Below, one piece after another: positions 1 through 64,000 of a stretch of 64,000 nucleotides of DNA. The notes under the pieces are model-generated. The model was not told the origin of the DNA, did no database searches, and saw only the letters and a list, made by a program, of their open reading frames with translations. Position numbers and translations under genes: made by a program. The number at the start of each line of letters is the position of its first letter. Positions within the stretch are counted from its first letter, which is position 1. Origin of the DNA: Chryseobacterium gleum (GTDB lineage: Bacteria > Bacteroidota > Bacteroidia > Flavobacteriales > Flavobacteriaceae); contig CAMDGB010000007.1 of assembly GCA_945897915.1 (NCBI GenBank), positions 19,117-83,116 of the forward strand, in the 5' to 3' direction.

Positions 1-640
1 CGTCAAAAGAAACTTGAGCAGCCGTCATTTTAAAGATGTCAACAGCAATTTCTACTTCTTTATCATCAACTCCTAAAATATCAACCTTTTTTACTTCTTT
101 AATTTCTTCAATATCGTCTTGAAGTAATTCTCCGTATTTTTTTAGTTGTTGTGTGGTGTAATTTCCTTTTAAATTGATATTTAAAATAGGCACTTCTTCA
201 GAAATATTTAGTTCGAAAACACTTGGTTCTACTTTACTTCCGTTATCTAAATTTGGCCAATCGGTATCTGCTTTTATAACATCTACTTTATCTTTAATTT
301 TAGTTTTCGCCTCTTCAATGGTAACTTTATCAGCAAATTCTACAATTATCATTCCATAATCTTGAAAAGAGCTGGACGTTATTTTTTCTACACCTGTGAT
401 ATTTTTAACTTCCTTTTCAAGAGGTTTAATAATTAATTTTTCCACATCCTCTGCTGAATTTCCAGGAAAAACAGAAGAAATGTATATTTTATTTTCAATA
501 ATTTCTGGGAAATCTTCACGAGGCATCGTTACATAGGCAATAATACCCGTAATAACAATTAGCAACGTTAAAATATAAACTGTAACTCTGTTGTCTACTG
601 CCCAACTCGATATTCCGAATTCTTTGTTTTTATGTGACAT
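1..640 (-). CDS. RND efflux transporter permease (AcrB/HAE1-type), N-terminal part, truncated by window edge
   Basis: Minus-strand reading from ATG at 638-640 gives MSHKNKEFGISSWAVDNRVTVYILTLLIVITGIIAYVTMPREDFPEI..., typical RND N-terminus; downstream of MFP and TolC genes. Confidence 0.9.
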   Translation of the reverse strand, partial: MSHKNKEFGISSWAVDNRVTVYILTLLIVITGIIAYVTMPREDFPEIIENKIYISSVFPGNSAEDVEKLIIKPLEKEVKNITGVEKITSSSFQDYGMIIVEFADKVTIEEAKTKIKDKVDVIKADTDWPNLDNGSKVEPSVFELNISEEVPILNINLKGNYTTQQLKKYGELLQDDIEEIKEVKKVDILGVDDKEVEIAVDIFKMTAAQVSFD

Positions 641-725
641 GTTTGTTTGTTGTTTTTGGTTTATTGTTTATTGTTGTAATTGTAACCTTAAACAACAAAC
701 TATAAACATTATTTTCTTAATAAAC

Positions 726-1865
726 TTAAAAATTAAGTTTCATTCCATCTGCGATGTTATTAGCGCCTTCTGTAACAATAACATCATTTGCGGTTAATCC
801 GCTCAAAATTTCAGTTACATTATCAGATGATTTACCCACTTTAACAAGTACTTTTTTAGCTACTCCTTTTTTACCATTTACATTAGTGGCTATAAATACA
901 AATTTGTTGTGTTCGCCGTCTTCTTGTACCACATTTGTAGGAACTACGATAGCGTTATTTATTGCATAATCAATAATTTTAAGTTGCGCCACTTGGTTTG
1001 GACGTAGTAAATTATCTGGATTAGGCACACTAACTTCAATACCAAAACTTCTATTACTTGGGTTAATAAAATTAGCTACCTGACGCACTTTACCTTTATA
1101 GGTTTTCCCTAAAGACGTTAAAAAAACATCTACAGCTGTTCCAACTTTTAACTTCCCAATGTAGGTTTCAGGAACGGTTGTAGAAACATACATGTTTGAT
1201 AAATTTACAATGCGCATTAATCCTTGTGGGTTTGGAGAAACTACTTGTCCTCTTTCTACAAAAACATCATCAATAGTTCCGGAAAATGGAGCACGAATAA
1301 CTGTTTTTGCCACTTGAGCTCTCATTTGTGCAACCGATTTTTGAGCCGAAATCATTTGTGCTTGCGCTTGTAAAAACTGAATTTCAGAACCAATTTTTTT
1401 GTCCCAAAGGTTTTTTTGTCTTTCAAAAGTGGTTTTTGACAAAGCATATTGGTTTTCAATACTGGCCAATTGCTGACTCATTCCTGCATCGTCAACTTTA
1501 CCAAGAATTTGTCCTTTTGAAACACGTTGCCCAGCTTTTACATTTAAAATGGTTAACGTTCCGCTGAATTCAGGTTGTACTAAAATATTATCTTTAGTAT
1601 TTACATTTCCTTGAATTTCTAAATAGTGATTGAAAATAGTGTCTTTTAGCGTTATTACCGAAACTAATGCTTCTGTTTCTGGTGTTTTATTGCCATTAAG
1701 TAGCGCGGCATCTATTTTTTCTAATTCTGACTGAATAATTGCCTTTCTATTTTTTAATTCCGTAATGTTTTTATCTTTAATTAAATCTTCGGTAGATTTT
1801 TCTCCACAAGCTATCAGTAAAAAACTGGCGGCAATAATTACTAATTTTTTCATATCTAATTTCAT
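726..1865 (-). CDS. RND efflux periplasmic adaptor (HlyD/AcrA family) lipoprotein
   Basis: Signal peptide with lipobox (LLIACG), barrel-sandwich motif GTLTILNVKAGQRVSKGQILGKVD, RAPFSGTID. Confidence 0.93.
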   Translation of the reverse strand: MKLDMKKLVIIAASFLLIACGEKSTEDLIKDKNITELKNRKAIIQSELEKIDAALLNGNKTPETEALVSVITLKDTIFNHYLEIQGNVNTKDNILVQPEFSGTLTILNVKAGQRVSKGQILGKVDDAGMSQQLASIENQYALSKTTFERQKNLWDKKIGSEIQFLQAQAQMISAQKSVAQMRAQVAKTVIRAPFSGTIDDVFVERGQVVSPNPQGLMRIVNLSNMYVSTTVPETYIGKLKVGTAVDVFLTSLGKTYKGKVRQVANFINPSNRSFGIEVSVPNPDNLLRPNQVAQLKIIDYAINNAIVVPTNVVQEDGEHNKFVFIATNVNGKKGVAKKVLVKVGKSSDNVTEILSGLTANDVIVTEGANNIADGMKLNF

Positions 1866-1871
1866 TTATTT

Positions 1872-3209
1872 TTAGTTAACTAATTTTTCTAAAGTTGCTT
1901 TTTTATTGATGATTTCTATCATTGCTTGAAGTGCTTCTTGTTGGGCCGTATATAATTGTTTTTGCGCTTCAGCAAAGTCAAAACTTGAAGATAAACCTTC
2001 TTTAAATTTTATTTGTTGTTTGGTTTCAATTCGTTCTGCTAATTTTAAATTAGCTTGGGCATTATTATATTGGTTGATGCTATATTCGTAATCGCTTTTG
2101 GCTTTTTGATATTGTAATTTTAATTTTTGTTCTGTTTCTGTAAGTTGCGTTTTTGATTTTTCTAATTCAATTTTTGCTTGTTGTACTTTAGAATTTCTGC
2201 CGCCACTACTAAAAATTGGCACATTTAATCCCAAGCCAACATTTGAAAAATTACTCCATTTTTGAGTAGAATTCATGAGAGAAAATGCGTTGGAAAAGGC
2301 ATTGTATCCAAAATTTACTTGTGCGCCTAACGATGGCAAACCTTTGCTTTTTTCTAATTTAACTAAAAGTTGTTTGCTTTCTTCTACATTTTTGCCAATT
2401 TTATAATCAATGTTTTCGTTTACAATAAACTCGGAAACTAATAATTGTAAATCGATATTATTTTGAGTTAAATTACTTAATTTTTCAGTTAATACAATTG
2501 CATCGTCAACATTAATTCCTAGTAATAATTTTACAATATTTAAGGCAATAACCCTTTGTTTGGTTACATTTTCCAAAGCATTATTTACAGAATTTAAGGT
2601 AATTTGAAGTTGCTCAATAGTTTCTTCTTCTATTAAACCGTTTTTATAAATTTCTTTTGTATCCGATAGAATTTTTTCTAAAACAGTCTTGTTTTTATTG
2701 ATAATCAAAATACTTTCATCTGCTAAGAGCACATTCCCATAAGAATTAATTACAATTTCTTTAATTTCTTGATTCGTTTTTTCTTTTGCGTTTTCAGAAA
2801 TTTTTAAATATGTTTTTGCAGATTGCAAACCTACTAAATACGAACCATCAAAAATAAGTTGACTTAATGTTAGATTTCCTATAGCTACGTGTTTCGTACC
2901 AAAAGCCAACAACGTAATGTCATTAGGATTTGCCATAGGATTAAAAGCATTAGCAGCTGCGCCTTGCTTGGTAAATTCAAATGTGTTTTGATAATTTATA
3001 GAACCATTAATTTGTGGTAATCCCATTGTAGTGGTTTCCCATTTTTTTTGCTTCGCAAGTTCTAAATCTCTGTTTGCGTTTATGACGCTGTAATTGTTCT
3101 TTTGGGCTTGGTCAATTGCTTGCTTTAGCGTGAAACTGGCAGTTTCTGCTTGCGAAAAAACTTGAATGACACTCATAAGAAACAGAAATACTGTTATTTT
3201 AATCTTCAT
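1872..3209 (-). CDS. TolC family outer membrane efflux protein
   Basis: Signal peptide, TolC-like coiled-coil repeats, operon position. Confidence 0.92.
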   Translation of the reverse strand: MKIKITVFLFLMSVIQVFSQAETASFTLKQAIDQAQKNNYSVINANRDLELAKQKKWETTTMGLPQINGSINYQNTFEFTKQGAAANAFNPMANPNDITLLAFGTKHVAIGNLTLSQLIFDGSYLVGLQSAKTYLKISENAKEKTNQEIKEIVINSYGNVLLADESILIINKNKTVLEKILSDTKEIYKNGLIEEETIEQLQITLNSVNNALENVTKQRVIALNIVKLLLGINVDDAIVLTEKLSNLTQNNIDLQLLVSEFIVNENIDYKIGKNVEESKQLLVKLEKSKGLPSLGAQVNFGYNAFSNAFSLMNSTQKWSNFSNVGLGLNVPIFSSGGRNSKVQQAKIELEKSKTQLTETEQKLKLQYQKAKSDYEYSINQYNNAQANLKLAERIETKQQIKFKEGLSSSFDFAEAQKQLYTAQQEALQAMIEIINKKATLEKLVN

Positions 3210-3219
3210 TGGTTTAAAT

Positions 3220-3819
3220 TTAATTATTTATATTCTGTAATTGTTTTTCTAATTCTATTATTCCAGCTGACGTTGCCATCGCACGAATATGGTATTCTAA
3301 TGCTTTGTATTCTAATTTACTAGCTTCTTTCTCTAAGGCTGTATTTTCGCTAATGCTGAATATTAATGTGTAATAAAACTTAACATAATTTTCAACATCT
3401 ATAGTTTCTAGATATAATCCTTCTGAAATTCCTTTAAAAATGTTATCCCGAAAACACCCTTGACATATTTCAATTTGATAGCCAACTACTTTTTGATATA
3501 CTTCTGGATAATGTTTTTTCAATTGATAAACAGGAGATGTTTCGCTATATTTGAACATTTCTTTAAACATTCTTCTTATTTGAAAATTTTCTTCGATAGC
3601 ATTAAATTTTTTCGCAACGATTGATTCAATGATTTCTATAACTTCTTTATGAACCAATTGTGTGCTTTCTTCAATAAGTAATTCTTTGTTAGAAAAATAT
3701 TTGTAAATTGTTTTTTTAGAAATTCCCATTTCACGGGCAATATCGTCCATAGTAATGCTCTTGAAACCAAATTTCAAAAACATTTCTTTTGCTTTGACTA
3801 CAATATTTTCTTTAATCAT
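3220..3819 (-). CDS. TetR/AcrR family transcriptional regulator
   Basis: N-terminal HTH: AKEMFLKFGFKSITMDDIAREMGISKKTIYKYFSNKELLI. Confidence 0.95.
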   Translation of the reverse strand: MIKENIVVKAKEMFLKFGFKSITMDDIAREMGISKKTIYKYFSNKELLIEESTQLVHKEVIEIIESIVAKKFNAIEENFQIRRMFKEMFKYSETSPVYQLKKHYPEVYQKVVGYQIEICQGCFRDNIFKGISEGLYLETIDVENYVKFYYTLIFSISENTALEKEASKLEYKALEYHIRAMATSAGIIELEKQLQNINN

Positions 3820-3826
3820 AAGAATA

Positions 3827-4093
3827 TTAAAATTGTTTTATCAAACTATAAAATTCTATGCTTTTTCTTAAAGGATATAATGGCAATTCTTTAATTTTTA
3901 GTTTTACTTCTTCTTCATTTATATTTTTAAAAATTAAAATTGCACCATTTTTGGTTGGTCGTAAAAATAAATTTTCTAAAATCCCTACTTCTTTCCATTT
4001 AGCAATTATTTCTTTTTCATGAATTAAAATTTCAGAAAAATTATCTGGTAAATTATCTAAATCAATGGTTAAAATTACTTGTACCTGGTTCAT
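3827..4093 (-). CDS. Small muconolactone-isomerase-like/YCII-like protein, first gene of efflux operon
   Basis: 88 aa ORF, resembles muconolactone delta-isomerase fold proteins (WKEVGILENLFLRPTKNGAILIF); 7 bp from tetR. Confidence 0.6.
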   Translation of the reverse strand: MNQVQVILTIDLDNLPDNFSEILIHEKEIIAKWKEVGILENLFLRPTKNGAILIFKNINEEEVKLKIKELPLYPLRKSIEFYSLIKQF

Positions 4094-4143
4094 TTTTAAT
4101 ATTTAATATTATTAATTATTCTTTTTTGTATAATTTTTCGATA

Positions 4144-4183
4144 CAAATATAAAAAGGAAACTTATAAAACTAAAATAGTTTCC
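4144..4183 (-). promoter_or_regulatory. Efflux operon promoter -7 (TATATTTG, minus) with adjacent GGAAACT-N14-AGTTTCC inverted repeat, candidate TetR operator
   Basis: CAAATATA at 4144-4151 (reverse complement TATATTTG); perfect 7-bp inverted repeat 4156-4162 / 4177-4183. Confidence 0.5.
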
Positions 4184-4263
4184 GTAATCTTCACATAAAT
4201 TTAACATTTAATTTATGAAGCTAATTATTAATTATTAGTTTAAATTTACAAAAAATTTCAAGT

Positions 4264-5238
4264 ATGCTTTCATTGTCAGAATATCAAAATGTTATTTCGA
4301 AAGAATTTTCAAATATTCATATTCACAAACAACCGAAAAATTTATATGAACCAATAGATTATATTTTATCTCTTGGCGGTAAAAGAATTCGTCCTGTATT
4401 AACATTAATGGCAACTGATATTTTTGATGGCGACTATAAAAAAGCAATTTCTGCTGCTAAAGCCGTAGAGGTTTTTCATAATTTTTCATTAGTGCATGAT
4501 GATATTATGGACGATGCGCCTTTGAGACGAGGACATGAAACTGTTCATGAAAAATGGAACATCAATACTGGTATTTTATCTGGTGATGCCATGTTAATTT
4601 TAGCTTATCAGTATTTTGAAAATTACGAACCCGCGATATTTCAAAAACTAGCAAAATTATTTAGCAAAACAGCTTTAGAAGTTTGCGAAGGTCAACAATA
4701 CGATGTAGATTTTGAAACCCGAGATGATGTTACAATTGCTGAATATTTAAAAATGATTGAATTTAAAACGGCAGTATTATTAGGTGCTGCTATGAAAATG
4801 GGCGCTATTGTAGCAGAAACTTCAGAAGAAAACGCCGATTTAATTTATACTTTTGGATTAAATTTAGGCATAGCATTTCAATTACAAGACGATTATTTAG
4901 ATGCTTTTGGAAACCCAAAAACCTTTGGGAAACAAGTAGGTGGCGACATTATCGAAAACAAAAAAACCTATTTATACTTAAAAGCGATAGCGTTTTCAAA
5001 TGACGAGGACAAACAGCAATTATTACATTTATTTTCTATACAACCCAATGAAAATTTCGATAAAATTGAATCGGTAAAAACAATTTTTACTACTTCTGGC
5101 GCAAGTAAAGCAACACAAGACGCAATTGCTAACTATACTCAAATAGCATTTGAAACGCTAGAAAAAATGAATATTTCCGAAGACAAAAAAGTGGTTTTAA
5201 GATTGTTTGGCGAAAAATTAATGAATAGAAAAGTGTAA
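4264..5238 (+). CDS. Polyprenyl synthetase (isoprenyl diphosphate synthase)
   Basis: DDIMDDAPLRRG and DDYLD aspartate-rich motifs, GGKRIRP. Confidence 0.95.
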   Translation: MLSLSEYQNVISKEFSNIHIHKQPKNLYEPIDYILSLGGKRIRPVLTLMATDIFDGDYKKAISAAKAVEVFHNFSLVHDDIMDDAPLRRGHETVHEKWNINTGILSGDAMLILAYQYFENYEPAIFQKLAKLFSKTALEVCEGQQYDVDFETRDDVTIAEYLKMIEFKTAVLLGAAMKMGAIVAETSEENADLIYTFGLNLGIAFQLQDDYLDAFGNPKTFGKQVGGDIIENKKTYLYLKAIAFSNDEDKQQLLHLFSIQPNENFDKIESVKTIFTTSGASKATQDAIANYTQIAFETLEKMNISEDKKVVLRLFGEKLMNRKV

Positions 5239-5281
5239 TCAATGAGCCAATTTTCGATGAGCCAATTTCCAATTTAAAAAA

Positions 5282-5635
5282 ATGAGTTATTTACCGCCAA
5301 CATCCATCGATTCATTAATTGAAGAAGCCGAAGAACAAGATTTATATTTCAAATTAATTGAGCAAACCAATAAAGATTTTGCTTTGGCAAACGAAAATAT
5401 TGATATTCCGTTAGATATTTCCCCATTTGAATTAAAGCTTTTGGTTCAGGAGAAAATTATAAAATTAGTCAATTATAAATTCGCAGAATATTTAAATTTA
5501 CTATATATTATTGATGTTTCCGAAGATCAGATTAAAAAATTAGACGGCTCAGATGTTTTTAAATTATCCGAAGAAGTTGCTTTTTTAATTTTAAAACGCG
5601 AATGGCAAAAAGTATGGTTTAGAAATAAATATTAA
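5282..5635 (+). CDS. Conserved hypothetical protein
   Basis: 117 aa ORF, downstream of polyprenyl synthetase. Confidence 0.7.
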   Translation: MSYLPPTSIDSLIEEAEEQDLYFKLIEQTNKDFALANENIDIPLDISPFELKLLVQEKIIKLVNYKFAEYLNLLYIIDVSEDQIKKLDGSDVFKLSEEVAFLILKREWQKVWFRNKY

Positions 5636-5636
5636 T

Positions 5637-6962
5637 TTACTCCAACTCTTTCTTTAAAATTATTTTATTCCACAATTCTTTTCCTTCTTTGTCAAATAAT
5701 GTTATCTTCATTTGTCGGGTGTCTTTTTCGCCAGAAAACGAAAGTGTTCCAAAAACATGTTGTGCAAATAAACTGCCTTCCACTCTGTTTTTATTTTCTT
5801 CTTTGGCAATTTTTTCAATATTTCCATGTCCAGAAGTTAGTGGAGAAACCGTCCAATCATATAAATTATAAGCTTCAGTTCGTTTCAACATCGATAATTC
5901 TGTAAAATGTCTGTCACCAGAAATAAAAGTTACGCCTTTAATTTTATTTGCTGTAATTTCATTTAAAAGTGCTTCTTTTTCTGTTTTATAATTTTCGTAA
6001 TTTTCAAAAACAGCTGCCGAGCTTAACACTTGGCCACCAATTACTATAATTTTAAAACCGGCTTTTGAAGTTACCAAAGCGTCGATTAGCCATTGTATTT
6101 GAGAAGCTCCTAAAAGTACTTTTTCACCGGTTAATCTGTCATTTGGCGATCTAAAAAAACGATTGTCTAACAAGAAAACTTCTGCGTCTCCCCAATTAAA
6201 ACAGGAATAAATACCTTCTTGTTGAGTAGGATTCATCCCGTACGATTTATTTGCCCAAAAATCTTTAAACGCTTGTTGCGTTGCATACTTATTATAAAAA
6301 CCTCTGTCGCCATCATTTGGTCCAAAATCATGATCGTCCCAAATTGCAAAATTTTGAGTTTTAGCCAAAAGCGCTTGCATTTCTTTTATTTTTCTTGAAT
6401 AGGTGTAGCGATGTTGTATTCCTGTTTTACTATCCCAATCTGCTTCACGCAAGTAAATATTATCGCCACCCCAAATCATAATGTCTGGATTTTTTTTAGC
6501 AATACTTTCAAAAATAGAATAGTTGGAACCATAAGGTGTTCCTGGTCTATCTAGGGCTTCTTCACTTATGTAAGCGCAACTTCCTAATGCAATTGTAAAA
6601 TCGGGTGCTTTTTCGCGAAATTGCCATAATTTTTTTGATGAAAAGGAAGTTTCATAAGGCAAAATTATTTTTTTGTTATCCAAATAAACTTCGTAATTAT
6701 ATTTTTTTCCTGGCTCAAGTTTGTCTAAAACTACATGACAAGTAAATGCATTGTCTTTAGACGTGTTGTACTTTTCGCTTTTGAAAACTTCTCCTACATT
6801 ATCTTTAGCATAATAGGAAACATAAACAATGGATGGTTTTTCCGTTTGAAGCCAAATCATCGCTTCTTTCATTTCACAATAACCTAACATAGGTCCAGAT
6901 TGTAAATTATTTTGTGAAAATAAGGTGACTGAAAACAATAAAAAGGAAAGAATAAATCGCAT
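5637..6962 (-). CDS. PhoD-like alkaline phosphatase family protein
   Basis: Signal peptide; WGGDNIYLREADW, WDDHDFGPND, SGDRHFTE metallophosphatase motifs. Confidence 0.9.
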   Translation of the reverse strand: MRFILSFLLFSVTLFSQNNLQSGPMLGYCEMKEAMIWLQTEKPSIVYVSYYAKDNVGEVFKSEKYNTSKDNAFTCHVVLDKLEPGKKYNYEVYLDNKKIILPYETSFSSKKLWQFREKAPDFTIALGSCAYISEEALDRPGTPYGSNYSIFESIAKKNPDIMIWGGDNIYLREADWDSKTGIQHRYTYSRKIKEMQALLAKTQNFAIWDDHDFGPNDGDRGFYNKYATQQAFKDFWANKSYGMNPTQQEGIYSCFNWGDAEVFLLDNRFFRSPNDRLTGEKVLLGASQIQWLIDALVTSKAGFKIIVIGGQVLSSAAVFENYENYKTEKEALLNEITANKIKGVTFISGDRHFTELSMLKRTEAYNLYDWTVSPLTSGHGNIEKIAKEENKNRVEGSLFAQHVFGTLSFSGEKDTRQMKITLFDKEGKELWNKIILKKELE

Positions 6963-7020
6963 AATTTTTTTTGTAAAATTAAGAAATTCTAATAGATTTA
7001 ATGTTAAGAAATAATTACTT

Positions 7021-7581
7021 TTAAAACATTACTCTAACAAAAGGAAGCCAAGATTGCCCATATATATTATTTTGATTTGCGTGTAGTAAATTAAATCTAA
7101 CCCCAAAAGTTACGTTTTGTTGACGATATCCAGCACCAACAAAAACCGCTGTATTCCAAAATGAATCTTTGCTGCTATTCACTGCATCAAATTTTCTGTT
7201 TATTGCTAATTGTTCTATTTCTGCTGAAAGCTGAACATCTTGTATTGGGTGAAATAATCCAATTATACTTCCTCCAAAAATAGTAGATTTAAAACCCGTA
7301 GCATTATAATTTGAAGGATTTGATTCTTGAGCAACATAACTCCCTGAAATTCCTACACCTAGGCTTACCGTTTTGTTTATATGATAATATCCTGTTGGAG
7401 ATAAAGAAAAATTAGAATATCCGTTACCAAAAGCCAAGCCTAATCCTCCACCATATTGAACTTTTTGCCAAAAAACAGATTTTGTTTTAGGAATGCTGTC
7501 TTGCTGAGAAAACAAGTGTGCAGAATTGAGAAAAATTAGTGTGTAAAAAAATGTATTTAGTAACTTTCTCTTTATTTTCAT
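7021..7581 (-). CDS. Outer-membrane beta-barrel-like protein, hypothetical
   Basis: Signal peptide; alternating aromatic/Gly beta-barrel pattern; C-terminal F. Confidence 0.6.
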   Translation of the reverse strand: MKIKRKLLNTFFYTLIFLNSAHLFSQQDSIPKTKSVFWQKVQYGGGLGLAFGNGYSNFSLSPTGYYHINKTVSLGVGISGSYVAQESNPSNYNATGFKSTIFGGSIIGLFHPIQDVQLSAEIEQLAINRKFDAVNSSKDSFWNTAVFVGAGYRQQNVTFGVRFNLLHANQNNIYGQSWLPFVRVMF

Positions 7582-7700
7582 TATATTTATTCCTTATTTG
7601 TTAATTTGAACATAAAAGTATAAATTTCTTCGAACATTTAGCATAAAAGTTTATACTTTTGCATAAAATTTTTTAACCAAATCGTCATTTAGACAGAATT

Positions 7701-10466
7701 ATGGATAGGTTTTCCTTTTTAAACGCAGCACATACTGCATTTTTTGCAGATTTATACGACCAATATATACAAAATCCAGATAGTGTAGAACCAAGTTGGA
7801 GAAGTTTTTTTCAAGGTTTTGATTTTGCTAATGAATTTTCTAATCCAGGTGAGCAAATTGCGCACACCGCTAATAATTCTGTTTCTGGTGATAATTCCGA
7901 ACAACTTCAAAAAGAATTTAATGTTTTAAAACTAATTGAAGGATACCGGACTAGAGGCCATTTATTTACCAAAACAAATCCTGTTAGAGATAGAAGAACC
8001 TATTCTCCAACTTTAGCTTTAGAAAACTTTGGATTGACTCAAGCAGATTTAACAACAGTTTTTGATGCCGCAAAAATGGTACACATGCAACCAAGTAGTT
8101 TGGCAGATATTATCAAACATTTAGAGAGTGTTTATTGTTCGTCAATTGGTGTAGAATTTATGTACATCAGAGAGCCAGTGGTGCAAGATTGGATTAAAAA
8201 CAGATTAGACATCAACGATAATCAGCCGAATTTCTCAGCTGATGAAAAGAAAAATATATTAAAAAAATTAAACGAAGCCGTTTCATTTGAAACTTTCCTA
8301 CACACTAAATATGTGGGTCAAAAACGTTTCTCTTTAGAAGGTTGTGAAGCTACAATTCCGGCATTAGATGCGCTAATTGAAGCTGCTGCAGAAAAAGGTG
8401 TAGAAAAATTTGTAATGGGAATGGCACACCGTGGCCGTTTGAATGTTTTAGCCAATATTTTTGGTAAAGACACACAAAACATTTTCTCAGAATTTGACGG
8501 AAAAGACTACGATGATGACATGACTTTTGATGGTGATGTAAAATACCACTTAGGATTAACATCCGACCGAGTTACGGATTCAGGGAAAAAAATAAACCTA
8601 AATTTAGCACCAAATCCATCACACTTAGAAACTGTTGGTGCTGTTATTGAAGGAATTACAAGAGCGAAACAAGACCGGTATTTTGCAGATGATTTTTCAA
8701 AAGTTTTACCAATTGCCGTTCACGGTGATGCCGCTATAGCTGGTCAAGGTATTGTGTATGAAATTATACAAATGGCAAAATTAGATGGTTACAAAACAGG
8801 CGGAACCATTCACTTAGTTATTAATAACCAAGTTGGATTTACTACGAATTATTTAGATGCCCGTTCATCAACCTACTGTACAGATGTTGCAAAAGTAACC
8901 TTGTCGCCTGTATTACATGTAAATGCAGATGATGCAGAAGCGGTCGTTCATGCCATGTTATTTGCTTTAGATTACCGAATGGAGTTTGGAAGCGATGTAT
9001 TTATCGATTTATTAGGATATAGAAAATATGGTCATAACGAAGGTGACGAACCTCGTTTTACACAACCAAAATTATACAAAGCGATTGCCAAACATAAAAA
9101 TCCTCGTGATATTTATGCAGAAAAATTAATAACTGAAGGTGTAATTGACACCAATTACGTAAAATTTTTAGAAGAAACATACAAATCAAATCTAGATGAA
9201 AATTTAGAAGCATCTCGTAAGAAAAGCTTAACTGTAATTACACCATTTATGCAAAATGAATGGACTGGATTTGAGCAGGTTTCAGACGATGTGATGCTTT
9301 CGAAATTTGATACGAAATTTGATAAAAAGCAGCTAACGGATATATCTACAACATTAACAGAACTGCCTTCAGACAAAAAATTCATTAGCAAAATCACGAA
9401 ATTAATTGGCGACAGAAAAGCTATGTTTTTCGAAAAAGACCAATTAGATTGGGCAATGGGCGAATTATTGGCTTATGGATCTTTAATATCAGAAGGCTAT
9501 GATGTTCGTATTTCTGGACAAGACGTAGAGCGCGGAACGTTTTCGCACCGTCATGCTGTTATAAAAGTAGAAGAATCAGAAGAAGAAGTGATTTTGTTAA
9601 ACAATGTCAAAAATAGAAAAGGAAACTTTTATATCTACAATTCGCACCTTTCAGAATATGGAGTAGTTGGTTTTGAATATGGTTATGCATTAGCATCGCC
9701 AAACACATTAACCATTTGGGAAGCACAATTTGGAGATTTCTCTAACGGCGCACAAATTATGATTGACCAATACATTTCTGCAGGTGAAGACAAATGGAAC
9801 AATCAAAATGGACTGGTTTTCTTGTTGCCTCATGGGTATGAAAATCAGGGGGCAGAACACTCCTCTGCTCGTATGGAACGTTATTTACAAATGTGTGCCA
9901 AACACAATATGTACATTGCGGATATTACCACTCCAGCCAACTTCTTCCACTTAATGAGAAGACAAATGAAAACTAAATTTCGTAAACCATTAATTGTGTT
10001 TACTCCAAAAAGTTTATTACGTCATCCATTAGCGGTTTCAACTGCTGAAGAATTAGCAAATGGGCAATTTCAAGAAGTAATTGACGATACAGTTAAAGAC
10101 AAAAAAGTCATTAAATCTTTAGTATTCTGTACAGGAAAAGTATATTATGATATAATTGCAAAACGTGAAGAATTAGGAAGAAATGATGTTGTAGTAGTTC
10201 GTTTTGAGCAATTATTCCCATTAGCAACAGACCAAATTAAAGCGATTATCAATTCGTACCCAAATGTGGATGATTATGTTTGGGCGCAAGAAGAACCAAA
10301 AAATATGGGTGCTTACGGATATTTATTGATGAATTTTGATTTAGTAAAATTACGTTTGGCCTCACCAAAAGCATATAGTGCACCCGCAGCAGGAAGTTAC
10401 GAACGTTCTAAAAAACGTCAAGCTAACGCAATTGCTATGGTTTTTGATAAAAATTTATTTCAATAA
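7701..10466 (+). CDS. sucA: 2-oxoglutarate dehydrogenase E1 component
   Basis: 921 aa; MDRFSFLNAAHTAFFADLYDQYIQNPDSVEPSWRSFFQGF, MAHRGRLNVLAN, HGDAAIAGQGIVYE; followed by E2. Confidence 0.98.
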   Translation: MDRFSFLNAAHTAFFADLYDQYIQNPDSVEPSWRSFFQGFDFANEFSNPGEQIAHTANNSVSGDNSEQLQKEFNVLKLIEGYRTRGHLFTKTNPVRDRRTYSPTLALENFGLTQADLTTVFDAAKMVHMQPSSLADIIKHLESVYCSSIGVEFMYIREPVVQDWIKNRLDINDNQPNFSADEKKNILKKLNEAVSFETFLHTKYVGQKRFSLEGCEATIPALDALIEAAAEKGVEKFVMGMAHRGRLNVLANIFGKDTQNIFSEFDGKDYDDDMTFDGDVKYHLGLTSDRVTDSGKKINLNLAPNPSHLETVGAVIEGITRAKQDRYFADDFSKVLPIAVHGDAAIAGQGIVYEIIQMAKLDGYKTGGTIHLVINNQVGFTTNYLDARSSTYCTDVAKVTLSPVLHVNADDAEAVVHAMLFALDYRMEFGSDVFIDLLGYRKYGHNEGDEPRFTQPKLYKAIAKHKNPRDIYAEKLITEGVIDTNYVKFLEETYKSNLDENLEASRKKSLTVITPFMQNEWTGFEQVSDDVMLSKFDTKFDKKQLTDISTTLTELPSDKKFISKITKLIGDRKAMFFEKDQLDWAMGELLAYGSLISEGYDVRISGQDVERGTFSHRHAVIKVEESEEEVILLNNVKNRKGNFYIYNSHLSEYGVVGFEYGYALASPNTLTIWEAQFGDFSNGAQIMIDQYISAGEDKWNNQNGLVFLLPHGYENQGAEHSSARMERYLQMCAKHNMYIADITTPANFFHLMRRQMKTKFRKPLIVFTPKSLLRHPLAVSTAEELANGQFQEVIDDTVKDKKVIKSLVFCTGKVYYDIIAKREELGRNDVVVVRFEQLFPLATDQIKAIINSYPNVDDYVWAQEEPKNMGAYGYLLMNFDLVKLRLASPKAYSAPAAGSYERSKKRQANAIAMVFDKNLFQ

Positions 10467-10531
10467 TAGTTATACAACACATTAATATAATTTTAGGCAG
10501 TGTTTACTACTAAAACTTAAAACGAAAGAAT

Positions 10532-11746
10532 ATGATTTTAGAAATGAAAGTCCCATCACCGGGAGAATCTATCACCGAAGTTGAAATTGCAACTTGGTTA
10601 GTAAAAGACGGAGATTACGTTGAAAAAGATCAAGCTATTGCTGAAGTAGATTCAGACAAAGCTACGCTTGAGTTACCTGCAGAAGCTAGCGGAATTATTA
10701 CGCTTAAAGCAGAAGAAGGTGACGCTGTAGCTGTAGGGCAAGTAGTTTGTCATATTGATACGGCAGCTGCTAAACCAGATGGGGCAAAAACTGTGCCTGC
10801 GGTTGAAAAAGCACCTGAAATAAAAAAAGAAGAAGTAAAAGCGGCTCCAGTTGCTGAAAAAACATATGCTATAGGAGTACCATCTCCAGCTGCTAAAAAA
10901 ATATTAGACGAAAAGAATATCAGTTCTTCTGATATCGTTGGAACAGGAAAAGGTGGAAGAATTACTACTGAAGATGCCGCAAATGCCATTCCAGCAATGG
11001 GAACATCAACTGGTGGCCCTCGTGGAACGGAAAGAGTAAAACTTTCTATGTTACGTAGAAAAGTAGCAGAGCGTTTAGTAGCAGCTAAAAACGAGACGGC
11101 CATGTTAACTACTTTTAACGAAGTAAACATGACGCCAATTAATACTATAAGAAACCAATATAAAGACGAATTTAAGGCAAAACATAATGGTCTTGGGTTA
11201 GGTTATATGTCTTTCTTTACAAAAGCGGTTACAAGGGCCTTGCAATTGTACCCAGATGTGAATTCAATGATGGATGGTGATCATAAACTAGCCTTCGATT
11301 TTGCAGATATTTCAATTGCTGTCTCTGGACCAAAAGGATTAATGGTTCCTGTAGTTAGAAATGCAGAATTATTAACGTTCCGTGGAGTAGAAGCAGAAAT
11401 CAAACGTTTGGCTTTACGTGCACGAGACGGACAAATTACTGTTGACGATATGACCGGTGGAACCTTCACCATTACAAATGGTGGTGTTTTTGGAAGTATG
11501 TTGTCTACGCCAATTATCAATCCGCCTCAATCTGGAATTTTAGGCATGCATAATATTATTGAGCGCCCAATCGCCGTAAACGGAAAAGTGGAAATTCACC
11601 CAATGATGTATGTGGCTTTATCATATGACCACAGAATTATTGATGGTCGTGAATCTGTTGGTTTCTTAGTTGCCGTAAAAGAAGCGCTAGAAAACCCAAT
11701 GGAATTATTGATGGATAATAATCCTAAAAAAGCGTTGGAGCTGTAA
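10532..11746 (+). CDS. sucB: Dihydrolipoyllysine-residue succinyltransferase (2-oxoglutarate dehydrogenase E2)
   Basis: Lipoyl domain [18 protein letters not shown]3-binding domain, catalytic [11 protein letters not shown]. Confidence 0.98.
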
Positions 11747-11765
11747 AATTAGCTTTAGAATTATT

Positions 11766-11788
11766 ATTCTGAACTTGTTTCAAAATCT
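11766..11788 (+). repeat. Short intergenic repeat, ctgaacttgtttcag type, copy 3 (partial)
   Basis: attctgaacttgtttcaaaatct. Confidence 0.5.
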
Positions 11789-11796
11789 ACATATAT

Positions 11797-11832
11797 AAAA
11801 TCCCAAATTCAATAGAGTTTGGGATTTTTTTT
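11797..11832 (+). terminator. Rho-independent terminator after sucB
   Basis: AAAATCCCAAA...TTTGGGATTTTTTTT hairpin plus T-run; may serve both strands. Confidence 0.85.
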
Positions 11833-14353
11833 AATTTTTTACAATTTTCTTTACAACACTTTTTTTGTCTGTGGCTAATTTTATAAAATATACACCTTTA
11901 GCAACATTGGACAAATTAATTTGGATTTCGCCACCAGAATTGTCAAATTCTTTTTTAGAAAATAGTATTTTCCCTGAAATATCTGTTACTTCTATATTTT
12001 GAGGTTGCATGTCTCCAATTTTTACATTGAAAATATCAGTTGACGGATTCGGATATATTACAAAATTGTCATATTCAAATTCTGCTGAAGCAAGAATTGT
12101 TGGCAAAGGAGAACGCCACACTCCGCGACCATAAGTTGCTGCAGTAATGTTGTTATCAATATAGTTTATTTCTAAATCTGTTACTTTAACATTTGGCAAA
12201 CCAGTATCAAATGGCGACCATGAAGCTGCAATATCATCGTAATAATAAACGCCTAATGTTGTCCCTAAATATAAAGAATTGACTGCATTATTCTGATGTG
12301 CAATACAAGTTCTTGAAATTGATGGCATCCCAGATGTTGTTATTGCTGAAAAACTAAATCCACCATTTAAAGACTTCATTACTTGAGATGAAGTGTTGTA
12401 ATAAACAATGTTGCTGTCAGTTGAGTGAACTGTTAAACCTACAATAGTTGCAGTACTTGTGTGTAACAAAGAAAAAGTTACGCCTTCGTCGTCACTTTTA
12501 TATAACTGTGAATTATTTGCAATGTAAATAGTATTATTGTTTGATGGATCAATGGCAATTAATTCTACATCCGTTGCGCCTATGCTGTCTGGTGTAGTGT
12601 TTTGAATAACCCAAGCGTTGTTAACTAATTTATAGAAATTTTTATATGCTGCAAAAACTTCTCCTGAATTGTTTAAAGCAAGTGGAGTAACCCATTTTCC
12701 ACCATTATCATTTGGCTCCGTTTCATCAACTGGTGCGCCACATAAAAAACCACCTGATGCGCCGCCAGTTGTTGATCTGTAAAATGATTGTCCATATTGA
12801 ATAAAACCATACGATAAGTTTGAATTGTTTGGGTCTATCGCTACGTCCATTCCATCGGCACCATAAAAATTTTGCCATCTGATGCCGTTAAAGACATGCC
12901 CTCCATTATCTTGCAAACCAGAAATAATTTTGTTTGAGGTTTGTTGTGCTACAGCTATTTTGTAGGGTTGACCAATTTGCATAGATTTTGTTAAATCTGT
13001 AAAGTTTGTACCCCCATTTGTTGTTACATAAATACCTCCGTCGCTACCACAATATAATTTGTTTCCATAGAATCTTAAAAAATGTATATCGGCATGAGAA
13101 TATGATGCTGATGATGGAGCACTCCAGCTATTAACTTGTGTCATAGTAACTCCGCCATTAACCGATTTCCAAATGTTTAAAAAACCAGTGTAAATTTCGT
13201 TAGCATTAGTTGGCGAAGCAGTTATAGCCATATCATACCAAGCTTGTGTACTAGCAATTTGAGTTGCAGTAGTGTTAACGGCTGTAAAATTTGTTCCTCC
13301 ATCTGTTGATTTGTATATTCCTTGAAAAATATTACCAGAAGTTACACTTAATGCATAAACAACGTTTGAATCGGCAGCAGTTACGGCAATTGCCATTCTG
13401 CCAGCTGTGGCGGGCAACCCAGAACCAACTTGTGTAAAATTAGCCCCAGAATCGGTTGATCTGTAAAATAATGTGGCAGTAGTTGCGTAAATTGTTGTAG
13501 GATCGTTTGGTTTAATCTTTAAATCTCGAGTTCCTGTAACACTTAGTGTCTTTGTCCAATTGGTTCCTGCATCTGTGGTTCTAAAAACACCATTATTTGT
13601 AGCACACCATAATATGTTTGAATTGGTTGGATGGATATATAATTCTGGACAAGCGCTTCCTGTTATAGTTTTTGTCAAGCCGGTTAAAGTCCATGTTAAA
13701 CCACCATTTACTGATTTCCAAATCCCTTCGCTTGATGTATTTCCGCCGTCCCTATCTCCAGTTGCAATATATATAATATTTGAATTGTTATAATCAACAG
13801 CTATAGAATTTACTCCAATTTGTGGTAGATCATCGGATAATGGCACGAAGATTATGCCGCCATCTATAGATTTCCAAATGCCACCAGCTGGCATACCAAC
13901 ATAAATTGTATTGTCATTTGATGGATCGACTGTGATGCAACTTACTCTGCCTTGCCCAGAGGACCACGAACCAGTATTGATATAAGATTGTGTTCCGTGT
14001 ATTGGTGTCCAATTACTTGTAACGGCAACAGATTGAGCATTTCGTTGTTGCTTTTTTTGATTGAAAGCCAACATCAAATCGTCGTAGTTTTCTAGCGTTC
14101 CATCTTCTTTTATTTGATTTTCTACATTGGTGTACCAACGCATAAACGGTTTGTGACCACTCCCTTTTATATTTGGGTCATGTGTAAGCCAATATTCGTC
14201 AAAACTGGCTTTTATTTCTGCCAAAGTAGCTGTTCCGTTTCTTTCACCAAGAGCTTGCATCCAAGGTGCATCTGGATTGTATTGGGCCGATAAAGTGATT
14301 GAAATAATCAACAATAATGATGATAATGATTTTTTCATAGTCTTGTTTTTCAA
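11831..14353 (-). CDS. Sortilin/BNR-repeat beta-propeller protein with T9SS type A C-terminal sorting domain
   Basis: Repeated STDGGTNF/KSVNGG motifs; C-terminal YPNPSTDIFNVKI...KGVYFIKLATDKKSVVKKIVKN. Confidence 0.92.
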   Translation of the reverse strand: MKNKTMKKSLSSLLLIISITLSAQYNPDAPWMQALGERNGTATLAEIKASFDEYWLTHDPNIKGSGHKPFMRWYTNVENQIKEDGTLENYDDLMLAFNQKKQQRNAQSVAVTSNWTPIHGTQSYINTGSWSSGQGRVSCITVDPSNDNTIYVGMPAGGIWKSIDGGIIFVPLSDDLPQIGVNSIAVDYNNSNIIYIATGDRDGGNTSSEGIWKSVNGGLTWTLTGLTKTITGSACPELYIHPTNSNILWCATNNGVFRTTDAGTNWTKTLSVTGTRDLKIKPNDPTTIYATTATLFYRSTDSGANFTQVGSGLPATAGRMAIAVTAADSNVVYALSVTSGNIFQGIYKSTDGGTNFTAVNTTATQIASTQAWYDMAITASPTNANEIYTGFLNIWKSVNGGVTMTQVNSWSAPSSASYSHADIHFLRFYGNKLYCGSDGGIYVTTNGGTNFTDLTKSMQIGQPYKIAVAQQTSNKIISGLQDNGGHVFNGIRWQNFYGADGMDVAIDPNNSNLSYGFIQYGQSFYRSTTGGASGGFLCGAPVDETEPNDNGGKWVTPLALNNSGEVFAAYKNFYKLVNNAWVIQNTTPDSIGATDVELIAIDPSNNNTIYIANNSQLYKSDDEGVTFSLLHTSTATIVGLTVHSTDSNIVYYNTSSQVMKSLNGGFSFSAITTSGMPSISRTCIAHQNNAVNSLYLGTTLGVYYYDDIAASWSPFDTGLPNVKVTDLEINYIDNNITAATYGRGVWRSPLPTILASAEFEYDNFVIYPNPSTDIFNVKIGDMQPQNIEVTDISGKILFSKKEFDNSGGEIQINLSNVAKGVYFIKLATDKKSVVKKIVKN

Positions 14354-14570
14354 TTATTGCATTTTCTTCGACAGTGAGTTTTATAAAATACAACCCTTTA
14401 AAATAATTGACAAATATAATAAAATTTCATTATTATCTTGAAATTGTGTTTGTTGCAAACGTTTTATTACTAAAAAAATGGAGATTCTAGGATTTATATA
14501 ATAATTATTCCTATTCCAATAATAAATATTCTTGTTGGTGGATTAGTTAATATGCACTTGTAGGAATATT

Positions 14571-15977
14571 TTAATTGGTTAAAATTAAATATTGCCAAGC
14601 TTTTAGTCCAATAGGTGCGTCTGTTCTAAATTGTAATTTATTACCCGACATATAATCGGTAAAATCCCCTTTTAGTTGAATTTTTGTTTCAATAGTTTGA
14701 TTGGATAAATTGGCAATATAAATAACTTTTTTTCCGTATTTTTCTCGTTCAAACGCTAAGATTTTTGTGTCGTCATTTGTTGGAATTCGCTTATATGAAG
14801 CTGGATTTTTTCCACCGTGTAAAGCAATATTTTCGTTTTTTAATTGTCCTAATTTGGTTCTTAATTCCCAATCTTTTCCTTTGGTTTTTGGAATTGAATC
14901 TTTCTCGAAAAACTTTAAACTGTGTTTCAATCCATACTCATTTCCGCTATACACTAAAGGCATTCCTGGCATAACATAAGTTAATGCAGTTATAGCTTCT
15001 TCAGCAGCACCTAATCGAGATTGAATGGTTCCGTTCCAAGAATTTTCATCGTGGTTGTCTACAAAATTCATTAAAATATCATTGTCTTCGTATTTGTTAT
15101 TTTTCTCTATCATGAACTTATCCCAAGCTGAAACATTTTCTTTTCCTTGTGCGATTTTATTACTGGTATGATGTGCGTCCCAACTGTATTCCATATCAAA
15201 TAAATTGTCTTTCATCAATTCTGGTTCCCAGGCTTCTGCTAACATGAAAATATTCTTTACAGCCCGTAATTCTGGAATGGTTTTTTGCCAAAAATCGGCA
15301 GGAACATTTCCGGCTACATCGCAACGAAAACCATCAATGCCTTCATTTTCAAGCCAATATTTCATGTCGGTAGTCATTTCTTTTCTAAGATTTTGGTTGT
15401 CGTAATTTAAATCGGCAACGTCTGTCCAACCCCAAGTTTTTCCTGTTTCTGGATTGATTGGATCTATAATTTCTCCTTTTTCGTTTTGAGTGTAATATTC
15501 TGGATGTTGTTTAATCCAAACATGATCCCAACCTGTGTGATTTGGTACCCAATCTAAAATTACATACATACCACTTTGATGCGCTATTTTTACTAATTTT
15601 CTAAAATCTTCAATAGTTCCAAATTCTGGATTTACTTTTTTAAAATCAGAAACCGCATAATAACTGCCTAAATATTTATATTGTTCCGCCTCTGGCATTT
15701 CTGAAGCAAATTTACTATCATCGCCGCCAGTTGCTTTTCTTTTGGTTTGCGAAATTGGAAAAATTGGCATCACCCAAATAACTTTTACGCCCAATTGTTT
15801 CAAATTCGGAATGTCTTTTGTAAAAGCGTTAAACGAACCTTCGGGCGAATATTGACGAATATTCACTTCATAAATAACGGCGTTTTCTAATTTTTCGCTT
15901 GTTAAATCAGCTACTGTTTGCGCGTAATTTTTTGTAAAACCGAAGGCAACTAATGCCAATATTGCTACTTTTTTCAT
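14571..15977 (-). CDS. Alpha-amylase family glycoside hydrolase (GH13), secreted
   Basis: Signal peptide; DWVPNHTG, GFRCDVAG, FVDNHDENSW GH13 motifs. Confidence 0.95.
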   Translation of the reverse strand: MKKVAILALVAFGFTKNYAQTVADLTSEKLENAVIYEVNIRQYSPEGSFNAFTKDIPNLKQLGVKVIWVMPIFPISQTKRKATGGDDSKFASEMPEAEQYKYLGSYYAVSDFKKVNPEFGTIEDFRKLVKIAHQSGMYVILDWVPNHTGWDHVWIKQHPEYYTQNEKGEIIDPINPETGKTWGWTDVADLNYDNQNLRKEMTTDMKYWLENEGIDGFRCDVAGNVPADFWQKTIPELRAVKNIFMLAEAWEPELMKDNLFDMEYSWDAHHTSNKIAQGKENVSAWDKFMIEKNNKYEDNDILMNFVDNHDENSWNGTIQSRLGAAEEAITALTYVMPGMPLVYSGNEYGLKHSLKFFEKDSIPKTKGKDWELRTKLGQLKNENIALHGGKNPASYKRIPTNDDTKILAFEREKYGKKVIYIANLSNQTIETKIQLKGDFTDYMSGNKLQFRTDAPIGLKAWQYLILTN

Positions 15978-15979
15978 AA

Positions 15980-16906
15980 CTATTTAAATAAAAATTGTAA
16001 AGGTATTTCTAAACGTTTGTTCCAAGAATTTTCGGTATGATCTGCATTTTCAAATTTCAAATTTTGTGAATTGGAAGCGTCAAATCCTTTAGCTTTTAAT
16101 ATGTCATTGACGTCATTTTCATATTGAACGTATTCCGCATCTAAAGTTGCTGTTCCAAAATCAAAATAAATTTTATGTGTTTTTTGACTGGGTAATTTAG
16201 CATTTAAATACTTGAAAAAAGCATTTGGAATAGGATTGTTTTCCACATTTTTTAAACCTATCCAATGTGTCGATAAACAAGCGGCTTTCCCGAAAATAGT
16301 TGGATATTCGCAAAGGGCATACATAGAAATTAATCCACCCATGCTAGAACCCATAATTGCGGTGTTTTCTTTATCGGTAAAAACTGAAAAGTTGGCATCT
16401 ATAAATGGTTTAACTTCGGTAACTAAAAACTTTAAATAGTTGTCCGATGAAATTTGAGTAAAGTCTAAATTTATTTTTTTAGCTTCTTCTATCACGAACT
16501 TTTTGTCTGTATCGCTTAAAAAATTAATAGCTTTCTGTGGAAAATAATTTAGCCGTCTTATTTCTGGAATGTTCCAAACAGCAACCACAATAACTTCTTT
16601 AATGGCTTTTTTTTGTATTAATGAATCAAGTTTTTCATCTACACCCCATTCTTGTTTGTTCCAAGTGGTTTTCGCATCAAAAAGCATTTGTCCATCGTGC
16701 ATGTATAGCACTTGGTACTTTTTAGTTTCTGAATAGTTTTTTGGAAACCAGATATCAACCGTTCTGGCAGCAACAAATTTTGATGGAAAATTTTCAATAC
16801 GTTTTATTTGTCCTACAAAATCGTTATTATTTTGCAAATCACTGATTTTTATATTTTCTTGTGAAAAACACATACAACTAAACGCTATTAAAAACCAAAA
16901 TCTCAT
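15980..16906 (-). CDS. Esterase family alpha/beta hydrolase (enterochelin esterase-like)
   Basis: GSSMGG nucleophile elbow, YMHDGQMLFD, ENADHTENSW. Confidence 0.88.
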   Translation of the reverse strand: MRFWFLIAFSCMCFSQENIKISDLQNNNDFVGQIKRIENFPSKFVAARTVDIWFPKNYSETKKYQVLYMHDGQMLFDAKTTWNKQEWGVDEKLDSLIQKKAIKEVIVVAVWNIPEIRRLNYFPQKAINFLSDTDKKFVIEEAKKINLDFTQISSDNYLKFLVTEVKPFIDANFSVFTDKENTAIMGSSMGGLISMYALCEYPTIFGKAACLSTHWIGLKNVENNPIPNAFFKYLNAKLPSQKTHKIYFDFGTATLDAEYVQYENDVNDILKAKGFDASNSQNLKFENADHTENSWNKRLEIPLQFLFK

Positions 16907-16916
16907 TTGAATCTTA

Positions 16917-18752
16917 TTATTTTAATTCTAAAATTAAACTTGATTTTCCGTCAATAGAAAGTTCTGATTTTAAATCGAAATTCGCATCCGAAATAATGTC
17001 TTTCCCACTTGAATATAAAGCCAACCTTTCCTTATATCGATCTAATTTAAACGTTTGTTTGTCTTTACTGTTGTTAATTACAACCATTACGCTTTCGGTA
17101 TCGTTGTAACGAAAATAAACATACACGTTGTTATCTGGAAGATAATGCATTAATTTTCCTTTATGAATTATAGATTTCGATTTTCTCCAATTGAAAACTT
17201 TTGAAGTGAAATCGAAATATTTAGCTTGTTCGACTGTGCGTCCAGAAGCTTTGAAAGCATTGTTTTTATCTGAAGCCCAACCACCTGGAAAATCTTGACG
17301 AATATCTGCATCGCCTTTGCCTTTATCTCCTGCCATTCCAATTTCTGAACCATAATATAACTGTGGAATACCGCGCATAGTAGCTAAGATAGTCATGGCC
17401 ATTTTATACTTATTTAAATCATTTTTATAGTTTTGATTGAAACGATTGGTGTCGTGATTTTCTGCAAAAATTAATAAATTATTTGGGTTGTCGTATAGAA
17501 AATCGTTCACGAAATTTTCGTAAAATTTAAACATTCCATCGTTCCAATTTGTGTTGTCTTCATTAAAAACATTTCCAAAAACATCATGCATTGTAAAATC
17601 CATTACACTTGGTAAATACGAATTATAGCTTTGAATTTTAGCTATTGGACTGTCTTTTTGCCAATAAGATATTTGTGCTTGATCGTGCATCCAAACTTCA
17701 CCAACGATATTAAAATAAGGATATTCGTCGGTAATGGCTTTTGTCCATTTTGCAATTCCTACTTTGTCGTTATAGGAATAGGTATCTACTCTAAATCCAT
17801 CTAAATCGGCATATTCAATCCACCAAATCGCATTTTGAGTCAAATAATTTAATACCAAAGGATTCGATTGATTCAAATCGGGCATACTTGGCACAAACCA
17901 ACCATCCATACAAAGTTTTGCGTCTGTTGCAGAAGCATTTGTGTCATATTGTGTGGTCATTCGGTAGTTACTTTGTTTGTAACCCGGGAACTGATGAAAC
18001 CAATCGTATGTTGGCATGTCTTTAAACATCCAATGTTCTGCACCCCAATGATTGGTTACATAATCCTTAACTAACTTCATGTTTTTCTTTTTCATTTCTG
18101 AAGAAAGGCGCACATAGTCTTCATTTGTTCCATATCGCGCATCAATTTTATACACATCTGATTGCCCATAGGTATGATACGAATAACCTTTGTCGTTATC
18201 TTCGCACAACGGCGTACTCCAAAGTGCTGTAACGCCAAGCGATTGCAGATAATCTAAATTATTTATAATTCCTTGGATGTCGCCTCCATGACGACCACCA
18301 GGATTATTTCTGTTGGCTTTTTCTTGTAAATTTGAATCCGAATCGTTTTTTTCATTTCCATTTGCAAATCGGTCTGGCATAATTAAGTACATCATATCTG
18401 ATGCGTCAAAACTTTTTCTATATCGAGAATTTTCTTTTCTTTTTTTGATAGCATACGATTGATTAAATGATTTTTTGCCGTTTTTAAATGTAAAAATCAA
18501 CTCTTGCGCCGACACATTTTTCAAATCAATCGTTACGAAAACGTAATTTGGATTTTCGGTTTTTTGAACCTGAGTAATTACTACTCCGTTTGAAACCGTT
18601 ACGGTATTTTGCGCGATATTTTTACCATAAAACATAATTTGAACCTGATTGTTTGTCATGTTCTCGTACCAAAATGGTGGTTCTACCTTATCAATTTGAG
18701 CAAAAGAAAAATTGAATAGTAAAATTGGCAATAAGAAAAATATTTTTTTCAT
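16917..18752 (-). CDS. Cyclomaltodextrinase/neopullulanase-type GH13 (SusA-like)
   Basis: N-terminal Ig-like domain; HGGDIQGIINNLDYLQSLG, KDYVTNHWG, GFRVDTYSY, FAENHDTNRF. Confidence 0.93.
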   Translation of the reverse strand: MKKIFFLLPILLFNFSFAQIDKVEPPFWYENMTNNQVQIMFYGKNIAQNTVTVSNGVVITQVQKTENPNYVFVTIDLKNVSAQELIFTFKNGKKSFNQSYAIKKRKENSRYRKSFDASDMMYLIMPDRFANGNEKNDSDSNLQEKANRNNPGGRHGGDIQGIINNLDYLQSLGVTALWSTPLCEDNDKGYSYHTYGQSDVYKIDARYGTNEDYVRLSSEMKKKNMKLVKDYVTNHWGAEHWMFKDMPTYDWFHQFPGYKQSNYRMTTQYDTNASATDAKLCMDGWFVPSMPDLNQSNPLVLNYLTQNAIWWIEYADLDGFRVDTYSYNDKVGIAKWTKAITDEYPYFNIVGEVWMHDQAQISYWQKDSPIAKIQSYNSYLPSVMDFTMHDVFGNVFNEDNTNWNDGMFKFYENFVNDFLYDNPNNLLIFAENHDTNRFNQNYKNDLNKYKMAMTILATMRGIPQLYYGSEIGMAGDKGKGDADIRQDFPGGWASDKNNAFKASGRTVEQAKYFDFTSKVFNWRKSKSIIHKGKLMHYLPDNNVYVYFRYNDTESVMVVINNSKDKQTFKLDRYKERLALYSSGKDIISDANFDLKSELSIDGKSSLILELK

Positions 18753-18788
18753 AATCTAGTTTTTATTGTTCTGAATTTATTTAAATCG

Positions 18789-18817
18789 AAAAGCTGGAAC
18801 GAGTTCAGCTTGACATT
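18789..18817 (-). repeat. Short intergenic repeat, ctgaacttgtttcag type, copy 2 (diverged)
   Basis: aaagctggaacgagttcagcttgacatta. Confidence 0.6.
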
Positions 18818-18829
18818 ATTATCTTGTAA

Positions 18830-20953
<2,124 letters not shown>

Positions 20954-20955
20954 TT

Positions 20956-20985
20956 AGATACTGAAACAAGTTCAGCGTGACAATG
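20956..20985 (-). repeat. Short intergenic repeat, ctgaacttgtttcag type, copy 1
   Basis: agatactgaaacaagttcagcgtgacaatg; similar to 18789-18817 and 11766-11788. Confidence 0.65.
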
Positions 20986-20992
20986 CATTTTA

Positions 20993-23287
20993 TTAATTTT
21001 TTACTAATTGCGATGCGCCATTAATGATTACTTCTACTTCTTGATTCCCTTCAACAGTAACTTTGGCTTCTTGATGGGTGACTTCAACTTTTACGATTGC
21101 ATTTCTGAAATTTACTTTAAAAGAATAGCCTTTCCATTGTTCTGGAATTCTTGGTTCAAAGTGCAATTGGTTATTTTTAACTCGCATACCACCGAAACCT
21201 TCTACAATACTCATCCAAGTTCCTGCCATTGAAGTAATGTGTAATCCTTCGTGTACTTCTTTATTATAATCGTCTAAATCTAATCGAGACGTTCTTAAAT
21301 AAAACTGATAGGCCTGATCCATTCTTCCTAAAGCAGCAGCTTGAATAGCGTGCACACAAGGAGAAAGTGAACTTTCATGAACCGTAAAAGGTTCGTAAAA
21401 ATCGAAATGTCTTTCTAATTGTTCTTTGGTAAAATCATTTTCAAAGAAATAAAAACCTTGAAGTGTATCTGCTTGTTTTATGTATGGCGAACGTAAAATT
21501 CTGTCCCAACTCCATTTTTGATTAATTGGTCGTTGAGATTTATCTAAATCTGAAACTTTTATTAATTCTTTATCTAAAAAACCATCTTGTTGTAAAAATA
21601 CCCCATGTTCTTCTGAAAATGGGAAATACATATTATCTGCAGTATTTTTCCAAGATTGTAATTCGGCAGCATTTAAGTTTAATTTGCTCATAATTCGAGA
21701 ATAATCTGAATCATATTCTGATTTTACTTTTTCAATTTGAGCTAAAGTATAATTTAAACACCATTTTGCGATATAATTGGTGTACCAATTATTATTTACG
21801 TTATTTTCATATTCATTTGGTCCTGTTACACCTAAAATCACAAATTGATTTTTCTCTGTTGAAAAAGTGGCTCTTTGATGCCAAAAACGAGCAATTCCAA
21901 TTAAAACTTCTAATCCTTTTTCTGGAATGTAACTGTAATCGCCTGTGAAACGGTAATAATTATAAATAGCAAATGCAATGGCGCCATTTCGGTGAATTTC
22001 TTCAAAAGTAATTTCCCATTCGTTATGACATTCTTCACCATTCATGGTTACCATCGGATATAATGCAGCTCCATTTTTGAAGCCCAAGTTTTTTTCGGCA
22101 TTTTCGATGGCTTTATCCAATTGATTGTATCGGTATTCTAACAAACTTCTGGCTACATTTTGATCTTTCGTTGCCATGTAAAACGGGATACAATACGCTT
22201 CGGTGTCCCAATAGGTGGAGCCTCCGTATTTTTCGCCTGTAAAGCCTTTTGGTCCAATATTTAATCGAGTGTCTTTTCCTAAATAGGTTTGGTTTAATTG
22301 AAATATATTGAAACGAATACCTTGCTGTGCTTTGGTATCACCTTCGATAGTGATGTCGCTCATTTCCCAAATTTTAGCCCACGCTACTTTTTGATTTTCC
22401 AACAAGGCATTAAATCCTAAAGTAGTGGCTTGAACCAATATTTTTTTTGCTGAAGAAATAAGGTATTCTTCTTTATGATTTGTTGAAATCGTGTAGCCCC
22501 CATATTTTTGAATACTAACAGTTTGTCCTTGTGTGGCAGCCACTTCATAAGAAAACATAATTTTTGAAGCTTCTTTTGTTACCTCAACAGGTTTTGCATC
22601 GGTAATTTCGTTATTTACTATAATTTGATTTTGCATATAAGTGGCAACTGTAAACTTTGTTTTTAAAGTTCGAGCCACAATAAATGCACTATTTTCTTCG
22701 TTTTTAATTTCTAAGGTTTCCCAGAATTTTTCTTCCCAGTTGGTATCTTCATTTTCAATACCGGCATCTAAATACGGTTTAAAAACTACTTTTGCATCGG
22801 TATTTATTGGTGTAACTTGGTATTTTATAGCTCCTAATTCGTCAATATCTAAAGATAAAAAACGAGTAACATCAACTGAAATAGCTACATCATTTTGAAG
22901 TACTGCTTGAAACGAACGTTGGTACCAACCTTCTTTCATATTCAATTCACGTCTGAAGTTTGAAACTGATTTACAAGTTGCTAAGTCTAAATTTTCGCCA
23001 TTAACTTCTATATTAATTCCAATCCAATTTGGTGCATTTAACACCTTAGCAAAATATTCGGGATAGCCGTTTTTCCACCAGCCTACTTTTGTTTTATCTG
23101 GATAATATACCCCGGCAATGTAACTACCTTGAAACGTATCACCAGAGTAATGCTCTTCAAAATTGGCACGTTGCCCCATGGCGCCATTTCCAATACTAAA
23201 TAAACTTTCGGAAGATTTTACTCTATCCGCTTCAAATCCTTCTTCTATGATTGACCAATTATTTGGTACGATATAATCCTGATTCAT
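20993..23287 (-). CDS. Glycoside hydrolase family 65 (maltose phosphorylase-like)
   Basis: GQRANFEEHYSGDTFQGSYIAGVYYPDKTKVGWWKNGYPEYF, WDTEAYCIPFY, TGPNEYENNVNNNWYTN; next to beta-PGM. Confidence 0.95.
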   Translation of the reverse strand: MNQDYIVPNNWSIIEEGFEADRVKSSESLFSIGNGAMGQRANFEEHYSGDTFQGSYIAGVYYPDKTKVGWWKNGYPEYFAKVLNAPNWIGINIEVNGENLDLATCKSVSNFRRELNMKEGWYQRSFQAVLQNDVAISVDVTRFLSLDIDELGAIKYQVTPINTDAKVVFKPYLDAGIENEDTNWEEKFWETLEIKNEENSAFIVARTLKTKFTVATYMQNQIIVNNEITDAKPVEVTKEASKIMFSYEVAATQGQTVSIQKYGGYTISTNHKEEYLISSAKKILVQATTLGFNALLENQKVAWAKIWEMSDITIEGDTKAQQGIRFNIFQLNQTYLGKDTRLNIGPKGFTGEKYGGSTYWDTEAYCIPFYMATKDQNVARSLLEYRYNQLDKAIENAEKNLGFKNGAALYPMVTMNGEECHNEWEITFEEIHRNGAIAFAIYNYYRFTGDYSYIPEKGLEVLIGIARFWHQRATFSTEKNQFVILGVTGPNEYENNVNNNWYTNYIAKWCLNYTLAQIEKVKSEYDSDYSRIMSKLNLNAAELQSWKNTADNMYFPFSEEHGVFLQQDGFLDKELIKVSDLDKSQRPINQKWSWDRILRSPYIKQADTLQGFYFFENDFTKEQLERHFDFYEPFTVHESSLSPCVHAIQAAALGRMDQAYQFYLRTSRLDLDDYNKEVHEGLHITSMAGTWMSIVEGFGGMRVKNNQLHFEPRIPEQWKGYSFKVNFRNAIVKVEVTHQEAKVTVEGNQEVEVIINGASQLVKN

Positions 23288-23332
23288 TTTCTTTGTAATT
23301 TGTCAATTCTCAATTAGTCAGTTTGACAATTT

Positions 23333-23989
23333 CTATTTGTTAATTAATTGCATTATAAAATCGTTATTCATTTCTGTAAAATCTCTAAAACAAAAATTCG
23401 ATTCGTGTAATACTTCTTTCTCACCAATACCTACACTGGTCATTCCAGCTACATTTGCCGCTTGAATACCTGCTACTGAATCTTCAAAAACAATAGCGTC
23501 TTTGTATGCCACCTGAACTTGGTTTGCCCCTTGCAGAAAAACTTCTGGATCGGGTTTGGCATTGGTTACATCATTTCCGTCAACAAGTGCATCAAAATAA
23601 TGCAAAATGTTCACTTTTTCTAAAATTGGTCGGGCATTTTTACTTGCCGAACCCAATACAACATATTGATTATTGGTTTTTAAAAATTGAAGTACTTCTT
23701 CTACACGAGGTAAAATTTCAGATTTGTCCATTTTATATATAAATGCTAAATAGTCTTCATTTTTTTGTGCCAACCAATTGTTTTTATCTTCTTGAGACGC
23801 TTGCACATTTCCTTGAGATAAAATAATTTCTAACGAACGAACGCGACTTACGCCTTTTAGTTGTTCGTTGATTTCGTGCGTAAAATTAATATTCAAGCTA
23901 TCGGCTAATTTTTTCCATGCCAAAAAATGAAATTTGGCGGTGTCGACAATTACGCCGTCTAAATCGAATATAAATGCTTTTTTGTTCAT
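23333..23989 (-). CDS. pgmB: Beta-phosphoglucomutase
   Basis: HAD motif FDLDGVIVDTAKFHFLAWK, LGSASKNA, FEDSVAGIQAA. Confidence 0.95.
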   Translation of the reverse strand: MNKKAFIFDLDGVIVDTAKFHFLAWKKLADSLNINFTHEINEQLKGVSRVRSLEIILSQGNVQASQEDKNNWLAQKNEDYLAFIYKMDKSEILPRVEEVLQFLKTNNQYVVLGSASKNARPILEKVNILHYFDALVDGNDVTNAKPDPEVFLQGANQVQVAYKDAIVFEDSVAGIQAANVAGMTSVGIGEKEVLHESNFCFRDFTEMNNDFIMQLINK

Positions 23990-23998
23990 TCTGTTTGT

Positions 23999-25405
23999 TT
24001 AACCTGAAATTGCATTTTTATCTGTAATAAAGAAATTACATAATCCTGCAATAATTAATAATAATCCAGCCAAAAGCATGGCATTAATGTGTGCTTCACC
24101 AATTAATTTATACAAATAATTGATTCCTCCAAGTGCAGCAATAATTTGAGGAATTACAATAAACATATTGAAAAGCCCCATCATCATTCCCATTTTATTT
24201 GGATTGACTGAACTTGACAACATAGCATAAGGCATCGACAAAATACTCCCCCAAGAAAAACCAATTAATACAAACGAATACATTAATGTTTCTGGTGTAG
24301 CATAAAACATGTAAATAAATCCAAATCCACCCAGAATCAAAGATGCCATGTGAATGTATTTTCTATTTATTTTGTTTTTCATCGTATAAAAGGTAAGTAA
24401 CAAGGCAAAAACCATTGAAGACAATCCATATACACCAGTTGCAGAACCTACTAAATCGGCGGCATTATTGTAAACTTTGTCTTTTGCTTGATATTCTTGC
24501 TCTTTTAATGTGCTAAGAAAAATTACTTCTTCTTCGCTGTTTTTAAGAACAGCTCCTTTATTATCCAATTTCGCAAATTCTTTTACATCTGGTTTTGGAG
24601 AATGAAAAACATGTTCTGTTAGTGCTGGCGTGGATAAGCTCCACATCGTAAAAAATGCAAACCAACTAAAAAACTGAATTAATCCCAATTTTTTCATGGT
24701 AACAGGCATTTCTTTCAAGCTAATTACTAAATCTGGAATAAAGCGAGATTTGGTTTTTTCGGTAAGAAATTGATTCAAATCTTCTGGTGGATTTTCTTTT
24801 GTGGTAAATATGGTATATAAAATACTACCAAAAAACACAAATGCGCCAACAGAAAACGCCACAATAACTGATTGTGGAATTACGCCGGCTGCTGCTTCAT
24901 TTGTTACACCTAATTTATTCACCAACCAAGGTAAATTACTGGCAATCCATGTTCCAATTCCGATGATTAATGTTTGAATAACAAATCCGTTTGAACGCTG
25001 AGATTCGGGTAGTTTATCTGCCACTAAAGCACGAAAAGGTTCCATGCTAATATTAATGGAAGAATCTAAAACCCATAGTAAACCTGCTGCAATCCATAAT
25101 GCAGGAGAATGTGGCATGAAAAACAGTGTTATAGAAGCTAATATAGCTCCGATAAGGAAAAATGGTTTTCTTCTACCAAATTCAGGACTCCAAGTATTGT
25201 CAGATAGATATCCAACAATTGGTTGCACCAACAAACCAGTTAAAGGTGCGGCCACCCAAAGACCAGGAATGTCGTCTACTTCAGCGCCAAGTGTTTGAAA
25301 AATTCTAGACATAAAGCCGCCTTGTAAGGCAAAACCAAACTGTATTCCTAAGAATCCGAAACTCATGTTCCATATTTCCCAGAAATGTAACTTACGCTTT
25401 TCCAT
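23999..25405 (-). CDS. MFS transporter, SLC45-like, probable maltose/maltodextrin uptake
   Basis: 12-TM-like; WEIWNMSFGFLGIQFGFALQ, GYLSDNTWSPEFGRRKPFFLIGA; locus context. Confidence 0.92.
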   Translation of the reverse strand: MEKRKLHFWEIWNMSFGFLGIQFGFALQGGFMSRIFQTLGAEVDDIPGLWVAAPLTGLLVQPIVGYLSDNTWSPEFGRRKPFFLIGAILASITLFFMPHSPALWIAAGLLWVLDSSINISMEPFRALVADKLPESQRSNGFVIQTLIIGIGTWIASNLPWLVNKLGVTNEAAAGVIPQSVIVAFSVGAFVFFGSILYTIFTTKENPPEDLNQFLTEKTKSRFIPDLVISLKEMPVTMKKLGLIQFFSWFAFFTMWSLSTPALTEHVFHSPKPDVKEFAKLDNKGAVLKNSEEEVIFLSTLKEQEYQAKDKVYNNAADLVGSATGVYGLSSMVFALLLTFYTMKNKINRKYIHMASLILGGFGFIYMFYATPETLMYSFVLIGFSWGSILSMPYAMLSSSVNPNKMGMMMGLFNMFIVIPQIIAALGGINYLYKLIGEAHINAMLLAGLLLIIAGLCNFFITDKNAISG

Positions 25406-25431
25406 TTATCGTAATTAGTTGTTAATACTAC

Positions 25432-25463
25432 GATAAGCGTTTATAATGTGCTTATCAAAACTA
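25432..25463 (-). promoter_or_regulatory. Candidate promoter -7 (TAGTTTTG, minus) with overlapping GATAAGC-N11-GCTTATC inverted repeat upstream of the MFS-GH65 operon
   Basis: CAAAACTA 25456-25463; inverted repeat 25432-25438 / 25450-25456. Confidence 0.4.
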
Positions 25464-25612
25464 TACTTAATTTTTGAAGTGAAATATAAGCTTTGATTGA
25501 CACAAATTAAAGCAAATTATTTTAAATAATCTAAAATTTGTGCCTCAAAAAAATGTGAAAAGTTTCATTAATAAATTTTAAATACTTGAATTTCAATTTA
25601 TTAAAAAAACTA

Positions 25613-26632
25613 TTACGTTGTCGTAGATTCTCTAAAAATTAATTCGGTTTCAATAATTTCTGTAGTGTATTGTTCGTCATCTTCGTCTTTTTCAAGTCGT
25701 TCAATAAGCATTTTTGCTGCTTTTTGACCCATTTTAATTCCGTTTTGACTTATAGTAGTAATTGTTGGCGTTGAAAATTGAGAAATAATTCCGTCTGTGA
25801 AACCTATAACTGCAATATCATCTGGCACTTTTTTGCCTAATTTATTAATCGCTTTAATGGCTGTTACGGCAAATAATTCGTTCACTGCAAAAACAGCATC
25901 AATTGTATTATTTGTAATTAAATCGATAATTTGATCCTGACAATGGTCTATGTCTTCTACTTTTATTATTAAATTTTCATCAAGTTTAATGTTGTAATCC
26001 GCTAACGCCTTTAAATAACCTTCTGTACGAAGTTTTCCAACACTTACATAATCTACAGTTGTTATTAAGGCAATATTTTTATATTTATTTGTGATAAAAA
26101 ATTCAGTTGCATTATATGCCGCCAATTGATCATCAATAATAACTTTGTCACAAAAAACATCATTTGTAACTCGGTCAAAAAGCACCACAGGCATCCCCTG
26201 ATTAATTACTTCTTCTAAATGGTGAAAATCTTTTTTTTGTTGCGTTTCTTTAGAAAGCGACATAATAAAGCCGTCTGTACTACCATTGGCAAGCATTTCA
26301 AGATTTATCACTTCTTTATCAAAAGATTCGTCCGAAAGCGTCACAATAACATTATAGCCAAATTCATTAGCAACGTGCTCAATCCCACTAATAACAGTAG
26401 CAAAGAAATGATGAACAATTTCTGGAATAATAATTCCGATTGTTTTTGTTTTCTTGTTTTTTAAACTTAACGCAATATTATTAGGCTTATAATTGTATAA
26501 TTTAGCAAAAGCTTTCACTTTCAGTCTTGTTTCTTCACTAATTTCATGACTATCTCTTAATGATTTTGAAACGGTAGAAATGGAAATATCAAGCTCTTTT
26601 GCAATTTGCTTTAAAGTTACTTTTCTTCTCAT
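25613..26632 (-). CDS. LacI family transcriptional regulator
   Basis: HTH VTLKQIAKELDISISTVSKSLRDSHEISEETRLKVKAFAKLYNYKPNNIALSL; periplasmic-binding-like domain. Confidence 0.96.
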   Translation of the reverse strand: MRRKVTLKQIAKELDISISTVSKSLRDSHEISEETRLKVKAFAKLYNYKPNNIALSLKNKKTKTIGIIIPEIVHHFFATVISGIEHVANEFGYNVIVTLSDESFDKEVINLEMLANGSTDGFIMSLSKETQQKKDFHHLEEVINQGMPVVLFDRVTNDVFCDKVIIDDQLAAYNATEFFITNKYKNIALITTVDYVSVGKLRTEGYLKALADYNIKLDENLIIKVEDIDHCQDQIIDLITNNTIDAVFAVNELFAVTAIKAINKLGKKVPDDIAVIGFTDGIISQFSTPTITTISQNGIKMGQKAAKMLIERLEKDEDDEQYTTEIIETELIFRESTTT

Positions 26633-26800
26633 TATAATTTTGAATTAAAGATGATTTTTGGCTACAAGATACATTTTTTATTTTTATTAGAAAAGTGGCG
26701 TTTTTTTTCGAAATTATGAAAATGGAATTTTTATGATAATAAAATTATTTATCCTATTCATTTTCAGCAAAAAAAACGCATAAATAATAAAGTTTTCAAC

Positions 26801-26816
26801 ACGAAAACGTTTTCGT
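26801..26816. promoter_or_regulatory. Candidate LacI-family operator, perfect 16-bp palindrome ACGAAAACGTTTTCGT
   Basis: Perfect palindrome with central CG typical of LacI-family sites, in lacI/susC intergenic region. Confidence 0.7.
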
Positions 26817-26922
26817 AGCTTAATATATTTTATTAGATTTTGATTAATGAAAATTTTACATACATTTAACCTTTGAAGTGAATATATAAGCAAAAAACTG
26901 ACTATTAATTTAAACAAAATGT

Positions 26923-29900
26923 ATGAAAACAATGCTAAAAAAATTACTGTTTTTTATGCTCGTTTTACCTTTAAGTGTTTTGGCTCAAAACAGCTTATCA
27001 GGTAAAGTAACAGACGCATCTAGCAATCAAGCTATGTCTGGCGTTTCGGTAGTAATTACTGGAACATCTAATGGAACATTCACTAATTCAGATGGAACAT
27101 TTACTTTAAAAAATGTAAAATCTGGAGACAATGTTTCTTTCTCATTTTTGGGATTTAAAACAGAAACTATTGCTTACACTAATCAACAAAACATTTCAGT
27201 TTCTTTACAACAAGACGGACAAGGAATTGAAGAGGTTTTAGTAGTAGGTTACGGTAAAGTTAAGAAAAAAGACGCTACTGGATCAGTAACGCAAATCTCT
27301 TCTAAAGATTTTAACAAAGGGGCTACGCCAACTGTTGAAAATTTATTAAATGGTAGAGTTGCAGGGGTTCAAATTTCAACTGGTGGTGGTCCAGGATCTG
27401 GTTCAGCAATTAGAATTAGAGGTGGGGCTTCATTATCAGCTAATAACGAACCTTTAATTGTTATTGATGGATTGCCTTTACAAAATTCATCGGATGGAAC
27501 TCCATCAGGATCAAGAAACTTTTTGGCAACTATTGATCCAACTACAATTGAGTCATTTACTGTTTTAAAAGATGCGGCCTCAACTGCAATTTATGGAGCA
27601 AGAGCTTCTAATGGTGTAATTTTAATTACAACAAAAAAAGGAAGCAAAAAACTCAGTGTTGAATATAATTTTCAATACGGTTCAGGGCAAAACAAAAGAA
27701 AAATTGACGTTTTAAACGCTGCTGAATTTGTTAGTGCTATTGAATCAAAATTTCCTAATTTAACAAATCAATTAGGTATTGATGATCCAAAATCAACGCT
27801 AACTGATAATTTGGCTACACCAGGAGTAATTGAAGGTAGAATACTTTCTGATACTGATTGGCAAGATGAAATTTACAGAAAAACCGACTACGTAGTGAAT
27901 ACTATTAATTTAGGTGGAAGTTTATTTAACATGATTCCTACAAGAGTAACAGCAACAAATACGTATCAAGAAGGATTGGTTTTAACAGACAAGTTTAACA
28001 GAACAAACTTTGGTTTAGCTTTAAGTCCGAGTTTTTTAAACAATCACTTAAAAGTAAATGTAAACGCAAATTATTCTAACGAAAAAAACAAATTTGCTGC
28101 AACTCCAATTGGAGCTGCCTTAAGAATGGACCCTACTAAACCTGTTTTAAGCGGTAATACTGCTTGGGGTGGATACACTGAATTTTTAGCACCGGGTACT
28201 ACAACAAATCAATTAGCATCAGGAGGAACAAGAAATCCAGTTGGAAATATTTTATTAAACAATAGTATATCTAATGTTAATAGATTTTTTGGAAATGTTC
28301 AAGTAGACTACAAATTTCATTTCTTACCAGAATTAAGAGCTGTAGTAAATGTAGGTATGGACCAATCTGAAGGGAAAGGAACAAATATTACTGGCGCAAA
28401 TTCTGCTGTAGCATTTAGTATATTAGATGGAACCGTTCAAACAAATAAAAAAGGAACTAACGAATCGTATTCTTCAAATTTAACAAACAAATTATTTGAT
28501 GGTTATTTAAACTATGCAAAAAAATTCGGTAAGTTAGATTTAGATGCAACTGCTGGTTATTCATATCAAAAATTTGAACAAACTAGATATAATTCTGGAA
28601 ATAGCTTCAACCCTAATAGAAACGAAGATACTTACAAGGCGCCAGATTTAGTATTATTAGGTTTCTTTGGAAGAACTAACTTTACTTGGAGCGATAAATA
28701 TATCATTTCGTTATCTTACAGAAAAGATGGGTCTTCAAGATTTCCAAAATCTGAAAAATATGGTAACTTCCCAGGAGCCTCTTTTGCATGGAAAGTAAAC
28801 AAAGATTTCTTTAAAGAAAGCAACTTAATTTCTGACTTGAAATTACGTGCAGGTTGGGGTGTTACAGGACAACAGGATTTATTTGTAAATGATTTCTTTA
28901 TTCCAAGATATCAAACTAGTAATTCAGATTCACAATATACATTTGGAAACACACCAATTATAGTAGGTTCACCATTAGCGTTTAACGACCAATTAAAATG
29001 GGAACAAACTACAAATTATAATGCGGGTATTGACTATGGTTTCTGGAAAAACAGAATTTCTGGAAGTGTAGATGTATTTTACAAATTATCTGAAGATTTG
29101 TTATTTGGAAATGCACCATTTGCTGATGGTTCTAACTTTTCTAATCAAGGACCACAAAACCTTGGAAGTTTTACTACTAAAGGTATAGAATTAAATGTAA
29201 ATGCAGATATTTTTAGAGATACAAATTTCAAATGGAATGTAAACTTTAATGCCTCAACTTATGAAAGAAGAATTAAAAGTTTACCTGCTGGAAACAATGT
29301 ATTAGTTGGAGATATTGGTGGTGGTACTGGTGGAAAAATTCAAATTTTCAGTGAAGGATGGACGCCAAATTCATTTTATGTATACAACCAATTATATAAT
29401 TCAAATGGTACGCCAATCGAAGGTGCATTTGCAGACCTTAATGGAGATAAAATTATAAATGAAAACGACAGATATATTTTTAACAATCCGGATCCTGCTG
29501 CTTTATTAGGTTTTCAATCAAGCATGAACTATAAAAATATTGATTTTTCGTTTAACATGAGAGCAAGTATAGGAAACAAAAATTATAACAATGTGAATTC
29601 TGCAAATGCATACACTACTTTATTAAGTGATGTTGGAGGAACAATTGCAAACGTTCCAAGTTCTACCTTTGAAAGTAACTTTACAAGTACCGGAAATAAT
29701 GTAATTTTTTCTGATTACTATATAGAAGATGCTTCATTTTTAAGAGTAGATAATATTACTTTAGGATATACATTCCCTCAAACGGCTACAAGAAAATCTA
29801 CTATTAGATTTTCGGCTGGATTGCAAAATCCTAACTTTTTACTTTTCACAAAATATTCTGGATTGGATCCTGAAGTATTTGGTGGAATTGATAACACTAT

Positions 29901-29949
29901 TTATCCTAGACAAGAACAATTTTTGTTAGGTGTAAATGTTAAATTTTAA
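26923..29949 (+). CDS. susC: SusC/RagA family TonB-linked outer membrane protein
   Basis: CarboxypepD_reg-like N-domain, EEVLVVGYGKVKKKDATGSV, plug and beta-barrel motifs. Confidence 0.97.
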   Translation: MKTMLKKLLFFMLVLPLSVLAQNSLSGKVTDASSNQAMSGVSVVITGTSNGTFTNSDGTFTLKNVKSGDNVSFSFLGFKTETIAYTNQQNISVSLQQDGQGIEEVLVVGYGKVKKKDATGSVTQISSKDFNKGATPTVENLLNGRVAGVQISTGGGPGSGSAIRIRGGASLSANNEPLIVIDGLPLQNSSDGTPSGSRNFLATIDPTTIESFTVLKDAASTAIYGARASNGVILITTKKGSKKLSVEYNFQYGSGQNKRKIDVLNAAEFVSAIESKFPNLTNQLGIDDPKSTLTDNLATPGVIEGRILSDTDWQDEIYRKTDYVVNTINLGGSLFNMIPTRVTATNTYQEGLVLTDKFNRTNFGLALSPSFLNNHLKVNVNANYSNEKNKFAATPIGAALRMDPTKPVLSGNTAWGGYTEFLAPGTTTNQLASGGTRNPVGNILLNNSISNVNRFFGNVQVDYKFHFLPELRAVVNVGMDQSEGKGTNITGANSAVAFSILDGTVQTNKKGTNESYSSNLTNKLFDGYLNYAKKFGKLDLDATAGYSYQKFEQTRYNSGNSFNPNRNEDTYKAPDLVLLGFFGRTNFTWSDKYIISLSYRKDGSSRFPKSEKYGNFPGASFAWKVNKDFFKESNLISDLKLRAGWGVTGQQDLFVNDFFIPRYQTSNSDSQYTFGNTPIIVGSPLAFNDQLKWEQTTNYNAGIDYGFWKNRISGSVDVFYKLSEDLLFGNAPFADGSNFSNQGPQNLGSFTTKGIELNVNADIFRDTNFKWNVNFNASTYERRIKSLPAGNNVLVGDIGGGTGGKIQIFSEGWTPNSFYVYNQLYNSNGTPIEGAFADLNGDKIINENDRYIFNNPDPAALLGFQSSMNYKNIDFSFNMRASIGNKNYNNVNSANAYTTLLSDVGGTIANVPSSTFESNFTSTGNNVIFSDYYIEDASFLRVDNITLGYTFPQTATRKSTIRFSAGLQNPNFLLFTKYSGLDPEVFGGIDNTIYPRQEQFLLGVNVKF

Positions 29950-29959
29950 AATAATAAAT

Positions 29960-31558
29960 ATGAGAAATTTTAAAACAAATTTAATAGCATTCTTTGGAAT
30001 AACTATGCTATTTTCTTCTTGTACAGATGACTTAAATGTAATTCCAGAAGATGATGACATCTTTTTAACTGAAGCTTTTTTTAGTACACCTGAATCGTAC
30101 AGACAAGGTATTGCTGGCGTATATTCTAATTTATCTTTAACTGGATTAACAGGAGCTGGTTCTTCTAATATTTCAGGATTAGATGCTGGTACAAGTCAAT
30201 ACGGGCGTTGTTTATGGTACTTACAAAACTTAAGTACGGATGAAGTTATATGGAGTTATGAAAATGACCCCGGTGTGGCGGAAATTCAAAGAAATACTTG
30301 GACATCAAACAATGTTATTGTTTTAGGTATGTTTGCAAGATCAATGGCGCAAGTTGCTTTTTGTAATGAATATTTAAGACAAACAACTTCTGAAAAATTA
30401 AGCAATCGTGGTGTTACTAATTCACAACTTTTAGCAAATATTGCTGATTACAGAAATGAAGCAAGAGCAGTAAGAGCTCTAGCATATTATCACTTAATGG
30501 ATATGTTCGGTAAAGCAGCTTTTAATACTGAAAATGATATTGTAGGTCAAGCTGGTCCAGAATATAATAGACAGCAATTATTTACATTCATTGAAAGTGA
30601 ATTAAATGCAATTGTTCCAAACTTAAAAGCACCAAGAACAAATGAATACGGAAGAGTAGATAAAGCATTCGCATGGATGATTTTAGCTAAAATGTATTTA
30701 AATGCTGAAGTATATGTAGGTCAAAACAAATATGACCAATGTGTTACTATGTGTAATAATGTTATTGGTGGTGGTTATACTTTAGAAGCAAACTATTTAC
30801 ATAACTTTACTGCAGACAATCATACTTCAACTGAAATGATTTTTTCTTTACAATCTGATGGAAACGTAACTCAAAACTATGGTCCTACAACTGTTATGAT
30901 TAATGGTCAAGTAGGTTCTATTGAACAAAATGGTTCTGCTATGGGTGTTGGCTCAGGCGGCTGGGGTGGTGCTTTACGTTTGAGAAAACAATTTGTTGAA
31001 AAATTCAACGGATCGTCGTTTAATTCAGATGAAAGAAAAACAATTATTTCTGGAGCTAGACCAATTAATATTACAACAATAGCAGATAGAGATCAAGGGT
31101 TTGTATTAGCAAAATATTCAAATAAAACTTCAACAGGTGCTGCAGGAGTAAACCAAGGGTTTGTAGATACTGATTTCCCTTTATTCCGTTTAGCAGATGT
31201 TTACTTAATGTATGCTGAATGTGCAAAAAGAGGTGCTGGAAACGCAACTATTTCTCAAGCGGTTACTTATGTAAACAACTTAAGAGAAAGAGCAAACAAT
31301 AGCACAGTTGCAAATATCTCATCAACTGATTTAACTTTAGATTTTATCTTAGATGAACGTGCAAGAGAATTACATTGGGAAGGACACAGAAGACAAGATT
31401 TAATTCGTTTCAACAAATATGTTGGAGGAAGCTATAACTGGGCATGGAAAGGTAACGGTTCTAATGGAATTGCTTTACCAGCACACTTTAATGTATTCCC
31501 TATTCCAGCATTGAGTTTATCTGCAAATTCTAACTTAACACAAAACACAGGATATTAA
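29960..31558 (+). CDS. susD: SusD/RagB family starch-binding lipoprotein (start adjusted to Met9 of ORF)
   Basis: MRNFKTNLIAFFGITMLFSSC lipobox; EARAVRALAYYHLMDMFG; LDERARELHWEGHRRQDLIRFNKY. ORF-track start 29936 lies within susC. Confidence 0.95.
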   Translation: MRNFKTNLIAFFGITMLFSSCTDDLNVIPEDDDIFLTEAFFSTPESYRQGIAGVYSNLSLTGLTGAGSSNISGLDAGTSQYGRCLWYLQNLSTDEVIWSYENDPGVAEIQRNTWTSNNVIVLGMFARSMAQVAFCNEYLRQTTSEKLSNRGVTNSQLLANIADYRNEARAVRALAYYHLMDMFGKAAFNTENDIVGQAGPEYNRQQLFTFIESELNAIVPNLKAPRTNEYGRVDKAFAWMILAKMYLNAEVYVGQNKYDQCVTMCNNVIGGGYTLEANYLHNFTADNHTSTEMIFSLQSDGNVTQNYGPTTVMINGQVGSIEQNGSAMGVGSGGWGGALRLRKQFVEKFNGSSFNSDERKTIISGARPINITTIADRDQGFVLAKYSNKTSTGAAGVNQGFVDTDFPLFRLADVYLMYAECAKRGAGNATISQAVTYVNNLRERANNSTVANISSTDLTLDFILDERARELHWEGHRRQDLIRFNKYVGGSYNWAWKGNGSNGIALPAHFNVFPIPALSLSANSNLTQNTGY

Positions 31559-31577
31559 TAAATAAAACTAAATAATT

Positions 31578-32624
31578 ATGAAAAATATATTTAAATCAAT
31601 TTTAACAGTATTTGTTGCTTTAGCAATGACTTCATGTGAAGACGAAAGCAACTTAGCGTATGTAAATGAAGCAGGTGATTTTAGAATTACTTCACCAACT
31701 TCAGGTAGTAGTGTAGTTTTAAATCCAGATTATCCAACTAATCCAGCATTAGGTTTAACTTGGGAAGCTGCAAATTTCGGAACTCCAACTGCAATAAATT
31801 ATACAGTACAAGTTTCATTAGCTGGATCAAATTTTGCTAATGTGACTAACGTTACATCAACTAACAATACTTTTGCATCAGTAAACGTAGAAGATTTGAA
31901 CGGCGCAGTAGTAGACGCGGGTTTAACTCCATATACTCAAGGCGGAGTTGATATTCGTATCAAAGCAACAATTGGAACAAATGCTGAAATGACTAAATAT
32001 TCAAGTAAAATTACATATTTAGTTACGCCTTACACTACTGAATTACCAAAATTAGCCGTGCCAGGAAACCACCAAGGTTGGAATCCTAGTACAGCACCAA
32101 GAATTGCAGCTTCTGGATTTGGTTTAACAGATTATGAAGGTTATGTGTATTTAAATGGTGGTCATAAATTTGTAGGTCCTGATACAGCTGGTAATTACAA
32201 CTGGGGGAACACAGACTGGGGTGATAATGGTTCATTCTCTGGTGTTTTAGCAGTAACAGGAGAATCTGACTGTACAGCTACAGCTGGATACTACAGAGTT
32301 CAAGCTAATACTACAACATTAACATATAGCGAAACATTAACAAATTGGGGTATTATAGGTGCTGCAACTCCAGGTGGGTGGAATACTAGTACAGCATTAA
32401 CTTACAATTCAACTACAAAAAAATGGGAAGGTACTGTTACATTAACTGCAGGCGCGTTCAAATTTAGAGCTAACAATGCTTGGACAATTAACTTAGGTGG
32501 TGACAGTGATCAAGATGGTTCAATGAATTACGATGGTCCTGACTTAACTATTGCTACTGGGGGTACTTACTCTGTAATCTTAGACTTAAGCAATCCAAGA
32601 GCATACACGTATTCAATACAATAA
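31578..32624 (+). CDS. SusE/SusF family outer membrane lipoprotein
   Basis: Lipobox ALAMTSC; SusE-type domain and repeated starch-binding-like modules (GNHQGWNPSTAPRI, ATPGGWNTSTALTYN). Confidence 0.88.
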   Translation: MKNIFKSILTVFVALAMTSCEDESNLAYVNEAGDFRITSPTSGSSVVLNPDYPTNPALGLTWEAANFGTPTAINYTVQVSLAGSNFANVTNVTSTNNTFASVNVEDLNGAVVDAGLTPYTQGGVDIRIKATIGTNAEMTKYSSKITYLVTPYTTELPKLAVPGNHQGWNPSTAPRIAASGFGLTDYEGYVYLNGGHKFVGPDTAGNYNWGNTDWGDNGSFSGVLAVTGESDCTATAGYYRVQANTTTLTYSETLTNWGIIGAATPGGWNTSTALTYNSTTKKWEGTVTLTAGAFKFRANNAWTINLGGDSDQDGSMNYDGPDLTIATGGTYSVILDLSNPRAYTYSIQ

Positions 32625-32643
32625 TAAAAAAACAAAACTAATT

Positions 32644-32670
32644 AAGGGCTGTTTTACAGCCCTTTTTTTT
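32644..32670 (+). terminator. Rho-independent terminator after susE/F
   Basis: AAGGGCTG-tttta-CAGCCCTT followed by T-run. Confidence 0.9.
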
Positions 32671-32680
32671 ACATAATTTT

Positions 32681-35521
32681 ATGAGAAATATTTATTTTAT
32701 ATTACTACTATTTTTAAGTTGTAGTTCGTTTTCGCAAGTTTCTTGGCAAGGTGGTATCACTCCTGAAGCTAATCAATCGGGTACAATCCTGTTCGATAAA
32801 ACAGGTACGGGTTTAGCGTCTTATACTGGAACTATTTATGCTCATACAGGCGTGACACTTAATGGAATTGCTTGGCAAAATGTAATTAGTAATTGGGGAA
32901 ATACAAACCAACCAACTCTAACTCTTGTTTCGGGAAATATTTATAAATTAGATTTAGCACCAACATTACAAAATTTTTACTCAGTAACTAGTGGTGCTAT
33001 TTCAAAAATAAATATTGTTTTAAGAAGTGCTTCGGGTACAATGCAAACTACTGACTTAGAGCTAAATGTTGGCGCATATCAAGCTAATTTAACGGCTCCA
33101 ATTGAAAATAGTACTACCTTATTAAACTCAGGACAAAGTTTGCTAATTACAGCAAATAATACAAACGGAAATGCTAATTATAATTTATTGGCAAACGGAA
33201 TAAGCATAAATACTTCAATAGGAGCTACTTATTCTTATACCGATATAAATATTACGGCAAACAAAAATTATGAATTACAAATAACACAAAACGGAACAAT
33301 ATATAATAAAAAATTTAGTGCAATTATTAATCCTGGGATACTGTCGCAAGCATTACCTAATGGATTAGAAATAGGAATAAATTATAATGTTTCAGATGCT
33401 ACTAAAGCAACATTGGTTTTAGAAGCGCCAGGAAAAGATTATGTATACGTAGCTGGCTCTTTTAATAATTGGCAGCCAACATTAAGTTATGCAATGAGAA
33501 AAGACCCAATAAATGGGAAGTTTTGGTTAGAATTAAACAACTTAACTTCTGGAACAGAATATTTATATCAATATTGGGTAGTAGATGCATCTCCAATAGC
33601 CAATTCTCCTAGTATTGTAAAAACCGCAGACCCTTGTTCCACATTAGTTTTATCTTCTTATGACGATCCATGGATTCCAGCTGGTAGTTATCCAAACATA
33701 CCTACTTATCCAAATGGACAGAATAGAGAAATTACTGTATTACAAACAGGACAAAGTAGTTATAATTGGCAAAACACTAGCTTTACAAAGCCTAATAAGG
33801 ATAAATTAGTTATCTACGAAGTGCTTATAAGAGATTTTGATTCAGATCGAAACTATCAAGACTTAATTGATAAAATCGAATATTTCAAAAACTTAGGTAT
33901 TAACGCCATCGAATTAATGCCAGTTATGGAATTTGAAGGTAATGAAAGCTGGGGTTATAATACTGCCTATCACATGGCTTTAGATAAATTTTATGGCACA
34001 AAAAACAAATTAAAAGAATTTGTTGATTTATGTCATCAAAACGGAATAGCCGTAATATTAGACATTGCTTTCAACCATGCTTTTGGAAGAAATCCAATGA
34101 TAAGAATGTGGATGAATGATCCTGATGGAGACGGCTGGGGAAGTCCAAGCACAGAAAATCCTTATTTTAATACGGTAGCAAAACATAGTTATAGTGTAGG
34201 TGAAGATTTTAATCATGCTTCCAATTTCACAAAAGAATATGTAAAAAAGACTATTAAACACTGGATAACCGAATTTAAAATTGATGGTTTTCGTTGGGAT
34301 TTAACCAAAGGATTTACTCAAAATTGTACTTCAGGTGATCAAACTTGTACTAATAATTATCAAGCAGATAGAGTAGCAATTCTTAAAGATTATGCTGATT
34401 ATTCCTGGGTGTTAGATCCAAATCATTATGTGATTTTTGAACATTTAGGCTCTGATTTTGAAGAACAACAATGGGCAAATTATAGGTTAGATGAAGGTAA
34501 AGGAATTATGATGTGGGGAGAATTATACGAACCTTATAAACAACTTACTTTAGGATATTCTACAAATGGAGATATTACAAGAATGGGACACATAAGTAGA
34601 GGATTTAATGGAAAACGTTTAATTGGTTATTCTGAAAGTCATGATAAAGACCGATTAATGTACCAAGCATTTACTTTTGGAAATAGTGCAGGAACAGCCC
34701 CTGTTGGCGGGAATTTAAACAATACCTTGAACAGAATGGCAAATGTAGGTGCAACTAGCTTACTAATTCCTGGCCCAAAAATGATTTGGCATTTTCAAGA
34801 ATTAGGAATGGACGATTCTATTTATGCTTGTGAAAATGGTACAGTAAATAGTGAATCTGATACTACACCTGGCGATTGCAAATTAGCAACAAAACAACAG
34901 CCACAATGGGTGGAAAACTGGCTAACCACTTCACCTAGAAATACCATTTATTCCGATTATGCAAAATTCATAAAAATGAAAAAAAATGATCCTGTTTTTA
35001 ACGGTGATTACACTATTAGTATAAACGGAAGCAACATCAAACAAAGAATATATATCTATGATAATGCCTTACCTGCATCTCAATTAAAAAACGTAGTTAT
35101 TTTAGCAAATTATTCAGTAGCAGCACAAAGTATTACTGCAGATTTCCCTTATACAGGAACTTGGTATAATTTAATGGATAACACAACTACAAATGTAACT
35201 GCAACAAATATGCAAATTACATTAGGTCCAGGAGAATACCGAATTTTTGGTAATCAAGTTTCTGCGGCATTATCTAATGATAGTTTTGAAGCAATAACTA
35301 AAGTGGAACTGTATCCAAATCCTAGCTCGAGTGCTTTTCAAATTTCTTTAGATGCCAAAAAAGTAGAAATTTATTCACTAACAGGACAATTAATTCAAAC
35401 TGAAAATAATATTTTAGCAAATAAAGAAATAAATATTTCTAACTTAGCTAAAGGAATTTACATTGTAAAAATCACCAATTCTGATGCGATTGCTATAAGT
35501 AAGAAATTGATAAAAGAATAA
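32681..35521 (+). CDS. Secreted GH13 alpha-amylase with CBM48-like module and T9SS type A sorting domain
   Basis: VYVAGSFNNWQPT, GINAIELMPVMEFEGNESWGYN, DIAFNHAFGRNP, GFRWDLTKGF, SESHDKDRL; C-terminal YPNPSSSAFQISL...KGIYIVKITNSDAIAISKKLIKE. Confidence 0.94.
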   Translation: MRNIYFILLLFLSCSSFSQVSWQGGITPEANQSGTILFDKTGTGLASYTGTIYAHTGVTLNGIAWQNVISNWGNTNQPTLTLVSGNIYKLDLAPTLQNFYSVTSGAISKINIVLRSASGTMQTTDLELNVGAYQANLTAPIENSTTLLNSGQSLLITANNTNGNANYNLLANGISINTSIGATYSYTDINITANKNYELQITQNGTIYNKKFSAIINPGILSQALPNGLEIGINYNVSDATKATLVLEAPGKDYVYVAGSFNNWQPTLSYAMRKDPINGKFWLELNNLTSGTEYLYQYWVVDASPIANSPSIVKTADPCSTLVLSSYDDPWIPAGSYPNIPTYPNGQNREITVLQTGQSSYNWQNTSFTKPNKDKLVIYEVLIRDFDSDRNYQDLIDKIEYFKNLGINAIELMPVMEFEGNESWGYNTAYHMALDKFYGTKNKLKEFVDLCHQNGIAVILDIAFNHAFGRNPMIRMWMNDPDGDGWGSPSTENPYFNTVAKHSYSVGEDFNHASNFTKEYVKKTIKHWITEFKIDGFRWDLTKGFTQNCTSGDQTCTNNYQADRVAILKDYADYSWVLDPNHYVIFEHLGSDFEEQQWANYRLDEGKGIMMWGELYEPYKQLTLGYSTNGDITRMGHISRGFNGKRLIGYSESHDKDRLMYQAFTFGNSAGTAPVGGNLNNTLNRMANVGATSLLIPGPKMIWHFQELGMDDSIYACENGTVNSESDTTPGDCKLATKQQPQWVENWLTTSPRNTIYSDYAKFIKMKKNDPVFNGDYTISINGSNIKQRIYIYDNALPASQLKNVVILANYSVAAQSITADFPYTGTWYNLMDNTTTNVTATNMQITLGPGEYRIFGNQVSAALSNDSFEAITKVELYPNPSSSAFQISLDAKKVEIYSLTGQLIQTENNILANKEINISNLAKGIYIVKITNSDAIAISKKLIKE

Positions 35522-35540
35522 GAAATAAATTACAAATAAA

Positions 35541-35569
35541 AAGGTGTCTACATTTAGACACCTTTTTTT
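35541..35569. terminator. Bidirectional rho-independent terminator
   Basis: AAGGTGTCTA-catt-TAGACACCTT with flanking A and T runs, between convergent genes. Confidence 0.9.
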
Positions 35570-35581
35570 ATTCTGTATAAT

Positions 35582-36358
35582 TTATACTAATTCTGGAACA
35601 ACTATATGTTCAATAGCATTCCACAACCCTATTCTTTTTTGAAGCGATTCTTGTGCTACTTGCGCTACTTCTTGCCATTTTTTTTCATCTGAACCGCATA
35701 AATAATCAATCATTTTCATCGCCATTGGCCCATGTTCATCTGCGTCCAGCTCAATGTGTCTTTCAAAGTAATAAATTAATTTAGACACATTTGTTTCTGG
35801 GAAGTTTTTCTGAAAACTTTTAACTATTTCAGTAAACATATTCGGAATTAAATCTTCACGACCAAATGTAAATGCCGATGCAATTTTATGAGGTTGGCCT
35901 GTTTCAATTATAGTAAATGTAAAATGTAAAAAGTCCTTAACTTCTGTTGGTAAATGCGAATTTTTAATAGCTACAAAAACGTTTTTGGTAATAGCTACTT
36001 GCTCTAAAAAATCTAAAACGGGTTGCGTAGTTGCCCCGCATTCTTTCATAGCATCTAAATACATTTCAAAATGACTTTGACGTGAACCATCTAAAGCCAA
36101 ATCAGATTCTTCTGCAACTACAATTTCATTAATTAAATAGCGTAACTCTGGGTTTGGTGAAGCCGTCCAAGGAATAGAAACCGAAGTTAAATGAATTTGC
36201 AATCCTTTTAACAAAGACATAAAATCCCAAACTGCATAAATATGGTGTGTTAAAAAAACATGTAAATCTTCAACTGTTTGAATTTTTGAGTACAAAGAAT
36301 GATTTAACAATTCTTGTCTTAACGGATCAATTTTGGTTTTTATCGTATTCGTGTTCAT
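35582..36358 (-). CDS. DUF3050-like protein (heme-oxygenase-like fold)
   Basis: LHVFLTHHIYAVWDFMSLLKGLQ, EIVVAEESDLALDGSRQSHFEMYLDAM, HIELDADEHGPMA. Confidence 0.85.
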   Translation of the reverse strand: MNTNTIKTKIDPLRQELLNHSLYSKIQTVEDLHVFLTHHIYAVWDFMSLLKGLQIHLTSVSIPWTASPNPELRYLINEIVVAEESDLALDGSRQSHFEMYLDAMKECGATTQPVLDFLEQVAITKNVFVAIKNSHLPTEVKDFLHFTFTIIETGQPHKIASAFTFGREDLIPNMFTEIVKSFQKNFPETNVSKLIYYFERHIELDADEHGPMAMKMIDYLCGSDEKKWQEVAQVAQESLQKRIGLWNAIEHIVVPELV

Positions 36359-36396
36359 CGCGTTGTTTATATATTTCTAATATTGATACAAAAGTA

Positions 36397-36426
36397 AAAA
36401 TGCTTCTCCATATAGAGAAGCATTTT
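36397..36426 (-). terminator. Hairpin terminator downstream of acyl-CoA dehydrogenase
   Basis: AAAATGCTTCTC-catata-GAGAAGCATTTT; outer ATTGATAC/GTATCAAT arms. Confidence 0.75.
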
Positions 36427-36463
36427 GTATCAATTTTATTTATTGTTTAATCTAATTAATAAA

Positions 36464-37642
36464 TTATTTGAATGCAGAAAGACCAGTAATATCCATTCCT
36501 GTTATCAATAAATGAATGTCGTGCGTTCCTTCATAAGTAACAACCGATTCTAAATTCATCATATGACGCATGATAGAATATTCGCCTGTAATTCCCATTC
36601 CGCCTAACATTTGACGTGCATCACGAGCAATGGTTAAAGCCATGTCAACATTATTTCTTTTGGCCATAGAAATTTGAGCTGTTGTAGCTCTTCCTTCATT
36701 TCTTAATACGCCTAATCGCCAAGTTAATAATTGCGCTTTTGTGATTTCAGTAATCATTTCTGCTAATTTCTTTTGTTGCAATTGTGTCGCCCCAATTGGT
36801 TTGTCAAATTGAATTCTTTCTTTAGAATAACGCAAAGCCGTATCGTAACAATCCATAGCGGCGCCAATTGCACCCCAAGCAATTCCATAACGTGCAGAAT
36901 CCAAACACCCTAGCGGTGCGCCAAGTCCAGATTTATTTGGTAATAAATTTTCTTTTGGCACTTTTACGTTATCAAAAATAAGTTCTCCCGTTGCCGAAGC
37001 ACGTAACGACCATTTATTATGTGTTTCTGGAGTGGTAAACCCTTCCATACCTCTTTCTACAATTAATCCATGAATTCTTCCTTCTTCATTTTTTGCCCAA
37101 ACTATAGCGATGTCTGCAAAAGGCGAATTTGAAATCCACATCTTAGCACCATTTAAAAGATAATGATCGCCCATATCTTTAAAGTTACTAATCATACTTC
37201 CTGGGTCTGATCCGTAATTTGGTTCTGTTAAACCGAAACAACCAATCATTTCTCCAGTAGCTAATTTTGGTAAATATTTCATGCGTTGTGCTTCGTTTCC
37301 GTATTTCCAAATTGGGTACATGACTAATGAAGATTGAACAGAAGAAGTAGAACGCACACCAGAATCGCCTCTTTCAATTTCTTGCATGATTAATCCGTAA
37401 GAAATTTGATCTAATCCCGCACCACCATATTCCACTGGAATATAGGGTCCAAAACCACCAATTTCTCCCAATCCTTTTACAATTTGTTTTGGAAATTCAG
37501 CACGCTGTGCATAGTCTTCAATAATTGGAGAAACCTCTTTTTTTACCCATGCTCTTGCTGCATCACGAACTAATTTGTGCTCTTCTGATAATAAATCGTC
37601 TAACAAATAATAATCTGGTGATTGAAATAAATCTGGTTTCAT
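36464..37642 (-). CDS. Acyl-CoA dehydrogenase (glutaryl-CoA dehydrogenase-like); start adjusted to internal Met
   Basis: FGLTEPNYGSDPGSM, ARQMLGGMGITGEYSIMRHMMNLESVVTYEGTHDIHLL; conserved N-terminus starts MKPDLFQSPDYYLLDDLLS. Confidence 0.93.
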   Translation of the reverse strand: MKPDLFQSPDYYLLDDLLSEEHKLVRDAARAWVKKEVSPIIEDYAQRAEFPKQIVKGLGEIGGFGPYIPVEYGGAGLDQISYGLIMQEIERGDSGVRSTSSVQSSLVMYPIWKYGNEAQRMKYLPKLATGEMIGCFGLTEPNYGSDPGSMISNFKDMGDHYLLNGAKMWISNSPFADIAIVWAKNEEGRIHGLIVERGMEGFTTPETHNKWSLRASATGELIFDNVKVPKENLLPNKSGLGAPLGCLDSARYGIAWGAIGAAMDCYDTALRYSKERIQFDKPIGATQLQQKKLAEMITEITKAQLLTWRLGVLRNEGRATTAQISMAKRNNVDMALTIARDARQMLGGMGITGEYSIMRHMMNLESVVTYEGTHDIHLLITGMDITGLSAFK

Positions 37643-37741
37643 ATGTGAATTTTTTATAAATCGATTTGAATGACAAAAGTAATTATTTTTTAACAAAAGT
37701 AAATTGAATTGTTAGATTTATTAGAAAACAAAAGTTAAAAA

Positions 37742-38458
37742 TTACATTTTCAAATAAAATTCATTTGTTAGTTCAATGTATTCTGGCGTGTATTGATGAC
37801 GAGAAGTTTCAATAATTAATTCATCAATACTTGGCGGTTGTTCTATTCGAGTAAATGCTAATAAACTTCTTTTAATTTCAGAAGTTGGTGTGCCTTTTAC
37901 TCGTGTTATTTTTAGAGGAAACAATAAAGATTGTTTTGCTAAAGCGATGAAATTTTCTTCCGCAGAATAAGGAATAATTACAGAAAAGATTCCGTTTTCT
38001 GATAGTAATAAATACGCTGCTTCTATTAATTCATCAAAAGGTAATGCATCAGTAAAACGAGCTAAATCTCTTGATTCGTTGTCTGTTTTATAATCTTCAG
38101 AATAAAATGGCGGATTGGAAACAATAACATCATATTGCTCTTCAATTTCTTGTAATTCTTCTACAAACTCATCTAAACACGCATGATAACAAAATAATCG
38201 GTCTGCCCAAGGCGAGTTTTCAAAATTAGCTACACATTCTTCATAAGCATTTTCTTCAATTTCAATAGCATCAATTTGATCTGAGTTACTTCTTTGGGCT
38301 AACATAAGAGAAATTATTCCCGTTCCAGCTCCAATATCAAGTATGTTATATGGATTGTTAATTAGCGGTGTCCAAGCACCCAATAAAACAGCATCTGTTC
38401 CCACTTTCATGGCAGATTTTTCTTGTTCAACTGAAAATTGTTTGAATTTGAACATCAT
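37742..38458 (-). CDS. tRNA1(Val) (adenine(37)-N6)-methyltransferase-like
   Basis: MKVGTDAVLLGAW, LDIGAGTGIISLMLAQR, IVSNPPFY. Confidence 0.9.
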   Translation of the reverse strand: MMFKFKQFSVEQEKSAMKVGTDAVLLGAWTPLINNPYNILDIGAGTGIISLMLAQRSNSDQIDAIEIEENAYEECVANFENSPWADRLFCYHACLDEFVEELQEIEEQYDVIVSNPPFYSEDYKTDNESRDLARFTDALPFDELIEAAYLLLSENGIFSVIIPYSAEENFIALAKQSLLFPLKITRVKGTPTSEIKRSLLAFTRIEQPPSIDELIIETSRHQYTPEYIELTNEFYLKM

Positions 38459-38509
38459 ATATTAAATTATGAATGTTGAGTAACGAATGTTGAATGTTGA
38501 AGTTATTTG

Positions 38510-39037
38510 CTAATCCAAATACAAATCCACTAAACCAATTGGTGTGTTTAAAACCAATTCTTTTTCTTTTCTATTGACTTCTATAATAAAAGAGTCAATC
38601 ATAGGAACTAAAACTTGTTTTTTACCTTTGAAAATTTCAAAAATGGGTTGAGCAGCATTATCCAATATGGCGTGAACAGTACCAATATCGCCTAAACGTT
38701 GATCTGTAACTTTAAAACCAATAATTTCGTGATAATAAAACTTATTACCTTCTAGTTTTGGCAATAAAGCAAGTGGCAAATACACTTCTAAATTTTTCAT
38801 GTTGTCGGCTTCTAGTTCCGTATCAACATCTTCAAATTTAACTCTAAGAAATTTATCTCTATGAATGGAAGATTTTACAATAAAAAATGGAACCAGATTT
38901 TTATTGTATTCAATAAAAACTGATTCCAAATTTTGATAAAGTTCAGGTTCATCTGTATCTAAAAAGATAAGTAATTCCCCTTTGAAACTAAATTTTTTAG
39001 CGATTTTGCCTAAATAGAAACATTCATCTTTACGCAT
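38510..39037 (-). CDS. rimM: Ribosome maturation factor RimM
   Basis: ECFYLGKIAKKFSFKGELLIFLDTDEPELY; downstream of rpsP. Confidence 0.95.
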   Translation of the reverse strand: MRKDECFYLGKIAKKFSFKGELLIFLDTDEPELYQNLESVFIEYNKNLVPFFIVKSSIHRDKFLRVKFEDVDTELEADNMKNLEVYLPLALLPKLEGNKFYYHEIIGFKVTDQRLGDIGTVHAILDNAAQPIFEIFKGKKQVLVPMIDSFIIEVNRKEKELVLNTPIGLVDLYLD

Positions 39038-39049
39038 TATCGCAGTATA

Positions 39050-39835
39050 TTAAGCTTCTTTTTCTTCGTTGTTTTCTTCAGCAGCAGGAGCTTCTGTAGT
39101 TTCTTCTGTAATAGCTTCAACTTCTTCTTCTGTAGCAACTTCTTCTGTTACTTCAGCGGCAGCTTCAACTTCAACAACTTCTTCTACAGCAACTTCTTCT
39201 GTTACTTCAGCAGCAGCTTCAACTTCAACAACTTCTTCTACAGCAACTTCTTCTGTTATTTCAGCAGCAGCTTCAGCTTCAACTTCAACAACTTCTTCTA
39301 CAGCAACTTCTTCTACAGCAACTTCTTCTACAGCAACTTCTTCTGTTACTTCAGCAGCGGCTTCAACTACTTCTTCTACTTTTAAAGCATCGGCAATAGC
39401 GGCTATACGTTTTTCGTTTGCTACTTGTTCTGCTTTAAAAGCTTTAGTTTTAGCATCCGCTTGCGCTTTGCTTAAACCGTCTTTTTTAGCATCAACTTTT
39501 CCAGATTTAGCATCTAACCATGTTGCTAATTTGGCATCTGCTTGTTCTTGTGTTAAAGCACCTTTTCTTACACCTCCATCTAAATGATATTTCAATAAAG
39601 CGCCTTTATAAGATAAAATTGCTTTAGCCGTGTCAGTTGGTTGTGCACCATTGTGTAACCATTGAACAGCACTATCAATATTTAAATCAATAGTTGCAGG
39701 ATTAGTGTTTGGATTGTATGTACCTATTTTTTCTAGGTATTTACCATCTCTTTTTGCGCGGGCATCTGCCGCTACGATCCAGAAAAAAGGTTTTCCTTTT
39801 TTACCATGTCTTTGTAATCTAATTTTTACTGGCAT
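39050..39835 (-). CDS. rpsP: 30S ribosomal protein S16 with long repetitive acidic Ala/Glu/Val C-terminal extension
   Basis: MPVKIRLQRHGKKGKPFFWIVAADARAKRDGKYLEKIGTYNPNTNPA; tail EEVAVEEVVEVEAAAEVTEE repeats. Confidence 0.97.
   Translation of the reverse strand: MPVKIRLQRHGKKGKPFFWIVAADARAKRDGKYLEKIGTYNPNTNPATIDLNIDSAVQWLHNGAQPTDTAKAILSYKGALLKYHLDGGVRKGALTQEQADAKLATWLDAKSGKVDAKKDGLSKAQADAKTKAFKAEQVANEKRIAAIADALKVEEVVEAAAEVTEEVAVEEVAVEEVAVEEVVEVEAEAAAEITEEVAVEEVVEVEAAAEVTEEVAVEEVVEVEAAAEVTEEVATEEEVEAITEETTEAPAAEENNEEKEA
39118..39375. repeat. Imperfect tandem repeats (54-bp and 15-bp units) within rpsP C-terminal coding region
   Basis: Units of acttcttctgttacttcagcagcagcttcaacttcaacaacttcttctacagca and acttcttctacagca visible on + strand. 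Confidence 0.9.
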
Positions 39836-39971
39836 AATCTTGTGGATTAAATTTGAGGTACTCGACCTCGGTTAATTAAGGGTGCAAAGATAATAATAAT
39901 TATCAATTTTCAATGTTCAATGTTCAATTATTTTTAAATCAGCGTTTTAGTATGTTTTTTGACATTGATAT

Positions 39972-40000
39972 TTGACATTGATATTGAATTCGTATATTTG
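39972..40000 (+). promoter_or_regulatory. Promoter TTG-N18-TATATTTG for M20 peptidase
   Basis: TTG 39972-39974, TATATTTG 39993-40000; Bacteroidota -33/-7 consensus. Confidence 0.65.
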
Positions 40001-40017
40001 AGCTTTATAAAATAATC

Positions 40018-41409
40018 ATGGAAAACATAAAACAATACGTTCAGGAAAATAAAGAACGTTTTATTAAAGAATTAATTGAATTACTAAAAATGCCTTCTGT
40101 TAGTGCAGATAGCGCGTATGCTCAAGATGTAATTAATACTGCAGAAGCTGTAAAATCTAGCTTGGAAAAAGCTGGATGTGATGTAGTAGAAATGTGCGAA
40201 ACACCAGGATATCCAATCGTTTACGGGCATAAAATAATTGATCCTAATTTGCCAACCATTTTGGTATACGGTCATTATGATGTGCAGCCCGCAGATCCAA
40301 TAGAATTATGGACGTCTCCACCATTTGAACCTGTAATTAAAGTTACAGAAATTCATCCAGAAGGTGCAATTTTTGCTCGTGGCGCTTGTGACGACAAAGG
40401 TCAAATGTACATGCATGTAAAAGCTTTTGAATATATGATTGCAAGTAATAATTTACCTTGTAACGTAAAATTTATGATTGAAGGAGAAGAAGAAGTTGGT
40501 TCTAAAAGCTTAAGTTGGTTCGTGGAACGCCACCAGGAAAAATTATCTTGTGATGTAATTTTAATTTCAGATACGGGAATGATTTCAAACACGCAACCTT
40601 CCATTACAACGGGTTTACGTGGTTTAAGTTATGTAGAAGTGGAGGTAACTGGCCCAAATAGAGATTTACATTCTGGTTTATATGGTGGAGCTGTAGCGAA
40701 TCCAATTAATATATTAACCAAAATGATTGCTTCTTTACACGATGAAAATAATCATATTACAATTCCAGGTTTTTACGACGGTGTGGAAGAATTATCGCCA
40801 GAAGAAAGAGCCGAAATGGCAAAAAGACCTTATTCTGAAGACGAATATAAAAAAGCATTAAATATTGCAGATACCTTCGGAGAAGCAAGTTACACTACAA
40901 ATGAGAGAAATTCTATTCGTCCTACTTTAGATGTAAATGGAATTTGGGGTGGCTACACTGGTGAAGGGGCAAAAACTGTAATTGCAAGTAAAGCATTTGC
41001 AAAAATTTCGATGCGATTGGTTCCAAATCAAGATTGGGAAAACATAACAGAATTATTTAAAAAATACTTTGAAAGCATTGCGCCAAGTGCCGTGACCGTG
41101 AAGGTAACACCTCATCACGGCGGACAAGGCTATGTAACGCCAACTGACAGTATTGGCTATCAAGCTGCAAATAAAGCATATACAGAATCATTTGGTGTTG
41201 CGGCTATTCCGGTTCGATCGGGTGGCAGTATTCCAATTGTTGCTTTGTTTGAAAAAGAATTGAAAAGCAAAACAATTTTAATGGGATTTGGTTTAGACAG
41301 TGACGCCATTCATTCGCCAAATGAACATTACGGAATTTTTAATTATATGAAAGGTATTGAAACCATTCCGTTGTTTTACAAATACTTTACAGAGCTGCAC
41401 ACTAAATAA
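40018..41409 (+). CDS. M20 family dipeptidase
   Basis: VYGHYDVQPADPIELW, RGACDDKGQMYMH, EGEEEVGS. Confidence 0.96.
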   Translation: MENIKQYVQENKERFIKELIELLKMPSVSADSAYAQDVINTAEAVKSSLEKAGCDVVEMCETPGYPIVYGHKIIDPNLPTILVYGHYDVQPADPIELWTSPPFEPVIKVTEIHPEGAIFARGACDDKGQMYMHVKAFEYMIASNNLPCNVKFMIEGEEEVGSKSLSWFVERHQEKLSCDVILISDTGMISNTQPSITTGLRGLSYVEVEVTGPNRDLHSGLYGGAVANPINILTKMIASLHDENNHITIPGFYDGVEELSPEERAEMAKRPYSEDEYKKALNIADTFGEASYTTNERNSIRPTLDVNGIWGGYTGEGAKTVIASKAFAKISMRLVPNQDWENITELFKKYFESIAPSAVTVKVTPHHGGQGYVTPTDSIGYQAANKAYTESFGVAAIPVRSGGSIPIVALFEKELKSKTILMGFGLDSDAIHSPNEHYGIFNYMKGIETIPLFYKYFTELHTK

Positions 41410-41424
41410 AAAGAAGCAATTAAT

Positions 41425-41454
41425 TTGCGAAAAGAAAACTTAATTATATATTTG
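41425..41454 (+). promoter_or_regulatory. tRNA-Leu promoter, TTG-N19-TATATTTG
   Basis: TTG 41425-41427, TATATTTG 41447-41454; matches TTG-N19-TAnnTTTG. Confidence 0.8.
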
Positions 41455-41467
41455 CACTCCAATTATC

Positions 41468-41549
41468 GCGGGTATGGTGAAATTGGTAGACACGCCAGAC
41501 TTAGGATCTGGTGCCGCAAGGTGTGAAGGTTCGAGTCCTTTTACCCGTA
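41468..41549 (+). tRNA. tRNA-Leu (anticodon TAG)
   Basis: GCGGGTA...TACCCGT acceptor, ACTTAGG anticodon loop, GGTTCGAGTCC T-arm, long variable arm. Confidence 0.95.
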
Positions 41550-41555
41550 CAAAAA

Positions 41556-41586
41556 AAGCTCAAAACATTGTTTTGAGCTTTTTTTA
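41556..41586 (+). terminator. Terminator after tRNA-Leu(TAG)
   Basis: AAAGCTCAAAACattGTTTTGAGCTTTTTTT hairpin with T-run. Confidence 0.88.
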
Positions 41587-41988
41587 TTTTATACTCAACA
41601 TGTACATTTCTAAAGCTTGTAATTCTTTGTCCGTCATGGTTTTTGTAATTTCTAAATTGGCTTTCATAATTTCATATTGTGATGGGTCAACAATAGGATC
41701 CGTTTCACCTTGTAAGAACAAAGAAATACTTGCTTTTTTGTCTGTATACATTTTAGAAATGTCTTTTATACTTGGTCCGGAAGTTGCAACATCTGCTTTA
41801 TGACAAGTGGCGCACATGCCTTTCCCTTCAAAAAGTTCTTTTCCTAATGCTTCAGATGAAAGCACAGAATTTGCGCCTTTATTTTCTTTAGTAGAATTTT
41901 CCATAGCATTGTTCTCTTTTTTTTCGCCACAACGAATAAAACTGAAAACTATTGATATTATTAGAAGGAATTGCAAATACAATTTCAT
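41584..41988 (-). CDS. c-type cytochrome
   Basis: Lipoprotein-like signal, KGMCATCHKADV heme motif. Confidence 0.88.
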   Translation of the reverse strand: MKLYLQFLLIISIVFSFIRCGEKKENNAMENSTKENKGANSVLSSEALGKELFEGKGMCATCHKADVATSGPSIKDISKMYTDKKASISLFLQGETDPIVDPSQYEIMKANLEITKTMTDKELQALEMYMLSIK

Positions 41989-41995
41989 AATTAAT

Positions 41996-42997
41996 TTATT
42001 GTTTATTTAATAATAAAATGGCTGCTTCTTTCGCAAAATAAGTCGAAATTAAACTGGCTCCAGCACGTTTGATGCACATTAATTGTTCCATCATAATTTT
42101 GTCGTGGTCTAACCAACCTCTTTCTGAAGCTGCTTTAATCATAGCATATTCACCAGATACATGAAAAACTGTTACGGGAACATTCACCGCGTTTTTCACT
42201 TCGCGAACAATATCTAAATAGGCGATTCCGGGTTTCACCATAACCATATCGGCACCTTCTTCTACATCCCAAAGTGCTTCTTTGATGGCTTCGATACGAT
42301 TGGCGTAATCCATTTGGTAGGTTTTTTTATCCTTCGGAACTTTCACATCAGCTTCTCTTGGTGCGCTGTCTAAAGCATCACGAAACGGACCATAAAATGC
42401 CGAAGCATATTTAGCCGAATAACTCATAATGCCCACGTTTTGAAAACCAGCCGCATCCAAACCTTGGCGCAAACGCAATACGCGTCCGTCCATCATATCG
42501 CTTGGCGCAACAAAATCGGCTCCTGCTTGCGCATGCGAAACAGCCATTTTTACTAAAGCGTCGTTGGTAGCATCATTCGCCACATCGCCGTTTTCTGTAA
42601 TTCCGTCGTGACCATAAATAGAATACGGGTCTAATGCCACATCAGGCATTACAATCATTTCTGGACAAGCAGTTTTGATAGCACTAATAGCTTGTTGCAT
42701 CAATCCGTTTGAATTCCACGCTTCTTTGCCTGTGTTGTCTTTTAAAGATTCATCTACTTTCACATAGATATTCACGGCACGTATTCCTAAATCGAATACT
42801 TCTTGAATTTCTTTCACCGTTAAATCAATCGAACGACGAAAAATTCCTGGCATCGATGGAATTTCAACTTGCACATTTTCTCCCTCTGCAATAAACATCG
42901 GAAACATAAAATCGCTCGGACTTAATGTGGTTTCGCGAACTAAACTTCTTATGGATTCGTTTACTCTTAAACGACGTCCTCTTTGTAATGGAAACAT
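41996..42997 (-). CDS. hemB: Delta-aminolevulinic acid dehydratase (porphobilinogen synthase)
   Basis: MFPLQRGRRLRVNESIRSLVRETTLSPSDFMFPMFI, MVKPGIAYLDI. Confidence 0.98.
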   Translation of the reverse strand: MFPLQRGRRLRVNESIRSLVRETTLSPSDFMFPMFIAEGENVQVEIPSMPGIFRRSIDLTVKEIQEVFDLGIRAVNIYVKVDESLKDNTGKEAWNSNGLMQQAISAIKTACPEMIVMPDVALDPYSIYGHDGITENGDVANDATNDALVKMAVSHAQAGADFVAPSDMMDGRVLRLRQGLDAAGFQNVGIMSYSAKYASAFYGPFRDALDSAPREADVKVPKDKKTYQMDYANRIEAIKEALWDVEEGADMVMVKPGIAYLDIVREVKNAVNVPVTVFHVSGEYAMIKAASERGWLDHDKIMMEQLMCIKRAGASLISTYFAKEAAILLLNKQ

Positions 42998-43014
42998 ACT
43001 ATTCTATTTTTTTG

Positions 43015-43076
43015 AACCATTAAGGGATTAAGTTTATTAAGGGTTTGACTAAATTTTTCTTAATCTCTTAATGGTT
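43015..43076. repeat. Intergenic inverted repeat (18-bp arms, 1 mismatch) between hemF and hemB
   Basis: AACCATTAAGGGATTAAG 43015-43032 / CTTAATCTCTTAATGGTT 43059-43076. Confidence 0.85.
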
Positions 43077-43080
43077 TAAT

Positions 43081-43983
43081 TTATACCCAATTTATAGGTT
43101 TTTCTAATACTTTTATTGTTTTTTCTTCTTCACTTCCCGCCTCAGGATGATGGTCGTAATGCCATTGCACATGTGGCGGTAAACTCATTAATATACTTTC
43201 TATTCTTCCATTGGTTTTTAAGCCAAATAACGTGCCTTTGTCGTGCACCAAATTGAATTCGACATAACGACCACGGCGTATTTCTTGCCAAGTTCTTTGT
43301 TCGGCTGAATAAGGTAGCTCTTTTCTTTTTGCTGCAATTGGAACATAGGCTTCAAGGAATGAATTTCCCACTTCGGTTACAAAATTAAACCAATCTTCCA
43401 TTTTCATGGTTTCGGTTTCTTTGCAATAATCGAAAAATAAACCGCCTATTCCACGCGCTTCATTTCTGTGAGCGTTCCAAAAGTAATCGTCACATTGTTT
43501 TTTGTATTTCGGATAAAATTCTGGATGGTGTTTGTCGCAAGCGGTTTTACAAGTTTGATGAAAATGAATCGCATCTTCTTCAAACAAATAATAGGGCGTT
43601 AAATCTTGGCCTCCGCCAAACCAACTATTAATTATTTTTCCGTTGTCGTCATACATTTCAAAATAACGCCAATTAGCATGTACCGTTGGCGCCATTGGAT
43701 TTTTTGGGTGAATGACCAAACTCAATCCGCAAGCAAAGAAATCGGCTTCGCCTACGTTGAACATTTTTTGCATGGCTTCCGGTAATTTTCCATGAACCGC
43801 AGAAATATTAACGCCGCCTTTTTCAAAAACTTGCCCGTTTTCAATTACGCGTGTTCTTCCACCACCGCCTTCAGGACGTTCCCAAATGTCTTCACGGAAT
43901 TTGGCAACACCATCCACTTCCTCTAATTTGGAAGTGATTTGGTTTTGGAGGTTTTGGATGTAGGCGTTGAATTTGTTTTTCAT
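43081..43983 (-). CDS. hemF: Oxygen-dependent coproporphyrinogen III oxidase
   Basis: EGGGGRTRVIENG, NWRYFEMYDD, FGGGQDLTPYYLFEED, RRGRYVEFNLVHDKGTLFGLKTNGR. Confidence 0.98.
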   Translation of the reverse strand: MKNKFNAYIQNLQNQITSKLEEVDGVAKFREDIWERPEGGGGRTRVIENGQVFEKGGVNISAVHGKLPEAMQKMFNVGEADFFACGLSLVIHPKNPMAPTVHANWRYFEMYDDNGKIINSWFGGGQDLTPYYLFEEDAIHFHQTCKTACDKHHPEFYPKYKKQCDDYFWNAHRNEARGIGGLFFDYCKETETMKMEDWFNFVTEVGNSFLEAYVPIAAKRKELPYSAEQRTWQEIRRGRYVEFNLVHDKGTLFGLKTNGRIESILMSLPPHVQWHYDHHPEAGSEEEKTIKVLEKPINWV

Positions 43984-44020
43984 TTAAATTGCTTTTAGCT
44001 AATAGCTGTTGGCTGTTGGC

Positions 44021-45046
44021 TTATTTATTGTATTCTTTCACCGCCTCAACAAATGCTTTTGCATGGTCTACAGGAATATTAGGCAAAATACCATGACCTA
44101 AATTAACGATGTAATTGTCTTTTCCAAATTCGTCTATCATTTCGTGAACCATTTTTTTGATGGTTGGAATCGGCGAAAGTAAACGACTTGGGTCAAAATT
44201 TCCTTGTAACGTAATTTTTCCACCAGATAAATAACGCGCATTTCTTGGTGAACAGGTCCAATCTACTCCTAAAGCCGATGCTTTTGATTTGGACATATCG
44301 TTTAAAGCAAACCAACATCCTTTTCCGAAAACTATTACTTTAGTATCCTCCGCAAGTGCTTCCACAATTTGGTTGATGTATTGCCAAGAAAATTCTTGAT
44401 AATCTACCGGAGACAACATTCCGCCCCAAGAATCGAAAATCTGAATGGCATTACAACCTGCTTTTACTTTTTCTTTCAAATATAAAATCGTTGTGTCTGT
44501 AATTTTTTGTAATAAAACATGTGCTGCAACAGGATTGGAGAAACAAAATCCTTTAGCAATATCAAAGCTTTTTGACCCTTTCCCTTCCACAGCATAACAG
44601 AAAATCGTCCATGGCGAACCTGCGAAACCAATTAATGGCACCTCATCGTTCAACATTTGTTTGGTTAATTTGATGGCGTCAAAAACATAACCCAATGTTT
44701 CATTTACATCTGGAACAAACACTTTTTCTACATCTTGCGAAGTACGAATTGGATTTGGGATTATCGGTCCTAAATTATCTTTTAATTCTACGTGAATACC
44801 CATCGCTCTTGGTACGACCAAAATGTCTGAAAACAAAATCGCTGCATCTGGCTTAACAATACGAATCGGTTGTACCGTAATTTCAGCTGCTAATTCAGGC
44901 GTTTCGCAACGTGTAAAAAAATCATATTTATCGCGTAATGCTCTAAATTCTGGCAAATATCTTCCCGCTTGACGCATCATCCAAACCGGAGGTCGCTCTA
45001 CTTTTTCGTTATTTAAGGCCCGAAGGAATAAATCGTTTTTTATCAT
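44021..45046 (-). CDS. hemE: Uroporphyrinogen decarboxylase
   Basis: [37 protein letters not shown]. Confidence 0.98.
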
Positions 45047-45063
45047 TTTTGTTTTTATTAAAA

Positions 45064-45088
45064 CTGACAGGTTTTTGAAACCTGTCAG
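45064..45088. repeat. Intergenic hairpin CTGACAGGTTT-ttg-AAACCTGTCAG between hemD and hemE
   Basis: Perfect 11-bp arms, 3-nt loop. Confidence 0.85.
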
Positions 45089-45094
45089 GTTATA

Positions 45095-45775
45095 TTATGT
45101 ATAATATTCTATAACTTGTTCAATTAGGTTTTCAACTGAGGGTTGATACGCCGTTTTTATGTTTTTAATTTTATTTTCAGATAATACACTTCTCAAGGCG
45201 TCGCCGGTTGTATTTCCAATGCAAAACAATTTCTCGGTAGCAATTGTGTTTTTTTGTAGATAACTGGTTACTGCTGATGGACTGAAAAATAGAATTCCGT
45301 CCAGTTTATCTGAGATTTTATGTGGCGTTAAAGTCGTATCATATACTTTAATTTCATTGAACGTAATTTCGTTTTCAGTTAATATTTCTGGCAACGTATC
45401 TTTACGAAGATTACCACTAAAAAAAGTAAAGCTTTCATCTGCGTAGACTAACGTAATGATTTCAGCTAAATCTTCTGAGTATCCCGTGTAAGCTTCAACT
45501 GTAAATCCGTTTTCGTTTAATAATTCTTTGGTTTTTAAACCTACACAAAAAACCGTTTTTTGCTTTAATTCGTTAATTTTTGGATGCTGTAAAATACTTA
45601 AGATCGCATTTTGACTCGTAAAAATTAAATTTTTATTCAGATTTTTTATTTCGAAAGAAGCATTTTCTGTTTTAATAAAATCTGCTTCAATAACTTGAAT
45701 AGTTGCCTTAACTAATTCTTGTTTTTGAATTGGCGAAAGTAATTTGGTAGAAAGTATAGTGGTTTGATTTGTCAT
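45095..45775 (-). CDS. hemD: Uroporphyrinogen-III synthase
   Basis: HemD-like pattern (FFSPSAVTSYL, CIGNTTGDAL) and position between hemC and hemE. Confidence 0.92.
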   Translation of the reverse strand: MTNQTTILSTKLLSPIQKQELVKATIQVIEADFIKTENASFEIKNLNKNLIFTSQNAILSILQHPKINELKQKTVFCVGLKTKELLNENGFTVEAYTGYSEDLAEIITLVYADESFTFFSGNLRKDTLPEILTENEITFNEIKVYDTTLTPHKISDKLDGILFFSPSAVTSYLQKNTIATEKLFCIGNTTGDALRSVLSENKIKNIKTAYQPSVENLIEQVIEYYT

Positions 45776-45781
45776 GGTTTT

Positions 45782-46699
45782 TTATTTTTCTTTAATTTCT
45801 GACATCAATTGAGCACCACCATCATCCAAAATTTCTTGAGCGGCATGAAATCCTAATTTTTTCCATTCAGAAACGGCAACAGTTTTTGTTGTTTCTAGTT
45901 TTTGTTTACCGTCAATTGACAATAAAACACCTGTAAAATCAATTACATCATCTTTTTCGTTATAAGTAGCAATGGCTCCAATTGGTGCAGTACAACCGCC
46001 TTCTAAGGTTCTCAAGAACTGACGTTCTATATAAGTACAAATTTCTGTTTCAATATGATTTAGTTGAGAAACTGCGTCTAATGAAAAGAAATCATCTGCA
46101 TTACAAACCACCATCATGGCGCCTTGTGCGGGAGCTGGAATCATCCAATCTAAAATAATTGCTTTTTCTGGTTTTAAGTTGATGCGTTCCAAACCGGCTT
46201 CTGCAAAAATAGCACCGCCCCAATTTGAATCAGCTACTTTTTGCAAGCGGGTAGTAACATTACCACGAATATCTGCTACTTTATGCGTTGGGTATTGGTG
46301 TAACCAACTTGCTTTTCTTCTCAGGCTGCTGCTCGCAATAGTGCTATTTTCTTGTGATAAAAAATCTAAATTTTCTTTATAAACCAAAATATCAAATGCT
46401 GAAGCTCGTTCCAAAACGGCACCTTGTACAATACCGTTTGGTAAAAGTGTTGGCACATCTTTCATTGAATGCACTGCAATGTCAATTTTGCCTTGAATCA
46501 TGGCTAAATCTATTGTTTTCGTAAAAATTCCGGTAATTCCTAATTCGTACAATGGCTTGTCTAAAACAATATCGCCATCGGATTTTACTGCGATAATCTC
46601 TGTTTTGTAGCCCAAATCGTTCAATTGTTTTTCAACTGTTTTGGCTTGCCAAAGTGCTAATTCGCTATCGCGGGTTCCTATTCGTATGGTTTTACTCAT
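45782..46699 (-). CDS. hemC: Hydroxymethylbilane synthase
   Basis: IRIGTRDSELALWQAKTVE, HSMKDVPT, FLRTLEGGCTAPIGA. Confidence 0.98.
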   Translation of the reverse strand: MSKTIRIGTRDSELALWQAKTVEKQLNDLGYKTEIIAVKSDGDIVLDKPLYELGITGIFTKTIDLAMIQGKIDIAVHSMKDVPTLLPNGIVQGAVLERASAFDILVYKENLDFLSQENSTIASSSLRRKASWLHQYPTHKVADIRGNVTTRLQKVADSNWGGAIFAEAGLERINLKPEKAIILDWMIPAPAQGAMMVVCNADDFFSLDAVSQLNHIETEICTYIERQFLRTLEGGCTAPIGAIATYNEKDDVIDFTGVLLSIDGKQKLETTKTVAVSEWKKLGFHAAQEILDDGGAQLMSEIKEK

Positions 46700-46704
46700 G
46701 AATG

Positions 46705-47961
46705 TTATTTTACAACTGGTTCTATTTGAAAAACTTTGTTAATCCAGGCTACACTTTCGTCCACAACTGTGTCGTCATCTTTTAAATGATTGGCAAAATG
46801 ACTTGTTATTTTTTGAATTAATTTTGCGGTAACAATTTCGGTATACTCTTCATTGAAATCGGCATTTTTCTTTTTTAAATAATTGATTTCAGATACTTTA
46901 ATGGCGTTTAATTTGGCTTTTAATGCATGAATGGTTGGTGCGTATTTTCTTCCTTTTGACCAAGTTAAAAATTCAGTTAAAACTTCAGTAATAATTTCTT
47001 CAGCAGCTGGTATATACAGTTTTCTGTTTTCTAAAGTTTCATCGGTAATTTCAGACAAGTTATCTAAGTGAACTAAGGTAACCAAAGGATTTTGTTTTAC
47101 GTTTTCGTTTACATTTTTAGGTATTGATAAATCTAAAATAAGCAAAGGCTTTTTCAGATTTAAAATATCTAAATCGACAGTAGGGTTCTGAGCGCCAGTT
47201 GCTACAACAACCACATCTGCTTTTTGTAATTCTATTTGTAAATCTGAATAATCTTTAACAATTAGGTTCAGTTTTTTGGCTAATTTTTCTGCCTTATCCT
47301 TTGTTCTATTAATTAGCGTAATTTGGTCGTGTTTTGAGTGTTTAACCAAGTTTTCGCATGTATTCCTTCCGATTTTTCCTGTGCCGAAAAGTAAAATGTT
47401 TTTATTAGAAATGGCTTCTACATTCTTAAATATATATTGAACTGCTGCAAAAGAAACAGAAGTAGCGCCACTAGAAATTTCTGTTTCGTTTTTAACTTTC
47501 TTACTCGCTTGAATGATTGAATTAACCAACCGTTCTATATAAGGATTTGCCAAATTGTGTTTTTTGCTTTCCATAAAAGCATTTTTCAATTGGGCAATTA
47601 TTTCAAAATCGCCTAAAATTTGACTATCCAAACCAGTTCCTACTCTAAACATATGGTATAAAGCTTCCTTTTGTTTGTATACGTACGCGAATTTTTGAAA
47701 TTCTTCAACCGTTCCTAAACTGTTTTCGCACAATAAATGAATCAATTGAAAAGGATGCTGTGCAAAACCGTAAATTTCAGTTCTGTTGCAAGTGGAAGTA
47801 ATAATCAAACTTTCAATCCCGTTAGATTTAGCCTGTACCAAAAGGTTGGTTTTAGCAGTATCGTCTAAACTAAATTTTCCTCTAATTTCGGCATCTGCTT
47901 TTTTGTAACTAAGACCAATGGCATAGAAAGTAGTTTGTTTTGCAGGTGAATGATTGTCCAT
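46705..47961 (-). CDS. hemA: Glutamyl-tRNA reductase
   Basis: STCNRTEIYG, VGTGLDSQILGDFEI, GTGKIGRNT. Confidence 0.97.
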   Translation of the reverse strand: MDNHSPAKQTTFYAIGLSYKKADAEIRGKFSLDDTAKTNLLVQAKSNGIESLIITSTCNRTEIYGFAQHPFQLIHLLCENSLGTVEEFQKFAYVYKQKEALYHMFRVGTGLDSQILGDFEIIAQLKNAFMESKKHNLANPYIERLVNSIIQASKKVKNETEISSGATSVSFAAVQYIFKNVEAISNKNILLFGTGKIGRNTCENLVKHSKHDQITLINRTKDKAEKLAKKLNLIVKDYSDLQIELQKADVVVVATGAQNPTVDLDILNLKKPLLILDLSIPKNVNENVKQNPLVTLVHLDNLSEITDETLENRKLYIPAAEEIITEVLTEFLTWSKGRKYAPTIHALKAKLNAIKVSEINYLKKKNADFNEEYTEIVTAKLIQKITSHFANHLKDDDTVVDESVAWINKVFQIEPVVK

Positions 47962-47987
47962 AAATTGCTTTATCTCTTAAAGATGCA

Positions 47988-48019
47988 CAAAATTATTGTT
48001 TCCGTGTGAACAAAAACAA
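47988..48019 (-). promoter_or_regulatory. hemA promoter candidate (TTG-N21-TAATTTTG, minus)
   Basis: CAAAATTA 47988-47995 and CAA 48017-48019 on plus strand. Confidence 0.5.
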
Positions 48020-48064
48020 CGCTGAAAGTACTTTTTATACCGAAAATAGTTTTTTTTAAATAAA

Positions 48065-48097
48065 TTGCACTTATTTTGATATAAACTAGTAACTTTG
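48065..48097 (+). promoter_or_regulatory. araC-hemH promoter candidate (TTG-N22-TAACTTTG)
   Basis: TTG 48065-48067, TAACTTTG 48090-48097. Confidence 0.55.
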
Positions 48098-48188
48098 CAA
48101 CAAATTCAGCACCATACAAGCAACTTGTTTAGATTAATTATAAATAACAAGCTTGTTTTTGTTAAACAATTCATAAAAAAATAACGCT

Positions 48189-49061
48189 ATGAGTTCATTT
48201 GAAGAAATTAAAATTGACACCGATTTTACTTTAATGCGTTTTGAAAACGATTTTGAAACCATCGAAACGTTAGAAAAACAAGTAGGTTCTGGTTTAATTC
48301 AGTTTCATTTTAACGTGAAAGGAAAAGGAAAATTTATTTTTAACAATAATTCCTACACTTTAGATTTGAATGAGGAAAAAGCGCTTTTACTATACAACCC
48401 TCAAAAAGAATTGCCGCTTCATTTAGAAATTGCTCCTAAAAGTTGGATTATTTCTATATTAATTTCGATAAAAAAATTCCATACTTTATTCTCATCTGAT
48501 TCAGAAATGATTCCGTTTTTAAGCAAAGACAATTTAGAAAAAAAATACTACACCGAGGAAGGTATTAGCCCATCAATGGCAATTGTGTTGAATCAAATTT
48601 TTCATTATAACCAAAATTCGTCTATTAAAACGCTCTATTTAAAAGGTAAAAGTTACGAATTATTGAGTTTGTTTTTTAATACCAACGAAGATCCAAATGC
48701 AGAACATTGTCCGTTTTTATCAGACGAGGAAAATGTATTAAAAATTAAAAAAGCGAAAGAAATCATCATTAAAAACATGGCAGAACCGCCTAGTTTACAA
48801 GAATTATCTGACGAAGTTGGTATTTCATTAAAAAAATTAAAAGCAGGTTTTAAAGAAATTTATGGCGAAACCGTTTTTAATTATTTATTCGATTATAAAA
48901 TGGAATTTGCACGAAAGCTTCTTGAAACCGGTTCGTATAATGTTAATGAAGTAGGATTGAAAATCGGTTATAGCACTTCGAGTCATTTTATTGCTGCATT
49001 TAAAAAGAAATTTGGCACCACGCCAAAAAAATATCTATTAAACTTAAACGTTAATTTATAA
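48189..49061 (+). CDS. AraC family transcriptional regulator
   Basis: C-terminal AraC HTH: PPSLQELSDEVGISLKKLKAGFKEIYGETVFNYLFDYKMEFARKLLETGSYNVNEVGLKIGYSTSSHFIAAFKKKFGTTPKKY. Confidence 0.96.
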   Translation: MSSFEEIKIDTDFTLMRFENDFETIETLEKQVGSGLIQFHFNVKGKGKFIFNNNSYTLDLNEEKALLLYNPQKELPLHLEIAPKSWIISILISIKKFHTLFSSDSEMIPFLSKDNLEKKYYTEEGISPSMAIVLNQIFHYNQNSSIKTLYLKGKSYELLSLFFNTNEDPNAEHCPFLSDEENVLKIKKAKEIIIKNMAEPPSLQELSDEVGISLKKLKAGFKEIYGETVFNYLFDYKMEFARKLLETGSYNVNEVGLKIGYSTSSHFIAAFKKKFGTTPKKYLLNLNVNL

Positions 49062-49073
49062 AATTAAAATACA

Positions 49074-50090
49074 ATGAAAGGAGTATTATTAGTAAATCTA
49101 GGTTCGCCTGAAAGCCCTACTGCTAAAGATGTAAAACCGTATTTAGATGAATTTTTAATGGATAAATACGTAATTGACGTTCCTTTTTTATTACGTGCTT
49201 TATTAGTGAGAGGAATTATTTTACAAACTAGACCAAAAAAATCTGCTGAAGCCTATGCTAGAATATGGACTGATGAAGGATCGCCACTAATTGTAATTTC
49301 AAAAAAAATGTATGAAAAAGTAAAAGGATTGGTTGACATTCCGGTTGCTTTAGCGATGCGTTATGGAACAATTACAATTTTAAAAGGATTGCAACAATTA
49401 CATGATAAAGGCGTAACCGATGTAATGCTTTTCCCTTTATACCCGCAACACGCTATGGCTTCCACTACTACTATTTTAGTGTTAGCAGAAGAACTTCGCG
49501 CCAAGCATTTCCCAAATATGAAATTTACTACAGTTCCTGCGTTTTACAACAAACCTGGTTATATTGAAGCGTTATCAAATTCAATAAAAAAACATTTGGA
49601 AGGTTTTGAATACGATCATTTGTTGTTTTCGTATCATGGCGTTCCGAAACGTCATATTCGTAAAACAGACATTACAAAATCGCATTGTAAAATTGATGGT
49701 TCTTGTTGCAATACTCCATCGCCAGCGCATGAATTTTGTTACAGACATCAATGTTATGAAACTACAAAACAAGTGGTAAAAACTTTAGGTATTCCGGAAG
49801 GAAAATACAGTCAAACGTTTCAATCACGATTGGCTGGTGACAAATGGCTTACGCCTTACACAGATGTAGAAGTAAATAAAATGCCAGAAAAAGGCATTAA
49901 GAAATTAGCTGTTGTAACCCCTGCTTTTGTGGCAGATTGTTTAGAAACCCTGGAAGAAATTGCAATGGAAGCCAAGGAAGAATTTATACATCATGGTGGC
50001 GAAGCATTTATGGCTGTTCCGTGTATGAATGACGAAGACGAATGGTGTGGTGTGGTAGCAAATTGGATTGAGGAGTTTAAGAAAAAATAA
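49074..50090 (+). CDS. hemH: Ferrochelatase
   Basis: GVLLVNLGSPESPTAKDVKPYLDEFLMD, LFSYHGVPKRHI, CYRHQCYET. Confidence 0.98.
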   Translation: MKGVLLVNLGSPESPTAKDVKPYLDEFLMDKYVIDVPFLLRALLVRGIILQTRPKKSAEAYARIWTDEGSPLIVISKKMYEKVKGLVDIPVALAMRYGTITILKGLQQLHDKGVTDVMLFPLYPQHAMASTTTILVLAEELRAKHFPNMKFTTVPAFYNKPGYIEALSNSIKKHLEGFEYDHLLFSYHGVPKRHIRKTDITKSHCKIDGSCCNTPSPAHEFCYRHQCYETTKQVVKTLGIPEGKYSQTFQSRLAGDKWLTPYTDVEVNKMPEKGIKKLAVVTPAFVADCLETLEEIAMEAKEEFIHHGGEAFMAVPCMNDEDEWCGVVANWIEEFKKK

Positions 50091-50115
50091 AAGAATACAG
50101 AAAATAGACAATTAA

Positions 50116-50661
50116 ATGGAATACTACAATTACATAAAATCCTTACACCTCATCTTTGTAATTACATGGTTTGCTGGGCTTTTTTATATTGTTCGTTTGT
50201 TTGTATACCAAATTGAAGCAAAGGAAATGCCCTCGCCAGAAAAGGAAATTTTACAAAAGCAATACAAAATAATGACGTATCGTTTGTGGTATATTATTAC
50301 TTGGCCAAGTGCGGTTTTAGCTACTATTTTTGCCTTATTATTATTGCATTTAAACCCTGCTTTTTTAGAAATGACTTGGATGCAAGTCAAGTTAGGTTTT
50401 GTGGTTTTGTTATTTGTTTATCATTTTAAATGTCAAAATATATATACTGAATTACAAAACAACCAAGTAAATTATACCTCCAATTTTATGCGATTATGGA
50501 ACGAAGGTGCCACAATAATTTTGTTTGCCGTAGTTTTTTTAGTAATTTTAAAAAATGCAATTAATTGGATTTATGGTGTAATTGGAATTTTGTTATTTTC
50601 AGTAATCATTATGCTAGGTTTTAAATTCTATAAAAGAATCAGAAATAAAAAAAGTGATTAA
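50116..50661 (+). CDS. hemJ: HemJ-like protoporphyrinogen oxidase (CopD/UPF0093 family membrane protein)
   Basis: SLHLIFVITWFAGLFYIVRLFVY, multi-TM, directly after hemH. Confidence 0.85.
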   Translation: MEYYNYIKSLHLIFVITWFAGLFYIVRLFVYQIEAKEMPSPEKEILQKQYKIMTYRLWYIITWPSAVLATIFALLLLHLNPAFLEMTWMQVKLGFVVLLFVYHFKCQNIYTELQNNQVNYTSNFMRLWNEGATIILFAVVFLVILKNAINWIYGVIGILLFSVIIMLGFKFYKRIRNKKSD

Positions 50662-52123
50662 GTTTTTTAAAATACACACGCTCTCCTTAAGACGAAGAAT
50701 ATTTTTGTCAATGTTGTTTTTAACAACGATTTCAATGGTATTAATTACGGTTGTTTCCTTAATTCACTTCAGATACGAAGCCAAAGAATATCATGAAGAA
50801 CGATTGTCCCGAAAAGAAAACGCCATTAAAGAACATATAGAATACATTTTACAAACTTCAAAATTTCCGCTTACAACCAAAAACGTAAGAAATATATTTA
50901 GATATAGAATTCATGAATTATCAGACATTCATAGTCTAGAAATTAATTTTTTTGATTTAGATGGAAATTTACTATTATCTTCCAAATCTAATATTAAGAC
51001 TTTAAAGAAACCTAAAATTGATGCTGAAATTCTGAAAAACTTAAAAAATTCTTCAGAAAAACGAATTGTTATTACAAAAATTAAAGAAAATGAAACGTAT
51101 TTAAAGTCTTCATTTAGTTATATTAAAGATACCGATTTTAAAAACCTCGCCATTATTAATATTCCTTATGAAGAAAATAGTGATTTTTATAATCAAGAAG
51201 CGGAAAATTTCTTAACCCGTTACGCGCAAGTTTTCTTTATTATGTTCCTTATTTCTATTTTAATTTCTTACTTATTATCCAGCAATATTACCAAGTCTAT
51301 TTCTCAAATTTCAGAAAAACTGGGCATTACACAATTAAATGAACGCAACCAAAAACTAAAACTTCAACCGGGAAATCAAGAAATTAATGGGTTAATTTTA
51401 GCCTATAACAACATGGTGGATACTTTAGAAGAAAGCGCTCAAAAATTAGCCCAAAGTGAACGAGAACATGCTTGGCGCGAAATGGCAAAACAAGTGGCGC
51501 ATGAAATTAAAAATCCGCTAACCCCGATGCGATTAACCATTCAGAATTTTCAGAGAAAATTTGATCCTAACGACCCAAATAGCAGTCAAAAACTTGAAGA
51601 TTTTTCTGAAACACTTATTCAGCAAATAGATACAATGACCACTGTAGCAAGTGCGTTTTCAAATTTTGCCAATATGCCCACCCAACAAAATGAACGATTA
51701 AACATTGTTCAAGTTTGTAAAACGGCTTTAGAAATTTTTAATGAAGATTATGTTGGTTTTAAGACTACGGAAAATGAAATTTTTACTTCTTTTGACAGAA
51801 CACAATTGACAAGAATTGTAACTAATTTAGTCAAAAACGCCATTCAATCAATACCTGAAAACCAAGAAATAAAATCGGTTTTAGTTGAAATTATAAAAGA
51901 AAATGCTGGTTTTATTTTAAAGATTTCGGATAACGGAATTGGAATTTCAACTGAGAACGCAGGTTATATTTTCGAACCAAAATTTACCACTAAAAATTCA
52001 GGAATGGGATTGGGATTGGCTATTATTAAAAAAATTATTGAGAATTATAACGGAAGCATCACTTTTGAATCCGAGGAAAAAAAAGGAACTTTATTTACAG
52101 TAAAACTACCCATAAAAAACTAA
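50654..52123 (+). CDS. Sensor histidine kinase (HAMP, HisKA, HATPase), GTG start
   Basis: MAKQVAHEIKNPLTPMRLTIQNFQRKF H-box, NLVKNAIQSIPE N-box, GMGLGLAIIKKI; 8-nt overlap with previous CDS. Confidence 0.94.
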   Translation: MIKFFKIHTLSLRRRIFLSMLFLTTISMVLITVVSLIHFRYEAKEYHEERLSRKENAIKEHIEYILQTSKFPLTTKNVRNIFRYRIHELSDIHSLEINFFDLDGNLLLSSKSNIKTLKKPKIDAEILKNLKNSSEKRIVITKIKENETYLKSSFSYIKDTDFKNLAIINIPYEENSDFYNQEAENFLTRYAQVFFIMFLISILISYLLSSNITKSISQISEKLGITQLNERNQKLKLQPGNQEINGLILAYNNMVDTLEESAQKLAQSEREHAWREMAKQVAHEIKNPLTPMRLTIQNFQRKFDPNDPNSSQKLEDFSETLIQQIDTMTTVASAFSNFANMPTQQNERLNIVQVCKTALEIFNEDYVGFKTTENEIFTSFDRTQLTRIVTNLVKNAIQSIPENQEIKSVLVEIIKENAGFILKISDNGIGISTENAGYIFEPKFTTKNSGMGLGLAIIKKIIENYNGSITFESEEKKGTLFTVKLPIKN

Positions 52124-52126
52124 AAA

Positions 52127-52903
52127 ATGGAAAATATTTTAATTGAAAAACAAGACAATTTTGCTATTGTTACTATTAACAGGCCCACAAAATTAAACGC
52201 TTTAAACAAAGCCACAATTGAAGAATTACATACCGTGTTTAGTGATTTAAATACCGACGGCAGTACGAAAGTTATTATTTTAACTGGAAGTGGCGAAAAA
52301 GCATTTGTTGCTGGAGCAGATATTTCTGAATTTGCAGATTTTTCTGCAACTGAAGGTGCGCAATTGGCTGCAAAAGGTCAAGAATTATTATTTGATTTTG
52401 TGCAAAATTTACAAACACCTGTTATTGCAGCAGTAAACGGTTTTGCGCTAGGCGGCGGATTAGAACTAGCTATGAGTTGTCATTTCAGAATTGCCTCATC
52501 CAATGCAAAAATGGGATTACCTGAAGTCACTTTAGGCGTCATTCCAGGATATGGTGGTACTCAACGATTGACACAATTAATCGGAAAAGGAAGAGCAATG
52601 GAATTGATTATGACCGCCAACATGATTGATGCAGAAACTGCAAAATCTTACGGTTTAGTCAATCACGTGGTGCCGCAAGAGGAATTAATAGACTTAGCGA
52701 AAGCATTGTCTACAAAAATAAGTCAAAATTCAAGTGTGGCAATTGCAAAAGCAATTGAAGCAATAAATGCCAACTTTAAAGATGGTGTAAATGGATTTGA
52801 TGTTGAAATTAAAAACTTTGGTGCTTGTTTTGCCACAGCAGATTTTAAAGAAGGTACTGCCGCATTTTTAGAAAAAAGAAAAGCGGTTTTTGTAGGAAAA
52901 TAA
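52127..52903 (+). CDS. Enoyl-CoA hydratase/isomerase family protein
   Basis: AFVAGADISEF, NGFALGGGLELAMSCHFRIAS, LPEVTLGVIPGYGGTQRL. Confidence 0.96.
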   Translation: MENILIEKQDNFAIVTINRPTKLNALNKATIEELHTVFSDLNTDGSTKVIILTGSGEKAFVAGADISEFADFSATEGAQLAAKGQELLFDFVQNLQTPVIAAVNGFALGGGLELAMSCHFRIASSNAKMGLPEVTLGVIPGYGGTQRLTQLIGKGRAMELIMTANMIDAETAKSYGLVNHVVPQEELIDLAKALSTKISQNSSVAIAKAIEAINANFKDGVNGFDVEIKNFGACFATADFKEGTAAFLEKRKAVFVGK

Positions 52904-52927
52904 AACAAGTCTAAATTTAATCTAATA

Positions 52928-52957
52928 AAAAAATCCCGAGCAATGCTCGGGATTTTT
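52928..52957. terminator. Bidirectional rho-independent terminator
   Basis: AAATCCCGAGC-aat-GCTCGGGATTT between convergent genes. Confidence 0.93.
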
Positions 52958-52976
52958 AATTGTATAGAAAATTGAA

Positions 52977-53582
52977 TTATTTTTTCTTTTTTCCGCCTTT
53001 TTCTGCTTTTGCTGCCTCTTGAGCTGCTTTCATAGCAGCACGAGAAATTCTTACTTGACAAACAACTGTGTTGTCTGGGTGTAAAATTTTGTAAGCTGAG
53101 GCCGCTAATTTAGTAACATATAATTTGTTACCCATTTCTAATTCAGAAATGTCTGCAACGATAGAATCTGGCAAGTTAGCAGGTAAAGCTCTCACTTTTA
53201 ATTTACGTTGGTTTAAACGTAAAACCCCTCCTAATAAAACTCCTGGAGAAGTTCCAGTAATTTTAACAGGTACTTCCATTGTGATTTCTTTTGAAGCTTC
53301 TAATTGATAAAAATCAACGTGTAAAATTTTGTCAGAAACTGGGTGAAATTGAATATCTTGTAAGATACCATCAAATTTCTTTCCGCCTTCTAATTCAATT
53401 ACTACAGTGTGCGCTTCTGGAGTGTAAACTAAACTTTTAAATGCTCTTTCTTCAGCACTAAAATGTACTGGATTTTCCCCTCCGTAAATAACGCAAGGAA
53501 CCATTCCAGCATTACGTAAGGCTTTAGTAGCTACTTTGCCCACGCTTTCTCTTTGTGATCCTTTGATCGTAATTGATTTCAT
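52977..53582 (-). CDS. rplY: 50S ribosomal protein L25/general stress protein Ctc
   Basis: [42 protein letters not shown]. Confidence 0.96.
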
Positions 53583-53657
53583 TTGAAATAAATTAAAATT
53601 AATAAAAAATAATTGGTTAGTAGTTTAAAGGAATGAACATCTTCAAACCGACTAACT

Positions 53658-54599
53658 TTACATTAAAAACTTCCCACTTATGGAAGTATTGTTTTGAACC
53701 ATTTGCATTACTTCTGCAAATAACGGCGCACAGCTCACTACTTTTATTTTCTTAGATTCTTTCTTTAACGGAATAGAATCTGTAACGATTAACTCTTCTA
53801 ATTTTGAGTTTTCAATTTTTTCGTACGCATCACCAGATAAAATGGCGTGTGTACAAATGGCTCTTACACTCAAAGCGCCTTTTTCAATCATCACATCAGC
53901 GGCTTTTGCTAATGTTCCACCAGTATCTATCATGTCATCTACTAAAATAACATGTCTGCCTCTTACTTCACCAATCAATTCCATCGTGTCAATTACATTG
54001 GCCACTTTTCTTTGCTTATAGCAAATAACCACATCCGATTTTAAAAATTTCGAATAGGCATACGCTCTTTTGGAGCCACCCATATCAGGTGATGCAATAG
54101 TTAAATTATCTAAACCTAAACTTCTTACATAAGGTAAAAAGATAGTTGATGCAAACAGGTGATCTACTGGTTTTTCAAAGAACCCTTGAATTTGATCTGC
54201 ATGTAAATCCATGGTCATAATTCGGGTAGCTCCTGCTGTTTCTAATAATTTTGCCACCAATTTTGCCCCAATCGGCACTCTTGGTTTATCTTTTCTGTCT
54301 TGTCTTGCCCATCCGAAGTATGGGATTACTGCTGTTATATGTCTGGCAGAGGCTCTTTTAGCCGCGTCTATCATTAATAGCAACTCCATTAAATTATCTG
54401 CACTTGGAAAAGTGGAACATACTAAAAATACCCGAAGTCCTCTAATCGATTCTTCAAAAGACGGTTGAAACTCACCATCACTGTATTTTGAGAACGTTAC
54501 TTTACCTAGCGGCACACCATATTTACTGGCGATTTCTTCTGCTAGATACACACTTTGAGAACACGCAAATATTTTTGCTTCAGGCTCTTTGTATGACAT
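53658..54599 (-). CDS. prs: Ribose-phosphate pyrophosphokinase
   Basis: AKIFACSQSVYLAEEIA, PRVPIGAKLVAKLLETAGATRIMTMDLHADQIQGFF, VDDMIDTGGTL. Confidence 0.97.
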   Translation of the reverse strand: MSYKEPEAKIFACSQSVYLAEEIASKYGVPLGKVTFSKYSDGEFQPSFEESIRGLRVFLVCSTFPSADNLMELLLMIDAAKRASARHITAVIPYFGWARQDRKDKPRVPIGAKLVAKLLETAGATRIMTMDLHADQIQGFFEKPVDHLFASTIFLPYVRSLGLDNLTIASPDMGGSKRAYAYSKFLKSDVVICYKQRKVANVIDTMELIGEVRGRHVILVDDMIDTGGTLAKAADVMIEKGALSVRAICTHAILSGDAYEKIENSKLEELIVTDSIPLKKESKKIKVVSCAPLFAEVMQMVQNNTSISGKFLM

Positions 54600-54724
54600 T
54601 TTAATTAGTTGTTTAGTAGTTAGTTAGTTGTTGTGTTGTGTAATTTGGGTGCAAAGTTAGTAATTAAATTGAACTCTGAAAGTAAAATTTTAAGTATTTT
54701 TATAATGAAATTAGAAACTTTAGT

Positions 54725-54732
54725 TATATTTG
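54725..54732 (+). promoter_or_regulatory. tRNA-Leu(CAA) promoter -7 element TATATTTG
   Basis: TATATTTGCACTC identical to the -7 region of the other tRNA-Leu in this window. Confidence 0.6.
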
Positions 54733-54785
54733 CACTCACTTTAAAAAGCCACAAAGTAATTATTCATTTATTTTTACTTTTCAAT

Positions 54786-54865
54786 GCCCGGATGGCGGAA
54801 TTGGTAGACGCGCACGACTCAAACTCGTGTTCCTTGGAGTGTGGGTTCGATTCCCACTCCGGGTA
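54786..54865 (+). tRNA. tRNA-Leu (anticodon CAA)
   Basis: GCCCGGA...TCCGGGT acceptor, CACGA-CTCAAAC-TCGTG anticodon arm, GGGTTCGATTCCC T-arm. Confidence 0.95.
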
Positions 54866-56462
54866 CTGTATGAGACTTATCAAGTTTTTCTTGATAAGTT
54901 TTTTTGTTTTCAAGCTCATAATTATCTGAAAAAGAACTAGTTAGTTCAAATAAAGGACTGGTTTTTGAGGTTAGATATTCTCTATTTTTTAATGAGTAGC
55001 GTAAACCTTCAGGAAACAACAATTTTTGAAATACCCTCTTTTGGTTATACTCCAAACTTTCATAGAATTTAGAGGGGTTTACAGCAATTTTTGCGAAATA
55101 TTTTATTCCTTTTTCGTGGTTAGATTTTTTTGTTGGCAAATTTTCAATTTCTGCTATTTTTTGATTGTATTGTTCTTTTAGTTTTTGATTTTGTCTTTCA
55201 AAAATATCTTTTGAAATTTCATTTATTGCAAATCGATATTCCATTAAATCCATTTTCTCTCTCAAATCATTTATTTCTGAAGTCAACATTCTTTTCTTAT
55301 CTACAGAATGGTCTTTTTCATGTTCCAATATTAATTTTAATTGTTCAATGAATAATTCTTTAAGATTGTCATTCAGTTTTAAATTGTCAATTATTTTTAA
55401 AAATGTTGCATTAACGCCATCATTATAAGAACTCGATTTTGTTTCTGCATTTGCTGTTTTATTACAACAATTGCATTTGTAATAAAATAAATTTTTCTTT
55501 TTGTTTTTATAAGAGGTCATTGTATTTTGACAGTCTCCACAAATTAAATATTTTGGAACCAATGGTGTTTCAATTTTTCCACTTAACTTTTCAATACCTA
55601 TTTTAGAAGTACTATTAATGATTTTTTGAAGTTTTTGATATTCTACTTTTGATATTAATGGTTCCCAACTTCCTTTAATATATTTTTCATCTAAAAGGGA
55701 ATTGCATATTCTTCCAGCATAAAATTCATTTTTCCACATATTTGTCATGGATTGATAAGCCATTCTGATTCCTTTTGCAGCTAACCATTCAATTATTTGT
55801 TTATCTGTGTATGATTCATAAATTTTTTTTCTAAAAGCTTGTTTAAAGATTAACCCTTCCTTATTTACTTTTATCTCTTGTTTGGCTTGAACAAATTCAT
55901 GCTTTTTTACTCTTGGTCCATAATGGTCATAACCTTTAGGTGTTCTTCCAAATAATTTACCATTATTTAATGCATTTATTAATCCTGGAATTATGGTATC
56001 TTGTCGATTAAAATTTTCTTTTTGCGCATAAAGTAGTTGTGTAGAAAACTCGTTTTCTGCTCGCTCATTAAAAGTATTATGCCCTGAGCTGACAGAATAT
56101 AAGAAAACATTGAATTCTATTCGAAGACTAACAAATAATTGAATATGTTCTGCGCCAGCTCTTCCAAATCGACTTGGAGACCAGATTAAAATTATCTTTG
56201 GTCTTTTAGAATAGTGGGTTTTCTTTAGCTTGTTAATTAGTTCTTTAAGCGTACTTTGAGTATTAATTTTTTTGGAACTTTCGTATTCTGCATCAAATTC
56301 TTCTGCAATATTTAGTCCGTTTTCATTTGCAAAGTTTTTTATTCTGTTAACTTGAGTTTCTATACTCCCATTGTTCATGAATTGCTCTTTGGTTGAAACT
56401 CTGGTATATGACCAAACAGTTGTTCCAAAAAAGTCTTTAAGTTGAAGGTTTTTAGTTTTCAT
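54819..56462 (-). CDS. Large serine recombinase (resolvase + recombinase + zinc-ribbon + coiled-coil); C-terminal end reads through tRNA-Leu
   Basis: WSYTRVSTKEQ catalytic Ser motif, LIWSPSRFGRAGAEHIQ, GRTPKGYDHYG, CGDCQ...CNCC zinc ribbon, LLFPEGLRYS; last residues VGIEPTLQGTRV are antisense tRNA-Leu. Confidence 0.93.
   Translation of the reverse strand: MKTKNLQLKDFFGTTVWSYTRVSTKEQFMNNGSIETQVNRIKNFANENGLNIAEEFDAEYESSKKINTQSTLKELINKLKKTHYSKRPKIILIWSPSRFGRAGAEHIQLFVSLRIEFNVFLYSVSSGHNTFNERAENEFSTQLLYAQKENFNRQDTIIPGLINALNNGKLFGRTPKGYDHYGPRVKKHEFVQAKQEIKVNKEGLIFKQAFRKKIYESYTDKQIIEWLAAKGIRMAYQSMTNMWKNEFYAGRICNSLLDEKYIKGSWEPLISKVEYQKLQKIINSTSKIGIEKLSGKIETPLVPKYLICGDCQNTMTSYKNKKKNLFYYKCNCCNKTANAETKSSSYNDGVNATFLKIIDNLKLNDNLKELFIEQLKLILEHEKDHSVDKKRMLTSEINDLREKMDLMEYRFAINEISKDIFERQNQKLKEQYNQKIAEIENLPTKKSNHEKGIKYFAKIAVNPSKFYESLEYNQKRVFQKLLFPEGLRYSLKNREYLTSKTSPLFELTSSFSDNYELENKKTYQEKLDKSHTVPGVGIEPTLQGTRV
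54875..54905 (+). terminator. Terminator after tRNA-Leu(CAA)
   Basis: ACTTATCAAG-ttttt-CTTGATAAGT followed by T-run; overlapped on the opposite strand by the recombinase ORF. Confidence 0.85.
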
Positions 56463-56616
56463 CTTTTATTTGTTCTAAAATTAATTTTGTAAATTCATAA
56501 AGTTGTAATGAAAGTTCATATAGAATTTCCTCGTCAACGTTTTTTAATATTTTTTTAATAACTTCTGGTTTCAGTAATTGACTATTACATATATTTTGAT
56601 TTGAATACTGGCCCAT
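56452..56616 (-). CDS. 54-aa hypothetical ORF overlapping the start of the serine recombinase (translationally coupled?)
   Basis: MGQYSNQNICNSQLLKPEVIKKILKNVDEEILYELSLQLYEFTKLILEQIKDEN*; stop overlaps ATG of recombinase (gATGAAAACTAAa); below the ORF track size cut-off. Confidence 0.6.
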   Translation of the reverse strand: MGQYSNQNICNSQLLKPEVIKKILKNVDEEILYELSLQLYEFTKLILEQIKDEN

Positions 56617-56678
56617 ATCTTGATAAAGATATAACGGGCTGATTCTTCAGGGACCGATTCGGTTTTACATTTGGCATA

Positions 56679-57533
56679 TTACTTTGATTTTATCGTTATT
56701 TTATAATTGCCTTGCGGTCTTGGCTCTATCATAATTTTAGAACCCAATGGTAATTTATTTGTAAGAAAAAACTTAGCTAACTCTTCGGGTTTTTTATGTT
56801 CTTCGGTAATTTTGATGATTTTTGGTGAATCACCTTGTTGAACTTCAATTTCTAAGAGTTTAGGTTTGTCAAAAAACAAGACTCTTCGAATTTGGTTTTC
56901 TATAGAAGATAAATACTCCAAATCTGTATTGCTCTTTCCAATTTCAATTCCAACCAATTTTGAAATTAGAGGTAAAAATGGAATTACTATCAAGGTTTCA
57001 CCAAAATACAAATTGTTCAAATCCGCGGTTAAACCAACATTGCTAAAATTAAAAGAATGTTCGCCTGTCTTAGAGCAATAAATCAATGAAACAACACTTC
57101 TATTTGAAATCAAACAACTTTTAAATGCATCTGTAAAAGGATTTATTTCTTTTCTGAAAATTGTATTCATTACGTGATCAGATTTTATTAACTCTTCAAT
57201 TGACTTTTTTTCAGATAAATCTAAATTTTCATAAATAAGTGCTTCTTTTAAAACTCCATCTGCATATTTTTTTTTAAATGGAACTACCCAAATGTTATTT
57301 GAAAGACTTTCTAATTTTTTAGTGCTTACACCTATATTTGATAATTCATTAATAATTAATATCCAAAGAGCCTCAGACATATTCATATATCCTTTTTTTT
57401 CTTTTACGAAAAAAGGCAATACGTTACAATTTCTCCAATAATTAAATTGTCTTGCAGATATGCTTAGATTTTCAGGTAAAAAGCAATCGTTTGAAATCAA
57501 TCGGCCTATTTTTATTCTCTCATTTTTGTTCAT
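56679..57533 (-). CDS. MerR-like DNA-binding protein with uncharacterised C-terminal region
   Basis: LSISARQFNYWRNCNVLPFFVKEKKGYMNMSEALWILIINELSNIGVSTKKLESL resembles MerR winged HTH. Confidence 0.7.
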   Translation of the reverse strand: MNKNERIKIGRLISNDCFLPENLSISARQFNYWRNCNVLPFFVKEKKGYMNMSEALWILIINELSNIGVSTKKLESLSNNIWVVPFKKKYADGVLKEALIYENLDLSEKKSIEELIKSDHVMNTIFRKEINPFTDAFKSCLISNRSVVSLIYCSKTGEHSFNFSNVGLTADLNNLYFGETLIVIPFLPLISKLVGIEIGKSNTDLEYLSSIENQIRRVLFFDKPKLLEIEVQQGDSPKIIKITEEHKKPEELAKFFLTNKLPLGSKIMIEPRPQGNYKITIKSK

Positions 57534-57603
57534 AAATCAAATTATTTTTTGTAATTTAAGTAAATAGAAGATAACCAGTTGGTAAATATATAAATTTTTT
57601 ATA

Positions 57604-57611
57604 TATATTTG
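57604..57611 (+). promoter_or_regulatory. Candidate -7 element TATATTTG of Zn-finger/membrane protein operon
   Basis: TATATTTG; upstream TTG at 57579-57581 with 22-nt spacer. Confidence 0.5.
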
Positions 57612-57633
57612 AAAAATTTTAAAGGATATTTTT

Positions 57634-58074
57634 ATGATAAAGAAAAATTTAATCAAGAAAAGGTTTTCAAATAGAACCTATCCACGAAAGTTATGTAAAA
57701 AACCCGAGTGTAACATGGAATTTGTTCCAACAGATAGTCGACAAGTATATTGTTCTTCTCAACATCGCATCGATAGCAACAATGATAAACGAAAAGTGAT
57801 TGATAAAATTGAAAGTGATTTCAACAAATTAGCAAGAAATAACAAAAGAATATTAATAAAAATATCAAAAAGTTTAACCTATCAAGTGACTGGAAAAGTA
57901 AATGCCTCGGTTTTAGAATATGAAGGTTATGACCATTCCGTATATCACCAAAGCATTAAAGACAATATAACAAAAAGGGAGGTAAAGTTTTGTTTTAATT
58001 ACGGCTTAACTTTAACAGAATCAGATCAACATTTCTTTAACATAATAATAGATAACAATGACAACATATCGTAA
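57634..58074 (+). CDS. Small protein with zinc-finger-like motif, hypothetical
   Basis: CKKPECNMEFVPTDSRQVYCSSQHR (C-x4-C-x13-C-x3-H arrangement), basic. Confidence 0.7.
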   Translation: MIKKNLIKKRFSNRTYPRKLCKKPECNMEFVPTDSRQVYCSSQHRIDSNNDKRKVIDKIESDFNKLARNNKRILIKISKSLTYQVTGKVNASVLEYEGYDHSVYHQSIKDNITKREVKFCFNYGLTLTESDQHFFNIIIDNNDNIS

Positions 58075-58432
58075 ATTAACATTAGCAGAAATTTATCCCT
58101 TGGCTCACCAGCAGGATTTATTAAAAAAACAATCAGAGCATTTTGTAAATAAAATTATCACCACTGGGAATTTTGAAAGCGGTTATGAAAACATGCCTAT
58201 AGACTTTCCTCAACCATCAAAAAGCATTCCTCTTATTATTGACACAAAACCGCCACAATATTTAATTACAACTTACCTAAAAAATAATTGGAAACCAATT
58301 TTATTTGCTGGAATAGTTGTTGCGGTTTCAGCTTCTATTTACTATAATTTAAAACGTAAAAAAGAGAAAAAATTAGAAGGAAACCAAACTCCAAAAACTC
58401 TTTATTACAATCTGCCCAAAAAATCAATGTAA
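58058..58432 (+). CDS. Hypothetical protein with one transmembrane helix
   Basis: WKPILFAGIVVAVSASIYYNLKRKKEKK; start overlaps previous CDS by 17 nt. Confidence 0.7.
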   Translation: MTTYRKLTLAEIYPLAHQQDLLKKQSEHFVNKIITTGNFESGYENMPIDFPQPSKSIPLIIDTKPPQYLITTYLKNNWKPILFAGIVVAVSASIYYNLKRKKEKKLEGNQTPKTLYYNLPKKSM

Positions 58433-58554
58433 GTCAATAGAAATCGATAAAAATCAATTTAAATAATTGTATTTATTTACAAATCAATACGTAACTATTT
58501 GTAATTTTTAATTGAAAATCGTCAATAAAAGTGTGCTGATTTAGTTTAAAACTT

Positions 58555-58605
58555 AAAGCGTATTTTAAAAATTATTAAATTTGAATTATTAACTAAATAC
58601 GCTTT
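58555..58605. repeat. Inverted repeat AAAGCGTATTT-N29-AAATACGCTTT
   Basis: Perfect 11-bp arms at 58555-58565 and 58595-58605. Confidence 0.8.
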
Positions 58606-58683
58606 TAGGAAAAAGTCTGCTTTAGTTTGAAGACACCTATAATAGTTAAATAATACTATTAAAAAAAAATATTAGACTATAAT

Positions 58684-60042
58684 CTAGCGATTAATAATTT
58701 CTAAAATAGCTTTATTATTAAACGACTTCAACATTACTTTTCCTTCCTTATTAACCAAAAAATAACAAGGATTTGAATAGGCATTTAATGTTTGTTGGTA
58801 TGCTCTATTAGGGTCTAAAGATTTTAAATTAATTGCGGCGGTATCAAGTTGGTTTTTTTCAATAAACGGCAACCATTTGTCCTCCTCTTTATCATTTAGG
58901 ATGGCTACCCATGCTGTTTTTTTATTTGGGTATTTTTCCTTAATATTTACCATAAACTTTTTTATTTCTGGCATTTTATCTATGCAATGTTGGCATGTTG
59001 GGCTAAAAAAAGTGATTAATGTGAATTCGTTTTGCGAGTAAATCTCTTGAATTGTCACTAAAGTACTGTCTTTCTTAGCAAAAGTTAATTCTGGGAAAAC
59101 ACTGTTTAAAGGTACTTTTTTATTTGTATCGTATTCATTGGTGAACTTATTCATATCGGTATCTGAAAACGATTTACAGGTATTGTCTTTAATGTAATTT
59201 TCATACAAATGGTTGTATGCTATTTCCAAATTCGTGCTCTCAAAAAAAGCTAAATTTGCCGAGATGTACTTTGTAAAAATGGAATAATTTTGTGTTTTAC
59301 AATCCAGACCTTTCAATAATTTATCGATGTGTTTAATGTAATTCTCATTGGTTAAAGGTAAAATAGTCACCAATTTGTACAATAATTTATTGATATTTGG
59401 CAAAAACGCCAATCTTTTATCATTTGAACTTACAGTATCAAAAAACGAATCATAGGCTACTTGCTGTTCATTTGCGTCTGTAATTTTTGGTGATTGCGTT
59501 TTATTTTCTGCCCAAAAGTAAATGTATAACATTGTGTTTTGATATTTTTTCTGAAGTTGATTTCTACTTTCCGTTTGTTCTGGTTTTGAAAGCAGGTTGG
59601 TTTTTCTTTGATAATCTAAGAAATCTTTGTTTAGTGCGTTTGATAAAATTTCCCAATTTTGAATGTTATTTCCAGATGCTTTTAACTGAAGAGAATTGCC
59701 ATTATCAATAGCTAATTCAATAAAATTCGGATTCGATTTTAGCGCTAATTTATAAATAGCCCCAACAATTTTTTTAGGTTCTTTAAAAACCACTTTTTGA
59801 ATATTGTTTGTGATTTTTACACTATCTACAACATAGTTTTTTTTATTTGTCCCAAAAACAAATGAAAGTTGCACCGTTTCATTTACTAAATTTTGGGTTT
59901 GAATACTTATTTCATAGCCTTGTTTGGCTATTGGTTTTATATTGGTTTTCTTTTGAGAATAGCTATTTCCATAATAACATAAAATTACTAATATAAAAAG
60001 TAAATTATATATTTTAAACTTGTTATTCTTTATTTTCATCAA
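58684..60042 (-). CDS. Thioredoxin-like/TlpA family protein
   Basis: Signal peptide; C-terminal FTLITFFSPTCQHCIDKMPEIKKFM (CxxC). Confidence 0.87.
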   Translation of the reverse strand: MMKIKNNKFKIYNLLFILVILCYYGNSYSQKKTNIKPIAKQGYEISIQTQNLVNETVQLSFVFGTNKKNYVVDSVKITNNIQKVVFKEPKKIVGAIYKLALKSNPNFIELAIDNGNSLQLKASGNNIQNWEILSNALNKDFLDYQRKTNLLSKPEQTESRNQLQKKYQNTMLYIYFWAENKTQSPKITDANEQQVAYDSFFDTVSSNDKRLAFLPNINKLLYKLVTILPLTNENYIKHIDKLLKGLDCKTQNYSIFTKYISANLAFFESTNLEIAYNHLYENYIKDNTCKSFSDTDMNKFTNEYDTNKKVPLNSVFPELTFAKKDSTLVTIQEIYSQNEFTLITFFSPTCQHCIDKMPEIKKFMVNIKEKYPNKKTAWVAILNDKEEDKWLPFIEKNQLDTAAINLKSLDPNRAYQQTLNAYSNPCYFLVNKEGKVMLKSFNNKAILEIINR

Positions 60043-60232
60043 TTACTTTTTTAAGGATTGCGTCTACATTAGGATAACATTTTTTTAATAAATTAAGCGT
60101 ATTTATATGAGGTCGCTTCTTTTTCATTTTGAGAAGCTGTAAATAAAATTTTACAATATCTTGCTCATTATATGCTATTTCAGAAATACTCTTTTTACTA
60201 ATTATTTTGAAAATGTTATTTAAGTTATTCAT
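60023..60232 (-). CDS. Small hypothetical protein overlapping the thioredoxin-like gene
   Basis: 69 aa ORF, same strand, 20-nt overlap with next gene, between it and the OmpA gene. Confidence 0.55.
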   Translation of the reverse strand: MNNLNNIFKIISKKSISEIAYNEQDIVKFYLQLLKMKKKRPHINTLNLLKKCYPNVDAILKKVIDENKE

Positions 60233-60246
60233 ATTTTCTAAAAAAA

Positions 60247-62163
60247 TTAATCTATAATAATAAACTCTGATCTTCTATTCTCTTGATGTTGCGCTTCCGT
60301 ACAACTAATTCCATCAACACATTCGTTTATTAATTTTGATTCTCCATAACCTGACGCTTTTAATCGCTCTGGTGCAATGCATTGATTAATTAACCAATCT
60401 CTGGTAGACTCCGCTCTTTTTTGAGATAATTTTTGATTGTATTCCGATGCATATTGACTATCCGTATGCGAACGAACATCTATATTCATTTGAGGATACT
60501 CTTTCATAATATCTGCAATTTTTTGCAATTCTAGTGCCGCATCATTACGAATCAAATACTTATTTAAATCAAAATAAATAATTCGAATACCAAGTATTTT
60601 TGCCAAATCAACTTCAGACAATTCTAACACTTTTTTCTTTAATTTAAATTCAAGATTGGTGTTTTTTTCTTTAAAAGCAATTGGCCCTTCATAGGTTTCA
60701 TAATCAGGGTGCGTGATGGTTACGAAGTAGTTTTTTTGTTGTTCTAAATCGGGGACTTCAAATTTTCCGTCTTTTGAAAGTAATTTTGCCATTTGTTTTT
60801 TGTTTCCGTCTAAAAGTACCACTATAGCTTCAACAGGTTGGTTAGTCGCTTCCTCTTGAACGATAGCGTTAATTTTAAATATTTTAGGAATTTCTAATTC
60901 TTTGAAGCGATAAATATCGTCCTTCCCTTTATTGTCTTCAGGTCGATTAGAAGTAAAAAAACCATCTTGAATTTGGTCTTTATAAATCAATCCAAAATCA
61001 TCAAAAGAAGAATTTATTGGTTGTCCGAAAGTTTTAATTTCTTTATGTTCACTATCTAAATGAACATAATACATATCTAACCCTCCAAGTCCAGCTCTGG
61101 CATCAGAAGCAAAGATAAGCACATTATCTTGAGTGATAAATGGAAATGTTTCTCTTCCTTCGGTGTTGATGTTGTCTCCCAAATTTTTAAGTTCACCAAA
61201 AGTATCATTTTCCAATATAGCAATTTTGTAAATATCCGACATCCCTTTACTCCCTGGTCTGTTTGAAGAAAAATACAATTCTTTTTCATTTGGAGAAAGT
61301 GCTGGGTGTGCGCAACTAAAATTATCACTATTAAAAGGTAATTCTATTACATTGGTCCATTTATTTCCGTCATAAGTAGCTTTATAAATTTTAAGTAAAA
61401 CCGTGTTTAACGTATCGGTTTTTGCTTTTGTTTTTAACTGATTATTTCGAGTGAAATACATCGTTTTGCCATCTATGGTAAACACCGCTGATGACTCGTT
61501 GTAAAATTTGTTAATTCTAGCATTAAACCCTTTTGGAGCGCTTATAACGCTGTCATTATCAAAATCTACTAAATATAAATTTGTGTAGGATTCATTGGTC
61601 CAAGTATGTTTGCTTGCCAATGATTTTGTAGTTGATTTTGTAGAACTAAACACCACTGATTTTTCTCCATAAAAAGCAGGTGAAAAATCAAAATAGGGTG
61701 AATTTATTCCTGCGTTTTTTACTTTCGCTGTGCTGGTTGCTATGGTGTTTTTTGATAAATATTCTTTATTTGAATTATACACTTTTACACGAGCGTCGTT
61801 TGGATATTTTACTCCCATTTTTTGCATGAAAGCGTCTGCTTTTGAGTAATCCCCTTGCGTTTTTAATGCATTTACATATTTATTATACGTATTTGCCGAA
61901 AGATCATCTGTTACTGTAAATAAAGAATCGTACCAAATTTTTGCTGGAGCAAAATCAGCTTTATAATAATACGCATTCGCTAAGTTTTCAAATAATTCTT
62001 TCGATTTATAGCCGTCTTTTGCTAATTCTTCATACAATTTAATGGCTTTTGGATAGGCCAATTCATTATACTTTTTTTGAGCAAGATTCAACTTGCTGTC
62101 TTGAGCTACTAGAAACTGAGTACTCATTAGTACTACTAGTAAGTATATTAATTGCTTTTTCAT
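60247..62163 (-). CDS. OmpA family protein with WD40-like/PD40 repeats
   Basis: HPALSPNEKELYFSSNRPGSKGMSDIY; OmpA C-domain IIYFDLNKYLIRNDAALELQKIADIMKEYPQMNIDVRSHTDSQ. Confidence 0.94.
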   Translation of the reverse strand: MKKQLIYLLVVLMSTQFLVAQDSKLNLAQKKYNELAYPKAIKLYEELAKDGYKSKELFENLANAYYYKADFAPAKIWYDSLFTVTDDLSANTYNKYVNALKTQGDYSKADAFMQKMGVKYPNDARVKVYNSNKEYLSKNTIATSTAKVKNAGINSPYFDFSPAFYGEKSVVFSSTKSTTKSLASKHTWTNESYTNLYLVDFDNDSVISAPKGFNARINKFYNESSAVFTIDGKTMYFTRNNQLKTKAKTDTLNTVLLKIYKATYDGNKWTNVIELPFNSDNFSCAHPALSPNEKELYFSSNRPGSKGMSDIYKIAILENDTFGELKNLGDNINTEGRETFPFITQDNVLIFASDARAGLGGLDMYYVHLDSEHKEIKTFGQPINSSFDDFGLIYKDQIQDGFFTSNRPEDNKGKDDIYRFKELEIPKIFKINAIVQEEATNQPVEAIVVLLDGNKKQMAKLLSKDGKFEVPDLEQQKNYFVTITHPDYETYEGPIAFKEKNTNLEFKLKKKVLELSEVDLAKILGIRIIYFDLNKYLIRNDAALELQKIADIMKEYPQMNIDVRSHTDSQYASEYNQKLSQKRAESTRDWLINQCIAPERLKASGYGESKLINECVDGISCTEAQHQENRRSEFIIID

Positions 62164-62173
62164 AGTTTATTTT

Positions 62174-63142
62174 TTAGAAAAATCTTGGTGATGCTACTTG
62201 TTTCTTTCTGCTAAATTCATATCTCAAAAATAATTCGTGAGAACCCGAATTGTAATTGGCTAATTTGGTGACTTCTGCATCGTATCCGTACCCAATAAAC
62301 CAGTTGTCATTAACTTGAAATCCCGCTAAGGCACTCATAGCAGCATCCCATCTATAAGCCGCTCCTAAAGTAAATTTTTCTTGAAATAAGAAATTTGCTG
62401 AAAGGTCCAATTGTAAAGGTGCGCCTTGTACAATTTTAGCTAAAAATGCTGGTTTAAATTGAATATCTGGGTTTATGTCTAATACTTTTCCCCCAATAAT
62501 ATGGTAGTGCATACGCTCATAAGGCACCGAAGTAGCACTATAAGTGACTTGTGATTTATCAAAATGTTGCGTTTCTAACATATTTGGAATAGAGATTCCT
62601 AAGTACGTGGTTTCAGAATACCAATATGCACCCGCTCCAAAGTTTGGAGAAAAACGATTGTCTATATTATACTGTGCCAACGCATCTCCTTGATTATAAA
62701 TGTGTAATTTCGAAAAATCTACATTTAATAAATGCGCTGTAGCGCGAAGACCAAATGCCAATTTATAGGTGTCCGATGTATTAATAGTATAGGAGAAGTC
62801 CGCTGAAATTGTACTCTCGTCTGACGGCCCGATTACATCATTCATAAAACTTAATCCTACTCCAACATTTGATTCCCTAAATGGAGAATGAATGGCAAAT
62901 GTATTTGTAGTTGGCGCGCCATCTAATCCTACCCATTGGGTTCTGTGTAAGCCAAAAACACTAAGATTCCCTCTTGATCCTGCATAGGCCGGATTGATAT
63001 TCATAGTGTTATACATATAATTAGTATATTGAGCATCTTGCTGTGCATACAGCGTTGCAATTGCAAAAAAACTAAAAATAATACTTCCTAAAACTTTTTT
63101 CATAGTATTGCTTTTTTTAAAGGGGGTGAAGTGAATTTTCAC
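62174..63142 (-). CDS. PorP/SprF family type IX secretion system membrane protein
   Basis: QQDAQYTNYMYNTMNINPAYAGSRGNLSVFGLHRTQWVGLDGAP. Confidence 0.96.
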   Translation of the reverse strand: MKIHFTPFKKSNTMKKVLGSIIFSFFAIATLYAQQDAQYTNYMYNTMNINPAYAGSRGNLSVFGLHRTQWVGLDGAPTTNTFAIHSPFRESNVGVGLSFMNDVIGPSDESTISADFSYTINTSDTYKLAFGLRATAHLLNVDFSKLHIYNQGDALAQYNIDNRFSPNFGAGAYWYSETTYLGISIPNMLETQHFDKSQVTYSATSVPYERMHYHIIGGKVLDINPDIQFKPAFLAKIVQGAPLQLDLSANFLFQEKFTLGAAYRWDAAMSALAGFQVNDNWFIGYGYDAEVTKLANYNSGSHELFLRYEFSRKKQVASPRFF

Positions 63143-63154
63143 CCCTTTATTTTT

Positions 63155-64000
63155 TTATTTGTTTAGATATAAATATCCTACTCGTTGTTTCCATTCACCA
63201 GTAGCGTTTTTGTATTTCAAGACATACCAATACGTTCCTACAGGTAATTCTGAAACTTGGCTTACTGTAACTCTACCTTCAGAAATTCCTCGGAAGAATT
63301 TATTGCCTTGTCCATAACCTTCAACATCAAATACTTTTACGCCCCAACGGTTGTAAATTTCTAACTCGTTTTCTGGATATCTTTCAATGTTACGAATCAC
63401 AAATACATCATTATCACCATCTCCATTTGGCGTTACCAAGTTGAAGATTTCTAAGTCATCATCAGAAGGTGTGTGATTATTTACCTCTAAATAATCTGGA
63501 ATTCCATTTCCGTTTGGATCGAATGGCTCGTTTGGATTTGGTCCAATTTCTTCACCGTTTGATAATCCATCTCCATCACAATCTCCTTCTAAAAATTCTT
63601 GACTTAATGGTAACGTAGAATTTGCCATTATTGCATCACAGCCATCAGCTGGATCTGTTCCGTCAATAATTTCTTGACCATTAGTAACTCCGTCGCCGTC
63701 ACAATCTGCATTATTCCAGCTTGCTGCTTGTGGAAGTGTAATACTTGAAGCTTCAAAATCACAAGGGTCGTTTGGATCAGTACCATCTAGAATTTCTTGT
63801 GCATCCGTAACTCCGTCTCCATCTGAATCTGTGTCTAAATAATTAGGGATACCGTCTCCATCTGTATCATCGTTTCTTGGGTCGCCATCGTTATCTACAT
63901 CCTCATCAATAGTGTCTATTCCATCACCGTCATCATCTACATCATATGGATCAACCGCTCCATCATTGTCTGTGTCTCCTGGCGTTTCACCACCGTTTGA
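63155..64000 (-). CDS. Large secreted protein with thrombospondin type-3-like Ca-binding repeats and gliding-motility-associated C-terminal (T9SS type B) domain; 5' end outside window
   Basis: Frame stays open upstream of ORF-track Met at 63628 to window edge; DGDGIPNYLDTDSDGDGVTD repeats; LVTPNGDGDNDVFVIRNIERYPENELEIYNRWG...GTYWYVLKYK. Confidence 0.95.
   Translation of the reverse strand, partial: SNGGETPGDTDNDGAVDPYDVDDDGDGIDTIDEDVDNDGDPRNDDTDGDGIPNYLDTDSDGDGVTDAQEILDGTDPNDPCDFEASSITLPQAASWNNADCDGDGVTNGQEIIDGTDPADGCDAIMANSTLPLSQEFLEGDCDGDGLSNGEEIGPNPNEPFDPNGNGIPDYLEVNNHTPSDDDLEIFNLVTPNGDGDNDVFVIRNIERYPENELEIYNRWGVKVFDVEGYGQGNKFFRGISEGRVTVSQVSELPVGTYWYVLKYKNATGEWKQRVGYLYLNK

Follow-up and report, generated by a model that had tools for sequence, protein, structure and literature searches.

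Within the window (the whole 64,000-nt stretch of DNA analysed), the gene of a large serine recombinase lies antisense to tRNA-Leu(CAA) and ends inside it (Table 1). As the first-pass annotation had claimed, the reading frame runs through the terminator (hairpin at 54875 to 54899 and T run at 54899 to 54905, both within the 547-aa ORF) and stops in the tRNA body. Some 45 coding nucleotides plus the stop codon are shared with tRNA-Leu(caa), the protein tail, VPGVGIEPTLQGTRV followed by the stop, being antisense tRNA-Leu sequence.

Table 1. Features of the locus (positions in the window)
Feature	Position	Strand	Remarks
tRNA-Leu(CAA), integration target	54786..54866	+	ARAGORN
Large serine recombinase CDS	54819..56462	-	547 aa; the tRNA contains the last ~14 residues and the stop
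T-loop TCGAAC, putative attB half-site motif	54845..54850	-	9 nt beyond the core
Core GTACCCG, antisense of the tRNA 3' acceptor strand	54860..54866	-	Near-identical elements diverge within the equivalent core
Rho-independent terminator of tRNA-Leu(CAA), attributed to the element	54875..54905	+	Within the recombinase CDS
Internal TCTAACC (family consensus TCGAACC)	54969..54975	-	125 bp from the T-loop motif
284-aa protein	56679..57533	-	Without Pfam match; conserved ahead of the recombinase gene across related elements
Palindromic operator-like AACCAGTTGGTAAA (family TTTACCAnnTGGTAAA) before the 284-aa gene	57573..57586	.	Conserved in homologous elements
Small Zn-finger-like protein, divergent from the 284-aa gene	57634..58074	+	Weak NinG/treble-clef similarity, below cut-off

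The protein shows the domain order of large serine recombinases, a Resolvase catalytic domain (PF00239) with the catalytic serine followed by a Recombinase domain (PF07508), both above the Pfam cut-off. Zn_ribbon_recom scored 20.7, below its cut-off of 25.3, but the zinc cysteines C308, C311, C330, and C333 are invariant among close relatives and the A118 C-terminal domain was matched, in keeping with a zinc ribbon. R21-V22-S23 is invariant.

After the 284-aa gene, the element carries two small genes on the other strand, and the small Zn-finger-like protein is probably cargo. The distal end (attR) was found neither in the window nor in scans of G000, G062, and G090; the tRNA 3' end is not repeated elsewhere in the window, and scanning the same three genomes with GTACCCGG returned coding matches and the known attL only. 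In a search of G000 and G062 for the displaced host terminator, one G000 match proved to be an ordinary gene terminator. The stretch from 58516 to 58610 resembles a terminus of an IS3-like element from G114, and may mark decay or loss of the distal attachment site. Another tRNA-Leu of the window, at 41468, has the anticodon TAG.

Spread of the recombinase family and its targets

Homologues were sought in relatives, in genome contigs, in 300 Flavobacterium genomes, and in 248 genomes of the same order. Relatives of the recombinase were present in 132 of the 300 Flavobacterium genomes, while 89 of the 248 matched the profile, some of these matches being weak or partial serine recombinases. In 87 homologues the position of the C-terminal landmark was assignable; four of these are cut by contig ends, which left 83 readable. 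Seventy-six of the 83 run antisense into tRNA, tmRNA, or relic tRNA sequence: ARAGORN recognised an antisense-overlapping tRNA or tmRNA in 70 of the 87, and reading of the sequence added L183 (tRNA-Gln), L178, L161, and L016 (tmRNA), and L005 and L134 (decayed tRNAs). Three more (L015, L158, and L017) run into a junction with another element, L015 and L158 ending at an arm of it and L017 at a 32-kb tyrosine-integrase element that had inserted at the same tRNA-Arg. The other four form two lineages (L008/L009/L020 and L188) that have no tRNA at the recombinase end and also lack the internal TCGAAC motif described below. The targets comprise tRNAs for Leu (caa, taa, and tag), Met, Val, Asn, Arg (four anticodons), Gln, Glu, and Ser, as well as tmRNA. 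The family is thus widespread in Flavobacterium and its relatives, and the enzyme gene almost always enters a tRNA. From this distribution and from the junctions described below, we infer that the family catalyses integration.

A complete tRNA was kept at the 70 occupied sites recognised by ARAGORN (two further sites have decayed tRNAs), and at all 70 a terminator hairpin lies within the recombinase gene. The frame stays open past the tRNA end in 81 of 82 closed homologous ORFs, whereas the other two frames over the same 105 nt contain stops in 172 of 172 cases. That the frame continues into the tRNA is more than chance. An accident of annotation, in which the recombinase functionally ends earlier and the frame happens to continue, would fit the final residues, unconserved except for those derived from the tRNA, and the low confidence of the C terminus in the structure model; it is refuted statistically by the counts of frames reaching the core and, with a spacing that is constant even among diverged homologues (see below), is barely credible. 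The recurrent antisense-tRNA peptides at recombinase C termini (GIEPT, GLEPVT, and similar) are, on the reading preferred here, target-derived tails of real open frames. C-terminal residues shared by homologues at unrelated loci had been named beforehand as a sign against integration next to the tRNA; G-x-E-P is indeed shared, but does not refute it, because each homologue ends in the T-arm of a different tRNA.

Some sites deviate in detail. The recombinases of G048:C6 (L005) and G002:C22 (L134) end antisense to a tRNA gene whose 5' part has degraded or is absent. The open frame of L183 (G433:C3), 914 codons in all, spans the whole tRNA-Gln antisense and extends into the gene next to it. L037, L136, and L137 have tRNA-Asn genes in tandem, two or three of them, next to the recombinase end; these are possibly footprints of repeated integration.

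The tRNA 3' end as attachment site

The integration at tRNA-Leu(CAA) that had been proposed was borne out by relatives L073 to L078 and L080 to L082, in which the same locus is empty and homology to the window stops at 54866 to 54870. The terminator is crossed by the ORF, as also proposed, but is not the host's. Empty tRNA-Leu sites in the genus of the window mostly share a common terminator, CCTCTCAGxAATGxGAGG, and each occupied site carries another; that of the window is near-identical in a sibling (L071) and in L072, a species keeping only a remnant of the recombinase. In G026 and G028 (L013/L015), which have near-identical recombinases, the DNA matches across the terminator and as far as the acceptor end of tRNA-Asn, ...TAGCTCCCC, past which it diverges, into the tRNA in one and into another arm in the other. 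The near-identical elements L146 and L158, at tRNA-Val, diverge likewise within the core. Since such elements agree through terminator and core, the terminator comes with the element, as do the final ~7 nt of the tRNA. In F. aquatile, the acceptor end beside the element is altered to TACCCAG, the variant of the element. The comparison thus shows that the element carries the terminator and a copy of the last ~7 nt beside the crossover, and that the tRNA remains intact and terminated upon integration. The crossover itself would fall near 54863/54864, an approximate dinucleotide position, between V533 and P534; P534 to V547 and the stop codon, the last ~14 residues, would then be encoded by the host, in line with the earlier proposal of a host-encoded C terminus.

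The position of the T-loop motif relative to the 7-nt core distinguishes two kinds of sites. The gap between core and TCGAAC measures 9 nt at 54 distinct tRNA sites and 14 nt at 6 sites whose element-borne arm has no tRNA attached. Only two matches had any other spacing within 0 to 30 nt, and shuffles gave ∼0.08 per spacing. The modelled zinc-domain positions on attB and attP of serine integrases differ by a 5-bp shift (PMC3783163). The same shift was found here both in the offset from the core (9 versus 14 nt) and in the distance from a conserved Thr codon to the motif, which is 126 nt, i.e., 121 + 5, in recombinases joined to the P' arm. These offsets identify the tRNA end as attB and the 3' end of the recombinase gene as part of attP. 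Judging from the spacing, the T-loop TCGAAC is probably read by the zinc domain; relative to the crossover, the motif sits 5 bp closer in attB sites than in attP-type ones, as for other serine integrases. The T-loop being common to nearly all tRNAs, the family has specialised on many of them and on tmRNA. Serine integrases, which usually have one site each, can in this way serve nearly every tRNA gene via the near-universal T-loop, and the large natural set of recombinase/attB pairs with predictable half-sites would serve both genome engineering in Bacteroidota and studies of specificity change.

We therefore interpret the locus as the attL end of an element whose insertion was the work of a large serine recombinase with a tRNA 3' end as attB. 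The explanation as a whole, comprising this attB, an element-borne terminator and core, an attP overlapping the gene, and a putative accessory site (see below), is highly probable. Sites with the order terminator-core-P' are present in G026, G028, and G035, and could be attR or the ends of recombinase-less cassettes. The displaced tRNA-Asn terminator gave four matches, all of them terminator-core-P' sites and none with an intact tRNA, which makes them ambiguous attR candidates. No full attL/attR/attB/attP set from one strain pair was found among the genomes compared, and neither a circular form nor close relatives were seen in phage, plasmid, and viral (IMG/VR) collections.

Several neighbouring arrangements were also recorded. 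L030 (G046:C2, 18000 to 34000) has at least four tandem attP-type sites, at 3380, 4893, 6966, and 7555, which precede a tRNA-Val with a decayed recombinase; each has its own terminator before it, and between successive sites lie one or several genes, among them those for an HxlR regulator and a pirin. These units may be cassette-like and mobilised in trans. In G013:C1, a 32-kb tyrosine-integrase element, flanked on both sides by 13-bp GTGACCTCGGCAG repeats, lies between a serine-recombinase element (L017) and the common target tRNA-Arg(tcg). A tandem repeat array with ∼65 to 75% similarity occupies 6.3 to 8.2 kb of G026:C9, inside the tRNA-Asn element.

A second TCGAAC motif within the recombinase gene

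The distance from the conserved Thr codon (T498 in the window) to the T-loop motif was 121 nt in 60 of 65 cases, 122 nt in four, and 120 nt in one, and the residues in between are hardly conserved. Around this codon there is a second TCGAAC. Counted without any profile over 51 non-redundant cases, its distance to the T-loop was 125 bp for 37 and 126 bp for 4. The codons that form it are strongly biased: the Arg codon is CGA in 49 of 50 (11% background), the Thr codon is ACC in 44 of 60 (17% background), and the wobble base before the Arg codon is T in 57 of 61. Moreover, CAAAC occurs internally in three of the four recombinases that target a TCAAAC T-loop and in 1 of 46 others (P = 0.0008). 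Many members also have GTTCGA 43 bp upstream of the internal motif, forming the inverted pair GTTCGA-N37-TCGAAC.

Motif and spacing could be explained with no DNA site by constraint on the protein, that is, by an Arg-Thr pair ending the zinc domain and a tail of fixed length. The Thr is conserved in 84 of 87 homologues and closes the last strand of the zinc domain in the structure model, and the segment stays translated. However, the use of CGA and of the preceding T, together with the covariation with the T-loop, speaks against such a constraint, and length changes of 3 nt are absent whereas frame-breaking changes of 1 nt occur, which argues for constraint on DNA rather than on protein; we regard the protein explanation as rather unlikely. 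Folding of the internal pair GGTTCGATATT...AATATCGAACC as a hairpin in the recombinase mRNA is very improbable: the halves are complementary in many members, but in only 45 of 87 is the left one within one mismatch of GTTCGA, and variants such as GTTCAA are uncompensated on the right.

Fixed distance, forced codon choice, and covariation instead suggest that the internal TCGAAC is an accessory recombinase-binding site. We propose tentatively, as having slightly less than an even chance, that the attachment site extends into the recombinase's own gene and that the codon-embedded site, at a fixed ∼125 bp from the crossover-side motif, acts together with the tRNA-side att site to control direction or synapsis. 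Such a site would force the recombinase gene to read into the tRNA and would be, to our knowledge, the first res-like accessory site of any serine integrase. The gene-embedded motif at fixed spacing makes the use of accessory DNA sites by some serine integrases testable.

Recombinase tails and comparison with known systems

With the 3' end of the gene within the attachment region, the ORF must cross terminator and core, and its end would depend on the partner sequence: the host would supply the last ~14 residues in the integrated form, and the element's other arm 20 to 30 in a putative circle. At real junctions, the recombinase ends in ...QLAPHSIVLSNRFKNDLVKLYFLHESIYNPKNNF (L015) and ...LMVEQRGVVSNYFNSDLRLLQKK (L158). 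Fusing each element's own arms predicted the circle tails ...APPIGESYNFNAMVIYLTIRKTMS for G026, with an arm deduced from its terminator-core-P' site, and ...LVAGNFEKSNQFLVDYYKIVDYADLQAII for G011, with an arm deduced from a decayed tandem junction. The C terminus thus depends on what lies beyond the crossover, as the first-pass annotation had anticipated, and an attP lies within an ORF with two protein ends, as in mycobacteriophage BPs.

Its further suggestion that protein form is functionally coupled to integration state found no support. In BPs, which shows integration-dependent immunity, the attP-containing ORF encodes a repressor with a degradation tag (PMC4557955), and that precedent, with the tails differing at real junctions and in predicted circles, would favour a switch by which the integrated form would be more or less stable or active than the circular one. 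Against it, the tail sequence depends on the tRNA target and is unconserved across homologues, a frameshift affects it in 5 of the 65 cases measured, with other reading frames in three lineages (L010/L174/L040, L014, and L155), and no sign of function was found; residues after ∼508 look disordered in the weak structure model (pLDDT, 62; pTM, 0.31), and no common degradation tag was noticed among the few circle-type tails. We consider such a switch improbable.

No description of tRNA-targeting serine integrases with an ORF entering the tRNA was found in a literature coverage that largely left out subscription journals, and this is thus weak evidence of novelty. The Riemerella 10K island was discarded as a related case, its integrase being a tyrosine integrase in the paper. 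Tyrosine-integrase genomic islands at tRNAs likewise regenerate the tRNA 3' end; here, in contrast, there is a serine recombinase, the core is ∼7 to 9 nt, the terminator is also replaced, and the integrase reads into the tRNA. The likeness to BPs is an attP inside an ORF with a protein form that depends on integration state, but in our case the protein is the integrase itself, with no known effect.

With large serine integrases (A118/LI, phiC31, and TP901-1), the family shares domain order, catalytic motif, zinc cysteines, and the 5-bp attB/attP offset, and the solved C-terminal domain of A118 aligns up to the conserved Thr. It differs from them in its family-wide use of tRNA and tmRNA 3' ends, with specificity apparently in one half-site, and in a gene that overlaps the attachment site and holds an att-like motif at fixed spacing. 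Serine integrases have been described as having no need for auxiliary DNA sequences (PMC3783163); the fixed spacing between crossover and a second recombinase-like motif rather recalls the res sites of the Tn3 family, with the accessory role being putative here.
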